Shown piece after piece: positions 1 to 64,000 of a DNA stretch of 64,000 bases. Under the pieces are notes generated by a model that was not told the origin of the DNA, made no database searches, and was given only the letters and a program-made list of their open reading frames with translations. The first letter of the stretch is position 1; each line of letters begins with the position of its first letter. The position numbers and the translations under genes were made by a program. The DNA comes from Novosphingobium sp. 28-62-57 (GTDB lineage Bacteria > Pseudomonadota > Alphaproteobacteria > Sphingomonadales > Sphingomonadaceae). Location: assembly GCA_002256985.1 (NCBI GenBank), contig NCGO01000004.1:124001-188000 (forward strand). Direction: 5' to 3'.

Positions 1-840
1 TACGCTGCGAGCCTGTAGATCGTAGTCCTCAACCCCGGCAAATTGCGGCTTTACCGCTGCCAGTGCGCTCACCAAACTGTCGTGCGGCGCAACTTCGGGC
101 AGGGCCAGCGCGGCGTCGATGGCATCGAGCGCGGGAGTGGCGGTTTTCCGGGCGAGCCAGCGCATCCAGCCCTTGCTGTTCACCACGGTGCCGAACACGT
201 GCCCGAACAGCGCCTGCTGCATCAGCAGCATCGCGGCGGCATCGCCCAGTTCATCCTTGAGCCGCAAGGCCGGACCGGGGCGCATGACATTGCGGGCAAA
301 GACCATCAGCCGCACCATTCCGGGCACGGCATCGGGCGCGGGAACGCCAATGATCCGCCGCGCCATGCGCCACGCGATCAGGAACGCATAGTCGCGCACA
401 AAGTTTACCGGCTCTCCGGTAGAGGCCCGGCGCCGCAGCACGTTCAGGATCGCCGCGGCCTCTTCGCGCGCCATCGCGGCAACCCAGCTGCGAAAGCCGG
501 GGGCCATGTTGGGCTCACCCTGCGTGGTCGCCTTGCCCCGTTCGGCATCGAGCCAGCCTTGCGCGGTGTGAAGCTGGCGCAGCCGCACTTGCCGCGCCGC
601 ATCATTTTCGCCAACCAGATAGCGAGTGCCGGGCAGAACCTGCTCCAGCAGATCATCATAATGCCGCAGCGAAAAGACCGCTTCTTCGCACAAGACGCCC
701 GAAACCACATCGTGCCGCGCCGCCACGAACACGCGCACAGCAGATTTCGGGTCTTCGGCAGCCACACAGCGTTCCAGCGCGGGGGCGGCCGGATCAAGCA
801 GACGGCGCCCTGCCATTGCCAATGCCGCTTCAACCGTCAC
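1..840 (-). CDS. Cytochrome P450-like protein, 3' end outside window
   Basis: An open frame runs from a GTG at 840 to the window edge without a stop, giving the first 280 residues. The GTG shares four bases (GTGA) with the stop of the upstream cyclase gene, so the two are probably translationally coupled. The product looks like the N-terminal two thirds of a P450: after an early segment ending VLPGTRYLVG there are helix-rich stretches, and near residue 150 VNFVRDYAFLIAWRM is followed by IIGVP, which resembles the helix C/D region of bacterial P450s. The heme-binding Cys loop would lie outside the window, so the assignment is not proved. No signal peptide is seen. A protein related to P450-peroxidase families is an alternative. 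Confidence 0.6.
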   Translation of the reverse strand, partial: MTVEAALAMAGRRLLDPAAPALERCVAAEDPKSAVRVFVAARHDVVSGVLCEEAVFSLRHYDDLLEQVLPGTRYLVGENDAARQVRLRQLHTAQGWLDAERGKATTQGEPNMAPGFRSWVAAMAREEAAAILNVLRRRASTGEPVNFVRDYAFLIAWRMARRIIGVPAPDAVPGMVRLMVFARNVMRPGPALRLKDELGDAAAMLLMQQALFGHVFGTVVNSKGWMRWLARKTATPALDAIDAALALPEVAPHDSLVSALAAVKPQFAGVEDYDLQARSV

Positions 841-3800
841 CGCTGCAAAGCTTCCAAACGCTGCTCCAACACGATCAAGCCCATCGCGCGCACCCGGCTT
901 GGCAAATCTGCACATTCAGGCGCGGCCAAGCCCGCTTCATGGACCTGCGCGCACAGGGCCAGAGCGTGGAGTTCGTGAATGCGGTCTTCGCAATCGCGGG
1001 CATGGGCCAAGGCAACTGCGGCTAGGTCCCGCGCGTGCGCGGCATCTCCGCGCACCAGCGCAAGCCGGGCTCGGGCCTCGTGCAGATAGTAGGTCGCCGA
1101 TGTGCGCACGTGGTGGAAATGGCCGCGCTCCACCGATTGCGTCAGAATTGCGTCCGCCTCATCCAGCAGGCCCAGTTCGATCAGGCACAGGGCCAGCCAG
1201 CTGGCACTGGCAGGTTCAAACCCCAGAAAGTTGTGGCGCAGACAATCGGCATAACCCCGGCGCAACAATTTGACCGCACGGTCTGCACGTCCCTGCCGAT
1301 AGTGCAGATAGCCGTGCGCAAGATCGGCCAGCAGCCGCGAATAGGCATGGGCATAGCGCCGAGATAGCGTGATCGCCTCAGCCACCCACGCCCGCGCCTT
1401 GGCGATCTGGCCAAGATCGGTCAGATACCACGCGCCGAACGCGCGGGCCAGAACGTGGGGGATGACCACAACCGCACCAAAGGTTTCACCGCGCAAGCTT
1501 CCGGCTAGCCGGTCTCCCAGCCGTTCGATCCGGGCGATCGCTTCAAGCGGTTCCCCGCTGGAAAAGGCGATGTAGGCCGCTGCCAGATCGGCGTAAGTGC
1601 GGCGCGGAAGGCTTTCATAGGCATCCAGATCCGCCTCGGCCAGCGCCAGCCAGCCCTTGCCGCGGCTTGGCGCGCCATCGATCCAATCGAGCAGCGCCAT
1701 GTTGATCCGGGCCACGGTGCGCTGGCCGGGGCCGAACTCGATCCGACCTTCGGCCACTGCCTCTATATCGCCGCGCAGGACTTGTTCCTGCGATAGCTGC
1801 TGCAGCGTATCGAACGCCAGCATGGCAAAGCGCGCTCGCTCTCTGGCAGCCACCGCTGCAGGCAGGCGCGCAGCCACCGTGCAGGCCCGCTCATGCAATT
1901 GCCGCACCGAATCAATGGCCGCCAGCGACAGCGCCTGAACGCAAGCCTCCCACAGATGGCTGAGCGCTTCCTGATGCAGCCCGGCCATTTCGGCATGGTT
2001 GGCCAGTTCGGCATGGCTCGCCATGCCATCACCAGACCCGGCGCGGGCGGCGGCTTCGGCCTTGGCCTCTTTCAACATGGCCAGCGCGCCAGCATGCATT
2101 TCGGTGCGCCGCCGCCGCGCCATGGCGCGATAGGCGGCTTCCTGAACCAACTGGTGGGTAAAGCGGGCAATACCCGTGCCGACAAATTCGATCACCCGCG
2201 CTTCGACCAGCCGGGTGATGGCCACCGCGGGGTTGCGGCAGACAAGGCGGCTGGCGCGTTCCAGCCGACTGATCGCGAAAACGGGCCCCAGCACCGCACA
2301 GAACTGGCACAGGCGGCTGGAATCCTGATCAAGCGCTGCCAGCCTTGCGGCCAGCAGTGAATCCAGCCGTACGGGCAGCGGATTTTGGGTTGGCGCGGGT
2401 TTGCCGGCCGTGGCTCTGCCCGCAGGTTTGGGGGCTCCATCCACCTCGGTCTGGAGGGTCGTGGCAAAATCCTGCGCAAATTCCTGAAGCGCCAGCGGCA
2501 GCCCTTCGGCCCGCTCCACGATCCGGTCGATCACGCTGTCGTCGATCAGGGCCGCCCGGTTGGCACAGGCCACCAGTGCGCGCGCATGGCCGGGCGAAAG
2601 CGATGCGAGCTCGATCAGGTCATCGCACAGAGCGGCGATCTGTGGCGCCGCTTCGGGCCGTCCGGCCAGGATCATCGCGATCCGGCCGCCGCGTCTGATG
2701 GCTGCCAGCACCGCCAGTGTCTCGTTATCGAGATACTGCACATCGTCCACGAGCCACGCCACGCGGATATGCGACGCGGCCAGTTCGGCAATGCGCACGA
2801 TTGTTTCGGTGGCAATGCGGCTGCGATCTCCGGGTGAAAGCTGTGCCAGCCAGCCCGTTTCATCGCCGATCAACCCTGCAAGGCAGGCCGTTTCATTGGC
2901 CGACAGGTTGGCCGCAGTGGCCGGATCGGGCGTGAACGGTTGCAGCAGATCAACCAGATGGCGCAACGTGCGCCCGATGCAACCAAAGGGCACAGCGGCC
3001 AGCAGCGCCGTGCCGCGCACAGCGGCAAACGTGGTGCCAAGGCCCGCTGCAAGCCGTGCCGCTTCAAGCAGCAGGCGGCTCTTGCCCATGCCAGCCTCAC
3101 CCACGATGCCAAGTGCGGTCGGCCCATCTTCGGCCAGCCCGACAATGACCGCGCGCACCTTTTCAAACTCGGCATCGCGGCCGATCATCGGAAAAGTGGC
3201 ATTGCCCTTTACCGGCACGCGATCCCCGCCGCCGAAATCCACCGAGAGCAGCTCAAACACTGCCTCGCCCTGACGTTCCGGGCTTTCGCTGCCGCCACTT
3301 TCGACGCTGCCTGCCGGGCGCAACTCGCACGGTTCGGCAATCAGCGAGGCGACCGTGGCCGAAATTGCCACGCCGCCGGGCGGGGCCATCTTTTCAATCT
3401 GCCCGGCCACGTGTGCGGCATGGCCAACGACATCGATCAGCGATCCAAAATCATTGTCCTGCCGCCGCAGCAGGATTGGCCCGGCATGGATGCCGATGCG
3501 CACCTGGGGTGCCGGAAGCACGCCCAGCGCGCCGCTTTTCAAGGTATCGATCACCCGGCGCGCGGCCAGCACGCCGCGCAGGGCATGGTCTTCAACCGCA
3601 GGCTGCACGCCGAACACAGCCATCACACCATCACCTTGGACCCGCACGACGAAGCCGCCAAAGGCATGGATGCCCTGCTGGATAAGCGCGATGGATTGAT
3701 CCAGCAGGTCGCGCGCATCATCGGGATCAAGCGCGCGCAACAGCCGGGTGGAGCCGACGATATCGGCAAACAGGATCGTGGCAAAACGGATCGCTTCAAG

Positions 3801-3902
3801 ATCGGCAGGCAATCCGCCGCGCGCTTCCCCCATGGTTGCGGCCTGACCCGGCGCACCCCTGCCAATATCGATGCCTGCCACCTGCACGATCTGCTTCTGC
3901 AC
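837..3902 (-). CDS. Class III cyclase-like / AAA ATPase / TPR signalling protein
   Basis: 1021 residues from the GTG at 3902; the ATG at 3833 (residue 24) has a better upstream AGG and may be the true start. Residues about 38-215 form a class III nucleotide cyclase domain with both metal Asp residues (FADIVGST, D47; VQGDGVMAVFG, D91). In the segment GHAAHVAGQIE, which aligns with the usual GDTVNVAARLE, the catalytic Asn is His164 and the catalytic Arg is Gln168, so activity is doubtful. A STAND/AAA-type NTPase follows with Walker A GEAGMGKS (268-275) and Walker B VAWLVDDVQ (from 381). The C-terminal half is helical and TPR-like. This resembles the known cyclase-AAA-TPR regulators. It overlaps the P450-like gene by four bases, suggesting shared expression and function. 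Confidence 0.8.
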   Translation of the reverse strand: MQKQIVQVAGIDIGRGAPGQAATMGEARGGLPADLEAIRFATILFADIVGSTRLLRALDPDDARDLLDQSIALIQQGIHAFGGFVVRVQGDGVMAVFGVQPAVEDHALRGVLAARRVIDTLKSGALGVLPAPQVRIGIHAGPILLRRQDNDFGSLIDVVGHAAHVAGQIEKMAPPGGVAISATVASLIAEPCELRPAGSVESGGSESPERQGEAVFELLSVDFGGGDRVPVKGNATFPMIGRDAEFEKVRAVIVGLAEDGPTALGIVGEAGMGKSRLLLEAARLAAGLGTTFAAVRGTALLAAVPFGCIGRTLRHLVDLLQPFTPDPATAANLSANETACLAGLIGDETGWLAQLSPGDRSRIATETIVRIAELAASHIRVAWLVDDVQYLDNETLAVLAAIRRGGRIAMILAGRPEAAPQIAALCDDLIELASLSPGHARALVACANRAALIDDSVIDRIVERAEGLPLALQEFAQDFATTLQTEVDGAPKPAGRATAGKPAPTQNPLPVRLDSLLAARLAALDQDSSRLCQFCAVLGPVFAISRLERASRLVCRNPAVAITRLVEARVIEFVGTGIARFTHQLVQEAAYRAMARRRRTEMHAGALAMLKEAKAEAAARAGSGDGMASHAELANHAEMAGLHQEALSHLWEACVQALSLAAIDSVRQLHERACTVAARLPAAVAARERARFAMLAFDTLQQLSQEQVLRGDIEAVAEGRIEFGPGQRTVARINMALLDWIDGAPSRGKGWLALAEADLDAYESLPRRTYADLAAAYIAFSSGEPLEAIARIERLGDRLAGSLRGETFGAVVVIPHVLARAFGAWYLTDLGQIAKARAWVAEAITLSRRYAHAYSRLLADLAHGYLHYRQGRADRAVKLLRRGYADCLRHNFLGFEPASASWLALCLIELGLLDEADAILTQSVERGHFHHVRTSATYYLHEARARLALVRGDAAHARDLAAVALAHARDCEDRIHELHALALCAQVHEAGLAAPECADLPSRVRAMGLIVLEQRLEALQR

Positions 3903-4067
3903 CCCGGTGCCGGGTGCGGAGAATCCCGCAACTTGCCCCCCGGCAGTGCCACGTATTCAGGTTGTGACGACAATCGCAACGAAAAATCGTGCAGCGACCG
4001 GCACATGTGCAAAACCGGGACCAAAGTCCGGGTCACATCCGCCAAGTGGCCGGGGTCCTGCATGCCC

Positions 4068-4505
4068 TCAACACAGGCCGATAATGTCGTGCCCGTGCCC
4101 CATGCCGGACTTTTCGCACATGCTTTGCAGCCGGGCGCGGGTAAAGCCGTTGCGGCATTGCGCCAAGGGCCTGCCATCCAGATGGAACCCCTGCAACGGC
4201 TGGCCCTCGCGCGAGAGGCGGATGGACCAGCCCCAGCGGCGGCGGCGCGAGGCCAGCGCGATGAAGGCATCGCATTGCACCACCAGGCACGGCGGCCGCA
4301 GCTCTTCACGCGCGCTCAGCAGGCGTGCCACCTGTTGGTCATCCAGACGGAAGCGGGCAATGTCCAACTCGTCAAACCGGGGCACCGCAGTGGAGCCAAC
4401 CGGCGTGACAATCGACACCGAAGGCCGCAGCACCGCATCGCCGAGGCGCTTGAATTCGATGTCGATCGGACCGGGTCCGGCTTTCCAAAGCAGGTAACGC
4501 AGCAT
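4068..4505 (-). CDS. Hypothetical protein, 145 aa
   Basis: Not recognised. The ATG at 4505 is chosen because GAGG lies just upstream and the following residues (MLRYLLWKAGPGPIDIEFKR) look like a real N-terminus; an ORF extension to 4628 adds 41 low-complexity residues that would run into the regulator promoter. The protein is basic, soluble, Cys-containing (four Cys) and without signal or membrane segment. It lies upstream of the cyclase gene in the same direction with a gap of about 165 bases, and is divergent from the Crp-like gene. Amino-acid composition and third-base usage favour this frame over the opposite strand. Confidence 0.6.
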   Translation of the reverse strand: MLRYLLWKAGPGPIDIEFKRLGDAVLRPSVSIVTPVGSTAVPRFDELDIARFRLDDQQVARLLSAREELRPPCLVVQCDAFIALASRRRRWGWSIRLSREGQPLQGFHLDGRPLAQCRNGFTRARLQSMCEKSGMGHGHDIIGLC

Positions 4506-4672
4506 GGCCTCGGCAGTGTGTGGCGCGTTGAATACTGCGCGGGGGACAGGTGAAGGCAGCTGTATTGCCCGCCTTTGCGCGGTGCGGCGGTTGGCCAGCG
4601 CACCTTGCGCTTGTGATTCTCGGCACATTCGGTAAGCGGGGACAGGAATTACTTCGGAAACGGACCAGAACT

Positions 4673-5341
4673 GTGCCGAAAACCTATCTGTCAGTTCCGG
4701 ACAATGTGCGCGAAGTGCTGGGGCGCAAGGGTCGCACCGTGCGGGTGCGCAAGGGGCATGTCCTGCTGGCGGTGGGCCTCCCGGCCAACGATGTCTATGT
4801 CGTGACAGAAGGCAGCGTCAGCGTCTCGCTGGTCTCTGCGCAGGGGCGTGAAACGGTGCTGCGGCTGATCGGGCCGGGCGAGATGTTTGGCGAACTGGCC
4901 GCGATCGATGGGCAGCCCCGCTCGGCCGATGTGGTGGCGGTGGAAAACAGCACGCTGCTGGTGCTTCCCGGCACCGCTTTTGTCGAACTGATTGAGAGCG
5001 AGCCGGTGCTGTCGCTGTGGCTGGCGCGCTATCTGGCGCATCAGGTGCGTTACCTCACGAACCGCATCTATGAACTGTCCACAATGGGTGTGGGGCCACG
5101 GCTTCAGGCCGAATTGCTGCGTCTGGCCGGTGATCCGCAGCCCGATGGCTCGGCCTGCATCACCCGTATCCCCACCCAAGCCGAACTGGCCGCGCGGATC
5201 GGCACCAACCGCGAGACGGTGACGCGCGAGTTTGCGCTGCTGGTGCGCGAAGGCCTGCTGGCGCGCGAAGGGCGGCGGATCATGGTGCCATCGGTGGCGC
5301 GGTTGGAAGACAGATTGCATCGCTATTCGCAAACCGCCTGA
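4673..5341 (+). CDS. Crp/Fnr-family transcription regulator
   Basis: 222 residues from the GTG at 4673; an upstream GTG at 4550 would add 41 residues unlike the family. Residues about 8-115 form a cyclic-nucleotide-binding beta-roll with a phosphate cassette FGELAAIDGQPRSA in which Glu74 and Arg83-Ser84 match the cAMP-contact positions of E. coli CRP. A long dimer helix follows, then a helix-turn-helix at about 168-190 (TQAELAARIGTNRETV). No Cys cluster is present, so it is not an Fnr oxygen sensor. It is divergent from the hypothetical gene and lies 0.8 kb from the cyclase-like gene. Cyclic AMP is the likely but unproved ligand. Target sites are not known. Confidence 0.85.
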   Translation: MPKTYLSVPDNVREVLGRKGRTVRVRKGHVLLAVGLPANDVYVVTEGSVSVSLVSAQGRETVLRLIGPGEMFGELAAIDGQPRSADVVAVENSTLLVLPGTAFVELIESEPVLSLWLARYLAHQVRYLTNRIYELSTMGVGPRLQAELLRLAGDPQPDGSACITRIPTQAELAARIGTNRETVTREFALLVREGLLAREGRRIMVPSVARLEDRLHRYSQTA

Positions 5342-5399
5342 TTGGCATCAATCAAGGCGATTGCCAGACTGCCCCTTGGGCGGATAACTTGGGCATCGC

Positions 5400-6122
5400 A
5401 TGTTGGAAGAGCTCAAAAACCCCCGTCAGGCGGCCTTGCGCGCGCCCAGTCCCGCGCGCCGCTTTGGCTGGATCATCGTCCGGCTGATCGCGGCCTTCCT
5501 GTTCCTGTCGGTGGCGCAGGTGGTGATCTACAAGTTCGTGCCGGTGCCGACCACGCTGACCATGCTGATGGACGAAAACCCGGTGACCAAGGACTGGACG
5601 CCGCTGGAGGATATCGACCGCGATATGGTCGATGCGGTGATCTCGGGCGAGGATGGCAAGTTCTGCCTGCACAACGGCTTTGATCATGCCGCGATGATGC
5701 AGGCCTTCAAGCGCAACCAGAAAGGCGGGCGCATCCGGGGCGGTTCCACGATCAGCCAGCAGACCGCCAAGAACGTGTTCCTGTGGCAGGGCGGCGGCTA
5801 TCTGCGCAAAGGGCTGGAGGCGTGGTACACGGTGCTGATCGAGACGATCTGGGGCAAGCGCCGGATCATGGAAGTCTACCTCAACGTCGCCGAAACCGGC
5901 ATCGGCACTTATGGCGTGGAGGCAGGCGCGCAGCGCTATTACGGCAAAAGCGCACGAAAGCTGAGTGCGGTTGAGGCCGCACGCATCGCCGCCGTTCTGC
6001 CGCTGCCCAAAAAGCGCGAAGTCAAAGGCGCAGGCGGCTTCACCCGCCGCCACGGCAATGTCATCGCCCGCCGCGTCAGCGTGGTGAAGAACGAAGCGCT
6101 CGACGCCTGCGTCTATCGATAA
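5400..6122 (+). CDS. mtgA: Monofunctional peptidoglycan transglycosylase MtgA
   Basis: 240 residues, the usual length for MtgA. It polymerises lipid II into glycan strands at the periplasmic face of the inner membrane. One N-terminal membrane anchor spans about residues 24-44. The GT51 signatures are present: catalytic Glu84 in ISGEDGKF, the block RGGSTISQQTAKN (113-125) and KRRIMEVYLNVAE (about 153-165). There is no transpeptidase domain, which separates it from bifunctional PBPs. It follows the Crp-like gene by about 60 bases on the same strand and converges on the TonB receptor gene, with a shared terminator between them. Confidence 0.95.
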   Translation: MLEELKNPRQAALRAPSPARRFGWIIVRLIAAFLFLSVAQVVIYKFVPVPTTLTMLMDENPVTKDWTPLEDIDRDMVDAVISGEDGKFCLHNGFDHAAMMQAFKRNQKGGRIRGGSTISQQTAKNVFLWQGGGYLRKGLEAWYTVLIETIWGKRRIMEVYLNVAETGIGTYGVEAGAQRYYGKSARKLSAVEAARIAAVLPLPKKREVKGAGGFTRRHGNVIARRVSVVKNEALDACVYR

Positions 6123-6132
6123 GCGAGCGCAC

Positions 6133-6174
6133 AAAAAAGCGCGGGAAGGTTGCCCCTCCCGCGCCGTTTTGTTT
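6133..6174. terminator. Bidirectional intrinsic terminator
   Basis: A GC-rich hairpin (GCGCGGGA pairing with TCCCGCGC) sits between convergent mtgA and the TonB receptor gene. A run of A precedes it and a T-rich run follows it, so it can end transcripts from both sides. Confidence 0.8.
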
Positions 6175-6190
6175 AGCCTTCAGGCGGTGA

Positions 6191-8662
6191 TCAGAAGCCG
6201 ACGCTGATCGTGCCGATGACCGTGCGTGGTGCGCCAACCTGGGCGAACGGCACGCTGGTGACCGAGGTGGCCGCGCCGTTGAAGCCGCCGACATAGACTT
6301 CGTCGAACAGGTTCGAGACGTTCAGCTGGAAGAAAGTGTTCTCGTTCAGACCCAGGAATTCGAGGCTGAGGCGAGCATCCAGATCAACCAGCGTGTAGGC
6401 CGGGGTCTTGTTCGGATAGACCAGCGCACCAGCACTGGTCACGACAGGCAGGTTCTGGTCGTTCACGAAACGCGGACCCGTGCGCTTGGCCTGTGCGCCG
6501 AGCGAGAACGGGCCGAAGTTGCCCTGCACGCGCGTGCCGAAGGTATAGACAGGGGCACCGCCTTCACGCTTGCCAGCCGTCTGTGCGAAGATCGGGGTGG
6601 TCACGCCGTTCGACGTGGTTTCGCCGGTGATGACGTTGTTCTTGATCTTCGACCACAGGTACGAACCGAACACATAGACGCTGAGCTGGTCGACCGGCAT
6701 GTACGAAACCGAACCATCAAGGCCATACTTGTCCACGCGGCCAAGGTTACGGAAGATGGTGGCGTCAAGATCGACGTCATAGGCCGAAGCCAGACGGTTG
6801 TTGTAGATCGTATACCATGCCGAAGCCTGCGCCTGGATACGGCCCGAACGGACGCGGAAACCAAGGTCGAAGTTGTGCGTGGTTTCCGGATCGGGCTTGG
6901 CTTCGGCACGATCACGCGCAAAGAAGAACGAGTTGTACAGGTTGTCGGTGCCCGGAACCTGCAGACCTTGCGAGTAGTTGCCGAAGATGCTCGTCGCATC
7001 GCCCACGCGATAGGTGAAGCCGATGTTCGGCAGCGGCTTGTTGTAGTTGAACACGCGCTGCTGCGGTGCCTGGAACGTCGTTGCCGCATCATACGTGGCA
7101 TTGGCCGTGTCCGTGCCGAAGCAAGCCACGTTGCCGCCAGAGCTGGTGGCAAAGCAGAAGTTGGTCAGGTTGCGGCGGAAGAACGGCATACGCACGCCAA
7201 CCGTTGCTGTCAGATCACCGAACGTGCCGCGATATTCGCCCGAAACCTGATGCAGGATCGCATAGGACAGACGGTTACGCTTTTGCAGCGAGGTGTTGTC
7301 GCTGGCCAGCAGCGGGTTGTCTACCGGGAAGGGCTCAGCACCAAAACCGTTGATGGCGAGCAGGCCTGCTTCGCCGGTCTGGCGGTGACGGCCACGGTCA
7401 TACGAATAGGACAGGCGGACGACGTTGTTTTCATCGATGTCGTAACGCAGCGATGAAATCACGCCCAGGCGCCATGTCTGCGTCTGGCTGGGGCTGTGCA
7501 CGCGGACGGTGTCGAGCGTATCGCCATCGCCGTTGATGTCATTTCCAGAAAAGTAGTTGGCGACCGCGCTCGACCCCTGAATGAAGCCCACGAGGCCCTG
7601 CGGCGTGAAACGCTCGCTGGCCAGCAGCGTGCCGCCGCCATTGGCCTTCGTGTATTGAATGCTGGGATCGATCGTCAGAATCAGGCCGTCAGCCAGCGTG
7701 AAGCGCGAGTTCAGGCGGATGTTGCCGGTATTCGACGGGTTGTAGCGGTAATCGAAAGCCGAACCGCAGTTGGTTGCAGGATCAGCCGCCCCGGCGACAG
7801 GGGCAGCGATGGTGCAGCGGGCCACCGGAATGTCACGCTCGGCCTTGGTATCAGGGAACGAAGCGCTGCGCAGGCTTTGCGAACCGAAGAAGTTGTTGCG
7901 GTTCTGGTTGTAGTGCGCGGCGATCGAGATGAAATCGCCATTGTCGCCCAGCGGCTGATAGATGCGAGCGTTGATCTGCTTCTTGTTGATTTCGCCGATG
8001 CCGCCAAAGATCGTGTCGTTGGTGGCAGAGCTGGCGGCGATAAAGGCGCGCAGGCCCGAAGAGGTGAGCACGCCGGTATCAATTGAGCCGAACACGCGCA
8101 TGAAATCAAATTCACCAGCCGAACCGACCATGCGCACGCCAAACTCTTCGCTCGGCTTGCGCGTGCGGTAGTTGACGGTCGAACCGGTGGCAGCGGCGGT
8201 GGGGCTGTCAACATCGGTCGAGCCGAGGTTGACGTTGACCTGCTCGATCAGTTCGGGATCAAGCTGCTGGTTTGAATAGAGCGCATAGTTGCCGGTATCG
8301 TTCAGCGGCAGACCATCGAAGGTCTGCGAAATGCGGCTGGCATCGAAACCACGGATGGTCAGCGTGCCGCCAGCCGAACCGAACGGGTCGTTGTTCTGAA
8401 AGCTGACGCCGGGGACCAGGTTGATGATGTCGTTGACGGTCTGGCCAGGAGCCTGACGACCGATGATGGCCTGATCCAGCACCTGCTTGGCGCGGCTGGT
8501 GTCAGGCGTTTCCACACCGGCGACCGAGCGCGTGACTTTGCCCGAAACGATGATGGTTTCATCAAAGTCGATCTGACCAGTGGACTGGGCGAAGGCGGTA
8601 CCCGAGAGGGCAACACTGCCGATGGCGAAGGTCGACGCGGCGACCAGTAGCTTCATTTTCAT
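6191..8662 (-). CDS. TonB-dependent receptor
   Basis: 823 residues. An N-terminal signal peptide (cleavage near TAFAQS, about residue 25) is followed by a plug domain starting around residue 55 (SRAKQVLDQAIIG, VNDIINLVPGVSF, TIRGFDASR) and a long beta-barrel ending in the aromatic terminal residue Phe (GTISVGF), as outer-membrane porins do. It imports a scarce substrate across the outer membrane using TonB energy. The ligand cannot be read from the sequence; no uptake genes sit beside it, so it may be a siderophore, carbohydrate or other ligand receptor. It is transcribed alone, with a 374-base upstream gap holding its promoter and a terminator shared with mtgA. Confidence 0.9.
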   Translation of the reverse strand: MKMKLLVAASTFAIGSVALSGTAFAQSTGQIDFDETIIVSGKVTRSVAGVETPDTSRAKQVLDQAIIGRQAPGQTVNDIINLVPGVSFQNNDPFGSAGGTLTIRGFDASRISQTFDGLPLNDTGNYALYSNQQLDPELIEQVNVNLGSTDVDSPTAAATGSTVNYRTRKPSEEFGVRMVGSAGEFDFMRVFGSIDTGVLTSSGLRAFIAASSATNDTIFGGIGEINKKQINARIYQPLGDNGDFISIAAHYNQNRNNFFGSQSLRSASFPDTKAERDIPVARCTIAAPVAGAADPATNCGSAFDYRYNPSNTGNIRLNSRFTLADGLILTIDPSIQYTKANGGGTLLASERFTPQGLVGFIQGSSAVANYFSGNDINGDGDTLDTVRVHSPSQTQTWRLGVISSLRYDIDENNVVRLSYSYDRGRHRQTGEAGLLAINGFGAEPFPVDNPLLASDNTSLQKRNRLSYAILHQVSGEYRGTFGDLTATVGVRMPFFRRNLTNFCFATSSGGNVACFGTDTANATYDAATTFQAPQQRVFNYNKPLPNIGFTYRVGDATSIFGNYSQGLQVPGTDNLYNSFFFARDRAEAKPDPETTHNFDLGFRVRSGRIQAQASAWYTIYNNRLASAYDVDLDATIFRNLGRVDKYGLDGSVSYMPVDQLSVYVFGSYLWSKIKNNVITGETTSNGVTTPIFAQTAGKREGGAPVYTFGTRVQGNFGPFSLGAQAKRTGPRFVNDQNLPVVTSAGALVYPNKTPAYTLVDLDARLSLEFLGLNENTFFQLNVSNLFDEVYVGGFNGAATSVTSVPFAQVGAPRTVIGTISVGF

Positions 8663-9036
8663 GTCATGACCCCGTTACTGCACCGGATGGCGCGGTTTTG
8701 GCGCGGGTGATGTTCGCGCCGTTGGCATTGTCCAGCGCAGGACGGCATGAACAAAGAATCATGCGCACTGGCCGGTTGCCAACGGCTCTTAACCAACCGT
8801 CTGCAGGCTCCAAACCGGCCCCGTGTGACACTGGAATGACGGTATGGCGACTTGAAGACAGGTGCTCTCAGGGGGCGTGAAACAGTGTTACATAAAGCGA
8901 TGCGGGCGTGTTGTTATATTACGCCAGCGCCAGCCGTTCTCTAAGAAAACGGCACGAGTTGCAAAATGGCAACGATTGGCAAAAATTGCTGCATCCGCGA
9001 AGGTGTCCCCACCCTTTTTGCGCCAAGCGCGCCATT
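8663..9036. other. Non-coding gap upstream of TonB receptor
   Basis: No convincing gene is seen; the small ORFs here have poor codon use. It must carry the leftward promoter of the TonB receptor and the end of the phosphatase transcript. The segment about 8880-8990 is more AT-rich than its surroundings. Confidence 0.5.
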
Positions 9037-9840
9037 TCAGGCTGCTTCGCGTCTTTCGGGGGTGATTTCGGCTGAAACGAACCAGCGGTCTTCGCCTTCG
9101 ATGCCCAGCGCGGTCAGCCGTCCAGAGGCATAGGCGCCGGTATCGATGCCGATGCGGTTGGGCAGGACATCAGGCTCTTGCGTGATCGTGTGCCCGTGCA
9201 CCACCATATGGCCATGCCATTGGTCATGCTGCAGAAATTCCTGCCGGATCCAGCGCAAGTCTGATCGCGTCTGGTCCTCTACCGGCACACCGGGGCGAAT
9301 GCCGGCATGGACGAACAGGTAATCACCAATGACGATCCGGTCTTCCATCGCGTGGAAGAAGTCCACGTGGTCTGCCGGGACGAGCTCGGCCATGCGCCCG
9401 ATCAGGTCTTCCAGCGTTGACTGGCTGTATTCCTCGGGTTTCAGGCCATAGCTGAACAGCGTTTCCTTGCCGCCATGGCGCAGGAAATGGCGCAGCGCGT
9501 CTTCGCTTTGCATGCTGACCAGCAGCATTTCCTCGTGATTGCCCGCCAGCACGCGCACTTTGCCCGTTTGCACAAGCTGGATCACGCGATCCACCACGGC
9601 ACGGCTATCGGGCCCGCGATCAATCAGATCGCCCAGCAGGATCAGCGTGGTCTTGGCAGGGCCGCGGCTGGCGTCATCTTCTTCGATGCGCGCAAGCAAC
9701 TGATCGAGCAGGTCCAGCCGCCCGTGAATGTCGCCCACGGCATAGACGCGTTCTCCCATGGGCACACGCGCAATGGCCATTGCGGCTTGGGCCGGTTCAT
9801 CGGCGTTTGAAGAGAACAGGGAACGCAGTTTGTTTAACAT
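9037..9840 (-). CDS. PPP-family metallophosphoesterase (ApaH/serine-threonine phosphatase-like)
   Basis: 267 residues. The metal-binding motifs of the PPP family are in order: GDIHG (Asp37, His39), GDLIDRG (Asp71) and GNHE (Asn101-His102), with later His residues in FVHAG and VVHGHT. The enzyme probably removes phosphate from proteins or cleaves dinucleoside polyphosphates in the cytoplasm; the motifs do not decide which. It lies 93 bases downstream of the SIMPL gene on the same strand and may share a transcript with it. Confidence 0.85.
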   Translation of the reverse strand: MLNKLRSLFSSNADEPAQAAMAIARVPMGERVYAVGDIHGRLDLLDQLLARIEEDDASRGPAKTTLILLGDLIDRGPDSRAVVDRVIQLVQTGKVRVLAGNHEEMLLVSMQSEDALRHFLRHGGKETLFSYGLKPEEYSQSTLEDLIGRMAELVPADHVDFFHAMEDRIVIGDYLFVHAGIRPGVPVEDQTRSDLRWIRQEFLQHDQWHGHMVVHGHTITQEPDVLPNRIGIDTGAYASGRLTALGIEGEDRWFVSAEITPERREAA

Positions 9841-9933
9841 GTTGCCTCGTAGCCGGGCGATATGGGGGCAAGCTGTGCGCGATGCAACAACCGCTGCCTT
9901 TTCGCCCGGTTACGCACAAATACCTATCGAACC

Positions 9934-10692
9934 CTATCGCAGGTAGAAATCGATCGTGGTGACGACCCGCACCTTTTTATAGGGGCTGTCTGAAACGCCC
10001 CAGCCGCCGCCATCGCCATCGCGCGCGGTGATCTCGAAATAGCCCTGACTGGCGGTCTTGATCCCGTCCACCGAAGCGCCGCTATCGCGGGCAAACTGTT
10101 CGGCGGCAGATCGTGCGTCCTTGGTGGCGGCGGCCACCATCTCGGGCTTGATCGTGTTCAGCTTGGTGAAGGTATAGGCCATGCCTGAGCCTTCCTCCAG
10201 CATCACGCCGCGCCGGACGAGGTCAAACTGCCGCTTCACCGCCTTTTGCGCGCGGTCCACATCGGTGGTGCGCAAGGTCATGCGCTGGCGCACGGTAAAG
10301 CTTACTATGCCGTTGTTGTTGAAGCTTTGCACGTTGACGCCGGTGGGCTGCAGTGCCTCAGGCGGAAAGCCCAGCTCGCCAAAGAACGTGCGGATCGATT
10401 GGCTATCCCGGTCAACACTGGCCTGCGCGCTGGCCATATCGGGCGCAGTGGCGGAATAGGCCAGCGTCCACGTGGCAAGGTCTGCGGTCACTTCGCGTTC
10501 GGCCAGCCCGCGCACGGTGACCGACCGATCCGCCACTTTGGCGCGGCGAAAGCCATCGCCGATGAACCAGCCGCCGATGACCAGCCCGAGGGTCAGGACC
10601 GCGGCGGGCAACAGCCCATTTCCGCCTTGTGGAACAAACCGTCGCATCACGCCTTGGGTCTGGCCCGCATCGTCGCTATCTTCGCCCTGCAT
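9934..10692 (-). CDS. SIMPL (DUF541) domain protein
   Basis: 252 residues. One membrane segment at about 27-46 anchors a periplasmic SIMPL domain (from VTVRGLAEREV to the C-terminal KKVRVVTTIDFYLR). Members of the family are linked to oxidative stress and kinase signalling, but no activity is established. The Gln/Phe-rich middle (GVNVQSFNNN, TVRQRMTLRTTD) fits the family. It is divergent from the glyoxalase gene and upstream of the phosphatase. Confidence 0.85.
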   Translation of the reverse strand: MQGEDSDDAGQTQGVMRRFVPQGGNGLLPAAVLTLGLVIGGWFIGDGFRRAKVADRSVTVRGLAEREVTADLATWTLAYSATAPDMASAQASVDRDSQSIRTFFGELGFPPEALQPTGVNVQSFNNNGIVSFTVRQRMTLRTTDVDRAQKAVKRQFDLVRRGVMLEEGSGMAYTFTKLNTIKPEMVAAATKDARSAAEQFARDSGASVDGIKTASQGYFEITARDGDGGGWGVSDSPYKKVRVVTTIDFYLR

Positions 10693-10781
10693 CGTGATCT
10701 CCCCTGCGCCGCGCGGTGCGGTGCTGCGACAAGTTGTGCGATTCTATCGATGAACCGTTTTTGAACGAAGAGGTTCCTGCC

Positions 10782-11219
10782 GTGACCAAGTTTCTCCATA
10801 CCATGATCCGGGTGACCGATCCGGATGCGACCATCGCGTTTTTCGAACTGGTGGGCCTGAAAGAGGTGCGCCGCTTTTCCAGCGAGCAGGGCCGCTTCAC
10901 GCTGATCTTCTTGGCAGCCCCCGGTCAGGAAGGCGTGGCCGAAGTGGAATTGACCTACAATTGGCCGCCCGAGGATGGCTCACCTGCCGAAACCTATACT
11001 GGCGGGCGCAATTTCGGCCACTTGGCCTATCGCGTGGATAACATCTACGAAACGTGCCAGCGCATCATGGACGCCGGGCACATCGTCCACCGCCCTCCGC
11101 GCGATGGCCACATGGCCTTCGTCAAATCGTCCGATGGCATCTCGATCGAACTGCTGCAGGAAGGTCACTTGCCGCCGCAGGAGCCATGGGCGAGCATGGC
11201 GAACACCGGCACCTGGTAA
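10782..11219 (+). CDS. gloA: Lactoylglutathione lyase (glyoxalase I)
   Basis: Converts the hemithioacetal of methylglyoxal and glutathione to S-lactoylglutathione in the cytosol. The GTG at 10782 is chosen because GAAGAGG lies 9 bases upstream; it gives 145 residues, the usual bacterial length, whereas an upstream start at 10716 adds an unrelated leader. The metal ligands fall at His6, Glu56, His80 and Glu123, very close to those of E. coli GloA. Two beta-alpha-beta-beta-beta modules (HTMIRVTDPDATIAFF; FGHLAYRVDNIYET) are clear. It stands alone, divergent from the SIMPL gene. Confidence 0.93.
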   Translation: MTKFLHTMIRVTDPDATIAFFELVGLKEVRRFSSEQGRFTLIFLAAPGQEGVAEVELTYNWPPEDGSPAETYTGGRNFGHLAYRVDNIYETCQRIMDAGHIVHRPPRDGHMAFVKSSDGISIELLQEGHLPPQEPWASMANTGTW

Positions 11220-11642
11220 GCACTCGGCCGAAAGGCATCACGAATCACCGCGGCGTCTGGAGCAATCCGGGCGCCGTTTTGCTGCGTGGCAAGCCCTTGC
11301 GCCGCCGCAAAACCAAAAAGGGTGTCTCTGTATTGTAAAAGGGCGTTGACTCCATATTGCCCTGCAGCATTATCAATCCCGGACGGGCGTCATGGAATGG
11401 CCAAAAGGCCACGCGCGTTGAAGGGGTAATGCCAAGCATCTGAACACTGCCGCGCAAGCGTGGCGGGGCTGGGGACGTCACTGTCTTTCGGCAACAGGCA
11501 AGTCTTGCCCTTTCCGGCTGGGTCGCTTTGCGCGGCGATCCGGGCATGCTGCGCTGCAGCAAAACGAGCCAGCGCTTTGACGTGGGAGAGCAATGTCACG
11601 GGAGGCGGGAACGCCAGAGTTACCAACAGGGGTTGATCGAAA
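11220..11642. promoter_or_regulatory. Gap with candidate sigma70 promoter for TonB receptor
   Basis: No gene is supported in this 423-base gap. A possible promoter reads TTGACT at 11346 and ATTATC at 11369 with a 17-base spacer, pointing at the downstream receptor and leaving a leader of about 260 bases. The long leader could hold a regulatory element but no known riboswitch is recognised. Confidence 0.35.
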
Positions 11643-14318
11643 ATGAGAAAGCAGATCCGGGTCCGGTCGCGCGCCATGAGGGTACTGGCGGCCACTACCA
11701 TCCTCTCCACCACCGCGCTGCCGCTGGCCGTGCGCGCTGCTGAAGAGCCGCAGGAAGCCACGGCCCCCGCCGAACCGCAGGCCGAAGGCACCGAACCCGG
11801 GCTTGGCGAAATCGTCGTCACCGCCACGCGCACAGCCACCTCGATCCAGAAAGTGCCGATCTCGATGCAGGCCTTGAGCGCAGACGTGCTCGGCCAGCGT
11901 CAGGTCAAGGGCCTGACCGATTTTGCCGCGCTGTTGCCCTCGGTCACCTTCGCGGGCATCGGCCCGGGCCGCAACACGCCTTATTTCCGCGGCATCGTGC
12001 CCGCAGGCGGCGGCCGTGAATCGGTCGGTTACTACATTGACGATATTCCGATCACCGGCACTGGCCTGCCCGATATTCAGGCCTATGACCTTGAGCGTAT
12101 CGAGGCGCTGTCCGGCCCGCAGGGCACCCTTTATGGCGCAGGCTCGCTGGCGGGCACGATCCGTTTCATCACGGCAAAGCCCAAGACTGACAAGTTCGAG
12201 TTCGGCTATGACGCCGAAGTGAACAAGTACGGCAAGGGCGATTTTGGCGGCCAGTACCAAAGCTTTATCAACGTCCCGCTCAGCGATACGCTGGCCGTGC
12301 GCGTGATGGGCTTCTACCGCAAGGACGGCGGCTATATCGACAACACGCCGAACAACGGCCGGTTCAACGATGGGCGTCCCTCGGTGCTGACGCTGGGCGA
12401 TAACAACCCCGCGACCAGCTTCACGCTCGACAACTCCGACATCGCCGAGGACGATTACAACACGATCGAAGGCTATGGCGGCCGCCTGCAGGTGCTGTGG
12501 CAGCCGTTCGACGGTTGGGACATCATGCCCTCGATCACCGCGCAGCAGCAGATTGCCGATGGCTATTTCGGCTACGACAAGCGCGTGGGCGATCTTGAGG
12601 TTCACGATTACGACACGACCAGCCAGAACGACAAGTTCTATCAGGCCGCGCTCAGCATTCATGGCCACATCGGCGATTGGGACATTGTTTCGGCGACCGG
12701 CTACTATCAGCGCCAGATCAAGCTCCTGAACGATTACACGTATTACACCGTCACTTACGATGGCTTCGGCGCGGGCTATGAGAGCTATCTGCAGTTCTTT
12801 GACAAGAGCGGCTGCAGCGGCTCGGGCGCTTCGCTCCGGTGCAATACCTTGCTCAACCCGACGCAGTTCTACAGCGGTTTGCGCAATGAACGGAAGTTCA
12901 CGCAGGAGCTTCGTCTGTCGACTCCCAAATCGTGGCCGTTTGATGTCACGATCGGTGGCTTCCTCCACCACCAGACGAACGAATCCAACAACGACTACGG
13001 CATCCATGGCCTTGCCGATATCGTCGGCTTTACCCAGGGCGGTGGCGGCGACAGCAATCCGGCTGGCTTCGGCATTCCGGTCAGCCAGGGCGGCACGATG
13101 GTCCTTGGCTCGCCAGCGGTGAAGCGTGACGCGTTCTACCTGACCGAGCAGACCAATCACTGGAAGGACTACGCAGTCTTTGCCGAAGGCCACTACAACA
13201 TCACCCCGGAGCTGAAGATCACAGGGGGCATCCGCTATTTCTGGACACGCTTTGACGTGACCGGTTTTGCCGGGGTTGCGGCTTCTGCGCAGAATGCGCC
13301 GTCCATCTTCCTGCCGACAAATTCGGTAGGCTGCCCGCTGCCACTCCCTGCAGAGCGCCTGCAGTGCCGCAACATCAACCGCCTCGATCCGGAAAGCATC
13401 GGTCGGTATCGTGAAGATGGACAGACCCACAAGATCGCGCTGAACTGGCAGTTCGAGCCCGACAAGATGGTCTATGCCAACTACTCCACCGGCTTCCGCC
13501 CCGGCGGTTACAACCGACCGCTGCGCATCCGCGCAACCGACACGCTGCCCAGCGTTGTCGTGGCAGCGCCTGCGTTCAATTCGGAAACACTGACCAACTT
13601 CGAACTTGGTTTCAAGGGCACCTGGAACAACATCTTCCGCTTCAACACCGCGATCTATCTGGAGAAGTGGAACGACATCCAATACGGCGTGGTCGTCGCC
13701 GGTGCGCAGGGTGCAGGCTATACCGGCAACGCCGGGAAGGCCGAAGTCAAGGGCATCGAATACGATGCCGACCTGAAACTGGGCCAGATCACCATTTCCA
13801 GCTCGGGTGCGTTCAACGATGGCAAGCTGAAGGAAGACTTCTGCAACTTCGTGGCCGATCGCGCCAACGAAACCATCGCGCAGCTTGCCACTTGCGCGGT
13901 GGGCACGCCGGTTCCAAACACCAACGGCCAGACCCCATCGGTCGCTGCGGCCAAGGGCACCCGCCTGCCACGTCAGCCCAAGTTCAAGGGCACCACGTCG
14001 GTGCGCTATGACGGGGATTGGGGCGATGCACGGTTTTATGTTCAGGGCGCAGCCCTTTACCAGACCAGTGCGACGCAGGACCTCAACGTCGATCAGAACG
14101 CGCTTTACGGAAACACAGCCGGCTTCGTCAGCTTTGATTTCTCGGCCGGTATCCGCAAGGAAAACTGGACGCTCGATCTGTTCATCCAGAACGCCTTCGA
14201 CAAGCGTGGCGAGCTGACCAAGAACACCTTCTGCTCGATCGACTTCTGCTCGGGCTCGGCGCGTACCTTCATCATCAAGCCACAGTTCTTCGGCATCCGC
14301 TGGGGCCAGCGCTACTGA
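11643..14318 (+). CDS. TonB-dependent receptor
   Basis: 891 residues. A signal peptide ends near LAVRAAEE (about residue 34); a TonB box-like segment (EIVVTATR) begins near residue 56. The plug follows (VKGLTDFAALLPSVTF, YYIDDIPITG, IEALSGPQGTLYGAGSLAGT) and then the barrel (GGIRYFW, YANYSTGFRPGGYNRP). This pattern is typical of the sphingomonad receptor family often annotated as iron complex or sterol/aromatic compound receptors, but the ligand is not evident here. GGGG occurs about 10 bases before the ATG. An internal ATG at 11679 would give a shorter signal peptide. The 948-codon ORF on the opposite strand is a shadow of this gene. Confidence 0.92.
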   Translation: MRKQIRVRSRAMRVLAATTILSTTALPLAVRAAEEPQEATAPAEPQAEGTEPGLGEIVVTATRTATSIQKVPISMQALSADVLGQRQVKGLTDFAALLPSVTFAGIGPGRNTPYFRGIVPAGGGRESVGYYIDDIPITGTGLPDIQAYDLERIEALSGPQGTLYGAGSLAGTIRFITAKPKTDKFEFGYDAEVNKYGKGDFGGQYQSFINVPLSDTLAVRVMGFYRKDGGYIDNTPNNGRFNDGRPSVLTLGDNNPATSFTLDNSDIAEDDYNTIEGYGGRLQVLWQPFDGWDIMPSITAQQQIADGYFGYDKRVGDLEVHDYDTTSQNDKFYQAALSIHGHIGDWDIVSATGYYQRQIKLLNDYTYYTVTYDGFGAGYESYLQFFDKSGCSGSGASLRCNTLLNPTQFYSGLRNERKFTQELRLSTPKSWPFDVTIGGFLHHQTNESNNDYGIHGLADIVGFTQGGGGDSNPAGFGIPVSQGGTMVLGSPAVKRDAFYLTEQTNHWKDYAVFAEGHYNITPELKITGGIRYFWTRFDVTGFAGVAASAQNAPSIFLPTNSVGCPLPLPAERLQCRNINRLDPESIGRYREDGQTHKIALNWQFEPDKMVYANYSTGFRPGGYNRPLRIRATDTLPSVVVAAPAFNSETLTNFELGFKGTWNNIFRFNTAIYLEKWNDIQYGVVVAGAQGAGYTGNAGKAEVKGIEYDADLKLGQITISSSGAFNDGKLKEDFCNFVADRANETIAQLATCAVGTPVPNTNGQTPSVAAAKGTRLPRQPKFKGTTSVRYDGDWGDARFYVQGAALYQTSATQDLNVDQNALYGNTAGFVSFDFSAGIRKENWTLDLFIQNAFDKRGELTKNTFCSIDFCSGSARTFIIKPQFFGIRWGQRY

Positions 14319-14417
14319 TTTCACACAAGTTTATCCTGCGAGTACCCACTGGCCTCCACGGGAAACCGTGGGGGCCATTTTTTGTCGCGTGAAGGTGGGC
14401 TGTGCGCAGACCGAAAG

Positions 14418-14518
14418 CCCCCTCCTCTTCAGAGGAGGGGGTTGGGGGTGGTGGCGTTGTGCACCAAACTTGCGTGGCAAACACCACCCCCCGGCCCCCT
14501 CCTCTGAAGAGGAGGGGG
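14418..14518. repeat. Inverted REP pair (REPIN-like), first copy
   Basis: Two hairpins with 11-base arms CCCCCTCCTCT / AGAGGAGGGGG lie at 14418-14441 and 14495-14518. The sequences inside them (GGTTGGGGGTGGTG and CACCACCCCCCGGCC) are also roughly complementary, so the whole unit is one large nested inverted repeat, as in REPINs. Confidence 0.75.
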
Positions 14519-14592
14519 AGAAGGCTGGCCCATCTACGCCCCACACCCCCACACCCCACACCCCCACACCTTTGCAACCCCGCTCCCCCTGC

Positions 14593-14670
14593 GTCCCCGC
14601 GAAGGCGGGGACCTCGGTGGTGTTACGGAACGGTGATGTAAAACGCCTGAGGCCCCCGCCTGCGCGGGGG
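14593..14670. repeat. Inverted REP pair (REPIN-like), second copy
   Basis: Hairpins GTCCCCGC-GAAG-GCGGGGAC (14593-14612) and CCCCCGC-CTGC-GCGGGGG (14653-14670) face each other across about 40 bases, with complementary flanks (ACCTC and GAGGC). Confidence 0.65.
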
Positions 14671-14735
14671 GAGCCGGAAGTTTATCCTGAGCTTGTCGAA
14701 GGGCGGGGGCGCTGTGCGTGAGGGGGTGGGCAACT

Positions 14736-16766
14736 TCACCCTGCAGGCGCGTCCGGGTAACTTTCCAGCACCGGCCCCAGCGCCGCCTTCAACGGCCCCA
14801 GCCATGGCTCATAGGGCTTCCACGCCTCCAGCCCATCCTTGAAGATTGGCTGGCGCACTTGTTCCGAACTGGCGGTGCGCACCGCGCGGTCATTGTTGTA
14901 GAATTCAAGGCATGCCGGTTCAAACGGCAGGACCAGATAATCCAACACGCGGCGCACTTCGGCTTCGGTATCGGCTACCACGCGTTCATAGATCACGCGG
15001 TGCACGGTGCCCGGCATCTGGGCGTCCCACGCCGCCATCATCCCCACGTAATCGCGATAATACTGCCCGATATCGGCCAGATCATACGTAAATGTCTGCC
15101 CGCGCGCGAAGTGTTGTTTCCAGCCGGAAAAGCAGCACGACAGCGGGTGCCGCCGCGCGTCCACGATCTTGGCATTGGGTAGGATCAGGTGGATCAGGCC
15201 CACGTGCTGCCAATTGTTGGGCATCTTATCGATGAACAGCGGCCGTTCGGTTTGCCGATGCACCCGTGTGCGCTCGATATACTCCTCGCCCAGCCGCGTG
15301 CGATCAGCGGGTGAAAGCGCGGCAATCATGCTGGTAAAGTCAGGAAATTCGCCTTCGTCCACCCGCGATTGCAGGCGCGCGGCGATCATCATCATCTCGG
15401 GCAATTCCATCGTGCCTTCGATGGCCGAATGGCTGGCCAGAATCTGCTCGACCAGCGTGGAGCCCGAACGCGGCAGGCCCACCACAAAGATCGGGTCCGG
15501 GGCAGGGCACCCGCCATCCCCCAACTGCGCGATGAAAGCGGCGGTAAACGTCGTTTGGGCAGCCTGCACTTCGGCGGAAAACGCATCCGCATCATGCCGG
15601 ATCATCGTGCGGCGCAGCGCATTGCCCTTGGCATAATGCGCAAATGAAGCCTCGTGGCTTTTGGCATCTTCCAGCGCCTTGCCGAGCGAGAAGTGCAGGT
15701 GGAAAATGTCCTCCCGGCGCGCTTCGTCTTTCGGATCGAGAGTTGCCAGCGCCGCTTCCATCGCGGCGATGTCGTCCGGCCCCAGCTTCACGGTTTTCAG
15801 ATTGGCCAGGCTCCACCACGCCTCGCCCATCGTTGCTTGCCGCGAAACGGCGGCGCGGTAGGCCTCGACCGCTTCGGCCTGCTCGCCCAGCGTTTTCAGC
15901 ACATGACCAAGGTTCTGCCAGACTTGCGGCTGGTCGGGCTGATCGGCCAGAAGGGCACGATAGAGTTCCGCCGCACGCTCCTGATGGCCCAGCCGCACCA
16001 GCACCGATGCCAGGATCAGCTTGTGCCCCGGCGCAGGGATCGGCGATTTCACCAGCATTTCAGCGTGAGCCAGTGCGTCTGCCAGCCGGTTGGTCTGCAA
16101 CAGCAGCCGGATCAGGAAATCGCGCGCCAGATCAAAACCGGGGGCCAGCGCGACCGCCTTTTCCACCCGCTCCAGCGCAGGCGTCATCTCCCCGCGCCGC
16201 CAGGCGATCTCGCCATAGAGTCGCAGGGCAGGGGCATCATCGGCATGGCGCGCCAGCCGCGCGGCCAGCAGAGCCTCTGCCGCGTCCAGATCACCCTCGT
16301 TCACCGCAACCGCTGCCTGCAGCAATTCCTTGTCGCGCGATGAGGCATGGATGCCGGAAAGATCGGCGCGCCATGCGTCCTGTTGCCGTTTCGCCTTGCG
16401 CAATTGCTGCGCCAGCAGGAACCAGCCCGAAGCCACCATCGGCTGCATCTGCGTCAGCGCTTCAAGCGCGGCGATGGCGCGCGGCGTATCGCCAAGGTCG
16501 CTGGCGACTTGCGCCAGTTCCCACAACACGGCGGGCACGCGCGCTCCGCTGCGGGCAAGCGCATCCAGCTTGCCCAGCGCCTGCCGCCCTTTGCCCATGC
16601 GCCGCAACGCGCGCGCGGCCAGAAACTCCGCCGGAGGAAAACCCGGCACTTGGCGCAACATCGCCTCAGCCTTGCCCAGCGCCAGATGAGGCTGCTTGTC
16701 CAGCAGTGCTTCAGCCTCGGCCATGGCCTGTGGCGGAATGGGGGGAGTGCGGGCCGGCTGGATCAT
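14736..16766 (-). CDS. TPR-repeat sulfotransferase
   Basis: 676 residues. Roughly residues 10-345 are tetratricopeptide-type helical repeats (for example LWELAQVASDLGDTPRAIAA and VWQNLGHVLKTLGEQAEAVE). The C-terminal 250 residues form a sulfotransferase domain with the PAPS 5'-phosphosulfate loop VVGLPRSGSTLVEQIL (428-443) and an RRHPLSCCFS segment matching the 3'-phosphate region. It should transfer sulfate from PAPS to an acceptor that the sequence does not reveal. There is no signal peptide, so it acts in the cytoplasm. It lies 74 bases downstream of the NADH dehydrogenase gene on the same strand. Confidence 0.88.
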   Translation of the reverse strand: MIQPARTPPIPPQAMAEAEALLDKQPHLALGKAEAMLRQVPGFPPAEFLAARALRRMGKGRQALGKLDALARSGARVPAVLWELAQVASDLGDTPRAIAALEALTQMQPMVASGWFLLAQQLRKAKRQQDAWRADLSGIHASSRDKELLQAAVAVNEGDLDAAEALLAARLARHADDAPALRLYGEIAWRRGEMTPALERVEKAVALAPGFDLARDFLIRLLLQTNRLADALAHAEMLVKSPIPAPGHKLILASVLVRLGHQERAAELYRALLADQPDQPQVWQNLGHVLKTLGEQAEAVEAYRAAVSRQATMGEAWWSLANLKTVKLGPDDIAAMEAALATLDPKDEARREDIFHLHFSLGKALEDAKSHEASFAHYAKGNALRRTMIRHDADAFSAEVQAAQTTFTAAFIAQLGDGGCPAPDPIFVVGLPRSGSTLVEQILASHSAIEGTMELPEMMMIAARLQSRVDEGEFPDFTSMIAALSPADRTRLGEEYIERTRVHRQTERPLFIDKMPNNWQHVGLIHLILPNAKIVDARRHPLSCCFSGWKQHFARGQTFTYDLADIGQYYRDYVGMMAAWDAQMPGTVHRVIYERVVADTEAEVRRVLDYLVLPFEPACLEFYNNDRAVRTASSEQVRQPIFKDGLEAWKPYEPWLGPLKAALGPVLESYPDAPAG

Positions 16767-16840
16767 CGCGCCAGCCTAGACTTGGGTACCGCCAAACTGT
16801 GTACGTTAAAAGACGCAGGGCAATCGGCGTTGCTATCCGA

Positions 16841-18154
16841 TCAATGCAGCTTCAACTTTGGCCGCACGATCTGGTTCACATGCCCCAGCATGATCAGGCC
16901 AACCCCGCGCCACCATCCATGAATCGCGATCAGATGCATGCGATAGAGCGAGACATAGACCGTCCGCGCGATCCAGCCGTCCACGCGCATGCGGCCGCCC
17001 ACCAGATTGCCCATCAGGCTGCCCACCGTGGAAAACCGGCTGAGCGATACGAGCGAGCCATGATCCTGATAGACGAAATCTTTCAGCGGCTTGCCCTCTT
17101 GCGCACGGACCAGATTGGTGAAGATCAAGCTGGCCATCTGGTGCGCAGATTGCGCGCGCGGCGGGATCGGCTGTTCGCGGCCCGGCAACATGCACGATGC
17201 GCAATCACCCAGCGCATAGATCCGATCGTCGGTCACGGTCTGCAGCGTGGGCCGCACGACGATCTTGTTGCCGCGTGCCAGCTCCAGATCGCTCATCGTC
17301 GTGATTTCATCCGCGCCTTTTACGCCTGCGGCCCACACGATCAGGTCGGCCTCGATCACGGCGCCGCTGCCGGTGTGGACCGCACGGTCCTCCAGCCGCG
17401 TAACTTGCGTTTTGTCGAGCACGTGGACGCCGAGATTCTCAAGCTCCTGCTTGGCCTTCATCGCCAGCGTTTCGTCCAAAGCGGGCAGGATGCGTGGGCC
17501 TGCTTCGATCAGTGATACCTGCAGCTTGGTTTCGTCAAACACCTCAAGCCCATAATGGCGCAAGGCTTTGGCCGCATTGTAAAGTTCTGCCGCCAATTCC
17601 ACCCCGGTCGCTCCGCCGCCGACAATGCTGACCCGCACGCAGGCATCGGCATCGCCGGTCTGGTGCGCGTGATTGGTGCGCAAGCAGGCGTTCAGGAGCT
17701 TTTGGCGGAACCGGTCCGCCTGTGGCCGGTCTTCCAGGAACATGGCATGTTCGCGCACGCCCGGCACGCCGAAATCGTTGGAAATTCCGCCGATGGCCAG
17801 CACCAGATAGTCATAGCGGATGGTGTGGCGGCCAATCACTTCCTCGCCATGTTCATCGTGCAAAGGTGCGGTGGTGATGGTGCGGGCGGTGCGATCAATG
17901 CTTTCGATGCTGCCGTTGAAAAAGCGATAGCCCCAGCGCACCGCATGTCCGCCATAGCCAACCTCATCAAGATTGGCATCGAGCGATCCGGCGGCCACTT
18001 CATGCAGCAGCGGCTTCCAGATGTGGGTCAGATTGCGATCGATCAGGATGATGTCGTGCTGCTTGCGCCCGAACTTGGCGCCCAGTTTGCGCACCAGTTC
18101 CAGCCCGCCGGCACCGCCGCCCACCACCACGATCTGTGTCTTCTGCTGGGCCAA
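16841..18154 (-). CDS. ndh: Type II NADH dehydrogenase (NAD(P)/FAD oxidoreductase)
   Basis: 437 residues. It should pass electrons from NADH to membrane quinone without pumping protons. An N-terminal FAD Rossmann motif (VVVGGGAGGLEL, from about residue 9) and an internal NADH motif (VSIVGGGATGVELAAEL, about 172-188) are present, along with the FAD C-terminal motif IYALGDCAS and the quinone-side AQSAHQMA block. The basic amphipathic C-terminus fits membrane attachment. It follows the qhp operon with a gap of about 110 bases and may supply an alternative route into the respiratory chain. A sulfide:quinone reductase is less likely, as the SQR Cys pattern is missing. Confidence 0.9.
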   Translation of the reverse strand: MAQQKTQIVVVGGGAGGLELVRKLGAKFGRKQHDIILIDRNLTHIWKPLLHEVAAGSLDANLDEVGYGGHAVRWGYRFFNGSIESIDRTARTITTAPLHDEHGEEVIGRHTIRYDYLVLAIGGISNDFGVPGVREHAMFLEDRPQADRFRQKLLNACLRTNHAHQTGDADACVRVSIVGGGATGVELAAELYNAAKALRHYGLEVFDETKLQVSLIEAGPRILPALDETLAMKAKQELENLGVHVLDKTQVTRLEDRAVHTGSGAVIEADLIVWAAGVKGADEITTMSDLELARGNKIVVRPTLQTVTDDRIYALGDCASCMLPGREQPIPPRAQSAHQMASLIFTNLVRAQEGKPLKDFVYQDHGSLVSLSRFSTVGSLMGNLVGGRMRVDGWIARTVYVSLYRMHLIAIHGWWRGVGLIMLGHVNQIVRPKLKLH

Positions 18155-18265
18155 CGCTGTCCCCTATTGGCTGCCACGCCTGTAAAACGCATCATGACAG
18201 TAATCGCCAAATGAAATCAAGCTGGCCTGTTGGCCCGATTGCTCGATATGTACTGTCGTGGTGAA

Positions 18266-18952
18266 TTATGAGCCCGCGCAAAATTCGAGCGCGGTAAGCA
18301 CATCTTCACGTGTTTGCAGGCCGTTACGCGCGGCAATCCACCCGGTTGCCTGCGCCACAGCAAAGCTTACGCCATAAAGATTGCGGCGCTGTTCCACGCC
18401 GGGGATCGGGCGGGGATAGCCCGATGCCATGACCATGCGCTGATCTGGACAAGCTGTGAGTGCCCCGCGCGGCAAGTCCCAGTCCAGCCCCACGCCCAGC
18501 ACGTGCGGCAGGCACCCCGGCCAGCACGGCACGCCCTCTGTTTCAAAAGCCGCCACGATCAGCGCGCCTTGCTCTGCCGCTTCTTGCGCCAGTGCGGCAA
18601 AGACATCGGCGTGGGCTGGGTTGGTGGTGCCAAGGCTGAGGTTGATCAGATCGCAGCGCGCCTCCAGCGCCTGCCGGATGCCGGTGGCCAGCGCCCGGGC
18701 CGATGCGCGCAAGCCCTCGCGGAATACGCGGATCGGCAGAATGGCGGCTTCGGGTGCAAGCTCCTGAATTGCCGCCGTGACGGCCGTGCCATGGCCCAGC
18801 TTGTCTAGGCTTTCAGCAGGATCATCCAGCACCGTGCCATCGGCCAGCACGCTCAGCCCCGGCAAAAGTTGCGCTGCGCAAATGTGTGGGTGGGTGGGAT
18901 GCACCCCGCTGTCGATCACCGCGATCCGCCTAGGCATTGGGCGCCTAACCAT
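18266..18952 (-). CDS. qhpE: Subtilisin-like leader peptidase QhpE
   Basis: S8-family serine protease without signal peptide, as expected for the cytoplasmic peptidase that removes the leader of the amine dehydrogenase gamma subunit. Counting from the ATG at 18952, the triad is Asp14 (AVIDSGV), His54 (GHGTAV) and Ser196 (GVSFAVAQATG). Upstream TTG/ATG codons (18994, 18976) lie inside qhpF; an ATG at 18937 is another possible start. The start at 18952 overlaps the qhpF stop by eight bases. At about 229 residues it is small for a subtilisin, matching a dedicated processing enzyme. The role comes from its place in the qhp operon. Confidence 0.85.
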   Translation of the reverse strand: MVRRPMPRRIAVIDSGVHPTHPHICAAQLLPGLSVLADGTVLDDPAESLDKLGHGTAVTAAIQELAPEAAILPIRVFREGLRASARALATGIRQALEARCDLINLSLGTTNPAHADVFAALAQEAAEQGALIVAAFETEGVPCWPGCLPHVLGVGLDWDLPRGALTACPDQRMVMASGYPRPIPGVEQRRNLYGVSFAVAQATGWIAARNGLQTREDVLTALEFCAGS

Positions 18953-20642
18953 GCGCGGACACTTGTGGGTCGACATGCGCGCGCCCGTGCTCAAGCCGGA
19001 TCACGTGATCGGCCATATCGGCAAGGGCTGGCTTGTGTGTGATCACGATCAGCGTGGCATGGGGCAGGGCCGTGCGCAGGCCTTTGGCGACCAGTTGCTC
19101 GGTCGCCTCGTCCAGTGCGGCGGTCGGCTCGTCCAGGATCAGCACATCGGGCTGGCGCAGCAGCGCGCGGGCGATGGCGATGCGGTGGCGTTCGCCCGCA
19201 GACAGCGCCAGACCGCGCTCTCCGGTGCGGGTGGCAAGGCCATCGGGCAGGCGCGCGATCAGGCCATCCAGCCCGGCGGCGCTGGCGGCGGCGGCAATCT
19301 CGGCAGCCGTTGCCTCGGCGCGCGCAAACGCGATGTTCTGCGCGATGCTCGCGTTGAACAGAAACGGGGCCTGATCGACCAGCAGCACCCGCGCGCGCAA
19401 ATCGGCCAGCGACAACTCGCGCAAGTCCGCGCCATCGATGGTGACGCGGCCCTCCACCGGATCAAGGAAGCGCACCAGCAGATCGGCCAACGTTGATTTG
19501 CCTGCGCCCGATGGCCCGATGATCGCGGTGAGTGTGCCTGCAGGGATGGTCAGGTTTGCGCCCACCAGCACGGGTTCGCGCCCGTGGTGCATCGTCACAC
19601 CTTCCAGCCGGATCTCGCGCGTAACGCCGGGTAGTGGCCACGGAGACGCTGCCTCGACCACTTCGGGTGCGGTATCGAACAGTTCGAAGATCCGCGCCAA
19701 TGCTACGCGCGCCATCGCAAGGCTGGCGGTCAACCCCATCAGCGCCTGCACCGGGGCCAGTAGCCGTCCGTGATACGTAATGAACGCCACCAGCGCGCCG
19801 ATGCTCATCGTGCCGTCGATGATCTGCTTGCCGCCATAGAGGATCACCGCCGCGCTCGATGCGGTTACGATCGTGCCGGGCAGGGCGCCGGTCAGGAATG
19901 ATACGGTCTGCATCTTGAGCATCGTGGCCACGAAACCGCCATTGGCCTTGCCAAAGCGTGCGGCCTCATGCTCCTCGGCCCCAAGCGCGTTGACCGTGCG
20001 CATGCCGATGATCGTGTCGGCCAGCAGGCTGCCAATGTCCGCCCCGCTTTCGCGCATCTGGCGAGTCAGCTCGGTCATCTTGCGCTGAAAATGCAGGAAG
20101 CTGCCCACCGCCAGCGGCACCAATACCGTGCCGACCAGAAACAGCTTCCAGTCGAGCCACAGCATCATCGCCACGGAGCCTGTAAAGAACAGCACATTGC
20201 TCAGCACCGAAAGCAGCGTATCGCCCGCCACGCGCTGCACGTCGGACACGTCGGAGTTCAGCCGCGACATCAGATCGCCCAGCCGGAAACTGCCGTAAAA
20301 ACGGGGGGAGAGCCGCTGCAGATGGCGCAACAGGCCCACCCGCATGTCGAACAGCATTTGCGCAGAAAGCCCGACATAGCGGTAGGATACCAGCGCATTG
20401 ACCGCAAAGCCGCCCACCGTTGCGCCCACCATCAGCGCAGCGATCTTTACCAGCATGTCCCAGTCGCGCTTCATCAGCGCTTCGTCGATCATCAGCTTGG
20501 AAATCCACGGCTGCGCCAGCGTCAGGCCGGTTGCGACGAGGCTGCCGAGCAGGACCAGCACAAGACGCGGGGCATAGGGCCGCAGCCACGGCCACAACCG
20601 CGCATATGTGCTCCACGGCGCAATCTTGGGCGGCGGGTTCAA
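18945..20642 (-). CDS. qhpF: ABC transporter QhpF, fused membrane and ATPase domains
   Basis: 565 residues. An N-terminal six-helix exporter membrane domain (from about 25 to 310, PYAPRLVLVLLGSLVATGL onward) is followed by an ATPase with Walker A GPSGAGKST, signature LSAGERHRIA, Walker B VLILDEPT and switch His in VITHKP. This is a type I half-transporter that should work as a homodimer. In the qhp system the corresponding protein is proposed to move the processed gamma subunit to the periplasm; that role is known from the Paracoccus operon, not shown here. It shares four bases with the qhpG stop and runs into qhpE. Confidence 0.87.
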   Translation of the reverse strand: MNPPPKIAPWSTYARLWPWLRPYAPRLVLVLLGSLVATGLTLAQPWISKLMIDEALMKRDWDMLVKIAALMVGATVGGFAVNALVSYRYVGLSAQMLFDMRVGLLRHLQRLSPRFYGSFRLGDLMSRLNSDVSDVQRVAGDTLLSVLSNVLFFTGSVAMMLWLDWKLFLVGTVLVPLAVGSFLHFQRKMTELTRQMRESGADIGSLLADTIIGMRTVNALGAEEHEAARFGKANGGFVATMLKMQTVSFLTGALPGTIVTASSAAVILYGGKQIIDGTMSIGALVAFITYHGRLLAPVQALMGLTASLAMARVALARIFELFDTAPEVVEAASPWPLPGVTREIRLEGVTMHHGREPVLVGANLTIPAGTLTAIIGPSGAGKSTLADLLVRFLDPVEGRVTIDGADLRELSLADLRARVLLVDQAPFLFNASIAQNIAFARAEATAAEIAAAASAAGLDGLIARLPDGLATRTGERGLALSAGERHRIAIARALLRQPDVLILDEPTAALDEATEQLVAKGLRTALPHATLIVITHKPALADMADHVIRLEHGRAHVDPQVSAHG

Positions 20643-21763
20643 GCCGCTTGTCCGCGCCGGATCAGATCGAAGCCGTGCAGGGCAAAGCGCGGTTCGGGCA
20701 AGCGGCTCAGCAGCGCGGTGGTGCGGTCATAGCCTTCGCGCGCCGCCGCATATTGTTCGTGCCACCATGGCCCCGCGCCGCCATTGGCATAGAACGGCAA
20801 GGACAGTTGCAAATGCCGCCGCAGCGAGGCGAGCAGCAGCGAATGATAATGCGTGGCCAGTTCGCTTGGCTCTTCGCCCCGCGCCAGCGCACCGATCACG
20901 CCTGCCGCCAAAATCCCCTCACGCGCGGCCTGCGCAGTGCCATCGCCGCAGATCGGATCAAAGGCGATGGCCGCGGTGCCGCAGGCCAGCCAGCCATCCC
21001 CAGCCAGCTTCGCCAACATGCGCGGGCTGGTGTCAAACTGGCCGCCCGCCGGTTCAAGGCTTTCGATCAAGGGGCCGATCAACGGAGCACTTTGCGCCAA
21101 GGCTTGGGGAGCGCCGCCCACCGCCAGCAGCCACGCTTGACCGTAGCCATCAGGGATCAGGAACAGCCAGCCTGCGTCCACCGCCTCGATCCAGCAAGTG
21201 CGGGCAGGGGCATCGGCCTTCAAGGTCACGCGGGCCGTGGCCGAAAGCCGCTCTCCGAACCGCAGCATTTCCGCTTCCGGGAACGGCGGCATCGCGTGGA
21301 TCGCGAAATCGGCGTTGAAATCATTCGAATGTTGGATGTTTAGCTTCGCCCTATCGGCCTGCGCTGAACTCGCCGCTGGCTCGTTTAGCTTCGCCCTATC
21401 GGGCTGCGCTGAACTCGCCTTCGGCTCGTTTCCCCGGGGAAACATATCAAGAACATTGGCCAGATCATCTTCCGAAACAATGGCCGCGCCATGGGGCATC
21501 GCCACGGCCTCGGCACTGCCCCACTTCACCACGCGGCAGTCGATCCGGGGTTTGTCGGCAAACAAGGCTGCGTTGCCGAACACATCGCGCAGCAAAGCCA
21601 GCGCTGCATCGCTCAACATGATCACCGGCACAGGACGGCGAAGGCCGGGTTCGCGCGTAAACGCAAACCCGGCCTGTTGCATAAGGTGCGCAGCCGTAGC
21701 CACTGCTACACCTTGTCCCCTCAGATGAAGGGCTCCCCTCGACAGGAACTGTGTTTCATTCAC
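20639..21763 (-). CDS. qhpG: FAD-dependent peptidyl-Trp hydroxylase QhpG
   Basis: 374 residues from a GTG that overlaps the qhpB stop (GTGA). An FAD-binding GxGxxxA-type motif (RGQGVAVATAAHL) is near residue 16, and a second FAD motif (FDPICGDGTAQAAREG) near residue 275 is as in tryptophan-halogenase/p-hydroxybenzoate hydroxylase-like enzymes. QhpG hydroxylates the gamma-subunit tryptophan that becomes CTQ. Near residues 112-141 a 15-residue unit is repeated twice (EPKASSAQPDRAKLN / EPAASSAQADRAKLN); it is encoded by a 45-bp tandem repeat and looks like an insertion into a surface loop. The protein is shorter than some homologues, but both FAD motifs are present. Confidence 0.82.
   Translation of the reverse strand: MNETQFLSRGALHLRGQGVAVATAAHLMQQAGFAFTREPGLRRPVPVIMLSDAALALLRDVFGNAALFADKPRIDCRVVKWGSAEAVAMPHGAAIVSEDDLANVLDMFPRGNEPKASSAQPDRAKLNEPAASSAQADRAKLNIQHSNDFNADFAIHAMPPFPEAEMLRFGERLSATARVTLKADAPARTCWIEAVDAGWLFLIPDGYGQAWLLAVGGAPQALAQSAPLIGPLIESLEPAGGQFDTSPRMLAKLAGDGWLACGTAAIAFDPICGDGTAQAAREGILAAGVIGALARGEEPSELATHYHSLLLASLRRHLQLSLPFYANGGAGPWWHEQYAAAREGYDRTTALLSRLPEPRFALHGFDLIRRGQAA
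21338..21427. repeat. 45-bp in-frame tandem duplication in qhpG
   Basis: Two copies begin with GTTTAGCTTCGCCCTATCGG at 21338 and 21383 and differ at a few bases. The length is a multiple of three, so the reading frame of qhpG is kept. GTTT starts a partial third unit at 21428. Confidence 0.9.
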
Positions 21764-22848
21764 TGGGTGATGATCATCCCCGCGCCTGTGGTATCGTTGC
21801 CCAGATCGATGGTCTTGATGTGCTTGAGCGTCTGCGCATCGTACATCTCGATGTCGTAGCTGGCGCCGTAGATGTACAGCATCTTGCCATCGCCCGACAT
21901 GCCAAACTGGAAGCGCGTGCGGCAGGGGAATTCGGCCTTGTTCTTGACCAGATTGGTCGTCAGATCAAGGTGCCAGAACTCGCAACGCTTGTTGCCGACC
22001 TTCTCCTGCGTGACGACGGTCCAGCCTTCTTTCATGTCCTTGGACACTTGCAAGCCGGCCATGCCGCCGCCCACCGGAGCCGGGCCAATCGGGCGGAAAT
22101 CAAACGCCTTGGTCGCCAGATTGAAGCGGCCCACGCCATAGACCTTGTTGCGGATATAGGGGTCTTGCGCGGTGAACATCGAGACATATTCTGCCGGATT
22201 GCGCAGCGTTTCCACGCCCCCGCCAAAGCTCACACCTTCGATCCCGGTCGCTTCGGGCTTGGAAAATTCCAGCCGGTCGGTCACTTTCAGCGCGGCGGTA
22301 TCGACCACCAGCACCTTGTCGCGGATCAGGAACATGGTCTTGCCATCCAGCGACATCATGTAGTTGCCGCGCCCGGCCCCGGCCCGCACGTCTTCCTCGG
22401 GCACAGCAGCGGTGCGCACCACGGCCTTCTTGGTCAGATCGATCACGCCGAACATCTGCGGGCCCACCGTCCAGCGGTCCTGCAACTTCTCGAACTTCTG
22501 CATCATCGTGTAGAAGAACTTGCCCGAAGGATCAGGCACGCCGCCATTGAAGCGGTAGCGCGTGGTCGGCGTGTTCAGGCTGAACGAATTGATGACTTTC
22601 TTGGTCGCCGTATCGATCACTTCGATCCCGCTGGTCGTGATCGTGGTGACGTAGATCCGCTTCTGATCGTTCGAAATGCGCATCGACGTGGGCAGGCCGG
22701 AAGCCAGCGTCAGCCGGTCCTTCACTGCGCCGGTCGCCTCGTCCAGCACCAGCATCTTGTCGGGGTAGGAGCCCATGAACAGGGTAGAGGCCTGCGCGGG
22801 GGCGATCCCGACAACACAAGCAGCAATAGCAAGACCGAGTTTCTTCAT
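21760..22848 (-). CDS. qhpB: Quinohemoprotein amine dehydrogenase beta subunit
   Basis: 362 residues from the ATG at 22848, preceded by GGAAGA; longer ORF extension overlaps qhpC and is not used. A signal peptide (MKKLGLAIAACVVGIAPAQA) sends it to the periplasm. The body consists of repeated blades (for example YPDKMLVLDEATGAVKDRL, KRIYVTTITTSGIEVIDTA, KMLYIYGASYDIEMYDAQT), giving the seven-blade beta-propeller known for this subunit. Together with alpha and gamma it forms the heterotrimeric amine dehydrogenase; the gamma subunit with CTQ sits between the propeller and the heme subunit. It lies 46 bases after qhpC. Confidence 0.9.
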   Translation of the reverse strand: MKKLGLAIAACVVGIAPAQASTLFMGSYPDKMLVLDEATGAVKDRLTLASGLPTSMRISNDQKRIYVTTITTSGIEVIDTATKKVINSFSLNTPTTRYRFNGGVPDPSGKFFYTMMQKFEKLQDRWTVGPQMFGVIDLTKKAVVRTAAVPEEDVRAGAGRGNYMMSLDGKTMFLIRDKVLVVDTAALKVTDRLEFSKPEATGIEGVSFGGGVETLRNPAEYVSMFTAQDPYIRNKVYGVGRFNLATKAFDFRPIGPAPVGGGMAGLQVSKDMKEGWTVVTQEKVGNKRCEFWHLDLTTNLVKNKAEFPCRTRFQFGMSGDGKMLYIYGASYDIEMYDAQTLKHIKTIDLGNDTTGAGMIITQ

Positions 22849-22894
22849 GGGGCGGGTCTTCCGGTGATGATGAACAGGGACGCAGGCGGCGGCC

Positions 22895-23218
22895 TTACGG
22901 GAAGATGATGTCGAGGCTGCGCCAGTCCTTGGCTGCGGTCGCGCAATTGCTGGCCCAATCGGGCGAGTAATTGACGTGATCGGGCACCTGCACCGGCCAG
23001 AAGCAGGTGACGTAGCAGTCATAGATGTCGCGCTCAGCCGGCTGGCACAGGCCCGCCGTGCCGCCGCCTGCATCAACTTCCCATCCCGGCGAGAACGAGA
23101 TCGAGCAGCCCATCGGCGTGTGCATCGGCTTTTGCAGCGCGATCACATCTTCCTCGGTCGAGGCAATCGTCTCCTCGATCCGCAGTGCTTTTTTGTTCAG
23201 AGGTTTCAGGTGCTTCAT
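22895..23218 (-). CDS. qhpC: Quinohemoprotein amine dehydrogenase gamma subunit precursor (CTQ)
   Basis: 107 residues. It is the catalytic subunit, made as a precursor with a leader of about 30 residues and then crosslinked. With an offset of 31, every crosslink position of the Paracoccus subunit is conserved: Cys38-Glu47, Cys58-Asp64 and Cys72-Asp80 for the three Cys-to-acid thioethers, and Cys68-Trp74 for the cysteine tryptophylquinone. A further Cys92 is present. The leader is charged and has no signal-peptide character, as expected for export through the QhpF route. It overlaps qhpD by four bases, so modifier and substrate are translated together. Confidence 0.95.
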   Translation of the reverse strand: MKHLKPLNKKALRIEETIASTEEDVIALQKPMHTPMGCSISFSPGWEVDAGGGTAGLCQPAERDIYDCYVTCFWPVQVPDHVNYSPDWASNCATAAKDWRSLDIIFP

Positions 23219-24669
23219 GACAAGCCCTTTCGTGCAGCAAAGCGTTCAAGAAATTCAGGATTGCGCTGGGCAACCGTGCCGTAGATTTTCAGGCAGGCAT
23301 CGGTCCATTCGCGGATCCAGTCGCAATAATGCAGGTTCGCGTGGCCGGTATCGCCATAGCGCACGAAAGCTTCGTGATGGCATCCGCCCGCGCAGAGCGG
23401 CCGCGCCCAGCAGGTGGAGCATTCGTACTTTGCGCCAACATGGCCGCGCGTCAGGAAATCGGTGCGCTTTTCCTTGTCGAGCCCGGTCGTGACATGGCCC
23501 AGCACATGCGTGTCGGCATCGGTAAAGCGGTGGCACGGTGAAATGTCGCCCGAAGGGCTGACGCCAACAAGGCCAAGCCCTGCGCCGCAGGGGTGCGATT
23601 TGTTGGTGCCCTGGATCAGCTCGCTGATCGTTTCGGACACGTTCGAAAAGCCATGCATCTCGCCGCGCAGCGCATAGCTGAGCCATTCGGCGGCGAGTTC
23701 GTGGAAGGCCGACACTACCGTGTCCATGCCATCGGCATCGAGCGTGTAGGCCTGCTGCCCCGAATCCGTGACGGGGGCGAAGCCTACTTCGTGGAAGCCC
23801 AGATCGTCCTTCAGGTGGCGATAGATGCGGATCACATCGGTCACGCCTTCGGTCAGCGTGACGCGGGCGGTGATCGCGCGGGTCCTGTGTCCGGCGATCA
23901 GCTTGCGCAGGCGCGGCTCCATCACCGCATAAGAACCCTTGCCGTTCTTGTAGACGCGGCGCTTGTCCTGCAAGTCGGGCGGGCCGTCCATCGATACCGT
24001 CACGCCCACCGCCTGATCCGACAGGAACTGGATGATTTCGTCGGTCAGCAGCGTGGCGTTGGTCGTCAGGCTGTAGGTCATGCGCTTGTCCAGCGCGGCG
24101 GCAGCTTCGTTGGCATAGAGCACCACATCGCGCAGCAGCTTGAAGTTCATCAGCGTTTCACCGCCAAAGAACGTGATGTGCGGCACTTCGCGTGTCCCCG
24201 AGCTTTTGAGCAGAAAATCGACCGAAGTCTTAGCCGTTTCCAGCGACATGTACTTGGGCTTGCCCGCAGGCGTGGCGATCTTGTCAGCGCCAAATTCATA
24301 GCAATAAGTGCAAGCCAGATTGCACTGGTTGGTGACATTCAGCACCAGCGCCTGCAGCGGATAGTCCTCGGGCGGGGCAGGCGGGGCCAGCGGGGCTTCG
24401 CGGATTTCGTCCGAAACGATCCCGCGCACGGCGCGCAATTCGCGGATCAGATCTTCGGCATCGGTGCGCGAATAGCCTTTCTCGACCAGCGCGGCGACCA
24501 TTTCGCCATAGGCCATCTGGCGCTCACCGAGCACGGCCATGACACTGGCCGCGCCTTCATCGAGGGCGAAGATGGCTCCGGCAGAGGCGAGGTAGACGAA
24601 CCCTGCGCCTTCGGCTTCGAACAGGTGGATGTCACCACGGCGATACTTGGGGGCAAGGGTCGTTGTCAC
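23215..24669 (-). CDS. qhpD: Radical SAM thioether-forming enzyme QhpD
   Basis: 484 residues. Residues about 10-90 resemble a PqqD-like leader-recognition domain (HLFEAEGAGFVYLASAGAIF). The radical SAM cluster motif CNLACTYC gives Cys116, Cys120 and Cys123. A SPASM-type C-terminal region carries further Cys for auxiliary clusters (HPCGAGLGLVGVSPSGDISPC; CSTCWARPLCAGGC; HYCDW). QhpD makes the Cys-to-Asp/Glu thioether bonds in QhpC in the cytoplasm. It overlaps qhpA upstream and qhpC downstream by four bases each. The family assignment is strong because motif and neighbours agree. Confidence 0.95.
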   Translation of the reverse strand: MTTTLAPKYRRGDIHLFEAEGAGFVYLASAGAIFALDEGAASVMAVLGERQMAYGEMVAALVEKGYSRTDAEDLIRELRAVRGIVSDEIREAPLAPPAPPEDYPLQALVLNVTNQCNLACTYCYEFGADKIATPAGKPKYMSLETAKTSVDFLLKSSGTREVPHITFFGGETLMNFKLLRDVVLYANEAAAALDKRMTYSLTTNATLLTDEIIQFLSDQAVGVTVSMDGPPDLQDKRRVYKNGKGSYAVMEPRLRKLIAGHRTRAITARVTLTEGVTDVIRIYRHLKDDLGFHEVGFAPVTDSGQQAYTLDADGMDTVVSAFHELAAEWLSYALRGEMHGFSNVSETISELIQGTNKSHPCGAGLGLVGVSPSGDISPCHRFTDADTHVLGHVTTGLDKEKRTDFLTRGHVGAKYECSTCWARPLCAGGCHHEAFVRYGDTGHANLHYCDWIREWTDACLKIYGTVAQRNPEFLERFAARKGLS

Positions 24670-26474
24670 TTGGCCACCTCCGGCTGATCCCAGCGCTTGT
24701 ATGCAGGTACGGTAACGAGCAGGAACGACTTGCCTTTCAGAGGCTTGCCCAGCGAGTCAAAGGCGTTCTTGGCCGTCGCCACCACCCAGACTTCGCCATA
24801 ATTGTTGCGGCCCCACTTTCGGTCGGGGTTCGGCCCATCGATGGCGGGCGTGAACAGCGCGGTCTGATTCAACTTGCCGACATAGTTGACGTCATCGTCG
24901 TAATAGACAGTCTGCAGCTCTTCCATGCCCCAGGTCACATCGACAGGGCCAAGCGCGACGTCATCGGTGGTATAGGGCTTGCCGTCGAGACCGGCGTCAT
25001 AGCCGATGGCATCGAATTGGGCATGGCCGGGGGTGTGCTTTTCGCTGCCGCCAAGGCGGGCGATGGCGGTTTCCGGCGTGACTTTGATGTAATCAACCTT
25101 TTTGAAGATCGGCAGGCCCGCGGCCAGCACTGTTCCGCCGATGCCCACATCGTGCGCGCCAACCGCAGCGTCTGCGGCCACGTCGACCATCAGCACCGCC
25201 TCGGTCGGGCTGGCGGAGACGACTTTGGTGACTGTCACACCCTTGCCCAGATCAATGTCTGCAGGCTTGAGCCCGGCCGGGAAAGCATCGCCGATCAGCT
25301 TGAGCGATGCGCCCTTGCTTCCGGCCTGCAGCGCATAGGGCCACACGGCAGCGACCGTGGGTTCCGCCGAAGCGCGGGTCAGCTTTACGTTGAAGCCGAA
25401 CTCCTTGTATTCGCCCCAGAACCAGCGCCCTTCGGCAGACTTGCGATCAGGCGCAAACTGCATCGTTTCGCGCGTTTCATGGTCTGCCGGAGCATCGGGG
25501 CGCGTGCCCTTGGCACCGCTGGAGGACGTGCCGCGCCATGAATAGCCTGTATAGACCAGCCCCTTGCCGCTGCGGGTGAGGGTGGAGCCATCGGCCAGCG
25601 ATTTCAGTGTGATAGCCGTGGTATAGTCATCCTCAGCCCCGGCGGGGGTGACGATCATTTCGCCCACGTAGAGCCCCTTGCCGGGCAGCATGGCATTGAC
25701 CAGCCACTTGCCGCCCAGCTTGGCCGACTGCTGGCGGGCCTGCCACTTCGTCCATTCCGGCGTGGTCAGCGGCGCGACCTTGTTCATATATTCGAGCGCG
25801 ACTTCGACCGGCAGCGGCTTGGGCGCGCCGTTGGCGGGCAAGGGCTGGGTCGGGTCTTCCACCGGCTTGCGGAACTGGGCGTCGGCCTGCGAATACATGG
25901 CCACGTGCAAGTTGCGCAGCAAGCTCCATTCCGCCTTTGACCGCCGCCATGACAGCGGCTGGGCAAAGCCATGGCAGGCCGCGCACGATTGGCGAATCGT
26001 CTCGTTCGGGACATTGGTTTCGTTGATGATGCGGTGTTCGGCAAAGTAGGACACCGGCTTGGCCTCTTCCGGTGCAAGGCCGTGGCTATTGGACAGCGAC
26101 CGGATCACCGCCTTGGCCTCAACCGGGGTCAGCGACAGGCCATTGAGCGCAGACATGCGGCGGATGACTTGCGCCCAGCCTTCGGGCGTGGTGCGGACAT
26201 AGGAAATGCGTGAGAGGTTGCCCTTGGCGTCAGCGGTGTGGCAGCTGCCGCATTTTTCCATGACCAGCGCATCGGTTACCGGGATGCCCGCTTCGGTTTC
26301 TACCGGATTTGAAGGATCACGCGCCGGTTCTTTTGCCGCCTGCGCCAGCACGATCGATGCGGGCAGCGCGGTCAGCGCCAGAAACTGGACCAGATGCCGC
26401 CGCAGCGGGCGTTTGGGAGTGGCAGGAGTTGGGCGGGTTGCGGAGACAATATCAACGGTTTGGGCCACGCTCAT
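24666..26474 (-). CDS. qhpA: Quinohemoprotein amine dehydrogenase alpha subunit (diheme)
   Basis: 602 residues from the ATG at 26474, which has GGGGGA about 10 bases upstream; an ORF extension to 26567 lacks such a site. After a signal peptide (RRHLVQFLALTALPASIVLA) a diheme cytochrome domain has two heme c sites, CGSCH (Cys75, Cys78, His79) and CAACH (Cys164, Cys167, His168). The rest forms beta-rich domains. The subunit takes electrons from CTQ and passes them to a periplasmic carrier during primary amine oxidation. It is the first gene of the seven-gene operon; its promoter should lie in the 350 bases between it and the tRNA gene. No qhpR-type regulator is adjacent. Confidence 0.93.
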   Translation of the reverse strand: MSVAQTVDIVSATRPTPATPKRPLRRHLVQFLALTALPASIVLAQAAKEPARDPSNPVETEAGIPVTDALVMEKCGSCHTADAKGNLSRISYVRTTPEGWAQVIRRMSALNGLSLTPVEAKAVIRSLSNSHGLAPEEAKPVSYFAEHRIINETNVPNETIRQSCAACHGFAQPLSWRRSKAEWSLLRNLHVAMYSQADAQFRKPVEDPTQPLPANGAPKPLPVEVALEYMNKVAPLTTPEWTKWQARQQSAKLGGKWLVNAMLPGKGLYVGEMIVTPAGAEDDYTTAITLKSLADGSTLTRSGKGLVYTGYSWRGTSSSGAKGTRPDAPADHETRETMQFAPDRKSAEGRWFWGEYKEFGFNVKLTRASAEPTVAAVWPYALQAGSKGASLKLIGDAFPAGLKPADIDLGKGVTVTKVVSASPTEAVLMVDVAADAAVGAHDVGIGGTVLAAGLPIFKKVDYIKVTPETAIARLGGSEKHTPGHAQFDAIGYDAGLDGKPYTTDDVALGPVDVTWGMEELQTVYYDDDVNYVGKLNQTALFTPAIDGPNPDRKWGRNNYGEVWVVATAKNAFDSLGKPLKGKSFLLVTVPAYKRWDQPEVAK

Positions 26475-26818
26475 GGTCGCAAATTCCCCCCAGAGGTTTG
26501 CCGTATCGGCTTGCTGCATCCGACAGGAATCGGGCGCGGCGACGGGGTAAGACTGGACAAGCGTCAAAAGTTCGTCAACGCCTTTGTTTGCAGGTGCGAA
26601 AAAGGCGTATTGAGGCCAGCGGGAGCACTTTTGCTGGCATCAGAGCCCAAGTCCATACGCGGATTGCGCAAGAGCGACAGGCGGGGGTGAGAGGCGGGCA
26701 AAAAATGCCACGCCAGCGCCAGAAGCTTCACGCCGCAAGGTTGACGGCAACCCCCCGACCATGGCAGAGGCCCACCCGGTCCAGACCAACCGGACCTCGC
26801 GCCCCCTGCGGCGGCGTT

Positions 26819-26892
26819 GCGGGTGTAGCTCAATGGTAGAGCAGCAGCTTCCCAAGCTGAATACGAGGGTTCGATTCCCTTCACCCGCTCCA
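26819..26892 (+). tRNA. tRNA-Gly (anticodon CCC)
   Basis: A 74-base cloverleaf with acceptor GCGGGTG/CACCCGC, D arm GCTC...GAGC, anticodon loop TTCCCAA (anticodon CCC), T loop TTCGATT and encoded CCA. The prophage begins directly after it, so the 3' part is the probable attachment site. Confidence 0.96.
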
Positions 26893-26926
26893 ATAAAATC
26901 AGGGGTTTAGCGCACTAATCCCCTGA
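26892..26926 (-). terminator. Intrinsic terminator of the phage late operon
   Basis: Stem TCAGGGG (26899-26905) pairs with CCCCTGA (26920-26926); the loop region can pair further. On the minus strand a T-rich run (TTTTATT) follows, so it ends leftward late transcription before the tRNA. Confidence 0.75.
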
Positions 26927-26929
26927 CCT

Positions 26930-26960
26930 TTCCAACATCCTTCCAACAACCTTTCCAACA
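26930..26960. repeat. Three TTCCAACA direct repeats near left prophage end
   Basis: Copies start at 26930, 26941 and 26953, i.e. 11-12 bases apart, about one helical turn. Placement just inside the presumed attachment site suggests arm-type integrase binding sites, by inference only. Confidence 0.5.
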
Positions 26961-26964
26961 TCGA

Positions 26965-27228
26965 TCAATCGGAAACGGCTGTCAGCGTCGATCCGGCAGG
27001 GCCGGTGGACTTGGCCCATGCCTTGGCGGAGCCGGTTTTGTCATAGAACATCTGCCCCGGCTGCAGCAGCGTGTAGGCATCCGTGGCCACCGGCGCGCTC
27101 GTGGTAAATGCCAGCACTGCAGGATCCTTGCCCACGTTTTGCCAGGTCACCCCCGCCACGCTTGCGGCCGCGCCTTCAATCGCTGTCCAGCTGCTGCCCA
27201 CATTCGCCAATACTCTCGGAGTTGCCAT
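26965..27228 (-). CDS. Hypothetical phage protein, 87 aa
   Basis: The last gene of the late operon, 28 bases after the Rz1-like gene. Residues include AYTLLQPGQMFYDKTGSAKA, a short beta-rich segment. No signal, membrane span or known motif. Its place after the lysis genes says little about its role. Confidence 0.6.
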   Translation of the reverse strand: MATPRVLANVGSSWTAIEGAAASVAGVTWQNVGKDPAVLAFTTSAPVATDAYTLLQPGQMFYDKTGSAKAWAKSTGPAGSTLTAVSD

Positions 27229-27256
27229 CGACTTGCCCTTTCAAAAATCTTCCGCG

Positions 27257-27595
27257 TCACCAAAATTTCCACCAGGGCCGCTTGGCGCTGGCCACCGCAT
27301 CGCGGTATCGCTTCTCGCAGTTCTCCACGATCTCGATCGATGACAGCGTGCGATCGTTCGCCTTGTCGAGCTGGCCCGTCTGCGCATCGCCAAAGGCTAT
27401 CCAGTCGCCCACCTTATCCGTCAGGGGCAGGGGCGCGCCCGGCACCGGATCCCGCCACGCCCTGGGCAGGAGTGAAGCGCATGCACTCGGGCTTGCCTCG
27501 ATACGCGGCGCGCCGACACAGCCCCATACGCCCGGCATCGCCAACAGCAGGATCAACAGGCTGGTCCGCGCCAGCAGCGCTCCGAATCTTTGCAT
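27257..27595 (-). CDS. Rz1-like outer-membrane spanin lipoprotein
   Basis: 112 residues. A signal peptide (TSLLILLLAMPGVWGC) ends in a lipobox-like sequence with lipidated Cys26, and the mature part is Pro- and charge-containing. The gene overlaps the Rz-like gene by 182 bases in another frame, the classic Rz/Rz1 arrangement. With the inner-membrane spanin it should fuse inner and outer membranes at the final lysis step. At 112 residues it is longer than lambda Rz1. Confidence 0.75.
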   Translation of the reverse strand: MQRFGALLARTSLLILLLAMPGVWGCVGAPRIEASPSACASLLPRAWRDPVPGAPLPLTDKVGDWIAFGDAQTGQLDKANDRTLSSIEIVENCEKRYRDAVASAKRPWWKFW

Positions 27596-27815
27596 CGTTT
27601 TCCCTCGTGATCTTGTCGGTTTCAGATTGCCGCTCAGAAGCCGCTCCAGCAGCGTTCACGGCATCGGCCCCCGCCTGCCCCTGCGCCTTGCCCGTCTTCG
27701 CGCTCAAATCGGCCTCTGCGCCCGCCGTGCGCGCCTTTTGACACTGACCGAGCAACAGCAATGCCAGCACCAGCGCCACCGCAGCCGCGATCAGCGTTGA
27801 TCGAAGTCCGCTCAT
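27414..27815 (-). CDS. Rz-like inner-membrane spanin
   Basis: 133 residues. An N-terminal membrane segment (STLIAAAVALVLALLLLG) is followed by a helical, charged periplasmic region that includes ASERQSETDKITRENDAKIR. Position, topology and overlap with the lipoprotein gene match an i-spanin. It shares four bases with the upstream holin-like gene. Confidence 0.75.
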   Translation of the reverse strand: MSGLRSTLIAAAVALVLALLLLGQCQKARTAGAEADLSAKTGKAQGQAGADAVNAAGAASERQSETDKITRENDAKIRSAAGADQPVDPAVGDAGRMGLCRRAAYRGKPECMRFTPAQGVAGSGAGRAPAPDG

Positions 27816-28075
27816 TGTCCCGGCTCCTGCAGGTTGTCAGAGATTTCCAACCCGGCACGGCTCATTTTCACCGTGCGCTTTACCAGCAGCGCGCCGATGG
27901 CCGTCATGCCCACAAACACTTGCGCATGGGCCGCCATGGAAAGCCAGAACACCCGCTGCATATCCATGCGCAACAGATACAGGCCCCACGCTGCCATGGC
28001 CGTGAACACGGCGCACCCGCCAACCAGCGCAATCAGCGCCCATGCGCGTCGGCCGTCCGCCGTCATGTCGTTCAT
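27812..28075 (-). CDS. Holin-like membrane protein, 87 aa
   Basis: Two predicted membrane segments (ALIALVGGCAVFTAMAAWGL and FWLSMAAHAQVFVGMTAIGA) with charged ends. Its place between endolysin and spanin genes, with four-base overlaps on both sides, suggests the holin that releases the endolysin. The sequence itself is not diagnostic. Confidence 0.65.
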   Translation of the reverse strand: MNDMTADGRRAWALIALVGGCAVFTAMAAWGLYLLRMDMQRVFWLSMAAHAQVFVGMTAIGALLVKRTVKMSRAGLEISDNLQEPGQ

Positions 28076-28521
28076 GGCAGCAGGCCCGCAAGATAGACGG
28101 TGCGTCCGTTCACGCGCCGCGCCGTCAGCTCCATGTTGCGCAGCCGCTTGGCCGACCAGCTGGCGTGGATCCAGCCATCCTCGCCGAATTCATAGATCAG
28201 CTGATCATAGGTCAGCGTTTTTTCCATCCACCGGCACACTTCAAGGTTGCTCACCCCGTGCACGGTAAAGTCCGCCGCTTCGCCCTGGCTGTGCTGGCTC
28301 GTGCCGCTGCCACCGATGGCACTGTTCAGCGCCGGGCTGCGATAGCCACTGGTGACGATCACCGGGCGCTTATAGTGACTGCGCACCGGTTCCAGCACAT
28401 GCTCGCACAGGCGGCGCAGGTTCTCGATGATGGTGGGCGAAGGCGTGTTGTCGATGCCGCGGCGCGATGCCGTGGAGCTGCGGATCATCTCGGCCAGTGT
28501 GAAATGCGGCGAAAGGTTCAT
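28072..28521 (-). CDS. Endolysin, peptidase M15A family
   Basis: 149 residues. It should cleave D-Ala-containing peptide crosslinks in peptidoglycan. The zinc site of M15A enzymes is visible: SQHSQGEAADF gives His77 and Asp84, and DGWIHAS gives His119, preceded by the typical TSGYRSPALN. No signal peptide is present, so it depends on a holin. It overlaps neighbours by four bases. Confidence 0.9.
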   Translation of the reverse strand: MNLSPHFTLAEMIRSSTASRRGIDNTPSPTIIENLRRLCEHVLEPVRSHYKRPVIVTSGYRSPALNSAIGGSGTSQHSQGEAADFTVHGVSNLEVCRWMEKTLTYDQLIYEFGEDGWIHASWSAKRLRNMELTARRVNGRTVYLAGLLP

Positions 28522-28775
28522 TTGCGGCGCTCCCTGTCTTCGCGGTCTTCCCGCGCACGTTCGGCAAGAAAGGTCACATTGGCGTCGATGCGCTCCACTT
28601 TGGGTACCAGCACATCGAGCTTCACTTCCTGCGTGGAAATGCGCCGGTCATGGTCCTGCACATCGGCCCAGATCACGCCCAGGCCAAAGATCAGCGTCGC
28701 CACATTCAAAGCCAGCGCGCCAAACGAAATCCACTCGGCCCGCGTCACGTTGGTCATGTTTGCTCCGTTGGTCAT
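28518..28775 (-). CDS. Small membrane protein with coiled-coil tail, lysis region
   Basis: 85 residues from the ATG at 28775, which overlaps the tailspike stop by four bases; a longer ORF to 28976 lies inside the tailspike gene. A membrane segment (ISFGALALNVATLIFGLGVI) is followed by a charged heptad-like tail (EVKLDVLVPKVERIDANVTF). It may be a second holin or antiholin. The function is inferred from topology and place only. Confidence 0.65.
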   Translation of the reverse strand: MTNGANMTNVTRAEWISFGALALNVATLIFGLGVIWADVQDHDRRISTQEVKLDVLVPKVERIDANVTFLAERAREDREDRERRK

Positions 28776-30910
28776 GCTGCCACCATGTAATCGGTCGCGT
28801 CCGCCGTGGTGAAATACGGCTGCAGCGCGGTGTTCGGTTCGCCCGCAATCACGCCCTGAATCATGCTGGCGCGGTTGGCAAAGTCGAGGTTGACCGGATC
28901 GGTGATTGTGCCGTTGTCGGCCCGGTTGAACGGGTTCATGCCCCAAGCCGCGCGGATGAATGCGCTGCCGGTCCATGGCGTCCCGGCGAAGGTGAAGTTG
29001 ATGCCTTGCTGCCCGCCGCTTGGCGATGCGTCCACGGTATGTCCCGTTGCACGGATGTCGCTGGCTACGGTCAGCGCCGTCAGCGCGTCCGTGTTGCTGA
29101 AAATCAACCCGCCGTTGTTGTCTCCGGCATAGGCGGCATTCGACAGCGTAAGGCTATCCGCCCCGTTCAAGTCAAGAACGACGCGCAATTCGCTGCTGCT
29201 GATCTTGGCAGCACTCGCCAGCGAGGGCCCATTGCGATCATGCGTTGCCAGCCCCAACGCCTTGCGAAATACCTTGCCTTCACGAAAAGCCTGCAGCCCC
29301 ATCGCGTTGTTGTTGAGGTGCAGCGTATCGCGATGCTGCAGGTCCAGCACGTTCGCCCCGAGCACGAACCGTTCGGGATAGTCGCGCGTCAATTGCCAGT
29401 AGAGGCGGCGGATCGCCTGCCAGCGCAGATCGTGGAAACTGGACCCATACCACGACGACGCAATCGGGTTGAGTTGCACCTTGATCGGCGCACCGTTGAA
29501 AAGGTCCAGATCATCATAGATGGCCATCAGCGCTGCAATCAGTTGGGCTTGCGGCGTGGTCAGGTCGGATTGGCCATCGGTGTGGCGGATGGCATGCACA
29601 TAGCCGCCCGCGCGCTCGATCGCTTCCTTGATGGCATTCTGGCACGCACTGCCCACCCCGCGCGCCGAAATGGGCTGTGCCGAAACCCCACCCGCGCCGG
29701 TCGTAACTGCAAAGCCGCTGCCCGCACCAAGGCCCACCGCAAAGGCCGCCGCCGCTGTGTTGCTGCCAATCGGATATTGCCGCCGCGTCCACGAAGCACC
29801 CAAGGTGGAAACATTTGTCGGCTCGCCGTTGATCCAAAACGAATTGGCAGGCGCGGTCCATGTCGGGCTTGTCGTCACCGATTGGCGCGATGCATCCACG
29901 CCCAGCGATTGCCCGTTCTGCAGCACGATGTATCCCGGCCGCCAGCGCGGGGAAAAGGCCACGGCCTCACGGCCCGCCAGCAACCGGTCGCGGATCACTT
30001 GCACCACAAACGGCCCGCCGCTGGCCAGCACCGCTGCGCTCACCTCAAATTCACCGGCAAAGGTGCCACCGCTTGCGCTGAATTCAGGCAACGGCACGCG
30101 CGTATGCCCAGCCACCGCCACATCTGCGCCCGAACTGCGGTCCAACAGTGTGTAAAGCAGGCGTCCCGGCGCAGTCAGGTTGTATGTCCCACGCACCCGC
30201 ACGGTCACACTGCCATCATCGTTCAGCGGCAATACCCGCCCTGCCATGCGCAGGCCGATCCATTCGTCTGTCGCGTTGTTGCTGATCTGGATATCGTCCA
30301 GCATGCCCGCCATGGTCGGCCCGCCTACAAGGCCAAACTGCCCGGTCAGCGTCACACCAAGGCCAGAAACAACCGAGGCGGGGCCAATCTGCCACCCGTT
30401 CACAAACACGCTGCGCAGCGTGTCCGCGCCCGAAATGGCGTCTTCGGTCCGCACCACATCACCCGGCTCGATGCGTTCCCCCTGGCTGGATACGGTGGTT
30501 GATACGCCTGCATTGAACCGGCGCAGCACGGTCAATCCTGTCGGCGTGTTGCCGACCGTGTTATAGCTGCTGGCAATGCCAAGCCCGCTAAATGTGCCCG
30601 CCACGGTCACATGGTCGGCAATTCCTGCAGATGGAAAAACGCCCAGCCCCAAGCGCCGCTGCACAACGGCATTGGCCACCGGCGCTGTGGTAAAGGCATA
30701 GGCCCCGCCGTTGCCCGTGCTGCCCGCTGCCCCGGCGCTGATCGTGATATTGTTGATCTGTGCGCTCTGCCCTGTCACCGTGGCCACGGTCCAACCCGCG
30801 CGGCCATTCAGATTGCTGCCGCTGGAAAAATCATCCCGGAATGTCGGCGCGGGATTCGTGGTGATCGAAGGCGCGTTGGGCTCCTGCCCGATGCCGTAGA
30901 TGATCGTCAT
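28772..30910 (-). CDS. Tailspike/tail fibre with SGNH-type esterase domain
   Basis: 712 residues. The first 320 residues are beta-rich and likely for attachment and trimerisation. From about 327 an SGNH/GDSL hydrolase-like domain starts with QNGQSLGVD (candidate nucleophile Ser335) and ends near RDTLHLNNNAMG, where Asp528 and His531 form the DxxH block; GQSDLTTP (446-453) adds a further conserved-looking loop. It may deacetylate a surface polysaccharide during adsorption. It lies after the fibre gene in the usual receptor-binding position, with four-base overlap. Trp, Asn and Gly content fits a spike. Confidence 0.8.
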   Translation of the reverse strand: MTIIYGIGQEPNAPSITTNPAPTFRDDFSSGSNLNGRAGWTVATVTGQSAQINNITISAGAAGSTGNGGAYAFTTAPVANAVVQRRLGLGVFPSAGIADHVTVAGTFSGLGIASSYNTVGNTPTGLTVLRRFNAGVSTTVSSQGERIEPGDVVRTEDAISGADTLRSVFVNGWQIGPASVVSGLGVTLTGQFGLVGGPTMAGMLDDIQISNNATDEWIGLRMAGRVLPLNDDGSVTVRVRGTYNLTAPGRLLYTLLDRSSGADVAVAGHTRVPLPEFSASGGTFAGEFEVSAAVLASGGPFVVQVIRDRLLAGREAVAFSPRWRPGYIVLQNGQSLGVDASRQSVTTSPTWTAPANSFWINGEPTNVSTLGASWTRRQYPIGSNTAAAAFAVGLGAGSGFAVTTGAGGVSAQPISARGVGSACQNAIKEAIERAGGYVHAIRHTDGQSDLTTPQAQLIAALMAIYDDLDLFNGAPIKVQLNPIASSWYGSSFHDLRWQAIRRLYWQLTRDYPERFVLGANVLDLQHRDTLHLNNNAMGLQAFREGKVFRKALGLATHDRNGPSLASAAKISSSELRVVLDLNGADSLTLSNAAYAGDNNGGLIFSNTDALTALTVASDIRATGHTVDASPSGGQQGINFTFAGTPWTGSAFIRAAWGMNPFNRADNGTITDPVNLDFANRASMIQGVIAGEPNTALQPYFTTADATDYMVAA

Positions 30911-31815
30911 GCCGCCACAAACCCTTCAATGCTGCCCAGCAGCGCCGTTGGCTCGCCGGTAATATTGTCGATTTGAAAAGACATGCGGCTCCCGCGCGGC
31001 ACGAACACCGTCACCGCGTCCTCGCCGTCCGCCGTGGTCACAGCCAACGGCCCAATGATGTTGTTGTCCGCCGCGTTGATGTAGAGATCGAGCGTCCCGC
31101 TGCCGGTCAGAAAGAACCGCACGGTGTCCAGATCGGTGTCGAAGGGAATGCCCGGCGTAAAGTACCACGCGCCTTCCACAATCTGATACGTGCCGAACGT
31201 GAACACCTGCTTCACCGCCGCCGCCGCATCGAGGATGATCGCGCCCGCCTCATTCACGCGCTCAACTTGGCTGTCGCCTTCATCAGTGATCGCGGTAATC
31301 GCGCTATCGCGCCACCCTTCCCAGTCGCCAACGCCCACCGGTCGCCACAGCTGCGTTGCCGTGTCATAGGCCAGCACAGAGTTTTGCGCCGCGCCCGAAA
31401 GGTCAGCCAGATTTGGCGAAGCTGCGCCCGCTGGCACTTTGGGTGCCCGCGCCAACTCGCGGCTTTGCTCTTGCGAAACCATCATCAGCCGGTCCAGCGC
31501 CAGCTCGTGGCTGGCCGCTGGAAACGCGCCCGCCGTGGGATAGGCGGTCGGCTGCGACAGCGGCGTCACGCGCCGGATGCTCAACGATTCATCCGCTGCA
31601 GGCGCGGTGATCATGGTCACCGTGCCCCCGGCATCGGTCGGCCCGGCCGTGGCGGTGTAATGCGTGCCCAGCACCTTGGCCGTGGCCACACCATCGGCAT
31701 TGATCACTTCCACCAGCAGGTGCGCGGTGTCGAGGTATCGCCAGGGCGCGGGAAAGGCCACGGTCACCCCGTCGCCATCATAAAGCGCCAGCGGTATTTC
31801 GGCAGCAACGGTCAT
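30907..31815 (-). CDS. Tail fibre protein, T7 gp17 N-terminal-like
   Basis: 302 residues. The N-terminal 130 residues (YDGDGVTVAFPAPWRYLDTA, LSIRRVTPLSQPTAY, ELALDRLMMVSQEQSREL) are typical of the T7-type fibre domain that docks to the tail. A short linker and a beta-rich C-terminal domain follow. It probably acts as adaptor for the esterase spike encoded next. Overlaps neighbouring genes by four bases. Confidence 0.8.
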   Translation of the reverse strand: MTVAAEIPLALYDGDGVTVAFPAPWRYLDTAHLLVEVINADGVATAKVLGTHYTATAGPTDAGGTVTMITAPAADESLSIRRVTPLSQPTAYPTAGAFPAASHELALDRLMMVSQEQSRELARAPKVPAGAASPNLADLSGAAQNSVLAYDTATQLWRPVGVGDWEGWRDSAITAITDEGDSQVERVNEAGAIILDAAAAVKQVFTFGTYQIVEGAWYFTPGIPFDTDLDTVRFFLTGSGTLDLYINAADNNIIGPLAVTTADGEDAVTVFVPRGSRMSFQIDNITGEPTALLGSIEGFVAA

Positions 31816-34277
31816 TGGGCAAGTTCTCCTTCCGCAGGCTCAATCGCATTCTGGAAATTCGGCGCACGCCCCGGCGCAGCATCGCCCGGAGCCCACCAGA
31901 AATCGGTCCCCTGCTCGCGCGCGAAGTCGCTCATGCGCTGCCAGGACTGGTCATAGTTGGGATCGATCGCGCGCTGGATCTGATCCGTCACAAGCCGGTC
32001 GAACGCCGTCTTGGCATACCAGAGCGACCCGCCCGGAAGCTGGCTGCGCAGGAATTTCAGCGTGTCGCGTTCAGGATTGGCAGAATTGGCAATGTTGACC
32101 AGCTTCTGCGCGTCCGAAACAATCGGCCCCGCCAGCGTCTCGGCAAACCCGCTGCCATAGGCATTCGTGCTGCTCTGCAGGAAGTCGCCGAAAATGCCGA
32201 AGCCCCCGCCTTGCAGCAGCGCCGCGCCCCAGAATTCCGGCGTGGTCATATCGCGCGGATCCTTGCCGTTCGCCAAGGCTTTGAGCTGCAGCGAAAGCGC
32301 CCCCATCAGTGTAGTACCAATGACCAGTCCCGCCGCGTACTTCGCCGCGTTGCCCGCACTCATGGCCATGATCGAACGTGACTGCATCAGCAGCACCGAC
32401 AGGCCAAAGCCCTTGAACAAGAACCCGCTGCGGATGATTTCACCTGCAATGGTCCCCTTAGGCGCAACTGCGGAGATTTCAGCTTTTACGCGCAAGTCAG
32501 GGACTGGCACCGCGTGGTCAGTTTCGCGGGCGATCATTTCCAGCAACCGGTCGCCCAGCTGCTGGTCAGCCATATCGACCGGCGAAATTGTTTCGACGCC
32601 TCTATCGACCGTCACGGGGGCATTGCGGATGCCGTCCCAATCGGCGGCAGTGAAGCCATAACGTTCCATAACCCCGCGCAATGCAGGATCGAGCGCGCCA
32701 AAAGCCTTGCCGCGCTGCTCTGTCAGCGTACCCAGAAACTCCATGCCAAAAGCCCAGCGGCCCGCCTGCGTAAACCGCGACAGGCCGGAAACCTTCAACA
32801 CGCCTTCAGCCAGGCGGCGCGAAACTTCGCCCGTCAATTCCTCGCCCATGTAGCGGTTTTGTGCCAGCGTCCGGCTTGACCACTCTTCGGCGATCAGCCC
32901 GCGCCGCACCGCCATGCGCTGATCTTCCAGCGCGCCCGGCTTCATCAACTTTATGTAATCCGTGATGATATTCGTCTGGCGCAGCCCATTGAGCGCGCGA
33001 CGTGACCGCTGAAACCCAAGGTCAGAAATGGCTGACAAGGGCGCACTGCCCAGCTTGGTGGCCGTTTGCAGCGCACGGATGTTCGACATTACCAGCGCGA
33101 GCTGGCGGTTCTCCGCCCGGTTGCTGGCCCCGGTCAATTCGTTCCACATCCGGTCAATCGCGCCCAACTGCGGCCGTGCCTTGTCCACCGCCTTGCTATT
33201 CGGCGCGGCGTCCATTTCCGCGTCCTTGCGGATCAGGTCTTTCATCCACTCGACGGTGTTGGCCGGGTTCGGCCCCAGCACTTCCAGCATGGCCACATCG
33301 CGCGACATGCCATCGATGTGGCCCATCATCGCATCGAACGCGGATCCTGCGCCAAACTTGTCGGCATAGGCCATCCAGTCATCGGCGCTCTTGAAGATCA
33401 GGAACCGGGCATCGCCGCGCCGGTTGGCCAATGCGCCGCTGCCCATCCCGCCCGGCGCGCGATCCTTCCACCCGTCGCTGCGGATCGTCTCGAACACATC
33501 GCGCAGCGCCAGCTCAAGGCTCTGCGGCGTGAACGCCCGCCCCGTGCGGTTGTCGATCATCTTTTCCAGCGACAGGCGCGGCAGAATTTCCGCGCGCCAT
33601 GCCTCATACCCCGCCGCCCGCACGGCGCGCGAATCATGTGTCTGTGGCAGGCCCCACTTGTCCAGCTTGCCGATATCGCCCCCGGCCGCGTTGAAGCGCT
33701 GGCGCAGCATCTCGGCGGTGCGGCCCCATGCGTCGGCCAGCTCGCGCGCGTTCAGGTTCCCGGTGGCCTCGCCAAAGGCTTCGCGCACCACATCAGCCAG
33801 CTGTGCCGGATTGCGCACTTGGCCCAGCACGTTGCTGGAATGGTCGGCCAGCAGCTTGTCGATCATCGCATGCGCCCGCCCGCGCACCGCGCGCCACCGG
33901 CCCTCCACGTTCGAATAGGTCGCCCGCCCATCGCCACCCAGCATCGCTGGCCCGGCGCGCGGATCTATCGGCCCACCGCCGCCACCGCGCCCCGCGTTGC
34001 CAGTCCCGCCGTTCCTTCCGCCCCCATAGCCGCGCAAATCGGCCTCGATGCGCTGCCGTGCCTTGATCGTCTGCGCCGCCAGAAACTTCTTGCGCGCCGC
34101 CTCGGCCGCCATGGCTTTCAGCGTGGCTTCGGTCGCCATCGCATCGGCGGCCTGATCGCCAAACTGGCGGCGAAGATCCTGTTGCAGTTCATCGAACAGC
34201 GCGCCAGCGCGGTCCGCCTGCTCCTGGCTGATTTTGCCCTCGTTGACGAGGCCGGGAAGGCAGGGCCGCAGGCTCAC
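31812..34277 (-). CDS. Internal virion (DNA ejection) protein, large
   Basis: 821 residues from the GTG at 34277, which shares GTGA with the stop of the preceding gene; a TTG at 34286 is less likely. The protein is long, Ala-rich and helical, with a glycine-rich linker near residues 85-110 and a hydrophobic stretch (KYAAGLVIGTTLMGALSLQL) near 640-660. Order and size fit the last part of a T7 gp14-gp15-gp16-like ejection set in which the gp16 function is split over two genes. No enzymatic motif is seen. Confidence 0.7.
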   Translation of the reverse strand: MSLRPCLPGLVNEGKISQEQADRAGALFDELQQDLRRQFGDQAADAMATEATLKAMAAEAARKKFLAAQTIKARQRIEADLRGYGGGRNGGTGNAGRGGGGGPIDPRAGPAMLGGDGRATYSNVEGRWRAVRGRAHAMIDKLLADHSSNVLGQVRNPAQLADVVREAFGEATGNLNARELADAWGRTAEMLRQRFNAAGGDIGKLDKWGLPQTHDSRAVRAAGYEAWRAEILPRLSLEKMIDNRTGRAFTPQSLELALRDVFETIRSDGWKDRAPGGMGSGALANRRGDARFLIFKSADDWMAYADKFGAGSAFDAMMGHIDGMSRDVAMLEVLGPNPANTVEWMKDLIRKDAEMDAAPNSKAVDKARPQLGAIDRMWNELTGASNRAENRQLALVMSNIRALQTATKLGSAPLSAISDLGFQRSRRALNGLRQTNIITDYIKLMKPGALEDQRMAVRRGLIAEEWSSRTLAQNRYMGEELTGEVSRRLAEGVLKVSGLSRFTQAGRWAFGMEFLGTLTEQRGKAFGALDPALRGVMERYGFTAADWDGIRNAPVTVDRGVETISPVDMADQQLGDRLLEMIARETDHAVPVPDLRVKAEISAVAPKGTIAGEIIRSGFLFKGFGLSVLLMQSRSIMAMSAGNAAKYAAGLVIGTTLMGALSLQLKALANGKDPRDMTTPEFWGAALLQGGGFGIFGDFLQSSTNAYGSGFAETLAGPIVSDAQKLVNIANSANPERDTLKFLRSQLPGGSLWYAKTAFDRLVTDQIQRAIDPNYDQSWQRMSDFAREQGTDFWWAPGDAAPGRAPNFQNAIEPAEGELAQ

Positions 34278-37200
34278 AGCAAACAATTCCGAATGGCTTC
34301 CACCGCCGCTTCATCAGCGGCAATTTCATCCTCGATGTCCTTGATCGTGCGCGGGCCTTTGCCATCGCCCAGGTCAAAAGTAGGAACCTCTTTGCCGCCG
34401 AACAGGCCTTCGGGAAGCACATCATTCTGCGCTACGCCCGTGGCTTGCCCACCCTTGATGCCAGCCCCCAGCGGCGTTTCCGCACGAAGTTGCAGCTTCT
34501 GTCTTTCCCGCTCACGAACGGCGGGATCAATAGCTTCTCCAAGATCGAGCAGGTTTCCCGACGGCGGCTCCGCAGACTCCGCAACCGCTGCCCGCACATC
34601 GTGCCAGGCGCTGTCCGCTACCGTGGCAATGCCAGGGCCTGCAGGATCGTCAAAAGCAGTGTGGGCCGGTTCATCGAACAGCGCAAAGCCGCCTTGACCG
34701 GCAGCTTCCAATTCATCGCGCGTGGCCGGTGTTAGATCTGCGTCTTCTCGAAATGCGCCAGCTTCGCCGTCAGCGATGCCGCCGCGTCCGCCTGCGCCAG
34801 CTGGTCCGCCAGCCCCATCAGCTGCTGCAGCCGCTCCATCGGCATCAAGGCGCTCGACATTGGTGAGGTCAAGCTCGGTGAGCTGCTTGATGACATCGCG
34901 GTTGACAGCGGCTGCTGGCTCGCCTCGGGCAAGCCGTTCTGCTGCTGCGTTGATGATGTCGCTGACTGCATTTCCCTTTCTTAAGGCCAATGCCTCCACC
35001 AATGCAAGGGCCAGCGCATTGCCTTGCGCAGCCGCTTCGCTGGCGTCCACATCGATGCGGTTCCCAGCTTTGTCCAGGGCGTCGGCATTGCGCGCCGCCA
35101 CGGTGAAGGCCCCCTTTAACCGGCGCAATTCACCCAGCGCCTTGTCCAGCACGCGCGCTTTCATCGCAAAAATGGCAATCGCGGTATCGCGCGCGCCGAA
35201 CAGCTCCTCCTGCGTTTCGCGCACAAACCCGGCATCGAGCGCGGATTTGATGATCGTTTCGGCCTGTCTGCGGTTGGGCGGATCCAGCTTGTGCAACAGA
35301 TCCACAAGGCCCGCGTGCGTCGTGGGATCGGGGGCAAGGTGCCCGATGGCCGCGCCATATTGCTCGGGGATCACCTCGTTGATGATCGAACCGAATGCAT
35401 CGTCCGATAGCCGCGCCAATGCCTTGCCATCGCGCACCAGTGCCGATTTCGGGGGCAGGCGGCGCGCTACCGCTTCCTCAAAGTCAATGCCGGTATCGCG
35501 AAACACCTTGGCCGCGTCCGATGCTGATCCGGTGCCTTCGCCGATGTTTTTCAGCGCGGTCAGCACACGGGCATCGCGCGCGCTGAAACCATCCGCCTCG
35601 CGCAGCACAAAGGCGTTCATGGTAATCGGCTGATCGGGATTGGCCGCACGCATGCGCTTGGCCAGCCCAAGCCGCTGATGGCCGTCCGCAATCAGCCGCC
35701 GACCGTCAAGGCTCTCCCACACGGTCACCGTGCCCGCCGCCATCGGGTCCCATTCGCGCACACCCTGCAGTCGCTCGGTCACGCCAAACTGGTCACCGCC
35801 CGATTTGAACTGCATCAGCGCGGCGTCCACCTCGATCTCTTCGGGCAGGAATTGCGACAGCGCAATCTCGCGGCCCTCTGCGGTTACCAGCGGCCGCACC
35901 GCGTCCAGCGCCTCTGGCCGCACTACCGGCACCGGCGGCACCGCCGCCACCGGCCCCGCTTCGCCGCCCATCTTCTGCGCCGACCATTGCCGGAATTCGC
36001 CCGCTGTCATGTCGCGCAAATGCGGGTTTGCCGTAATCACGTCATCGTCAAGGATGCGCACCAGCGGCGTTTCCGGTGCCGCACGGAAGATCTTGCCCGC
36101 GCCGCCGGTGCCCATGTGATGCACCACGTAAAGATTGCCGGGGCTGGCCTCTATGCCATTGCGCTGCAGCCAGGCGGCATTGTCTGCGGTGAACGCGCGC
36201 ATGACACGCTCCTGCGCCTCGCCGTTGTTGCGGCGCGCGAGTATTCTTTCCTCGTCCAGCCCCGAGTTGGGGAACGCCTTGCGATAGTATTCGACCCATG
36301 TTGAACCGATGAACTGATATCGACCGGTCGCGCTCGACCGGCGGTTTTTGGCGCCATCATCGCCGCTAGATTCCTGCCGCCGCGCCGCCGCCATGTAGGC
36401 ATCGATCGCGCCGCCCATATCTTGCGCCACAGGACGCGCCACAGGCGGCACCACGTCGATTTTCACGCCGTTCTGCATCTTGGCCAGCGTTTCGTTCAGC
36501 TTGGCAAAATGCGCGTCCACGCCTTCGTATGTCGGCGCATAGGGGCTGCTGGCCCGCATTTCCGCATCGGCCAGCCCCACGTTGATGGCCGCGTTCACAT
36601 CGGGCGTGCGCAGATGGCGCGGCACCGCCTGGTCCAGCGCCCGCGCCGCGCGAAGGTCCAGCGGCATCACTGCGTTGAAACCGGCGTCATAGGCGGCTTT
36701 GCCACCGCGAACGATTGCCTTGCCGCCGATTGCAGCCCCGCGCATTCCTACCGGAAGCGCAGCGCCTAACGCACCAGCCATGACAAGGCTTTTTGCAGCT
36801 TCTTCGGCGGTCATGGCAGGTCGCCCCTGCAACTTGCGCTCGATATTGATCAACGGCAGTTCCAAGGCTTCGGTGCCGGTGTTTACCACCGCTTCCACCG
36901 CCATTGTTTTAAGCAGCGAACTGGTGCCGCCCGTCAGCGCCATTGCGCCAAGATTGATGGGGTCAGTCAAGCCGCCGCCAAGCCCGCCAATCAGCCATGG
37001 CACCCACCCGCTGCGGGCCACTGTGCCAGCATCGCGCTCCATCCGCTTGCGCATGTTTGCCTGCCACTGTGCATCGAACTCGGCTCGCGTCTTGGGCAAT
37101 TCGCTGAACGCCTTGGGATCTTTGCTCCGTTCAGCTTCGACATCGGCCCATACATTGGCGGACATTACAGCCTCGCCGTAGCCGCGTGTCTGTGTGTTCC

Positions 37201-37432
37201 AGTATCTGTCAAAGCTCCTGCCGCGCGCGACAAGTTTGCCCGCAATATCGCCATATGCGTTCATGCGCTCTTCGTTGATATGGGTCGGCTGATCATCCCG
37301 CGCCGCGCGAAAGCTGGCGGTCAGGCTGTCGAGAAAACCCGGATCAGGCGCACCATCCTGCGATGTCGCCTGCCGTTGCGGCATCGTGCGCTCTTGGTCC
37401 AGGCGCGGCTGCATCGCCGCCACCACGCTCAC
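34274..37432 (-). CDS. Virion transglycosylase with ParB-like domain (polyvalent protein)
   Basis: 1052 residues from a GTG. Residues about 140-245 include hydrophobic segments (VPWLIGGLGGGLTDPINLGA). At 342-460 lies a lysozyme-like transglycosylase domain with catalytic Glu354 (RRQESSGDDG) and SATGRYQFIGSTW. At about 530-650 there is a ParB/sulfiredoxin-like domain with the RRLIADGHQRLGLAKR motif (578-593). The C-terminal 350 residues are helical, low-complexity and end in IEDEIAADEAAVEAIR. The fusion matches phage polyvalent proteins injected with DNA: the first domain opens peptidoglycan, the second may act on host DNA or nucleotides. Overlaps both neighbours. Confidence 0.8.
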   Translation of the reverse strand: MSVVAAMQPRLDQERTMPQRQATSQDGAPDPGFLDSLTASFRAARDDQPTHINEERMNAYGDIAGKLVARGRSFDRYWNTQTRGYGEAVMSANVWADVEAERSKDPKAFSELPKTRAEFDAQWQANMRKRMERDAGTVARSGWVPWLIGGLGGGLTDPINLGAMALTGGTSSLLKTMAVEAVVNTGTEALELPLINIERKLQGRPAMTAEEAAKSLVMAGALGAALPVGMRGAAIGGKAIVRGGKAAYDAGFNAVMPLDLRAARALDQAVPRHLRTPDVNAAINVGLADAEMRASSPYAPTYEGVDAHFAKLNETLAKMQNGVKIDVVPPVARPVAQDMGGAIDAYMAAARRQESSGDDGAKNRRSSATGRYQFIGSTWVEYYRKAFPNSGLDEERILARRNNGEAQERVMRAFTADNAAWLQRNGIEASPGNLYVVHHMGTGGAGKIFRAAPETPLVRILDDDVITANPHLRDMTAGEFRQWSAQKMGGEAGPVAAVPPVPVVRPEALDAVRPLVTAEGREIALSQFLPEEIEVDAALMQFKSGGDQFGVTERLQGVREWDPMAAGTVTVWESLDGRRLIADGHQRLGLAKRMRAANPDQPITMNAFVLREADGFSARDARVLTALKNIGEGTGSASDAAKVFRDTGIDFEEAVARRLPPKSALVRDGKALARLSDDAFGSIINEVIPEQYGAAIGHLAPDPTTHAGLVDLLHKLDPPNRRQAETIIKSALDAGFVRETQEELFGARDTAIAIFAMKARVLDKALGELRRLKGAFTVAARNADALDKAGNRIDVDASEAAAQGNALALALVEALALRKGNAVSDIINAAAERLARGEPAAAVNRDVIKQLTELDLTNVERLDADGAAAAADGAGGPAGAGGRGGIADGEAGAFREDADLTPATRDELEAAGQGGFALFDEPAHTAFDDPAGPGIATVADSAWHDVRAAVAESAEPPSGNLLDLGEAIDPAVRERERQKLQLRAETPLGAGIKGGQATGVAQNDVLPEGLFGGKEVPTFDLGDGKGPRTIKDIEDEIAADEAAVEAIRNCLL

Positions 37433-39426
37433 TTGCCGCCTCCGATGCGCGTCGTGTAGATCTGCCGCTTGGCATCCAGCACAACCGAACCGCCCGGCGT
37501 CTCCCAGCGATATCGGCCTGCGCCAATGAACACCGGATAGGCCCGGTTCAGGTCAAAAGGCTGGCCATTTTCGTCAACGGGCCCAGCGCCTTTTTTGTCG
37601 TCGGCCATGCGCTGGCGCGCGGCATAGTTCTGGAAACCGGGCTGGTTGAACCCATCGGGCACAAGATAGGGCTGGCCACCAGCCCAATGGCCAATGCCGC
37701 CAAGATAGGTGCCGTTCTTGCTCTGCCCGCCCAGCGCCGCCGTCGCGGCATTGCGGATATCGCCCGGCGTGATGGAATTGACATCGCGCCCCTTGGCCGA
37801 AAGCCACCCCGCCAGCCACTGCCCGGCAATCTCCTTCACCGCCGCCGCCTCTGCAGGCTGCATCCCGCGCAAGGCCTGATCGATCTCGCTGCCCGAAATG
37901 TTCAGCAGCTGCTGCGCCCGCACACCTTGCGGCGTCTTGCGATCGGGATTGAGGAACGTGCGATCGCTGGCCAGCTTTTCCCGTCCGGCATAAACGGTCG
38001 CCCGCGCAAAAGGCTGGATAAGTGCCTCGTGCCGGAACCCGGTATCGCCCGGCACAATCTGCCCGGCCGCCACCGCCCGGTCCGCCGATGGCATGGCATC
38101 CAGCGCGCGAAGCACTTCAAGCCGCCCTTGTGCACCGCTCTGCACCCGCTCACGCAAGGGCAGCAGCTCATTGTCCGAAAACACCGGCACCGGCCTGCCC
38201 GTGGCGGCCGCATACTGCTTGCGCCACTGCAGCCGCGCGGCCACCGATTGCGGGTCAGCCGGATCAATCGGCGGCGGCACGCTGGAACCGGTGCCATATT
38301 TGGCGGCATAGCCCACCGGGTCGGAATTGAATTCCTGATCCAGCGGCCCGGCATGGTTGCGCAGCCATTCCAGTTCGCGCTGCTCGGTCGCCGTGCGCTT
38401 GTCCTTGCCGCTCAAAGCCGCCACGCGCGCTTCGCGCTGCACGGGCGTGGCCCCGCGATAGATCTTGGCATAGGCATTGTTGGCCATCATGCCGTCGATT
38501 TTCAGCGCCGCAGATGTATCGCCCATCGCAAGCATCGCATCGCGCACCTGCTTGAATTGCTCGGGCGCAATCTCGAACCCCTGCCGGTCCATTTCTTCCA
38601 GCGTGGCAAACTGTTCGCGCACGCCCGCCTTTTGCATGTTCGCTTCATGCTCGATCACTGCCGCCGCGCGCCGGATTTCCACGTCCGCCCCGCTGCGCAG
38701 TTGCTCAAGCTGCGCAGGCTCAAGGATTTCGTTGAACGTGCCCGCGTCCATGACAGCCCGCGCCGCCACCGGGTCTTTGTCGTTCATGCCATTCAGGAAC
38801 GCGACCGCATACTTCTGGTCGACCATCTCCCGACGCAACTTGGCTTTGGTGTCGTCGTCCACGTTCAGGCTGTCGACAAAGGCATATCCTGCCTTCACCT
38901 CTTCCTGATACGCGCCCTGGTCGGAAAGCTGGCGCACGCGGTTTGCGCCGATATCGGAAAGCGTCTGCACATCGGTGACCACTTTGGCCACCCGCCGCCC
39001 TTCCTGCCACACGCTCTCGCGCTCGATCAGGCTTGCTTCATACCCGCTGATTTGCTGCAGCGCCGTGTTGCGCACGCGCTCTTCGGTAATGCCTGCCAGC
39101 AGCGCTTCCCGGCTCTTGTCGAACGCGGCCTTGATCGTTTCCCGATGCCCCGCGCCACCTGGTGCCGCTGCAGCGCGCGTGTTGCGCACCGTTTCATCAA
39201 ACCCCATGCGCGCTTCGGCAAAACGCCGCGCAAAGTCCGCCGCCTCACTATCGGTGCGCGCCTGCCGCTCCACCTGATAAGCCTGCAGCTCGGCCCGGTT
39301 CATCGTCTGGCCCAGCTCGCCCATCGCACGGCCAAGGCCCGCGCCGAATTGATCGGGCGATGTCTGCACGGCCACGTCTTGCGCCCGCGCGCTTACCTGT
39401 TGTTCGTATCCGCGCTCCACCACCAT
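37429..39426 (-). CDS. Internal virion protein, gp15-like
   Basis: 665 residues, rich in Ala, Gln and Arg and helical (for example EVKAGYAFVDSLNVDDDTKA). No membrane span or enzyme motif. It sits between a gp14-like gene and the transglycosylase gene and is close in size to T7 gp15, so it should be part of the tunnel that carries DNA through the periplasm. The assignment rests on order and composition. Confidence 0.65.
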   Translation of the reverse strand: MVVERGYEQQVSARAQDVAVQTSPDQFGAGLGRAMGELGQTMNRAELQAYQVERQARTDSEAADFARRFAEARMGFDETVRNTRAAAAPGGAGHRETIKAAFDKSREALLAGITEERVRNTALQQISGYEASLIERESVWQEGRRVAKVVTDVQTLSDIGANRVRQLSDQGAYQEEVKAGYAFVDSLNVDDDTKAKLRREMVDQKYAVAFLNGMNDKDPVAARAVMDAGTFNEILEPAQLEQLRSGADVEIRRAAAVIEHEANMQKAGVREQFATLEEMDRQGFEIAPEQFKQVRDAMLAMGDTSAALKIDGMMANNAYAKIYRGATPVQREARVAALSGKDKRTATEQRELEWLRNHAGPLDQEFNSDPVGYAAKYGTGSSVPPPIDPADPQSVAARLQWRKQYAAATGRPVPVFSDNELLPLRERVQSGAQGRLEVLRALDAMPSADRAVAAGQIVPGDTGFRHEALIQPFARATVYAGREKLASDRTFLNPDRKTPQGVRAQQLLNISGSEIDQALRGMQPAEAAAVKEIAGQWLAGWLSAKGRDVNSITPGDIRNAATAALGGQSKNGTYLGGIGHWAGGQPYLVPDGFNQPGFQNYAARQRMADDKKGAGPVDENGQPFDLNRAYPVFIGAGRYRWETPGGSVVLDAKRQIYTTRIGGGK

Positions 39427-39881
39427 CAGCCGCTGATCCCGGCTGAAGTGCCGCTGCGCGCCGCCGCCCAGTCACCCTTCATGCCCACCGCGCTCGAAGC
39501 CGCGCCCAGCAGCCCGCTGGCCAGCGCAAAATTGCCCTGGGTGCGCGTGTTGCTAGCCTGCTTTTGCAGCGTCTGCGCTTTCACCGTGCCCTCGCGCCGG
39601 ATGCGCAGCACGTCCAGCGCGGCATTGATCTGGCTTTCGCGCAGATTGTCCAGCGCGCTGCCGGTGCCGCCCATGAACCCGCCCGAAAACTGCGCCGCCA
39701 CTTGCTCGCCAATCGCCGCGCGCGCCGTGGTGCGCAGGTCCAGCTCTTGCGCCGCCGCTGCATTGGCCTCTTCAAAGGCTTGCGCTTCCATGGCGCTGGC
39801 ATTGGCCCGGCTCGATTTGAACGCGCCAATGCCCTGAACAAGCGATGCACCAATGGCCAATGCTGCGGGAAGGAACGACAT
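39426..39881 (-). CDS. Internal virion protein, gp14-like
   Basis: 151 residues from the ATG at 39881 (TGATG junction with the gene before). The N-terminus is hydrophobic (LPAALAIGASLVQGIGAF) and helical segments follow (AMEAQAFEEANAAAAQELDL). Size, composition and place are like the gp14 pore protein of T7-like virions. ORF extension to 39980 lies inside the GNAT-like gene. Confidence 0.7.
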   Translation of the reverse strand: MSFLPAALAIGASLVQGIGAFKSSRANASAMEAQAFEEANAAAAQELDLRTTARAAIGEQVAAQFSGGFMGGTGSALDNLRESQINAALDVLRIRREGTVKAQTLQKQASNTRTQGNFALASGLLGAASSAVGMKGDWAAARSGTSAGISG

Positions 39882-40390
39882 CAGCGGATCCTCTCGAACA
39901 GCACGTGCGTCTGCCCCAGCGCGCCATACTTGCGCAGTACGGCCACCGGTTGCAGGCCGGTCATCATCGCCCACCGGCACGGCGGCGTCGGCTGCACCAG
40001 CACCGCCTGCAGCAATTCATAAGGATCGATGTCCGGGAACCGCTGCAGGATCGCTTCAGCATCATGCGCTTGCGCCACCGCCTCAATGCGGGGCAGGGGG
40101 CTTTGCGCCACCAGCCACCGGGCAAACCGCGTCAGCTTCACATGCGCCGGGCCAATGTTCTCGGCAAACAGCGCCATGGCCAGCCCCGCCATGCCGGGAA
40201 ACGTCTCGGCAATCACGATGCAGCACACCACGCGGCCATCAAGGACAGCCGTCCAGGCATCCTCTTGCGCCAGCGCTTCGGCCTGTTCAGCATCGAATTC
40301 CAACGGCAGGCCATATTGCACCCGCTGGCTCGGCTGCAGCACGATCTCGGTCAGGTCCGATGGAACCAGCTTGCGAAATTCCAGCATCAC
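39881..40390 (-). CDS. GNAT-like phage protein, gp13-like position
   Basis: 169 residues. The pattern of strands and helices (FRKLVPSDLTEIV, AWTAVLDGRVVCCIVIAETF, MTGLQPVAVLRKYGALGQTH) resembles an acetyltransferase fold, as in T7 gp13-type proteins found before gp14-16 homologues. Active acetyltransfer is not evident. It overlaps both neighbours. Confidence 0.6.
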   Translation of the reverse strand: MMLEFRKLVPSDLTEIVLQPSQRVQYGLPLEFDAEQAEALAQEDAWTAVLDGRVVCCIVIAETFPGMAGLAMALFAENIGPAHVKLTRFARWLVAQSPLPRIEAVAQAHDAEAILQRFPDIDPYELLQAVLVQPTPPCRWAMMTGLQPVAVLRKYGALGQTHVLFERIR

Positions 40391-42618
40391 CGGTCCCCGC
40401 TTTCGATCTTGAAGCTCAACATCGCAATGGTCGCGGGCAGGGGTGTGGCGCTTTCCATCGTGATCGTCGTGTCGCGGTCCGGGTCGCTGGTCACCTGCAC
40501 GGTCACATCGCCGGTATAGGCCGGGATTTGCGCGTCCATCGCGGCATTGGCGGGACGCTCGATCACGTCTTCCAACGGTCCATCGGTCGCCCCGCCCAGC
40601 ATCCCCACCGTTTCGATCAGGCGCGCAAAGGCATTGCTGATTTTCTGCAAAAAGCCTTGCCAGCCCCCCGGCGCATTCACATAGGGGCGCAGCGTCACCG
40701 CCCGCGCGGTATAGGGCAGGCCCACGATCAGGGTATAGGCCGCCACCGGCACCAGCTCTGCCGGAAGGGTCAATGTGCCATCGCTGGCCACGCTCTGCCC
40801 GGCAATCACCCCGCCACCGGCCAGCACGGCCACCGCCTGCCCGGCAAGGTGTGTCAACCCGGAAAATACATTCTGCCCGGCACTGGCCTCAATCCGTAAA
40901 CCCGCGTCCACAAAAAACGCTTCGTCCAGCGCATCACCCAGATCGCGCCAGCGCGATTGCTTCCACACTTCCTTGCGCGCGCCGCCCGGCGTGTCGCGGC
41001 TCACCAGCACCCACAGGTCATCGGTCTTGCCATCATCGCCCATCACGCACACGGCAGAAAGCACTTGGGCATCGCCACCGGGGATCAACCGGCCAAAGCC
41101 TTTGATCTCGCCGCGATTGATCGGGTGCGTGATGATCTGGCCATCTTCGCGCACGGCATGCAGCATGCGCCCGCTGCGCTGCGGAGCCAGCTGGACCAGC
41201 CCCGGCGCGGTAATGTGTCCCGCCGCTGCGGTCAGGTCCGTCGCCAGATAGCGGTCACTGCCAAAATCATAGGCCGCACTGCGCAATTGCCGCCCGCCGC
41301 GCTCCACAAACACGGCCTCGCTGCCTACCTGCACTGGCCACACCGGTTCGCTGCCATAAAAGCTTTGCGGCGATGAATCGATGTTATCGCCGCTCACCGC
41401 CGCTTGCGCATTGACCGGCGCAATCGCCAGCTCGATCGATGCCGTGCCCACCTGCATTGCCTTGCGGTCGGCCAGCGCCCACAGCGGCGGATTGTCTGCG
41501 GCCAACCGCCGCCGAAATGCCATGTCGGCCGCCACCGTGCCTGCCGATGTGAACGCCTGATGATTCAGGAAGTCCCCGCTCACGCTGGCGCACAGGTCAT
41601 AATCCTTGAAATGCACCTGGCGGCCAAAGGCATGCAGCACGATTTGCGGATATCCGGCCGCCGCGCTCCACACCGAATGCGCCCACCGGTGCGTCGCCAC
41701 ACTGGTTGTGCTGCCCGGAAACCGGCGCAGCACGGTGGCCGTGCAGCTCAGGCCGTCGCCTGCCACCGCCGTGATTTGCGCAATGCCGAACCGGTCATGC
41801 AGATAGGTCCATTTCACGCCAAACGGACCATCGTCATTGTGCTGCTTGGTGTTCGATCCGTCCCATTCGGTGCCGCTGTCATGTGTCGGCGGCACGCTGC
41901 CGGTAACTCCGGCCGTGGCCGCGCTATAGACCTTGCCGTCGCTGCGCCGCAGGTTGCCGATGGCCACGTCTTTGGCCAGCGCTTCCCATGCGGGAATGTC
42001 GGAAAAATCCTTGGCCTCGATGCGGAACAGGCTGCCCACATGCCCGGCGCTGAAAATCGCGGCGCTGGCTGTGATCGTGACCGAACCGGTCACCCCCGAA
42101 GCGGTCACCGTCACCGCTTCATCGGTGTTGACATCGGTAAACGGCCCGCTCTTGAACGTGCTGGCCGCATGCACAAATGTCACCGCGCTGGTGCGCGTGA
42201 TCGATGCAGGCGGATAGCTGCGATGATCGATGTAGATCCGGTCAAAGCTTTGCTGGATCGAAAGCTGCGGCACGTGCGCGGCGGCATAGGGCGTCGTGAT
42301 TTCATAGGCCACGCCCGGCGATGTCTCGATGCGCCCGCCGTTGGTATAGAACCGCGCAGATGCATCGCCCCATTCGATCGCGTATTCCTGGGTCACCGAA
42401 AAGCGAAAGGCAGAAAGCCAAACTGCGCCCTCATCGGCATCGCGGATAAATTCAAATCCGGGCCGCTTCACCAGCGGGCCTTCATTCACCGGCACAAAGT
42501 TTTCGCAGGCCTGCAGGCCGAACTGATATTGCTGCGTATCCACACGGCCATACAGCAGCGGGGATATCTCGCCTGCGGTAAAGGCGGTCAGCAGGTGCCG
42601 GATCACACGCACGGCCAT
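40387..42618 (-). CDS. Tail tubular protein B-like (nozzle)
   Basis: 743 residues from the ATG at 42618, one base after the previous stop. The N-terminus (LLTAFTAGEISPLLYGRVDT, FVPVNEGPLVKRPGFEFI) is typical of podoviral tail nozzle proteins related to T7 gp12. The remaining sequence is beta-rich. It should cap the short tail and contact fibres. Follows the gp11-like gene as in T7-like phages. Confidence 0.85.
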   Translation of the reverse strand: MAVRVIRHLLTAFTAGEISPLLYGRVDTQQYQFGLQACENFVPVNEGPLVKRPGFEFIRDADEGAVWLSAFRFSVTQEYAIEWGDASARFYTNGGRIETSPGVAYEITTPYAAAHVPQLSIQQSFDRIYIDHRSYPPASITRTSAVTFVHAASTFKSGPFTDVNTDEAVTVTASGVTGSVTITASAAIFSAGHVGSLFRIEAKDFSDIPAWEALAKDVAIGNLRRSDGKVYSAATAGVTGSVPPTHDSGTEWDGSNTKQHNDDGPFGVKWTYLHDRFGIAQITAVAGDGLSCTATVLRRFPGSTTSVATHRWAHSVWSAAAGYPQIVLHAFGRQVHFKDYDLCASVSGDFLNHQAFTSAGTVAADMAFRRRLAADNPPLWALADRKAMQVGTASIELAIAPVNAQAAVSGDNIDSSPQSFYGSEPVWPVQVGSEAVFVERGGRQLRSAAYDFGSDRYLATDLTAAAGHITAPGLVQLAPQRSGRMLHAVREDGQIITHPINRGEIKGFGRLIPGGDAQVLSAVCVMGDDGKTDDLWVLVSRDTPGGARKEVWKQSRWRDLGDALDEAFFVDAGLRIEASAGQNVFSGLTHLAGQAVAVLAGGGVIAGQSVASDGTLTLPAELVPVAAYTLIVGLPYTARAVTLRPYVNAPGGWQGFLQKISNAFARLIETVGMLGGATDGPLEDVIERPANAAMDAQIPAYTGDVTVQVTSDPDRDTTITMESATPLPATIAMLSFKIESGDR

Positions 42619-42619
42619 G

Positions 42620-43213
42620 TCAGCTGCCCCACGTGTTGTAACGGGCAAGTATCCAGCTGCTTTCTTCCTGCCCGATGGGCGGGTTCTCGCGCGCGTCCAC
42701 CCGCTTTGTGCCGCTCAGCGCTTCCTGATATTCGCTCCAGGCCGCGCGCACGTCAAAATCCGCGCCTTGCACTTCCTTGCCGCACTTCCACGCCAGGCGG
42801 CACGCAAAGGCTTCGGCAAAGGCATCGTCCCAATGGGCCGGTTCGGGCACATCGATGGCCCAGCGCGCATAAAGCGGCCCGGTCGCATCGCACAGCACAC
42901 GCCGCCCTTCCAACTGATACTTGTCGCGCACTTCGCTGTTCAGAATCTCGAACAGGCGCAGCGCGTCTGCTGGCAGCTCGAACGCGGCGGCAAAGGGATA
43001 GATTTCGGTGGCTGGCACCGCGTTCAGCTTGGCCAAAGTCCCGCGCCGCGCGGCAAAGTTGAACGATCCATCGCGGATCGTCGCGCGCCGCTGCACTGCC
43101 CACACGGCTTTCAGGGTGCGCGCCACTTTTTTGTCATCATCCAGCGAAAGGATGGTGGCGCTTGCCCCCATCCTGATTGCCGCCATGTTGGCAATTTCCG
43201 TTTCGCTGGCCAC
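42620..43213 (-). CDS. Tail tubular protein A-like (adaptor)
   Basis: 197 residues, the size of T7 gp11. Helical N-terminus (SETEIANMAAIRMGASATIL) and a conserved-looking core (LRLFEILNSEVRDKYQLEGR, FACRLAWKCGKEVQGAD). It should form the ring between portal and nozzle. Order (capsid, adaptor, nozzle) supports this. Confidence 0.8.
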   Translation of the reverse strand: MASETEIANMAAIRMGASATILSLDDDKKVARTLKAVWAVQRRATIRDGSFNFAARRGTLAKLNAVPATEIYPFAAAFELPADALRLFEILNSEVRDKYQLEGRRVLCDATGPLYARWAIDVPEPAHWDDAFAEAFACRLAWKCGKEVQGADFDVRAAWSEYQEALSGTKRVDARENPPIGQEESSWILARYNTWGS

Positions 43214-43225
43214 GCTGCGCCGCCC

Positions 43226-43429
43226 TTATGCCAGCGGCGGCCACGGGTCCGCGTGGATGCGGTTACGGATGCGGTCGATCAGCTGCAGCGCTTCGGCCTT
43301 GCCCATCGCATCCACGTCAATGTTGATGCTGATCGTGTCGCGCTGCGCCTCTTCGGCCCCTGCAGCAACCACCACATCTTTCAGCTCTGCCTGTCCGCGC
43401 GGTGCGGTGAATTTTGCCTGCCAGGCCAT
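43226..43429 (-). CDS. Hypothetical phage protein, 67 aa
   Basis: Short protein with KFTAPRGQAELKDVVVAAGA and a predicted helix ALQLIDRIRNRIHADPW. Lies 12 bases before the adaptor gene in the late operon. Codon use matches its neighbours. Function unknown. Confidence 0.6.
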   Translation of the reverse strand: MAWQAKFTAPRGQAELKDVVVAAGAEEAQRDTISINIDVDAMGKAEALQLIDRIRNRIHADPWPPLA

Positions 43430-43533
43430 CGGTCGGTCCTTTCAGAATGAGGAGGGGCGGAAAGCATGGGGAGCATCGACGCGGTGCCATGCTTCCCGCC
43501 CTGCAACCGCGCGCCATGGGCGCGCTGCTGCGA

Positions 43534-43980
43534 TCACTTGACGCTGCAGGTTTCCAATTCGATGGTCAGCAGCGTTCCCGCCGCAATCGTGGCCACCGCC
43601 ACGGTCAGCAGGATGGTTTCGTCCTCTTCCAGCGGCGCATCGTCCAGCGTGCTGGCCTTGGGGCCGATCACGGTCGGCACATCGAGCGGCGTGGTGAACG
43701 TGCGCGCCGCCACATACTTGCCGGTCGCCCCGGCAATGCCGATGGCAATGGTCGATGAACCAAGGCTGGTATCGGTGCAGATGCGCACCGCTGTCAGCTT
43801 TTCGCCGGGCGCAAGCTTGCCCAGCACCACATCATCACCCGCCGCCCATCCGGTGCCGGGCACCTTGCTGGCGAGGATGACAGACTTCTTTGCGCCCACC
43901 TGGCGGCCGTCCGCACGATCAGCCGGGATTTTGGTCCCGTCCAGAACGCCCACCTGCTGCGCTGCATAAAACCTTGCCAT
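43534..43980 (-). CDS. Capsid-associated protein, possible decoration protein
   Basis: 148 residues, beta-rich, without Trp-rich or enzyme motifs (RTFTTPLDVPTVIGPKASTL). It directly follows the major capsid gene, where decoration or head-stabilising proteins are often encoded. The role is inferred from place. Confidence 0.6.
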   Translation of the reverse strand: MARFYAAQQVGVLDGTKIPADRADGRQVGAKKSVILASKVPGTGWAAGDDVVLGKLAPGEKLTAVRICTDTSLGSSTIAIGIAGATGKYVAARTFTTPLDVPTVIGPKASTLDDAPLEEDETILLTVAVATIAAGTLLTIELETCSVK

Positions 43981-44048
43981 GTCCTGTGTTTCCTTGTGTC
44001 AGGAAGTGCGATTGGTGGCAGGTGGCGCATGGCCACCCACCAGCGCGA

Positions 44049-44987
44049 TCAGCCCTTGGCGTTGAGGATGATGCCCGACATTTCGGGCTCAAGGCGGGAA
44101 GCGGCCAGCGTGGTACCGGCAAACACCTGCACACTGCCCAGCTTCTGCGGAAGCGGGTCAACCATGGTGCGGCTTTCCTGCCACCAGTTGCCCCGCACGC
44201 CTTCCTTGATCCAGAACGGCGTTTTGCGAAAACCGCTGCCATCGGTGGCCAGATCCGGGATCGTGGTCAGCATCGGGTTGTCCAGCTCAAGGTGAATGAA
44301 CTGCCAGCCCAGCATGCGCATGATCTTGCCGTTGACGAACTCGCCGCCGAACGCACCTTTGAAGTCGCTGCTGGTCGCAGGCACTTCGGAAAGCAGCGCG
44401 TCGTTGTCGTCCGCCGTCAACACCATGTAGCGCACGATGCCGTTCATTTCTTCTTCGTCGGCATAGCCTTGCGTCAGCAGCTTGTTGGCCGCGCGCAGCT
44501 TCATGGTGTTCATTTTCAGCGCGCCTGAAGCGCCGCCCGTGGTCGCGGGGATGATTTGCCCGCTCGGGAACGCCGTCACCGTGGTGCCTTCTTTGCCGCT
44601 GATGATCGGGCCATAGAACCCTTCCAGAATGCGGCGGGTCTTCGCGCGGTTGATCGTGCCAGCGCCCGAACGCACCGAACTGCCCTGCAGGTCAATTGCC
44701 GTCGCCAGGCGGTCGGCATTGTCGATCAGGTCGGCGTAGTACAGCTCGTTGGTCTTGGGGATCCACACACCGTCATAGGTGGGGTTGTTGTACTTGGTGT
44801 CGCCGTGGCGCTCGGTGGCTTCCTGCGGCTCGGTATTGCCGACAAGATCCTGCACCTTCACCTTTTCGGCCCCGCTGTCGCTTTGCCATGAAATGGCATC
44901 GACCAGCTTCGGCTTGGTCTGCTGCACGCGCAGCTTCACGTTGTTGGAATACTTGACCTGCATTGCAGGCGTTACGTTGATCGACAT
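44049..44987 (-). CDS. Major capsid protein
   Basis: 312 residues. The order scaffold-capsid and the N-terminal pattern (VTPAMQVKYSNNVKLRVQQT, ISWQSDSGAEKVKVQDLVGN) fit the HK97-fold capsid proteins of BPP-1-like and related podoviruses. No cleavage motif is evident. GAGAGG precedes the ATG. A 230-base gap with a strong hairpin separates it from the scaffold gene, unlike the overlapping junctions elsewhere in the operon. Confidence 0.85.
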   Translation of the reverse strand: MSINVTPAMQVKYSNNVKLRVQQTKPKLVDAISWQSDSGAEKVKVQDLVGNTEPQEATERHGDTKYNNPTYDGVWIPKTNELYYADLIDNADRLATAIDLQGSSVRSGAGTINRAKTRRILEGFYGPIISGKEGTTVTAFPSGQIIPATTGGASGALKMNTMKLRAANKLLTQGYADEEEMNGIVRYMVLTADDNDALLSEVPATSSDFKGAFGGEFVNGKIMRMLGWQFIHLELDNPMLTTIPDLATDGSGFRKTPFWIKEGVRGNWWQESRTMVDPLPQKLGSVQVFAGTTLAASRLEPEMSGIILNAKG

Positions 44988-45176
44988 GGCTCACGCCTCT
45001 CGTCAAATGGGTTGGATTGTCCGATTTGTCCGAGGGCTAAGGGGCTTTCGCCCGGCCGCTCTATCGTTTTACGCCCGCGATCGGCGGCTGAAACTACAGC
45101 TGAGGCCCGAGCCGCATTGCTGCGGTAAGTCAGGACTTAGGTGCGCGGCCTTATGCGTCGGGACCGGCAAACGACT

Positions 45177-45205
45177 GCGGCGGAAGATGATTCATCTCCC
45201 GCCGC
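45177..45205. other. Hairpin between scaffold and capsid genes
   Basis: A 14-base arm GCGGCGGAAGATGA and a nearly exact complement enclose a single base. The one mismatch becomes a G-U pair in minus-strand RNA. No T-run follows on the transcribed strand, so it is more likely an mRNA stability or attenuation element than a terminator. Confidence 0.65.
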
Positions 45206-45217
45206 GCGTCAAGTGCT

Positions 45218-46213
45218 TTACGCTGCGCGCGCCTTGCGGTCAGCCGCATCGCCAACGGCATCGTTCAATCGCTTCCACCGCGCATGTTCGGCAGAATTTG
45301 GATCACTTACCTTTTTCATGAAATCGGCATCGCCCAGCAGCCGGTCGATTTCGGCCTGCGCCTGCTCTCCTGTCACTCCGAACTTGCCAGTGCCACCGCC
45401 AATCAGCGTGTCTTCGGCCATGCCAGCGCCCAGCTTGGCCATGACCGTCAGCGCCTTTTCCGGCCCCCATGCCATGCGCAGGCCCTGCAGATCTTCCTTG
45501 GTCAGGCCCAGCGCCGTTGCCGCCTTGTCAATCGCGGCAATCTTGGCATTCGCCTCTGCACCTTGCGCCTTGACCCATGCCTGCGCCTCGCTGTCAAGCG
45601 CGCGCGTCCGCGTGTTCCGATCGTCCAGCTCACCCTGAATGTAATCGCTCACCAGCGCTTCCATTGGCCCTTTGGGCAGGCCGTGCTTGTGCGCAAAGGT
45701 CGCAATGCGATCAAGCGTGGCCGAATTCAATTCCAGCGGTTGCCCGTCCTCGCCCACCGGCGGCTTAAACTCGTACCCCGTCGGCGCTTCGGGCACGCCC
45801 ACCGCCTTGCGATAAGCGGCGATTTCTTCGGCCGTCGCCCCTTCGCCCGGCACCTTCACGCGGCCGCTGTCGCGCACCGCTTTCTGGTTGTCGCGCGCCA
45901 CCTTCGCAAGGCCTGCAATATCCTTGATCCCGGCCGATTTAAGCCAGTCGCGCAGCGATGGTTCATCACCCTCTCCGGCTTCGGCAGGGATGTGCTGGTA
46001 CCAGTCAGGATCAACCGCGCCTTGGCCATCTGCGCCCTGCTGCTGGCCATCACCGCCAGCGTTGCCCTGATCGCCAGCACCCTGATCACCTGCCCCCTGC
46101 TGCTGGTCACCAGCGCCACCGGCTGCAGCACCGGCACCGCCCAGCAAATCGCCAGCACCGCCCGTGCCTGCACCACCAGCGCCAGCGCCGCCATTCTGAT
46201 CATCATTGTCCAT
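45218..46213 (-). CDS. Capsid scaffolding protein
   Basis: 331 residues. The first 85 are Gly/Ala/Gln-rich and disordered. A domain typical of phage scaffolds follows (VPEAPTGYEFKPPVGEDGQP, LPKGPMEALVSDYIQGEL), and a charged helical C-terminus (AQAEIDRLLGDADFMKKVSD) should bind the capsid subunit. It is encoded just before the capsid gene. Confidence 0.85.
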   Translation of the reverse strand: MDNDDQNGGAGAGGAGTGGAGDLLGGAGAAAGGAGDQQQGAGDQGAGDQGNAGGDGQQQGADGQGAVDPDWYQHIPAEAGEGDEPSLRDWLKSAGIKDIAGLAKVARDNQKAVRDSGRVKVPGEGATAEEIAAYRKAVGVPEAPTGYEFKPPVGEDGQPLELNSATLDRIATFAHKHGLPKGPMEALVSDYIQGELDDRNTRTRALDSEAQAWVKAQGAEANAKIAAIDKAATALGLTKEDLQGLRMAWGPEKALTVMAKLGAGMAEDTLIGGGTGKFGVTGEQAQAEIDRLLGDADFMKKVSDPNSAEHARWKRLNDAVGDAADRKARAA

Positions 46214-46556
46214 CGTCGAGCTCCATCAGTTTGCGGACTTCGTATTCGTCCAGGTTAAGCATGATGCAGATCCGCACGAACACTTCGCGCCGCCCCTCGC
46301 GCCGCGCCAATTGGTGCGGGTCTGCATGAAAAATCGTCTTGTTGGTTGCGCCGCAAAACTGCCCCAGATCGCGCAGCACGATCCGCCCCGCGCGGTGCGG
46401 CTTGCCATCGGGGCCAAGGAACAGCCACCGCAGGATCCACCGCGTGGCAAGGCGGGCAAGGAACCGCTCCGGCACCCCGAACAGCACCGCCTTGAACGCC
46501 CGCGAAATCAGAATGGCCTTTTCGCGCAGCCGGTTGTGGTAAGTATCGCGCGCCAT
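46203..46556 (-). CDS. Bbp19-like phage protein
   Basis: 117 residues. The central part (GRIVLRDLGQFCGATNKTIF, followed by DP and REGRREVFVRI) resembles the small Bbp19-type proteins encoded near portal genes of Bordetella phage BPP-1-like podoviruses. Exact function is unknown. Junctions overlap on both sides. Confidence 0.6.
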   Translation of the reverse strand: MARDTYHNRLREKAILISRAFKAVLFGVPERFLARLATRWILRWLFLGPDGKPHRAGRIVLRDLGQFCGATNKTIFHADPHQLARREGRREVFVRICIMLNLDEYEVRKLMELDDGQ

Positions 46557-46855
46557 CAGGCCGCCTCGCTGTCAAGGCCAAGGCCACGCAATTCGGTCGC
46601 CAGCCTGTCCACGCCATAGGCGGCAATTTCCTTTGGCCAGCCATGCAAAGCAGTTTCATATAACTCACGCCCGCTGTAACCCGGCTCTCGCATGCGCCGC
46701 GCCATCCAACGCAACACGCCAAGGTCGATTGACGCCAGCGCATCGGCACATGCTTGTGCTTGCCCTAGCGCTGGCCTCACGCCAAAAAAGTAGTGTTTTG
46801 AATGTGCTTTGCCGGGAAGCACATCGACCTGAAGTCTGAACACCCCCACCATCAC
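46556..46855 (-). CDS. Hypothetical phage protein, 99 aa
   Basis: Starts at a GTG overlapping the portal stop or at the next ATG (46852). Contains VLRWMARRMREPGYSGRELY and WPKEIAAYGVDRLATEL, a helical, charged region. No family recognised. It lies between portal and Bbp19-like genes. Confidence 0.6.
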   Translation of the reverse strand: MMVGVFRLQVDVLPGKAHSKHYFFGVRPALGQAQACADALASIDLGVLRWMARRMREPGYSGRELYETALHGWPKEIAAYGVDRLATELRGLGLDSEAA

Positions 46856-48504
46856 GCGGCCTCGCTGATCTGGTTCGCCTTGGCCACATCGAGGTAAGCC
46901 CCCGCCGCGCCCTGCAGCTGCTCCACGCCCGCCGCCGCCTGTTCGGATTCAGCCCGTCGCTCACGCCGCGCCGCGATGGCTTCTGGCGTGCGGACATAGG
47001 CCACTGGCACGCCCAGCGCTTCGCCAAGGCCTTGCGCCACCGCATCGGTGTCCACAGCGTCAACCACTTCGGGGTCGATGCCCTGCAAAACGCTCAACCC
47101 TTCGATGAAGCGCAATGTCTTGCCCGTCGATTCCGCGCGCGCCATCTGCGCCAGCGGGTTTTCATAATCGATCATCGGCCACGCGCCCGCCTCGATCACT
47201 TCGGGCGGGAAGGGGTCAATCTGCCCGGCGCGCAATGCCAGGTCCAAATCGCGGTTGCTCACCGGATGCTGCTTTTCCATGGCATATCGCCCGGCATAGG
47301 GCCGCACCAGCACACCCTGCTTTGCCATCACTTCCAGCACTTCGGTGGTGGTCATGCGCGAATTGGGGTCGGTCAGTATCTTGTAGAACTCTTCCAGAAA
47401 CGCCGTGCGGATCATCTGGCGTTCGTTCTCAATGTCCTGCGTCACCCAGGGCAGCGCGCCTTCCCCGCCCGGCATGCGCTGCACCAGCGGTCGGCCCTGT
47501 TCGTCCACAAGTCCGGCATTGAGCCCGCCCGGCTTTGTGGCAAGCGACGTGATCCCGTCATCGTCAAAGAACAGCAGCGCCGGATCGACCGCCTTGTGCC
47601 CTGCGCGCAGCGTCGTGGCGCGCATCGCGTTCACGCCGTTGATCGTCGGCATCATCTTGATCGCCGGGCTGCGGCCATACTTTTCGCCGGGGCTGGTCGT
47701 GTGGCGGCTCACCGAAATCGGCATGGTGAAAAACCCGCCGCGCCGCACATAGATCTTCTCGTCACAGGCCAGATAGCGCGAAGCAATCGGCTTGCCGCGC
47801 CAGTCCATTGCATCGCGGTCCCACCGCGTGTTGGGCTTCACCACGTGCAGCAGCTCGAATGGCGTTTCGGGCTTGTTCTCTTCCAGCGCCTTCAACATCT
47901 TGGGCGTCAGGTTGGCATGGCCGAACAGCTGCTCGCACTGCCGCGCCGTGCGGGTGAACTTGCGCAGCACGGTGTCCACCAGCCCCGCCGCGTCCACATC
48001 GATGTAGCATTCGCTCAAGTGCAGCGTGCGATAGACCAAACCGCGCATGCCAATGGCTTCCTGCCACATCGGCGAAGTGCCATACCGGCCCAGCTGGTCC
48101 CAATCTTCATGTGCCGCCACACCGAACCCGGTCTGCATCGCGTGCCGGATCGCATAAAGCCGTTTGCCCGCATATTCGCACCACAGCTGCACATTGCGCA
48201 GCCGCATCAGGTATTCGTCCTGAAACCGCGGCTTGATGTAATCGCGCTCTTCGGGCGTGGTGATGGCCACCCCCGCCGCGGCAAAGCGTTCCAGCGCAAT
48301 CACGTGCGTTGGGTCAAAATTGCGCTGGCCACGGATTTCGCCCGCGCTTTTCTTGTCAAATCCGCCAGCGCCATCGGGGAACCGTTCATCGATCTCGCGC
48401 CAGGCGCTCTCATAGGGCGCGCGCTCGGCGACAAGGCGTTCCAGATCGCGGATATCGTCCTTGGCCAGCGCGTCATCCTGCATCCCGTCAACCATGTCAG
48501 CCAT
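46852..48504 (-). CDS. Portal (head-tail connector) protein
   Basis: 550 residues, the size of podoviral portals. The sequence includes ERFAAAGVAITTPEERDYIK, LRAGHKAVDPALLFFDDDGI and ITSLATKPGGLNAGLVDEQG, a pattern typical of T7/BPP-1 connector proteins, and a helical, Gln/Ala-rich C-terminus. A dodecameric ring is expected at one capsid vertex. It follows terminase genes, as usual. Confidence 0.85.
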   Translation of the reverse strand: MADMVDGMQDDALAKDDIRDLERLVAERAPYESAWREIDERFPDGAGGFDKKSAGEIRGQRNFDPTHVIALERFAAAGVAITTPEERDYIKPRFQDEYLMRLRNVQLWCEYAGKRLYAIRHAMQTGFGVAAHEDWDQLGRYGTSPMWQEAIGMRGLVYRTLHLSECYIDVDAAGLVDTVLRKFTRTARQCEQLFGHANLTPKMLKALEENKPETPFELLHVVKPNTRWDRDAMDWRGKPIASRYLACDEKIYVRRGGFFTMPISVSRHTTSPGEKYGRSPAIKMMPTINGVNAMRATTLRAGHKAVDPALLFFDDDGITSLATKPGGLNAGLVDEQGRPLVQRMPGGEGALPWVTQDIENERQMIRTAFLEEFYKILTDPNSRMTTTEVLEVMAKQGVLVRPYAGRYAMEKQHPVSNRDLDLALRAGQIDPFPPEVIEAGAWPMIDYENPLAQMARAESTGKTLRFIEGLSVLQGIDPEVVDAVDTDAVAQGLGEALGVPVAYVRTPEAIAARRERRAESEQAAAGVEQLQGAAGAYLDVAKANQISEAA

Positions 48505-48581
48505 TCGCTCGCTCCGTCAAAATCAGAGGGGGAGGGGGGACGCGCCCGCAAGCGCGCCCACCCCAAATCAACCCGAACGGG

Positions 48582-49223
48582 TCAGCCCGCCGGGAAAACC
48601 ACATCGTGGCGCATGTCCATCTTGCGCCCCGGCATCACGTCCAGCACATCGGCGCGCGGCCCCCACGCCACCTGTTCACCGTTCAGGAACAGCCCATATC
48701 CGGCCAGCTTCACCGGCCCCGCCATCGGCCCTTCCACTGGCAATTCCGGCACGCGCAGCTGCAGGCCCACCGGCGTCACCGCCCACACCTTGCCCGATGG
48801 CAGAATGGGCGGAATGCCCACTTCGGTCTTGCCGTTAGAGAACACGATTTCCACCAGATCAGCCGCCTGAATTTCGGCCAGCAGCTCGTGCGGCGCAGGC
48901 AACCCGGCATCCGCCAACGGCCCACACTTGCGCGCCTTGGCCTTGCCGGTGCGCGTGCGCGGTGCCGCATCGATCTTCGCCAGCTTGGCCAGCGCCACAT
49001 CGCGTTCGGCCACGGCGTTGTCGCGCTCCTTGGTCAGCGATGTGACTTGCAGACCAAGCTGATCAATTTCCTCTTGCGCATCAGCTAGCGCGCTTTCCAG
49101 CTCTGGAATGCGGTCCATGCCAAGGGTAGGCGCTGCATCAGACCCCTTCGCAGCATCGACAAATTCGGCATTATCGCCCGCAACCGCTTCCGCATTTTCG
49201 GAACCATTATCAGTTTTCGCCAC
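48582..49223 (-). CDS. Hypothetical phage protein with coiled coil
   Basis: 213 residues from a GTG with GGAGAAGAG upstream. Residues about 40-85 form a coiled coil (LESALADAQEEIDQLGLQVT) and the C-terminal 100 residues a beta-rich domain (LPSGKVWAVTPVGLQLRVPE). It lies between terminase and portal genes. It may be a minor head protein; no family recognised. Confidence 0.6.
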   Translation of the reverse strand: MAKTDNGSENAEAVAGDNAEFVDAAKGSDAAPTLGMDRIPELESALADAQEEIDQLGLQVTSLTKERDNAVAERDVALAKLAKIDAAPRTRTGKAKARKCGPLADAGLPAPHELLAEIQAADLVEIVFSNGKTEVGIPPILPSGKVWAVTPVGLQLRVPELPVEGPMAGPVKLAGYGLFLNGEQVAWGPRADVLDVMPGRKMDMRHDVVFPAG

Positions 49224-49234
49224 GTCTCTTCTCC

Positions 49235-49489
49235 TTAGCTACCGACCACAAGCCGGCCGATTGATCCGGCAGCGGCTTCCGCACCGGTTGTCCCTGTGAT
49301 GATGTCCGCCGCCGCGCCGCGCCGCCGCGCCAGCTCCTGATCGCGCTCCACCATGCGCGCGGCATCATCGCGCGTGGCCTGGATGGGCGTGCCCGCAGGC
49401 GGCTTTTTCTTGCCCTTGAGCAAACCAAGCCCAGCGCCCAGCAGCGGGCCGATAAACAGGGATTTAAGCGCATTCCCCAGAAAACTCAT
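49235..49489 (-). CDS. Small phage protein, 84 aa
   Basis: Starts at the ATG at 49489 one base after the terminase stop, with GAGGAG eight bases upstream. Hydrophobic N-terminus (FLGNALKSLFIGPLLGAGLG) and a helical, charged tail. Similar small proteins follow terminase genes in related podoviruses. Function unknown. Confidence 0.6.
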   Translation of the reverse strand: MSFLGNALKSLFIGPLLGAGLGLLKGKKKPPAGTPIQATRDDAARMVERDQELARRRGAAADIITGTTGAEAAAGSIGRLVVGS

Positions 49490-49490
49490 G

Positions 49491-51050
49491 TCACTGCACT
49501 CCTCTGAAAACATCGAACTCGCTGTCATTGCGCACTTGCCGCCCCGGCTCCCGGCGCGGCTTGCCCCTGATGTCCCGGATCACGTGTTCACCTTCCAGCG
49601 CGGCATATTGCTCGGCATCGGCCACGTGGGTGTAGATCGTGTTGGCAATCTCAAGGTGGCCCTTGGTTTCGCCCGTTTTCATGTCCTCTTTTTCGTAGCG
49701 GTATCCGCCCGAATGCGCCTTGATCAGGTGCCTGCATGATGGATCGACCTGATAGCCGTGGCGGGTTGATTGCGCGCGCCAGATGGCCTCGTTACGCAAT
49801 GCCGCCCGGTTGCTTTTGGCCTTGTGGATTTTGCCCAGCCCCAGCGCGGCCTGGCACGCCAGCACCCAGTCATGCTCGTTGTCTTCACGGTCCCCCGCCG
49901 CAAAAGCCGCAGGGTCGCAAACGAACCGGATTTCATCCTTCTCAATGCCCGGATATCGCTCGATAATCGCGTTGCGCAGCTTCCGGCCAAACGCGGTGGG
50001 CCCCACTTTCAGCAGCCGCTTGCGATCGTCCGAAAGGTTCACAACCTCAAACAGCGTGCGGATATTGCCGTATTCATCGCGCTGCAGGCCCACCGCCGCC
50101 GCAAACAGCCCCTGATCGATGCCCACAATCAGCTTGCGGCGCGGATTATACACGCACTGGCCCACATGCGCCGAATGCTGGAATTCGCCATTGACCGGCT
50201 TGCCGAACATCATCGCCACCGGCTTGTTGTGCACCATGCGGTCCACATATCCGGGCTTGTGCTTGTTCGCCGCCACCTGCAGCACGTAGTAACCGCGCCC
50301 ACCCGGCAGGTTGTGGATATTCTCCGCGTCCGGCTCCATGCCACCGGGCTGGATAAAGGTTTTCACCAGTGGCCGCCCGCCCAGCGCTTCGCTCAATTGC
50401 GCCTTGTCGTCCTCGGTCAGGCCCTCAATCTCGCGGTCCATCGCCAGCACATAGGCGTGGTTCTCGATATCAGGCATGTTCATCGAAATGATGATTTGCG
50501 GATCGACCACCAGATCGGGCGATAGGTCGGAAAATCGGCCCACACGGCCCGTCAGATACGGCACCAGGTCCGCAGGCTGAAGGTCAGCCTCGTCAACGAT
50601 AACCGCGTTGACTTCCCACCCACGGCAGGCCTCTTCCACCGTTTGGTCACCAATTGCGCGGAACTCGAATTCCACGTCCAGCACATCGATCGGTCGCCCT
50701 TCGCCATCGCGCCGCAGGATCTTGCGAAAGCTGTGCGTGAATGGCGCCGACCACAAGAATTTGCCCTCGTCTTCGGGCACGATGTTGAACCAGCTCTTGA
50801 GCGTGGTCGATTTCAGGCTTGGATAGCTTTCACGGATCACCCCAATGCGCGCCTTGCGCCACGTGATGCCGTTATCATCCTTCACCCCGCCCTGCATCGC
50901 GGCCACACGCAGGCCCTTCTGCAGCGCCGCCATGGTCTTGCCTGATCCCACAGGCCCGATGATGTTGCAGATGAAGGCCCTGCTGCGCGTGAACGCATCA
51001 GCGACCGGCCCCGGCGACCGCAACCGGCGCGGTTTGGACGGCATTTTCAT
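49491..51050 (-). CDS. Terminase large subunit
   Basis: 519 residues. The ATPase has Walker A GPVGSGKT (32-39) and Walker B VNAVIVDEAD (Asp153, Glu154). The nuclease domain begins with LIVGIDQG (Asp312) and includes RFVCDPAAFAAGDR. It cuts concatemers and drives DNA packaging. It overlaps the small subunit by four bases. Confidence 0.92.
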   Translation of the reverse strand: MKMPSKPRRLRSPGPVADAFTRSRAFICNIIGPVGSGKTMAALQKGLRVAAMQGGVKDDNGITWRKARIGVIRESYPSLKSTTLKSWFNIVPEDEGKFLWSAPFTHSFRKILRRDGEGRPIDVLDVEFEFRAIGDQTVEEACRGWEVNAVIVDEADLQPADLVPYLTGRVGRFSDLSPDLVVDPQIIISMNMPDIENHAYVLAMDREIEGLTEDDKAQLSEALGGRPLVKTFIQPGGMEPDAENIHNLPGGRGYYVLQVAANKHKPGYVDRMVHNKPVAMMFGKPVNGEFQHSAHVGQCVYNPRRKLIVGIDQGLFAAAVGLQRDEYGNIRTLFEVVNLSDDRKRLLKVGPTAFGRKLRNAIIERYPGIEKDEIRFVCDPAAFAAGDREDNEHDWVLACQAALGLGKIHKAKSNRAALRNEAIWRAQSTRHGYQVDPSCRHLIKAHSGGYRYEKEDMKTGETKGHLEIANTIYTHVADAEQYAALEGEHVIRDIRGKPRREPGRQVRNDSEFDVFRGVQ

Positions 51051-51619
51051 GCGTCGTCCCCTTCTTGATCATCCAGCGGCGCAAAGTCCGCTTCCATGAT
51101 GTCGGCCAGCTCGTCGCGCGTGTGCGTCACGCCCTCGATGATCAGGTCCGCCACGCCCGAGAAGCTCATATCTACGCGCACCGGTTGCTTGCCCTCGATG
51201 TAGGGCAGCAGCGATTCCGCACAGCGCGCGCGCAACTGCTTGGCCTCGCCAATGGTCATGCGGCGCTTTGGCGGATCCATCGCCGCCGATTGCTCCACCA
51301 TCACTTCTTCGGGTGTGTTCTGAATTTGCATCAGCGTGATCGCCGGATGCTGACCAAAGCCAAGGATATACTTGCGAAAATCATCGGTGCGCCGGTTGCG
51401 CACACCCTTGGGTCGCCCCCGTCGCCGCGCTTCGGCCAGCACAGCCAGCGAACCGGCTTGCGGCCCCAGCGCTTCGCGCGCTTCTACCAGCGTTTCGGCA
51501 TCCGGCACGCCCAGCAGATCCAGCTGCTCGGCCTCTTGCGCCGCCGCCTGCTCCACCAGCGCCTTGGTTTCGCGGATCATGTCGTCCGCCACGGTTTTTC
51601 CACCGGGCTCAGTTGACAT
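51047..51619 (-). CDS. Terminase small subunit-like protein
   Basis: 190 residues, mainly helical. A basic segment (ARRRGRPKGVRNRRTDDFRK) near residue 65 may bind DNA, and the C-terminus is acidic. It lies directly before the large subunit and is the first gene of the late operon, the normal place for TerS. The family match itself is weak. Confidence 0.7.
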   Translation of the reverse strand: MSTEPGGKTVADDMIRETKALVEQAAAQEAEQLDLLGVPDAETLVEAREALGPQAGSLAVLAEARRRGRPKGVRNRRTDDFRKYILGFGQHPAITLMQIQNTPEEVMVEQSAAMDPPKRRMTIGEAKQLRARCAESLLPYIEGKQPVRVDMSFSGVADLIIEGVTHTRDELADIMEADFAPLDDQEGDDA

Positions 51620-51985
51620 GACTCACCCTCACGCTACCGTCACAAAATCGACGCGGCATTCCCGCCAGACCCTCACCCAGACCCAGCGCCCGCTTTGCGG
51701 GTTGGCGGACTCCCCACCCAGACCCCGACCCGAAGCTGCGGCTTCCATTTTGGCGGGTTCCAGCACCCTTCCGCACAGCGCCGCTAAGGATCAGGCCCGA
51801 ATTCCGGTTCCAAACTGGAAAAATCGCGGGCGCGAAGGTGCAAGGGGACGCGCGCGATGGCGCTGGGGGCAAGGGGGGTGCCTCGGCCCGATCGCCACCC
51901 CCCCCATCGATGCCGCCCAGGCCGCGCCCTGCGTCAGCCTGACAGGCTTATGCCCGAGGTCGGATAGTCCAGCAAAACCAACGCT

Positions 51986-52324
51986 TTGCGCCAACCCTTC
52001 CAACATCGGCCTTCCAACAAGCCCCGATGCACCCCCGCAAACCCGCAGAATTCCGCCATTCTCACCGCACGCGCCGAGCTGCTCGATCTCACCCCGATCG
52101 ACCGCCCCGCCCAGCGCCGCCCCAGGGCGAAAATCGCCAAAACTTTCGCCACCCCGCGCGCCCTTCACACCGCTAGCGAGGCCATCCGGCACCGTGCAGC
52201 GATATCCGCCCACCAGAATATTCGACTGGACGCCCCGCAGGCCCTGATCTTGCAGGCCTTGCCATGCCGGTTGCGAGTGCAACCGCACTGCAACCGTTCT
52301 GCAACCATTAACCCACTGTTCTAA
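51986..52324 (+). CDS. Possible small phage gene, 112 aa
   Basis: A weak call. The middle of this frame (ILTARAELLDLTPIDRPAQR) has good GC at third codon positions, but both ends are poor and the last codons overlap the TGCAACC repeats. No ribosome site is clear. It could be non-coding. Confidence 0.25.
   Translation: MRQPFQHRPSNKPRCTPANPQNSAILTARAELLDLTPIDRPAQRRPRAKIAKTFATPRALHTASEAIRHRAAISAHQNIRLDAPQALILQALPCRLRVQPHCNRSATINPLF
51998..52019. repeat. Two further TTCCAACA copies
   Basis: Copies start at 51998 and 52012 in the same orientation as the three near the left prophage end, 25 kb away, one in front of and one behind the late operon. Confidence 0.5.
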
Positions 52325-52514
52325 ATCAATATATTGATCCGGTTGCAAAGTTGCAGATTTTACGAACTCCCTACATGCGCGCGCGCCCTCGTGCATGCGC
52401 GCACACGCATAGCGCGAGGCTCCGCCGTGCAACCGTGCAACCACCACGGAAAGCGTAACGATATCAATGATTTGAGAGTTGCAGAACGGTTGCAACCGGG
52501 TTGCGCTTGCAACC
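52269..52514. repeat. TGCAACC/GGTTGCA iteron-like array with AT-rich palindrome
   Basis: TGCAACC starts at 52278, 52289 and 52300, exactly 11 bases apart. GGTTGCA or AGTTGCA occurs at 52341, 52349, 52477 and 52488, and TGCAACC again at 52428, 52436 and 52508. GGTTGCAACC at 52488 is a perfect palindrome. The perfect palindrome ATCAATATATTGAT lies at 52325-52338 between repeat groups. This looks like an iteron origin or a multi-site operator. Confidence 0.7.
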
Positions 52515-52871
52515 GCCACCCCCGACCCGATTGGACCGCCAAGGCTGGCCGCCAACTTGTTCGCACCCCAACGGGCCGGGGTCAAACGGAAAGCGATGCA
52601 CAGGGCGCGACTCGGCGCGCCAGCCATGCGTTGCGCAGCGGGCCGGGGAGTGATTGAGGAGCGGCCGCGCACCGCTTCGCCTGCGGCTTCGCTGCGGCCG
52701 CATGTCGGTGCCAACCGCACGCCCTGGCCAAGCTTCACACCCCGCGTAACAGGCTGAAAGTGCGGGCGATTGCGCACCGCCTTGCCACGCTGGCGCGTGT
52801 CAAAGCTGCAATCGCACGCAGGCTGAAACCGCACCGATCGCACCCCTCTTATAGACGCGTGAAAAAGCCGC

Positions 52872-52899
52872 TTGACACTAATTAAAGGCTCCGTATTTT
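52872..52899 (+). promoter_or_regulatory. Sigma70-like promoter for the ArdC-like operon
   Basis: TTGACA at 52872-52877 and TATTTT at 52894-52899 with a 16-base spacer; the first gene begins 58 bases downstream. Confidence 0.65.
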
Positions 52900-52957
52900 C
52901 GGAACCATTGAAACCCCAGGCAAGGGCCGGGGTCTTGGTCAAGAAAGGACCGCCACC

Positions 52958-53902
52958 ATGGCAAAGCTCGACACTTACGAATCCGTCACGAACGCCATCA
53001 TTGCCCGCCTGGAGTCCGGCGTTAAGCCATGGGCCCCGCGCTGGATCACTGGCGGCGCTGGCGGTGGCATGGTCATGCCGCGCCGCCACAATGGCGAATG
53101 CTATCGCGGCATTAATGTGCTGCTGCTGTGGGCCACGGCCGAAGATCGCGGTTACCGCGCCCCCACCTGGATGACGTTCAAGCAGGCGCTCGAACTCGGT
53201 GGCGCTGTCCGCAAGGGCGAAAAGGGCACGATGATCGTGTTCTTTAAAAAGCTCAAGATTACTGAACAGAACGAAGCGGGCGAAGATCAGGACAAGCAAA
53301 TCCCCATGCTGCGCACCTACTTTGTCTTCAACGTCGAACAGATCGATGGCCTGCCCGCCAAGTATTACCCGGCCGAGGTTGAGCTGGTCGGCGGCAAGGA
53401 CCGCGACGAAGCCGCCGAAGCCGCGCTGCGCAGCTGCGGTGCCAACATTCTCGAACGCGGGGACAAGGCGTTTTATGTCCCCTCGCAAGACTATGTGAAC
53501 ATGCCCAGCTTTGACCGCTTCCACACCGCCAGCGGCTACCTTGCCACCTTGGCGCACGAGCTGGTCCACTGGACCGGCGCAAAGCACCGCCTCGATCGTG
53601 ATCAAAAGGGCGCGTTCGGGTCGAAGGACTATGCGGCCGAAGAACTCGTGGCCGAAATCGGCGCGGCATTCATCGGCGCGCGCCTTGGCTTTGTCGGCGA
53701 ACACATCGACAATCACGCCAGCTATCTGGCCAGCTGGCTGAAAGCCTTGAAGAACGACAAGCGCGCCATTTTCCGCGCCGCCACCATGGCACAGGCCGCT
53801 GCAGACATGGTGCTGGCCAATGCCGATCTTGCCGCCCCCGTGGCCACCGCAGAGCCCGTCCAGGACGTGGCACAACCCGCGCAGCTGGCCATGGCCCTCT
53901 GA
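52958..53902 (+). CDS. ArdC-like antirestriction protein (zincin domain)
   Basis: 314 residues. The N-terminal ArdC domain (YESVTNAIIARLESGVKPWA, NVLLLWATAEDRGYRAPTWM) binds single-stranded DNA in the family. A C-terminal zincin metallopeptidase domain has HELVH at 200-204 with a downstream EELVAEIGAAF supplying a third ligand. It should protect incoming phage DNA from host restriction. It is preceded by AAGGA and a clear promoter. After its stop a hairpin (GCCGCTGG...CCAGCGGC, 53914-53937) lies before the next gene. Confidence 0.88.
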   Translation: MAKLDTYESVTNAIIARLESGVKPWAPRWITGGAGGGMVMPRRHNGECYRGINVLLLWATAEDRGYRAPTWMTFKQALELGGAVRKGEKGTMIVFFKKLKITEQNEAGEDQDKQIPMLRTYFVFNVEQIDGLPAKYYPAEVELVGGKDRDEAAEAALRSCGANILERGDKAFYVPSQDYVNMPSFDRFHTASGYLATLAHELVHWTGAKHRLDRDQKGAFGSKDYAAEELVAEIGAAFIGARLGFVGEHIDNHASYLASWLKALKNDKRAIFRAATMAQAAADMVLANADLAAPVATAEPVQDVAQPAQLAMAL

Positions 53903-53980
53903 CCGGTCATAGCGCCGCTGGGCATGCGTCCAGCGGCCATATGACCGGCCATAGTGGCCCGTCGCAAAGGAGCCTGAACC

Positions 53981-54205
53981 ATGATCACAGAACCGACCGC
54001 CGAAATGACTGCAGCATTGCAGCAATTCGCCGATGAATATGGCCGCAACTGGAAAGACGAACTGTCCACCCGCTGGGCGAACGGTCGCGATTACTACCTT
54101 GAAAACGGCACGATACTGCACAGCGTGCGCAACGAGCTTGGGCCAACGTGGCTCTATGACGAATGCACGATCAAGCCGACACCCAAAGCGAAGCGGAAGG
54201 CCTGA
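53981..54205 (+). CDS. Hypothetical phage protein, 74 aa
   Basis: Small acidic/aromatic protein (QQFADEYGRNWKDELSTRWA). AAGGAGCC precedes the ATG. It is the first of four small genes with the same junction sequence, CCTGAACCATG. Function unknown. Confidence 0.65.
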   Translation: MITEPTAEMTAALQQFADEYGRNWKDELSTRWANGRDYYLENGTILHSVRNELGPTWLYDECTIKPTPKAKRKA

Positions 54206-54208
54206 ACC

Positions 54209-54388
54209 ATGACCAAACCCGTTCCAACCTGCCCGCACTGCGGTTCGCAAAACATCGTCAAGGATGCCGCCGCGCGCTGGAATCCCGTCACTTGCGATTG
54301 GGAGCTTTCCGGCGTTCATGACTATGAAACGTGCGAAGATTGCGAAGCCAGCGGCAACTTCATGACCAGCGTCGACGAGGAGGCCTGA
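54209..54388 (+). CDS. Small zinc-ribbon-like phage protein, 59 aa
   Basis: Begins three bases after the preceding stop. CPHC near residue 8 and CEDC near residue 43 (YETCEDCEAS) form a probable Cys4 zinc site, with KDAAARWNPVTCDWELSGV between. It may bind nucleic acid or protein. Length is below common gene-calling limits. Confidence 0.65.
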   Translation: MTKPVPTCPHCGSQNIVKDAAARWNPVTCDWELSGVHDYETCEDCEASGNFMTSVDEEA

Positions 54389-54391
54389 ACC

Positions 54392-54607
54392 ATGCCCGCC
54401 TTCACCCCCGCCATCCGCGCCGGTCAGCTGCTGCGCGCCGCGCACGGCACGCGCCCCATGGGCCGCGCCCTGGGCGATAGCTTCATGGGCACCGATTGTT
54501 TCGGCGATACGGTCGAATTTGTCCGCTGGCAGCACAACCCCAGCGGGCGCGATGTCCACACCTGCAAAGGCCACGTTCGCGCCCTTGCTGTCATCGAGGA
54601 GGCCTGA
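54392..54607 (+). CDS. Hypothetical phage protein, 71 aa
   Basis: Starts three bases after the zinc-ribbon gene, whose last codons (GAGGAGGCC) supply its ribosome site. Sequence: GQLLRAAHGTRPMGRALGDS, later FVRWQHNPSG and VRALAVIEEA. No family recognised. Confidence 0.6.
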   Translation: MPAFTPAIRAGQLLRAAHGTRPMGRALGDSFMGTDCFGDTVEFVRWQHNPSGRDVHTCKGHVRALAVIEEA

Positions 54608-54610
54608 ACC

Positions 54611-54817
54611 ATGCGCCGCCGCAACCCCACATGGACCCACCGCCGCACCCGCCCCTTCACCCCGGCCGAGGATCAGGAACTGTGCCAGATGGTGCGGTGC
54701 GGCCTCTCGATTGAATTCTACAAGGACAACTTGCCCGGCCGCAGCTTTGGCGAAATCATCGCCCGCCGCCTTGATCTGATAAAGGCTGGCGCGGTGCAGA
54801 TGGCCCGCCGTATCTAA
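54611..54817 (+). CDS. Small helix-turn-helix-like phage protein, 68 aa
   Basis: Last of four coupled small genes. FTPAEDQELCQMVRCGLSIE followed by GRSFGEIIARRLDLIKAG resembles a Myb/GcrA-type helix-turn-helix, and the N-terminus is basic. It may be a transcription regulator of the phage. Its end converges on the helicase gene. Confidence 0.55.
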   Translation: MRRRNPTWTHRRTRPFTPAEDQELCQMVRCGLSIEFYKDNLPGRSFGEIIARRLDLIKAGAVQMARRI

Positions 54818-54927
54818 CCCCATCACAGCCCGGCCGGGGAAGTCGTTGCACCTTCCCACAGCCCGGCCATGGCGCAGGCGGGCGCGCGCACCATACGCCC
54901 GCCGCTGTCCAAAGGCAGCAGGCGCTC

Positions 54928-56880
54928 TCAAACCGCCGCCCCCGGATCTTGTGCCGCAATCTTGCTCCGCCATGCCGCCACGGCTTCGGGCAGGCTCTCT
55001 GCAGGCAATTCGGTTTGGTCCAAAATCTCGTGCAGCGGGATAAGCACCGCGCGGTATGCCTGCCGCGCCATTTTCACCGCCGCCACCTCGATGGCGCCAG
55101 GCACACGCACCAGCGTCTGCTTATAGACCCCGCCCTGCCACTTGGTGCCCCGGAACACTTCATCCAGCGCCACATGCTTGGCCGCAATCGCCACATAGCC
55201 CGGCCCGTCATGCGGCAGAAAACGCTCCACGCCCCACTTGCCGCTGGCCGCGTTCCACTTCGGGTTGACCAGCTTGAGCCCCAGCTGCTCGATCCAGTTG
55301 CGGTCTGCTGGCGTCAACTCGGATGGGTTAAGCGCAGTTGCCACCGCCTCACCAATCAATGACCCGATAACCTGCCGCTCGGCATTGCCGCGCGGCTGTG
55401 CAGCAGATGTCATCAAATGGCGCAGGCAGGTTTCCTGATCGCTCATCGCGTCGTTCACTTCGGCCATCTTGAACGGCGCGCATTCGTGCGCCCACCGTTC
55501 CACTTCCTCGTCGTCAGGCAGCTCGTGATCGGTCAGCACGTGCGCACAGGCCAGCAGCGTGCCAAACTGGTCGCAACCCCGGCTGTCATGGCCCTTTTTG
55601 GCCAGCGCCGCGTGAAACTTGGCCTTCACCTGGGCAAGGATTGGCCACATCTCGATCATGCGCCGCTGCAGCTTGCGCCCGATGTCCTCAAAATCGATGG
55701 CCTCAAAGTCGGGCGGAATCGTCCCGTCGGCAAAGGGCCGCAATTCCAGAATGGCCAACCGGCTGCGGTCGCTGGCCTCGATCGGCGGAATGTTGATCGA
55801 TGAAAACCAGAACGGCGATTGCAGCGTGAATTCGTGCGCCTGGTGATCCTGCCCACCGCGATGCACCTTGTCACCGGATGAACTGATCCGCGCCAGGTCG
55901 ATGATCTCGGTAACCTTGCGGTTGTCCGCGCTCGGCTCGATCTCGTCCAGCATCACCGGCACGGTCGAATTGCGCAACGATTGCCGCAGCGCCGCCGCCG
56001 ATGTCTGCCCCGTGCGGAACAGCGCCTCGCCATACATGCGCGGCACAATCCCCCGCCGCCCGTTCAGCGCGCTCTTGCCGGTGCCCCGGTCGCCGGTAAT
56101 CCACACATTGCTGCGCCAGGGCAGCGCCCCACCGATAAAGCCTTGGCCTATCGCCCCCAACAGCAACCGCACGTCCAGCTTGGGCCGCTTCCAGTTCCAG
56201 GTGCGCAGCAGCGCGATAACATCGGTCACCGGTTTAAGGCTGGTCGATTGGTGCCAGGGGTGCGGTATCGGCGCGCCAGCGGGATAGACGAACCGCTCAA
56301 ACAGGCCCGTATCTTCCCATTCCGGGGCCAGCAGCCCGCCTTTGGCCTTGGCGCGCAACACCAGCAACCGGTCGCCCAGGTGCAGCAGCAATCCGCCGCC
56401 CGTCAGCGCATGGGCACCACGCCCACGCAACCGGCCCGCCGGGTCGAATATCCCGCGCCGCACGCATTCCTCGATCATCGCGCGCGATGCCTTGGCTTGG
56501 TTAAAGCCGATGATTTCCGGCTTTTTGACCATCACCTTGTCGTTGCCACGGCCCTCAAAGACCGGTGCCGACCATTGCGGAAAATTCTCTTCCAGCCAGT
56601 TCGAATCCGGCCCGAACAGGTGGATCAGCGAATTCTTGCCATGCCGGTTCCCGGCTTCCAGCCCCACGATCTGGCCAAGCCGGTCAAGGTAATAGCACTT
56701 CTGGCTGCCATCCAGCCCCGCCGAAACCCCCAGCGGCTGCACCGGCGATCCGGGCGGGAAGGGCGGTCGCTCACCATTGCCGCGCTCAAAAAACGGGCCG
56801 GGGTCACCCGCCTCGGCCATATCCGGCGCACGCACAGGGTTATCCAGCGCGTCGGCAATCTCTTGCGCCGTGTCGCTCAT
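54928..56880 (-). CDS. Phage replicative helicase-like AAA ATPase
   Basis: 650 residues. Walker A GDRGTGKS (263-270) and Walker B VPVMLDEIE (Asp312, Glu313) lie in a domain followed by sensor-like segments (FWFSSINIPPIEASDRSRLA). The N-terminal 250 residues have no clear motif. It is the last gene of the leftward replication operon with the Toprim primase, so it probably unwinds DNA during replication. It overlaps the preceding gene by four bases. Confidence 0.75.
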   Translation of the reverse strand: MSDTAQEIADALDNPVRAPDMAEAGDPGPFFERGNGERPPFPPGSPVQPLGVSAGLDGSQKCYYLDRLGQIVGLEAGNRHGKNSLIHLFGPDSNWLEENFPQWSAPVFEGRGNDKVMVKKPEIIGFNQAKASRAMIEECVRRGIFDPAGRLRGRGAHALTGGGLLLHLGDRLLVLRAKAKGGLLAPEWEDTGLFERFVYPAGAPIPHPWHQSTSLKPVTDVIALLRTWNWKRPKLDVRLLLGAIGQGFIGGALPWRSNVWITGDRGTGKSALNGRRGIVPRMYGEALFRTGQTSAAALRQSLRNSTVPVMLDEIEPSADNRKVTEIIDLARISSSGDKVHRGGQDHQAHEFTLQSPFWFSSINIPPIEASDRSRLAILELRPFADGTIPPDFEAIDFEDIGRKLQRRMIEMWPILAQVKAKFHAALAKKGHDSRGCDQFGTLLACAHVLTDHELPDDEEVERWAHECAPFKMAEVNDAMSDQETCLRHLMTSAAQPRGNAERQVIGSLIGEAVATALNPSELTPADRNWIEQLGLKLVNPKWNAASGKWGVERFLPHDGPGYVAIAAKHVALDEVFRGTKWQGGVYKQTLVRVPGAIEVAAVKMARQAYRAVLIPLHEILDQTELPAESLPEAVAAWRSKIAAQDPGAAV

Positions 56881-57470
56881 TTGGCTTCCTCATAGGGTAA
56901 CTGGTGGTCACACCCGCGCCACCCCGGCACGCCGCACCGCACACAGGCCTCGCGCGATAGCGCCACCACGGTCGGCGCTGGCTTGGGCTTGGGCGGCGAC
57001 ACCTCCCGCATGCGCGCCGCATTGGCCACACGCCCCCAATCCACCGGCGCAGGGGCCTTGCGCACCATCACCGCCCTGCCGTCATGATCATGTGCGCGCG
57101 CCGATGGCGATGGGGCTGGCGGGGGGTCTCTACCTTCCACCGCCACCGGCACGCTGGCAGGCTGCACCGGCATGACTGCAGCCTGTTTCGATTCCGCAAC
57201 CGTCGCCCCGGACTTGATCCGGGGCTTGGCTTTGTCTTGCACCGGTTTCACCGGTTCCGGCTCACCCACCAAAATGGCTGGCGGCTTGGTTTTCTTTTCA
57301 ACCCGCTCACCCTGAGCCTGTCGAAGGGCCAGCGCTTCATCGCGCATAACCTCGGCCATCGTCCTGCTGCTGCGGTCTGGAAACGGCCCGGTATAGGCCC
57401 GCACCAAAGGCACAGGCCGCTTCTTCGCCCCCGCCTTGCGGTCAAACCCCCAGCGCAGCAACGCACTCAC
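56877..57470 (-). CDS. Hypothetical phage protein with inserted palindromic elements, 197 aa
   Basis: The C-terminal part has a CVRCGVPGWRGCDH cluster that may bind zinc. The middle is Pro/Lys-rich. Two segments, LRQAQGERV and [11 protein letters not shown], are encoded by palindromic repeats at 57309 and 57205 and look inserted rather than original. The gene overlaps both neighbours by four bases, so the frame is clearly in use. Function unknown. Confidence 0.65.
   Translation of the reverse strand: MSALLRWGFDRKAGAKKRPVPLVRAYTGPFPDRSSRTMAEVMRDEALALRQAQGERVEKKTKPPAILVGEPEPVKPVQDKAKPRIKSGATVAESKQAAVMPVQPASVPVAVEGRDPPPAPSPSARAHDHDGRAVMVRKAPAPVDWGRVANAARMREVSPPKPKPAPTVVALSREACVRCGVPGWRGCDHQLPYEEAK
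57205..57225. repeat. Palindromic element within coding frame
   Basis: GCCCCGGA-CTTGA-TCCGGGGC, eight-base arms with a five-base loop, inside the 197-residue gene, followed by TTGGCTT. Confidence 0.8.
57309..57329. repeat. Palindromic element within coding frame, second type
   Basis: ACCCTGAGCCTGTCGAAGGG, the same family as the element at about 14684-14706 outside the prophage (CCTGAGCTTGTCGAAGG). Confidence 0.65.
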
Positions 57471-57775
57471 GTGGCGGTGCCTCCAAAGATCGCGGTAAGC
57501 GAGGTTGCAACACTTTCATTCCACGACCGCCAATCCTTGACGATTTGTTCGCCAAGATTAGTCAACGTGTAGTATGGCATCGGATACGGACGCCCCTCTT
57601 CAAACAAAGAGACGCGCAACACAGCGCCATGCAATTCCAGCGCAGTAAATGTGCGGGCAGTGACTTTGGCAGCTTTGCAGGCAAGTGTCTGGTGAACAGG
57701 GCAGACGCGATCAAGCGCACACAATGCGCGAATTTGATGGTCGCTCCACTCGCTCCAATCGGCTGTACGCATCAC
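57467..57775 (-). CDS. Hypothetical phage protein, 102 aa
   Basis: Predicted helical N-terminus (WSDHQIRALCALDRVCPVHQ) and a winged-helix-like second half (ALELHGAVLRVSLFEEGRPY, YTLTNLGEQIVKDW). It may bind DNA. It lies between primase and the 197-residue gene with four-base overlaps. Confidence 0.6.
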   Translation of the reverse strand: MMRTADWSEWSDHQIRALCALDRVCPVHQTLACKAAKVTARTFTALELHGAVLRVSLFEEGRPYPMPYYTLTNLGEQIVKDWRSWNESVATSLTAIFGGTAT

Positions 57776-58854
57776 GCCGCCACCCCGCTTGCAGCCGTTC
57801 CCCGCAACCAGTCATTCACATCCTTGAACGGTGCAGGCGGCATCACCAGGCGCACATCCATGCCCCGCGCCTGCTGCTGCGCAATGCTGCGCTCCAGCGC
57901 CTCGATGGCCTTGGGCTTTTCGTCGCGGTCCGCCACAATCACGATGCGCCGCGCATTTTCCGGCAGCACGATCGCCCCGATATTGCCCAGCGATACAGCG
58001 GCAATCACCCGCAGTTCCGGCTTGATCATGCGGACGACAAGCGCGTCCTCGATGCCTTCGGTCACATAAACCGGCTCACCTTCGGGCATCTTCGCCATGC
58101 TCTTGCCGCTTGCGCCCTTGTTGATCGGCACAAACCCGCCCCACATCGCGCCCAGCACTTTCTTGGCGTTCTTCCCGTCGATCTTGGCCCACCCGCGCTG
58201 GCGGCAGATTTGCAGATACGTGCGGTGCACCGCCACCAGCTGGCCATCGGCGGTATAGATCGGGGCCAGCATCGCCGGGATCTTGCAGCGTTCGTCCTTG
58301 TTCCACACTTCGGCGTGGTATCGCAGGCATCCGGGCCATTCCTGCCCGTCGCGCAGATCGATGGCCCGCCCGCGCAGATATGCCGCTGCCGGTGTCCCGG
58401 CAATGTCCACGCCGGAAAGATACAGCCCGCGCGCCCGCCGCACCCGCACTTCGCGCTCGGCCGCCGCGTCCTCGTCGCGCTGGCGCTGCATCGCCGCCAG
58501 CTCCGCCGCCTTGCGCGCCATCGCTTCGGGGTCACTGCGCACCGCCGCAGGCGTCCAGGCATCCACAATGCCCAGCCTGTCCTTGGCCCAGCTGACCGCG
58601 CCCTTCTTGTCCAGCCCTTGCGTCTGCTGGATCAGGTCCAGCATGTCGCCATAATCGGTCCCGGCATAATCGCGCCAGGTCCCCTGCTTGGTCCCGCGCA
58701 GCTGCAACACCAGGCTGTCCCCGGCCTCGCCCATCACGGACCCGGCTTTCAGATAAGCCCCTTCCTTGTGCGCGCCGGGCAAAAGCTCTTTGCCAATGCT
58801 CTCGGCATTGTCGCGCAGCTTCTGCTCGATCTCGGCCACGGAAATCAGCGTCAT
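57772..58854 (-). CDS. Toprim-domain DNA primase
   Basis: 360 residues. The Toprim motif is clear: VYVTEGIEDAL (Glu266, Glu269) and IVIVADRDEK (Asp309, Asp311). The N-terminal region (LVLQLRGTKQGTWRDYAGTD, then DMLDLIQQTQG) is the domain usual in phage primases of this group; no zinc ribbon is evident. It should lay primers for phage DNA synthesis with the helicase encoded downstream. Confidence 0.87.
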   Translation of the reverse strand: MTLISVAEIEQKLRDNAESIGKELLPGAHKEGAYLKAGSVMGEAGDSLVLQLRGTKQGTWRDYAGTDYGDMLDLIQQTQGLDKKGAVSWAKDRLGIVDAWTPAAVRSDPEAMARKAAELAAMQRQRDEDAAAEREVRVRRARGLYLSGVDIAGTPAAAYLRGRAIDLRDGQEWPGCLRYHAEVWNKDERCKIPAMLAPIYTADGQLVAVHRTYLQICRQRGWAKIDGKNAKKVLGAMWGGFVPINKGASGKSMAKMPEGEPVYVTEGIEDALVVRMIKPELRVIAAVSLGNIGAIVLPENARRIVIVADRDEKPKAIEALERSIAQQQARGMDVRLVMPPAPFKDVNDWLRGTAASGVAA

Positions 58855-59207
58855 GGCCGACCCCCAAGAACCGTCGCCCCGTGCTCGACACGGGGCTTGG
58901 CTTCCCCTTCCCCGTTCGTGTCGAGCCCCTCGACTCGCTCGGGATAAACTGCGGGCGAAGCGCCCGCAGTCGAGACACCGGCATGCGCCCCGTCCAACAC
59001 ATCACAAACGTTCAGAATATCCCGCGCCATCTGCCGCGCACGATCAACCGTCAGTTCCGTCCTGTGCCCCTCGCACGATATCCACACGCGCCATTCGGCA
59101 CCCTCGCGCCGCCCCGCCACAATCGGCAACACGCGGCTATCAGGCACCACATCACCATCGATCACGATCATCGCAGGCCGACAGGGAAGGGCACCCTCGC
59201 CAGACAT
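58851..59207 (-). CDS. Hypothetical phage protein with inserted palindromic elements, 118 aa
   Basis: The N-terminal 75 residues (ILPIV-like core: RVWISCEGHRTELTVDRARQ) look like the original protein. The C-terminal third (YPERVEGLDTNGEGEAKP, then RVEHGATV) is encoded by palindromes at 58876-58896 and 58910-58979. Overlaps the primase start by four bases. Function unknown. Confidence 0.6.
   Translation of the reverse strand: MSGEGALPCRPAMIVIDGDVVPDSRVLPIVAGRREGAEWRVWISCEGHRTELTVDRARQMARDILNVCDVLDGAHAGVSTAGASPAVYPERVEGLDTNGEGEAKPRVEHGATVLGGRP
58876..58896. repeat. Palindromic element within coding frame, covarying stem
   Basis: GCCCCGTG-CTCGA-CACGGGGC, same layout and flank (CGTC before, TTGGCTT after) as at 57205 but with paired changes in the stem. 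Confidence 0.8.
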
Positions 59208-59432
59208 TCAGGCGGCGTCCCTGCAAATAGCGTCGGGGAAAAACACGTCTGCGGATAACCCGGTGACTGTGCGCACCTTTGGCATGAAGCTGGCATCGGG
59301 CCTGCGCCGCCCGCGTTCCCAAGCGGACCAAACCTGTCGCGTTGTCCCCACCATTCTGGCAGCATCTTCCAGCGTCAAACCCTTGGTTTCGCGCCACTTT
59401 CGAAGGGGGTGGATTTTCGCCTCTCGCGTCAT
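59208..59432 (-). CDS. Cro-like helix-turn-helix regulator
   Basis: 74 residues from the ATG at 59432 (an in-frame start at 59468 lies beyond the operator). An XRE-type helix-turn-helix covers about residues 10-62 (LTLEDAARMVGTTRQVWSAW). It is the first gene of the leftward replication operon and divergent from the repressor gene, as cro is to cI. A possible promoter (TTGTCA at 59463-59468, TACAAG at 59439-59444 on the minus strand) would start the mRNA close to the ATG. Confidence 0.75.
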   Translation of the reverse strand: MTREAKIHPLRKWRETKGLTLEDAARMVGTTRQVWSAWERGRRRPDASFMPKVRTVTGLSADVFFPDAICRDAA

Positions 59433-59440
59433 GACGGTCT

Positions 59441-59459
59441 TGTAAGCGATTTGGTTACA
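59441..59459. promoter_or_regulatory. Switch operator, copy 1
   Basis: TGTAAGCGATTTGGTTACA, an imperfect 19-base inverted repeat lying between the two divergent HTH genes and over the leftward promoter. Confidence 0.75.
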
Positions 59460-59497
59460 TCTTGACAAGTCCGAGTATGGGATTCAGGCACTAGGCT

Positions 59498-59890
59498 ATG
59501 TCAGCGGATATCTTACACTTCGGCGCTATGGACCAAGCGCCCAATCGCATCAGAGAGTTACGCCTCGAAGCGGGCTTGTCTCAGCAGTCGCTGGGCGATG
59601 CCGTTGGCGTGTCAAAGATGACGATATCAGATCTTGAGCGCGGCAACATGGTTCTCACCTTGGACTACATGCGTCGGATCGCGCGTGCCCTGGGCGTGAA
59701 TGCCGCCGATATCTTGCCACCGGAAGATAACCCGGAGGCCTTGTCGATCGAAGAGCGCCAGCTGATCGACCAGTACCGCGCCGCCGATGAAGGCCAGCGC
59801 GAGCAATTGCAGAAAGTGGCGGACGTGCTGGCTCCCTTCCGCCACACACCCTATGTCGCGCAGGTCAAGCCGCGCCGCCGTCGCGCATGA
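59498..59890 (+). CDS. CI-like XRE-family repressor
   Basis: 130 residues. A helix-turn-helix domain at about 17-72 (LSQQSLGDAVGVSKMTISDL) is followed by an acidic C-terminal helix region (SIEERQLIDQYRAADEGQRE). No LexA-type peptidase Ser-Lys dyad is seen, so induction by RecA cleavage is unlikely. An ATG at 59528 is an alternative start. It is divergent from the Cro-like gene and flanked by three similar operators, the layout of a lysis-lysogeny switch. Confidence 0.8.
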   Translation: MSADILHFGAMDQAPNRIRELRLEAGLSQQSLGDAVGVSKMTISDLERGNMVLTLDYMRRIARALGVNAADILPPEDNPEALSIEERQLIDQYRAADEGQREQLQKVADVLAPFRHTPYVAQVKPRRRRA

Positions 59891-60171
59891 TCGATACTGT
59901 CGGCCGATTTATGGCTGGCATCACATCGGTTGCCTTGACTCTGGCGCTCGTCGCCGCTTCGGCTTGGCTGATGTCAAAGGTCATGGCGCGCATACCCGAA
60001 CAGCGAACCGAAAACCGCGAGCTTGCCCTTGGTTGCACCATTTGGCTGGCGTTCTTCCTGCTGCTGGGTTTGCTTTTTTGGCCTTCCATTCACGTCCTCA
60101 AATCTTACTCTTGCGGCAAGGCAGAGGATTACGAACTTTGCATGGACCCGCCTGAGAGTGACCCCATGTAA
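59887..60171 (+). CDS. Two-span membrane protein coupled to the repressor
   Basis: 94 residues with two hydrophobic segments (ITSVALTLALVAASAWLM and TIWLAFFLLLGLLFWPSI) and a short polar tail with two Cys. It overlaps the repressor stop by four bases, so it is likely expressed in the lysogen. Such genes often act in superinfection exclusion; that is inference from place and topology. Operator copy 2 overlaps its end. Confidence 0.6.
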   Translation: MIDTVGRFMAGITSVALTLALVAASAWLMSKVMARIPEQRTENRELALGCTIWLAFFLLLGLLFWPSIHVLKSYSCGKAEDYELCMDPPESDPM

Positions 60172-60185
60172 TCGCATCGCTTACA
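60167..60185. promoter_or_regulatory. Switch operator, copy 2
   Basis: TGTAATCGCATCGCTTACA; its reverse complement TGTAAGCGATGCGATTACA aligns closely with copy 1. Confidence 0.75.
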
Positions 60186-60192
60186 TTTGCGC

Positions 60193-60220
60193 TTGACGAT
60201 GTAAGCAATTCGCATACATA
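60193..60220 (+). promoter_or_regulatory. Rightward early promoter with operator copy 3
   Basis: TTGACG (60193-60198) and TACATA (60215-60220) with a 16-base spacer. Operator copy 3, TGTAAGCAATTCGCATACA (60200-60218), fills the spacer. Copies 2 and 3 are 33 bases apart centre to centre. Confidence 0.65.
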
Positions 60221-60251
60221 TGGCTCCCGTTGAAACCAACGGAGGCCCATC

Positions 60252-60614
60252 ATGGCATCGCGTGTTTTTGCGGCGGATGAACCGGCGCAGCCCACTTGCA
60301 CTTTCGGTTATGTTCAGGGCCTGCTGGGCCAGAACAAGCTCACCCCGCGCCGCATGGCGCAATATCTCACCGCGCTGATCGAACAGCACGGCTTCCCCGC
60401 ACCGCTTCCCGCGCTGGTGAAGGGCGGCACGCTGACAACCGGCGTGCATCCGCGCTCCACATGGATCCGCGCCGCCGTTCACGCCTGGCTCGATGGCACG
60501 CTGCCCCCGCCAATCGCCGCCACGCTCGATCAGCAGGCCTTCGCCGCCGCCGCCATGGACATGGACGCCCGCGCCGCCACGCTCCGGCTTGTCGGTGGAA
60601 GAGACGTGGCATGA
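60252..60614 (+). CDS. First gene of rightward early operon, 120 aa
   Basis: GGAGG precedes the ATG. The protein (LTPRRMAQYLTALIEQHGFP, GVHPRSTWIRAAVHAWLDG) may carry a small helix-turn-helix fold of the excisionase/AlpA sort. No firm family. Direct control by the operators upstream is expected. Confidence 0.6.
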   Translation: MASRVFAADEPAQPTCTFGYVQGLLGQNKLTPRRMAQYLTALIEQHGFPAPLPALVKGGTLTTGVHPRSTWIRAAVHAWLDGTLPPPIAATLDQQAFAAAAMDMDARAATLRLVGGRDVA

Positions 60615-60952
60615 TCGCCGCCACCAACCCCTTCCTCGGCCTGTCCACGCCGCTCACCCCCATGGGCTATTTCGCGGGCGATCATGGCCCCATGGTCCGC
60701 GTGGAATCCAATGCCGGCCGCATCATGGAAGTGCCCGCCGCGCTCCCGGCAGAAAGCCTGAAAGCGCTTTGCGGTGGCACATCATGGCTGTCTGGCCAGT
60801 TCCCCGATGTGGTCACCCGCCGCAGCTATGATCCGCACGCCAGCACGATCAGCCCCGGCTTTTGCCAGATGCGCGCCGCCCGCGCGCTCATCGATGCGTG
60901 TCAGCATGCCGAACAGGTCCGTGCCCAGCGCCGAAAAGGCGCACCGGCATGA
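60611..60952 (+). CDS. Hypothetical phage protein, 113 aa
   Basis: Starts at the ATG that overlaps the preceding stop (ATGA). Contains MEVPAALPAESLKALCGGTS and DPHASTISPGFCQMRAARAL. No family recognised. Confidence 0.6.
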   Translation: MIAATNPFLGLSTPLTPMGYFAGDHGPMVRVESNAGRIMEVPAALPAESLKALCGGTSWLSGQFPDVVTRRSYDPHASTISPGFCQMRAARALIDACQHAEQVRAQRRKGAPA

Positions 60953-61119
60953 CCCCCCGCTCACGCACCGCGCGCACCATCCAGCGGCTTGACCGCGCGA
61001 TCGATGCCTTTATGCGCGCCGCGCTCGTCGTGCCGCCTGCCGCCGCTTTCATCGCATGGGTCATTGCCTTGCTCATGGCCATTCAGGCTCTGCCGTACAT
61101 TCCGGGGCTGGGGTCATGA
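60949..61119 (+). CDS. Small single-span membrane protein, 56 aa
   Basis: ATGA overlaps at both ends. A basic N-terminus (TPRSRTARTIQRLDRAIDAF) is followed by one hydrophobic span (PPAAAFIAWVIALLMAIQAL). Function unknown. Confidence 0.6.
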   Translation: MTPRSRTARTIQRLDRAIDAFMRAALVVPPAAAFIAWVIALLMAIQALPYIPGLGS

Positions 61120-61346
61120 CAGTTGCGGCCCTCACACTCACCCGCACCGGCCACAATTTCCACCGCGTGCGCCGCCCGGTCGAACGCTTGGTGCAACAGA
61201 TCTTGAACGAATGCCGCGATGTCGAAGCGCAGGCCTTGCTCAACCTGCTGGAAAGCCACCAGCAGCAACGCGCCTCGCTCACCACCTATCACGATAGCCT
61301 GCAGCGCGCCCTGAAAAGCGCTGATCACGCGCAGGCCGCAGCATGA
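61116..61346 (+). CDS. Hypothetical phage protein, 76 aa, helical
   Basis: ATGA overlap with the preceding gene. Helical, with LVQQILNECRDVEAQALLNL and repeated Gln. No family recognised. Confidence 0.6.
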   Translation: MTVAALTLTRTGHNFHRVRRPVERLVQQILNECRDVEAQALLNLLESHQQQRASLTTYHDSLQRALKSADHAQAAA

Positions 61347-61684
61347 TGTCCCGGTCTTCTCCCCCTGCCGGACACACTCCGTCCGAGTCGTCTTGCGAAA
61401 CGGCAGGGGGAGGGGACACGCGCGCGCAAGACTTTGTGCCCGTCGCCGCGATGGAAGCCATGCTGCAGATCCGTCATCAGCAGATCCACCAGTTCGGCCA
61501 CACGCTCGAAGCTGATCGCGCCCGCCCCACGCTCGATTGGGCCCGCGATATCGAAAACGCCGCCCGCGCCATCTTGGAAGACGCGCAATTCAACAAACCG
61601 GCAGACCGCCTGCGCCGCCGCGCCATAAAGCTCGGCGCACTGCTCATGGCCTTCGCCGATAAACTCGAAGGGGAAGTCCAGTGA
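61343..61684 (+). CDS. Hypothetical phage protein with inserted hairpin, 113 aa
   Basis: ATGA overlap. The first 30 residues (SSPPAGHTPSESSCETAGGG) are encoded by a long inverted repeat and look inserted. The remainder is helical (AMLQIRHQQIHQFGHTLEAD, RRRAIKLGALLMAFADKLEG). No family recognised. Confidence 0.6.
   Translation: MMSRSSPPAGHTPSESSCETAGGGDTRAQDFVPVAAMEAMLQIRHQQIHQFGHTLEADRARPTLDWARDIENAARAILEDAQFNKPADRLRRRAIKLGALLMAFADKLEGEVQ
61359..61412. repeat. 12-base inverted repeat in the 5' part of a phage gene
   Basis: CTCCCCCTGCCG (61359-61370) and CGGCAGGGGGAG (61401-61412) enclose 30 bases, with GTCCC and GGGAC near the outer ends. Confidence 0.75.
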
Positions 61685-61992
61685 CCAATCCCGAACGGCG
61701 CAAGTTTCAGAAGGAACGCGGCTTCGATCCTGATCTTGATGTCAGCAACCCCGGTTGCCTGATCTATGATGGCACGCACTATTGCGCCGCCACCGAAAGC
61801 CGCGTGGTCAGCCGTGGCTCCACCATCATCATCTTGTTCTCGATCGGCGGAAAAGGCCTTGCCATCCACCTCACGCCCGAAGGCGCGCGGCAGATGGGCG
61901 AAGATCTTGTCCGCATCGCTGAAACCGTCGGCGCCACTCACGCCGCCGCCGCCAACGCCCAACTCGCCGCCACGCTGGCAAAGAAAGGCTAA
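61681..61992 (+). CDS. Hypothetical phage protein, 103 aa
   Basis: Begins with GTG overlapping the preceding stop. Contains ESRVVSRGSTIIILFSIGGK and a helical Ala-rich C-terminus. No family recognised. Confidence 0.6.
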   Translation: MTNPERRKFQKERGFDPDLDVSNPGCLIYDGTHYCAATESRVVSRGSTIIILFSIGGKGLAIHLTPEGARQMGEDLVRIAETVGATHAAAANAQLAATLAKKG

Positions 61993-61996
61993 ACCC

Positions 61997-62245
61997 ATGC
62001 GCAACCACTTCCGCGCCCACTATCTGTCACTGGCCAAATCGTCCGAAAATGCGGAACCAGCGCCGCCACAAAGTGGCCCGGACTGGTCCGAAGACTTCCC
62101 GCTCGATGTGCCAGATTATGATTGGCCCGATGCACCAGACCCGCGCGTAAACGATCTCGATCGCCACTTCGCCTGGGGCTGGATGGCCCTCTGCGCCGTG
62201 ATCACCCTCGCCAGCCTAACCTACCTGATCGCGCAAACCCTGTGA
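61997..62245 (+). CDS. Hypothetical phage protein with C-terminal membrane span, 82 aa
   Basis: An acidic, Pro/Asp/Trp-rich N-terminal part (DFPLDVPDYDWPDAPDPRVN) precedes one C-terminal span (ALCAVITLASLTYLIAQTL), so the protein is probably tail-anchored. It starts four bases after the preceding gene. Confidence 0.6.
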   Translation: MRNHFRAHYLSLAKSSENAEPAPPQSGPDWSEDFPLDVPDYDWPDAPDPRVNDLDRHFAWGWMALCAVITLASLTYLIAQTL

Positions 62246-62439
62246 AAACGCCCGCCCCGTTCGTGTCGAGCGAAGTCGAGACACCGCCCCTTACCGTCAC
62301 CCCGGACTTGATCCGGGGTCCCGCTTCATTTTGCAGCGATTGCGGCACAGAGGCGGAATGCGACAACGCAACAGAGCTTTGCTTTGACTGCTTTTGCCTG
62401 ACCTTCCCCGCATCCGGCGAGGAAGACTTTCAGCCATGA
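62242..62439 (+). CDS. Small Cys-rich phage protein with repeat-derived N-terminus, 65 aa
   Basis: GTG start overlaps the preceding stop. CSDC near residue 33 and CFDC near residue 48, with additional Cys, may form a zinc site. About the first 28 residues (PFVSSEVETP, VTPDLIRGPA) come from two palindromic repeats. Four-base overlaps on both sides support translation. Confidence 0.6.
   Translation: MKTPAPFVSSEVETPPLTVTPDLIRGPASFCSDCGTEAECDNATELCFDCFCLTFPASGEEDFQP
62299..62319. repeat. Palindromic element within coding frame
   Basis: ACCCCGGA-CTTGA-TCCGGGGT; the outer G-C pair of other copies is an A-T pair here. A second palindrome (GTGTCGAGCGAAGTCGAGACAC) lies just upstream at 62262-62285. 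Confidence 0.8.
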
Positions 62440-63161
62440 AGCAAAACCGCTCCACCGCCGTCATGCAGCGCCGCATCGAACCGCACGATAGCCTGGAATA
62501 CTTTCCCACCCCGCCTTGGGCCACCCGCGCAGTGTGTGAATTGCTGCAGGCCGAATATGCCGAACCGCTGGAACTGCAGCGCGCGTGGGAGCCGTGCTGT
62601 GGGGAATTGCACATGGTCCGCCCGATGCGGGAATACTTTGCGCAGGTCCATGCCACCGATGTGCACCGCTATGCGCAGGACCACGGCATTTTCGATTTCC
62701 TCGATCTTGGCGCAGCCCCGCCTGTCCTCGATGTCGATTGGATCTTCCTCAACCCGCCGTTCCTGCCCGCGCACCGCTTCATCGATCGCGCGCGCACCAT
62801 CGCCCGGCGCGGCGTGGCCGTCTTCGCCCGCGCCGCATTCACCGAATCCGAAAGCCGCTATGCCGGCCTGTTTTCCCCGGATCAGCGCCCCGCTTGCGTT
62901 GCCACGTTCTGCGAACGTGTCGTGCTGCTCAAAGGCCGCCTGATCGAACGCAACCGCCCCGATCCGTTCAACCTGGACGAGGACGGCAAGCCAAAGAGCG
63001 CCAGCAGCGCCACCGCCTATTGCTGGATCATCTGGCGGCGCGACGATCACGATACCCGCCACCGCTGGATTGCCCCCGGCACATCTGACCGCCTCACCCG
63101 TCCGGGCGATTACCCGGACTACTCCCACCACTTCCCCGAACCGAAAGGATCCTTGCTGTGA
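62436..63161 (+). CDS. DNA N6-adenine methyltransferase-like protein
   Basis: 241 residues from the ATG at 62436 (ATGA overlap). SAM-binding motif I is WEPCCGELHM (51-60) and catalytic motif IV is NPPF (106-109), typical of adenine methyltransferases. SLEYFPTPPWATR near the N-terminus is typical of phage Dam-like enzymes. No target-recognition domain is evident. It may protect phage DNA from host restriction. Confidence 0.8.
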   Translation: MKQNRSTAVMQRRIEPHDSLEYFPTPPWATRAVCELLQAEYAEPLELQRAWEPCCGELHMVRPMREYFAQVHATDVHRYAQDHGIFDFLDLGAAPPVLDVDWIFLNPPFLPAHRFIDRARTIARRGVAVFARAAFTESESRYAGLFSPDQRPACVATFCERVVLLKGRLIERNRPDPFNLDEDGKPKSASSATAYCWIIWRRDDHDTRHRWIAPGTSDRLTRPGDYPDYSHHFPEPKGSLL

Positions 63162-63457
63162 CCGACCAACCCAAAGTTCCTTTGACCGTTGACGAAGCGG
63201 TTGGCCTGTTCAAATCGCAGGATTCTGCGCATTCGATAAACGTCATTGGCCCCATGATCATGGGCTTTGAATGGTCGATTGGCGGCGCGCGCGAAAAGCT
63301 TGCCGAATGCACCGACCTTCAGGTCGCTGGCGACACAGCGCGGGGCATGGGCCACGGCATCGCCGCAACCGAACCCGACGGCCAATTCATCTTCTTCGAG
63401 CATGACGAAGACGCCCTGACGGCATTCCTTTTGGAACGCACCGGAGCGCCAGCATGA
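63158..63457 (+). CDS. Hypothetical phage protein, 99 aa
   Basis: GTG start overlapping the methyltransferase stop. Contains [20 protein letters not shown] and [20 protein letters not shown]. No family recognised. Confidence 0.6.
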
Positions 63458-63612
63458 AAGCCACCCCACCCACCGTCGCCCCGGACTTGATCCGGGGCAA
63501 GGCTCCTTCTGGCGACACGATCGAACACTTGCGCGGCGGGCCAACCGGCCAGCCCAAAGTCACCCGCGTGTCCCTCACCGCCCTGCGCAACCGCAAAGGC
63601 CCGCGCACATGA
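63454..63612 (+). CDS. Tiny phage gene with repeat-derived segment, 52 aa
   Basis: Too short for common gene callers but linked to both neighbours by ATGA overlaps. [12 protein letters not shown] near the N-terminus is encoded by a palindromic element; the C-terminus is basic ([17 protein letters not shown]). Function unknown. Confidence 0.55.
63478..63498. repeat. Palindromic element within coding frame
   Basis: GCCCCGGA-CTTGA-TCCGGGGC, identical to the copy at 57205, in the 52-residue gene. Confidence 0.8.
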
Positions 63613-63956
63613 CCACCCGCCTAACCATCAGCGTGGCCGAAGCCCTCGAAGCCGAAGGCGCATTCGTCAACCGCAGCAAGGCACCGCGCCTGACAGCTGG
63701 CATCGGCGACAACTCCTACACCAACGGAAACGCCGATGACCGCCTGCGCCTGCTGATCGAACGCATCGAGCGCCTGGAGGAAGAGAAAAAGGGCATCGGC
63801 GATGACATCAAGGATGTCTACGGCGAAGCCAAAGCCGTGGGCTACGACACCAAAATGATGCGCCAGGCCATCCGCCTGCGCAAAATGAAACCCGACGATC
63901 GCCGCGAAATGGAAGCGATCCTCGAAGTCTACAAAGCCGCGCTGGGGATCGATTGA
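63609..63956 (+). CDS. GapR-like DNA-binding protein (DUF2312)
   Basis: 115 residues. The C-terminal 70 residues ([20 protein letters not shown], then [19 protein letters not shown]) match the GapR family, coiled-coil proteins that bind overtwisted AT-rich DNA ahead of replication and transcription. A 40-residue N-terminal extension is unlike chromosomal GapR. Last gene visible in the rightward early operon. Confidence 0.85.
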
Positions 63957-63972
63957 CCACCCCTTTCCGTCG

Positions 63973-63991
63973 TCCCGGACTTGATCCGGGA
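63973..63991. repeat. Palindromic element, intergenic copy
   Basis: TCCCGGA-CTTGA-TCCGGGA, a seven-base-arm copy of the same family after the GapR-like gene. Confidence 0.75.
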
Positions 63992-64000
63992 TTAGGCTTT

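Follow-up and report, generated by a model that had tools for sequence, protein, structure and literature searches.

CGTC-tagged palindromic repeats of a host family within small reading frames of a Novosphingobium prophage

Background

The closest described relatives of the repeats analyzed here are the CGTC-tagged REPs surveyed by Di Nocera, De Gregorio and Rocco in 2013 (PMC3733652). According to that survey, these elements have stems of 8-9 bp and loops of 4-5 bases, occur mostly as head-head dimers, and almost invariably carry A-T as the first and second stem pairs, a near-rule rather than a definition of the superfamily; the superfamily includes RPE-4 and RPE-6 of Rickettsia, and intragenic copies have been described. 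Its main text uses neither the word phage nor the word prophage. Rickettsia palindromic elements (RPEs) are described as 100-150 bp long and often present at the same site in orthologues (PMC3767692). The GTAG REPs and REPINs, which are associated with RAYT transposases (PMC3733652), are likewise short, high-copy, paired palindromes.

Here we describe five hairpin repeats in a prophage of Novosphingobium sp. 28-62-57, within a window of 64,000 nucleotides (the whole stretch of DNA analyzed). They share with CGTC-tagged REPs (PMC3733652) the CGTC at one end, the 8-bp stem, the 5-base loop, numerous host copies, pairs of opposite strand (+/-) in the host, an alphaproteobacterial host, some copies within ORFs and the lack of a dedicated transposase, whereas the prophage copies, unlike the REPs of the survey, are all single, in one orientation and in phage genes; A-T pairs at both the first and second stem positions, almost invariable there, are found in only 5 of the 41 copies in this genome. 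The likeness to Rickettsia palindromic elements proposed in the first-pass annotation of the window is good, given that RPE-4 and RPE-6 belong to the CGTC superfamily (PMC3733652). As in RPE-4, RPE-6 and RPE-1, palindromes lie in frame within ORFs (4 of 5 copies here, with two of the ORFs being orphans), but in contrast to the RPEs described in PMC3767692, the repeats are about 30 bp long and are missing from most related prophages. They differ from REPINs in carrying a CGTC rather than a GTAG tag and in that no cognate Y1 transposase was seen.

Results and discussion

Five hairpins in an integrated prophage

The prophage is 41,170 bp long and is bounded by a 44-bp direct repeat, with attR at L020:5476-5519 (67975 in extended window coordinates). 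The relevant features are as follows.

26849-26892, + strand: attL, 44-bp direct repeat, 3' end of tRNA-Gly(CCC) 26819-26892
56877-57470, - strand: 197-aa ORF, variable middle with two repeats
57201-57230, + strand: CGTC-tagged REP, GGA/TCC type, within ORF 56877-57470(-), coding for approximately ten residues (letters not shown)
57310-57329, - strand: second repeat family, core CTTCGACARGCTCAG, in ORF 56877-57470, coding for approximately LRQAQGERV; 145 genome matches
57772-58854, - strand: phage primase (Toprim_3, DUF7146), query for related prophages
58851-59207, - strand: 118-aa ORF with a stop codon that overlaps the primase start (ATGA), C-terminal tail of about 40 residues consisting mostly of repeats
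58872-58901, + strand: CGTC-tagged REP, GTG/CAC type, CTCGA loop, in the C-terminal tail of ORF 58851-59207(-), coding for approximately KPRVEHGATV
58915-58978, + strand: longer hairpin variant similar to the third family (assigned by eye), in the C-terminal tail of ORF 58851-59207
62242-62439, + strand: 65-aa Cys-rich ORF, two repeats at the N terminus; homologue not found
62260-62284, + strand: third repeat family, TTCGTGTCGAGCN5CGAGACAC, in ORF 62242-62439, coding for approximately FVSSEVET; 163 genome matches
62295-62324, + strand: CGTC-tagged REP, GGA/TCC type, A-T outer pair, near the N terminus of ORF 62242-62439(+), coding for approximately TPDLIRGP
63454-63612, + strand: 52-aa ORF, one repeat at the N terminus; homologue not found
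63474-63503, + strand: CGTC-tagged REP, GGA/TCC type, approximately codons 8-15 of ORF 63454-63612(+), coding for approximately APDLIRGK
63968-63996, + strand: CGTC-tagged REP, GGA/TCC type, intergenic, 3' of a GapR-like gene and followed by a T run; terminator-scan match

A sequence scan recovered perfect hairpins at all five sites of the first-pass annotation (57205-57225, 58876-58896, 62299-62319, 63478-63498 and 63973-63991), with the arms of 7-8 bases and the CTTGA or CTCGA loops that it had reported. The first four have arms of 8 and a loop of 5 bases, and the fifth has arms of 7 with an outer G-T pair, so that the stem and loop sizes fit the range of CGTC-tagged REPs; the loop is CTTGA in four hairpins and CTCGA at 58876 alone. 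All five copies lie on the + strand with CGTC immediately 5' of the stem. The predicted energy of each hairpin in mRNA is -15 to -19 kcal/mol, so the repeats might locally influence where transcripts end or how stable they are. A search of 56800-64000 against Rfam yielded no match, and a structured RNA was rejected. These genes also carry members of two other host repeat families (57310-57329, 58915-58978, 62260-62284), which the first-pass annotation had overlooked.

The repeat family in the host genome

A genome-wide search with a degenerate pattern detected 41 copies, compared with none for the reversed pattern, so the repeats are neither a product of chance nor specific to the prophage: five copies are in the 41-kb prophage, where 0.36 are expected, and 36 are elsewhere. 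Among these 36 host copies, 16 form 8 +/- pairs 56-119 bp apart (counting exact-pattern partners), compared with none of the five in the prophage. Classification covered 34 host and 5 prophage copies, or all of the 41 except the pair C35:294599/294660, and CGTC is present in 33 of the 34 classified host copies, the GTC itself being fixed by the search pattern. The host belongs to the genus of Novosphingobium rosa, not to Rickettsia or Wolbachia (L024 is 100% identical over 4089 bp to a locus of the same-genus genome G029).

The stem changes had been read as covariation. The differences are indeed paired: in the set of 12 distinct 24-mers, pairing holds in 97.9% of cells and double changes number 13, compared with 4.1 in shuffles, and the outer pair is A-T in five of these forms and the second pair T-A in two. 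The GGA/TCC, GGG/CCC and GTG/CAC stem forms, however, all recur in the host; the variants are host subfamilies, an origin of the covariation in the prophage is not supported, and compensatory evolution there is accordingly rejected.

Repeat-bearing reading frames

Four copies (57205, 58876, 62299 and 63478) lie in open frames, as the first reading had it, and 63973 is intergenic; the four ORFs are plausible, and the stated frame is the best-scoring of the six in each, even if the scores are modest (for 62299, the score is that of the ORF from GTG 62242, the longest version, 105 aa with a TTG start, scoring negative). The 197-aa and 118-aa ORFs likely have relatives in related prophages, with the repeats located in a variable linker or in an added C-terminal tail. 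In the former, an N-terminal WGFDRKAG..RPVPLVR and a C-terminal Cys motif recur in relatives. For the 65-aa and 52-aa ORFs, no homologue was found in the phage collection, and every one of the weak matches in genomes covers residues that stem from the repeats.

The open frames had also been taken as a sign of selection. Because 4-6 of the 6 frames through each repeat type are stop-free, intact frames are little evidence of selection, and this argument was rejected as weak. The share of coding copies is 4/5 in the prophage by contextual call and 2/34 in the host (Fisher p 0.0009); with an identical automatic cut for both, it is 2/5 and 2/34 (p 0.07), and this contrast is not relied upon. The case suggests that host repeats could be a source of new tails and N termini for small phage proteins.

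Related prophages and the sites without repeats

The repeats are not conserved in all homologues: of the 14 related prophage regions compared, 13 lack the pattern and the remaining one has two copies. Nine of the 14 host genomes lack the pattern, as do the prophage regions of these nine; in four of the five repeat-bearing host genomes, the prophage region is free of copies. The L080 relative of the 118-aa protein ends where the repeat tail starts (tblastn E 1.4e-4 and synteny; tblastn for small proteins was run against small databases with composition correction off, and meaningless hits in L081 came near E 1e-4). In L260, the corresponding protein is extended at its C terminus by about 37 residues with no repeat among them, and the L265 protein has a few extra residues. 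In L241, as judged by eye, the gene before the methyltransferase runs straight into it, whereas the window has 190 bp there, including two repeats. No empty site was found at the nucleotide level: primase identity with the 14 regions is only 38-63%, and in L240, which has the most similar methyltransferase (87% protein identity), another gene lies upstream. The case for insertion is therefore an inference from synteny and protein alignment. L080, with a host lacking the pattern, contains at 15542 a hairpin that has the CTTGA loop but differs in its arms and is not immediately preceded by the tag.

Origin of the prophage copies

These observations are very probably explained by insertion of host CGTC-tagged REPs, which are non-coding and non-autonomous, into the resident prophage, and by their persistence at tolerant sites. 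Copies of the host repeats would have inserted into the replication/accessory end of the prophage after its integration, most likely in the lysogenic state and in either the present or a previous host, through an enzyme acting in trans; they would persist having landed at gene junctions, protein ends or a variable linker, with most frames stop-free, and such insertions would be nearly neutral.

In a narrower version of this explanation, which is possible if rather doubtful, the prophage had acquired all its repeats in an earlier, repeat-rich host and has picked up none since it entered its present host. Richer members of the genus do exist (G028 has 86 exact core copies, more than this genome), and the CGTC family, alone among the three, is about 14 times as dense in the prophage as in the host; this figure is post hoc, and its Poisson value applies to a region that was selected for its repeats. 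The prophage subtypes, however, are also found in the present host chromosome, except for the exact 63973 form, as are both other repeat families. These two families, although commoner, are not enriched in the prophage (one copy each, compared with 1.46 and 1.64 expected), and therefore long residence alone fails to explain the excess of CGTC repeats. Moreover, all seven copies in two related prophages (five here and two in L261/L289, one with a mutated loop) have the same orientation relative to the phage genome, with a two-sided sign probability of 0.016 (hand-worked and post hoc). Given this shared orientation and the enrichment of the CGTC family alone among the three, it is conceivable, but improbable, that the early region of resident or replicating phage DNA is a preferred target, which these REPs enter in a single orientation; this would point to a replication-coupled, single-strand-directed mechanism.

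There is only a small chance that the repeats are functional regulatory hairpins of the phage (terminators, attenuators or mRNA stabilisers) selected at operon joints. They are stable by prediction, several are at gene ends or joints, the terminator scan picked up 63973, and the L261 copy with a mutated loop lies 5 bases past the stop of a small ORF that occupies the position of g81, compared with 49 in the window, the two ORFs being matched by position and a hydrophobic C terminus only, with no tblastn match. Yet 57205 and 58876 are antisense to their genes, the pattern is missing from the great majority of related regions (see above), Rfam offers no match, and terminator-like sites in L020:1-3000 number 3 against a shuffle mean of 2.9; with the site count not above shuffles, a terminator role was rejected. 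Mobilization as REPINs by a host Y1 (HUH) transposase is very unlikely. RAYTs are thought to move GTAG-type REPs and this genome has one Y1_Tnp gene, but that gene sits among copies of an unrelated repeat, GAATTACGGTGACACTTTACTAAAT, 7 of 9 searched genomes (of the 10 others with at least 10 exact cores) have no Y1_Tnp match, and no transposase association is given for CGTC-tagged REPs in the survey (PMC3733652). RAYT mobilization is thus not supported, and a search for a cognate transposase of the Y1 type found none.

Neither the repeat family nor its occurrence within genes is new; what is less familiar is to find it in a phage. As prophages are gained and lost and have both insert-bearing and insert-free relatives, they could act as traps for recent insertions. 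Such traps could give the exact ends and target sites of CGTC-tagged REPs, the movement of which is left open in the 2013 survey (PMC3733652).

Matches in viral contigs

An exact 19-mer of the repeat occurs in at least 120 viral-contig stretches, compared with none for a control with the same arms and an altered loop. CGTC is within 6 bases upstream in 34 of 91 exact 19-mers among the 80 loci listed, and these matches are therefore not counted as REPs. A search for close viral relatives via the primase gave three candidate stretches, none of them confirmed; via a second primase-like protein, there is one relative in each collection, and both are the same DNA.

Host repeats within a resident prophage

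Five perfect hairpins with CTTGA or CTCGA loops were confirmed where the first-pass annotation had placed them (window 57205, 58876, 62299, 63478 and 63973); all are on the + strand, with CGTC immediately 5' of the stem. All five belong to a prophage of 41,170 bp, delimited at tRNA-Gly(CCC) by direct repeats of 44 bp. Besides the Toprim primase and the other genes tabulated below, it encodes a methyltransferase-like protein and another protein with a match to a DNA-primase family.

Features of the prophage (L020, DNA extending past the window end)
Window 26849-26892 and L020:5476-5519, bounding 44-bp repeat
L020:3919-5220, integrase
Window 49491-51050, 519-aa protein, by its motifs presumably a terminase large subunit
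Window 56877-57470 (-), 197-aa ORF
Window 57772-58854 (-), Toprim primase
Window 58851-59207 (-), 118-aa ORF
Window 62242-62439 (+), 65-aa ORF
Window 63454-63612 (+), 52-aa ORF
Window 63609-63956, GapR-like DNA-binding protein (PF10073), adjoining two of the repeats

At E 0.001 the terminase-like protein has no match in PHROG or Pfam; it is about 71% identical to proteins of three related prophages (L024, L081, L083). The host belongs to the genus of Novosphingobium rosa: the N. rosa record L024 and a locus of genome G029, which is labelled as congeneric with the host, show 100% identity over 4089 bp. Outside the prophage, window 14418-14612 holds two CCCCCTCCTCT..AGAGGAGGGGG hairpins and GTCCCCGCGAAGGCGGGGAC.

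The genome-wide search proposed in the first-pass annotation recovered 19 occurrences of the exact core CCGGACTTGATCCGG in the 4.1-Mb genome (control 0) and 41 matches (25 + 16; control 0) to a degenerate pattern, a looser form of the repeat. The prophage holds five, against 0.36 expected from the other 36 copies (Poisson 4e-5, to be relaxed by a factor of about 100 as the region was picked for holding repeats). Two commoner repeat families (145 and 163 genome matches) have one exact prophage copy each, against 1.46 and 1.64 expected; the enrichment is therefore specific to the CGTC REP family among the three compared. The exact core occurs in 28 of the 61 genomes examined, this one included, and among the places listed often forms +/- pairs 50-90 bp apart. 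Unlike this usual layout, genome G058 has same-direction arrays (10 copies at L286:1196-4670, 5 at L287:1606-4030), in which spacers are conserved and several copies follow one another at 93-96 or 142-145 bp.

Stem pairing and family identity

Covariation of the stems, as previously claimed, stands insofar as pairing is maintained across the family: in 12 distinct 24-mers 97.9% of cells pair, falling to 22-57% in slid controls, and 13 cells are changed on both sides versus 4.1 in shuffles (0/500 reach 13). A count of doubly changed pairs stands out less (4 versus 2.3; 47/500 shuffles reach 4). Each of the three inner-stem types and each of the two outer pairs marks a subfamily with several copies in the host, so the paired changes did not originate within the prophage.

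The main text of PMC3733652 describes CGTC REPs as having stems of 8-9 bp and loops of 4-5 bases, mainly forming head-head dimers, lacking a dedicated transposase and being intragenic at times. It counts RPE-4 and RPE-6 among them, which bears out the likeness to Rickettsia palindromic elements noted earlier. In agreement with that account, we found no Y1 transposase linked to the family: the one Y1 gene that turned up in the genome is associated with a different repeat, and seven of the nine copy-rich genomes examined lack such a gene. The one in this genome (L023:1-2200) sits amid several copies of the unrelated GAATTACGGTGACACTTTACTAAAT, a layout resembling the REPtrons or TIRtrons of the same text.

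We propose that host REPs were inserted enzymatically into the resident prophage and survived at tolerant sites. The proposal does not account for the orientation, alike in 7/7 copies across two prophages, or for the family-specific enrichment. Among the matches listed, our literature searches returned none that treats CGTC REPs in phages; the words 'phage' and 'prophage' are absent from the main text of PMC3733652, and PMC12306157 has 'phage' once, in the reference list.

Repeats in reading frames

Four copies do lie in ORFs, as first annotated, each ORF frame scoring highest of six, modestly (0.08-0.11 per codon). For each repeat type four to six of the six frames are stop-free, so tolerance is expected. 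PMC3733652, in the part considered, excludes hypothetical proteins <120 aa from intragenic counts as probably spurious; three of the four ORFs here are below that length.

The 197-aa protein has N-terminal relatives in L265, L266 and L262 (E 1e-9 to 4e-7) and, for its C-terminal Cys motif, one in L085 (E 1e-8); its variable middle carries both its repeats. The 118-aa protein matches one in L080 (E 1.4e-4) that ends at the start of the repeat-made C-terminal tail of about 40 residues. These runs used small databases without composition correction, and with the same settings the 197-aa query gave meaningless L081 matches near 1e-4; the comparison therefore leans partly on synteny. Judged by eye, the small ORFs preceding the primase also lack a tail in L261 and L024, the L265 counterpart is a few residues longer, and the tail of about 37 residues in L260 is unrelated. 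Despite its repeat tail, the 118-aa ORF has a stop overlapping the primase start. Homology searches found no homologue of the 65-aa and 52-aa ORFs; overlap with both neighbours favours their translation. In L241, judged by eye, the preceding gene runs directly to the methyltransferase; at this point the window has 190 bp, with two repeats in them.

Related prophages and phages

Comparison with relatives lacking the inserts, also proposed at first pass, covered 14 regions of 14-18 kb (L024, L080-L085, L260-L266), identified through the primase. Of these, only L261 contains the degenerate pattern. It has a second copy, with a mutated loop, 5 bases past the end of a small ORF that takes the position of g81, a gene of the window prophage; both copies precede that prophage's integrase amid relatives of the window prophage's early genes (L289). 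Five of the hosts, that of L261 included, carry the CGTC REP family and nine do not; the pattern is absent from the regions of these nine and of the remaining four hosts that do carry the family. In L080 there is a hairpin with a CTTGA loop, but its arms differ and no tag stands directly 5' of it. By tblastn, 10 of the 14 regions encode a relative of the GapR-like protein.

A 36-base query matched eight records of the phage collection, none at 80% coverage. Pseudomonas phages KPP23 and RSP (three records) share a 21-bp exact match to palindrome and loop (58% of the query), at a site with no annotated feature in two records, the third being unannotated. Among the matches listed in viral-contig loci (L086-L165), CGTC is present at 34 of 91 exact 19-mers, AGCCTG instead precedes the palindrome in 11, and GAGGAAG follows it in 8.
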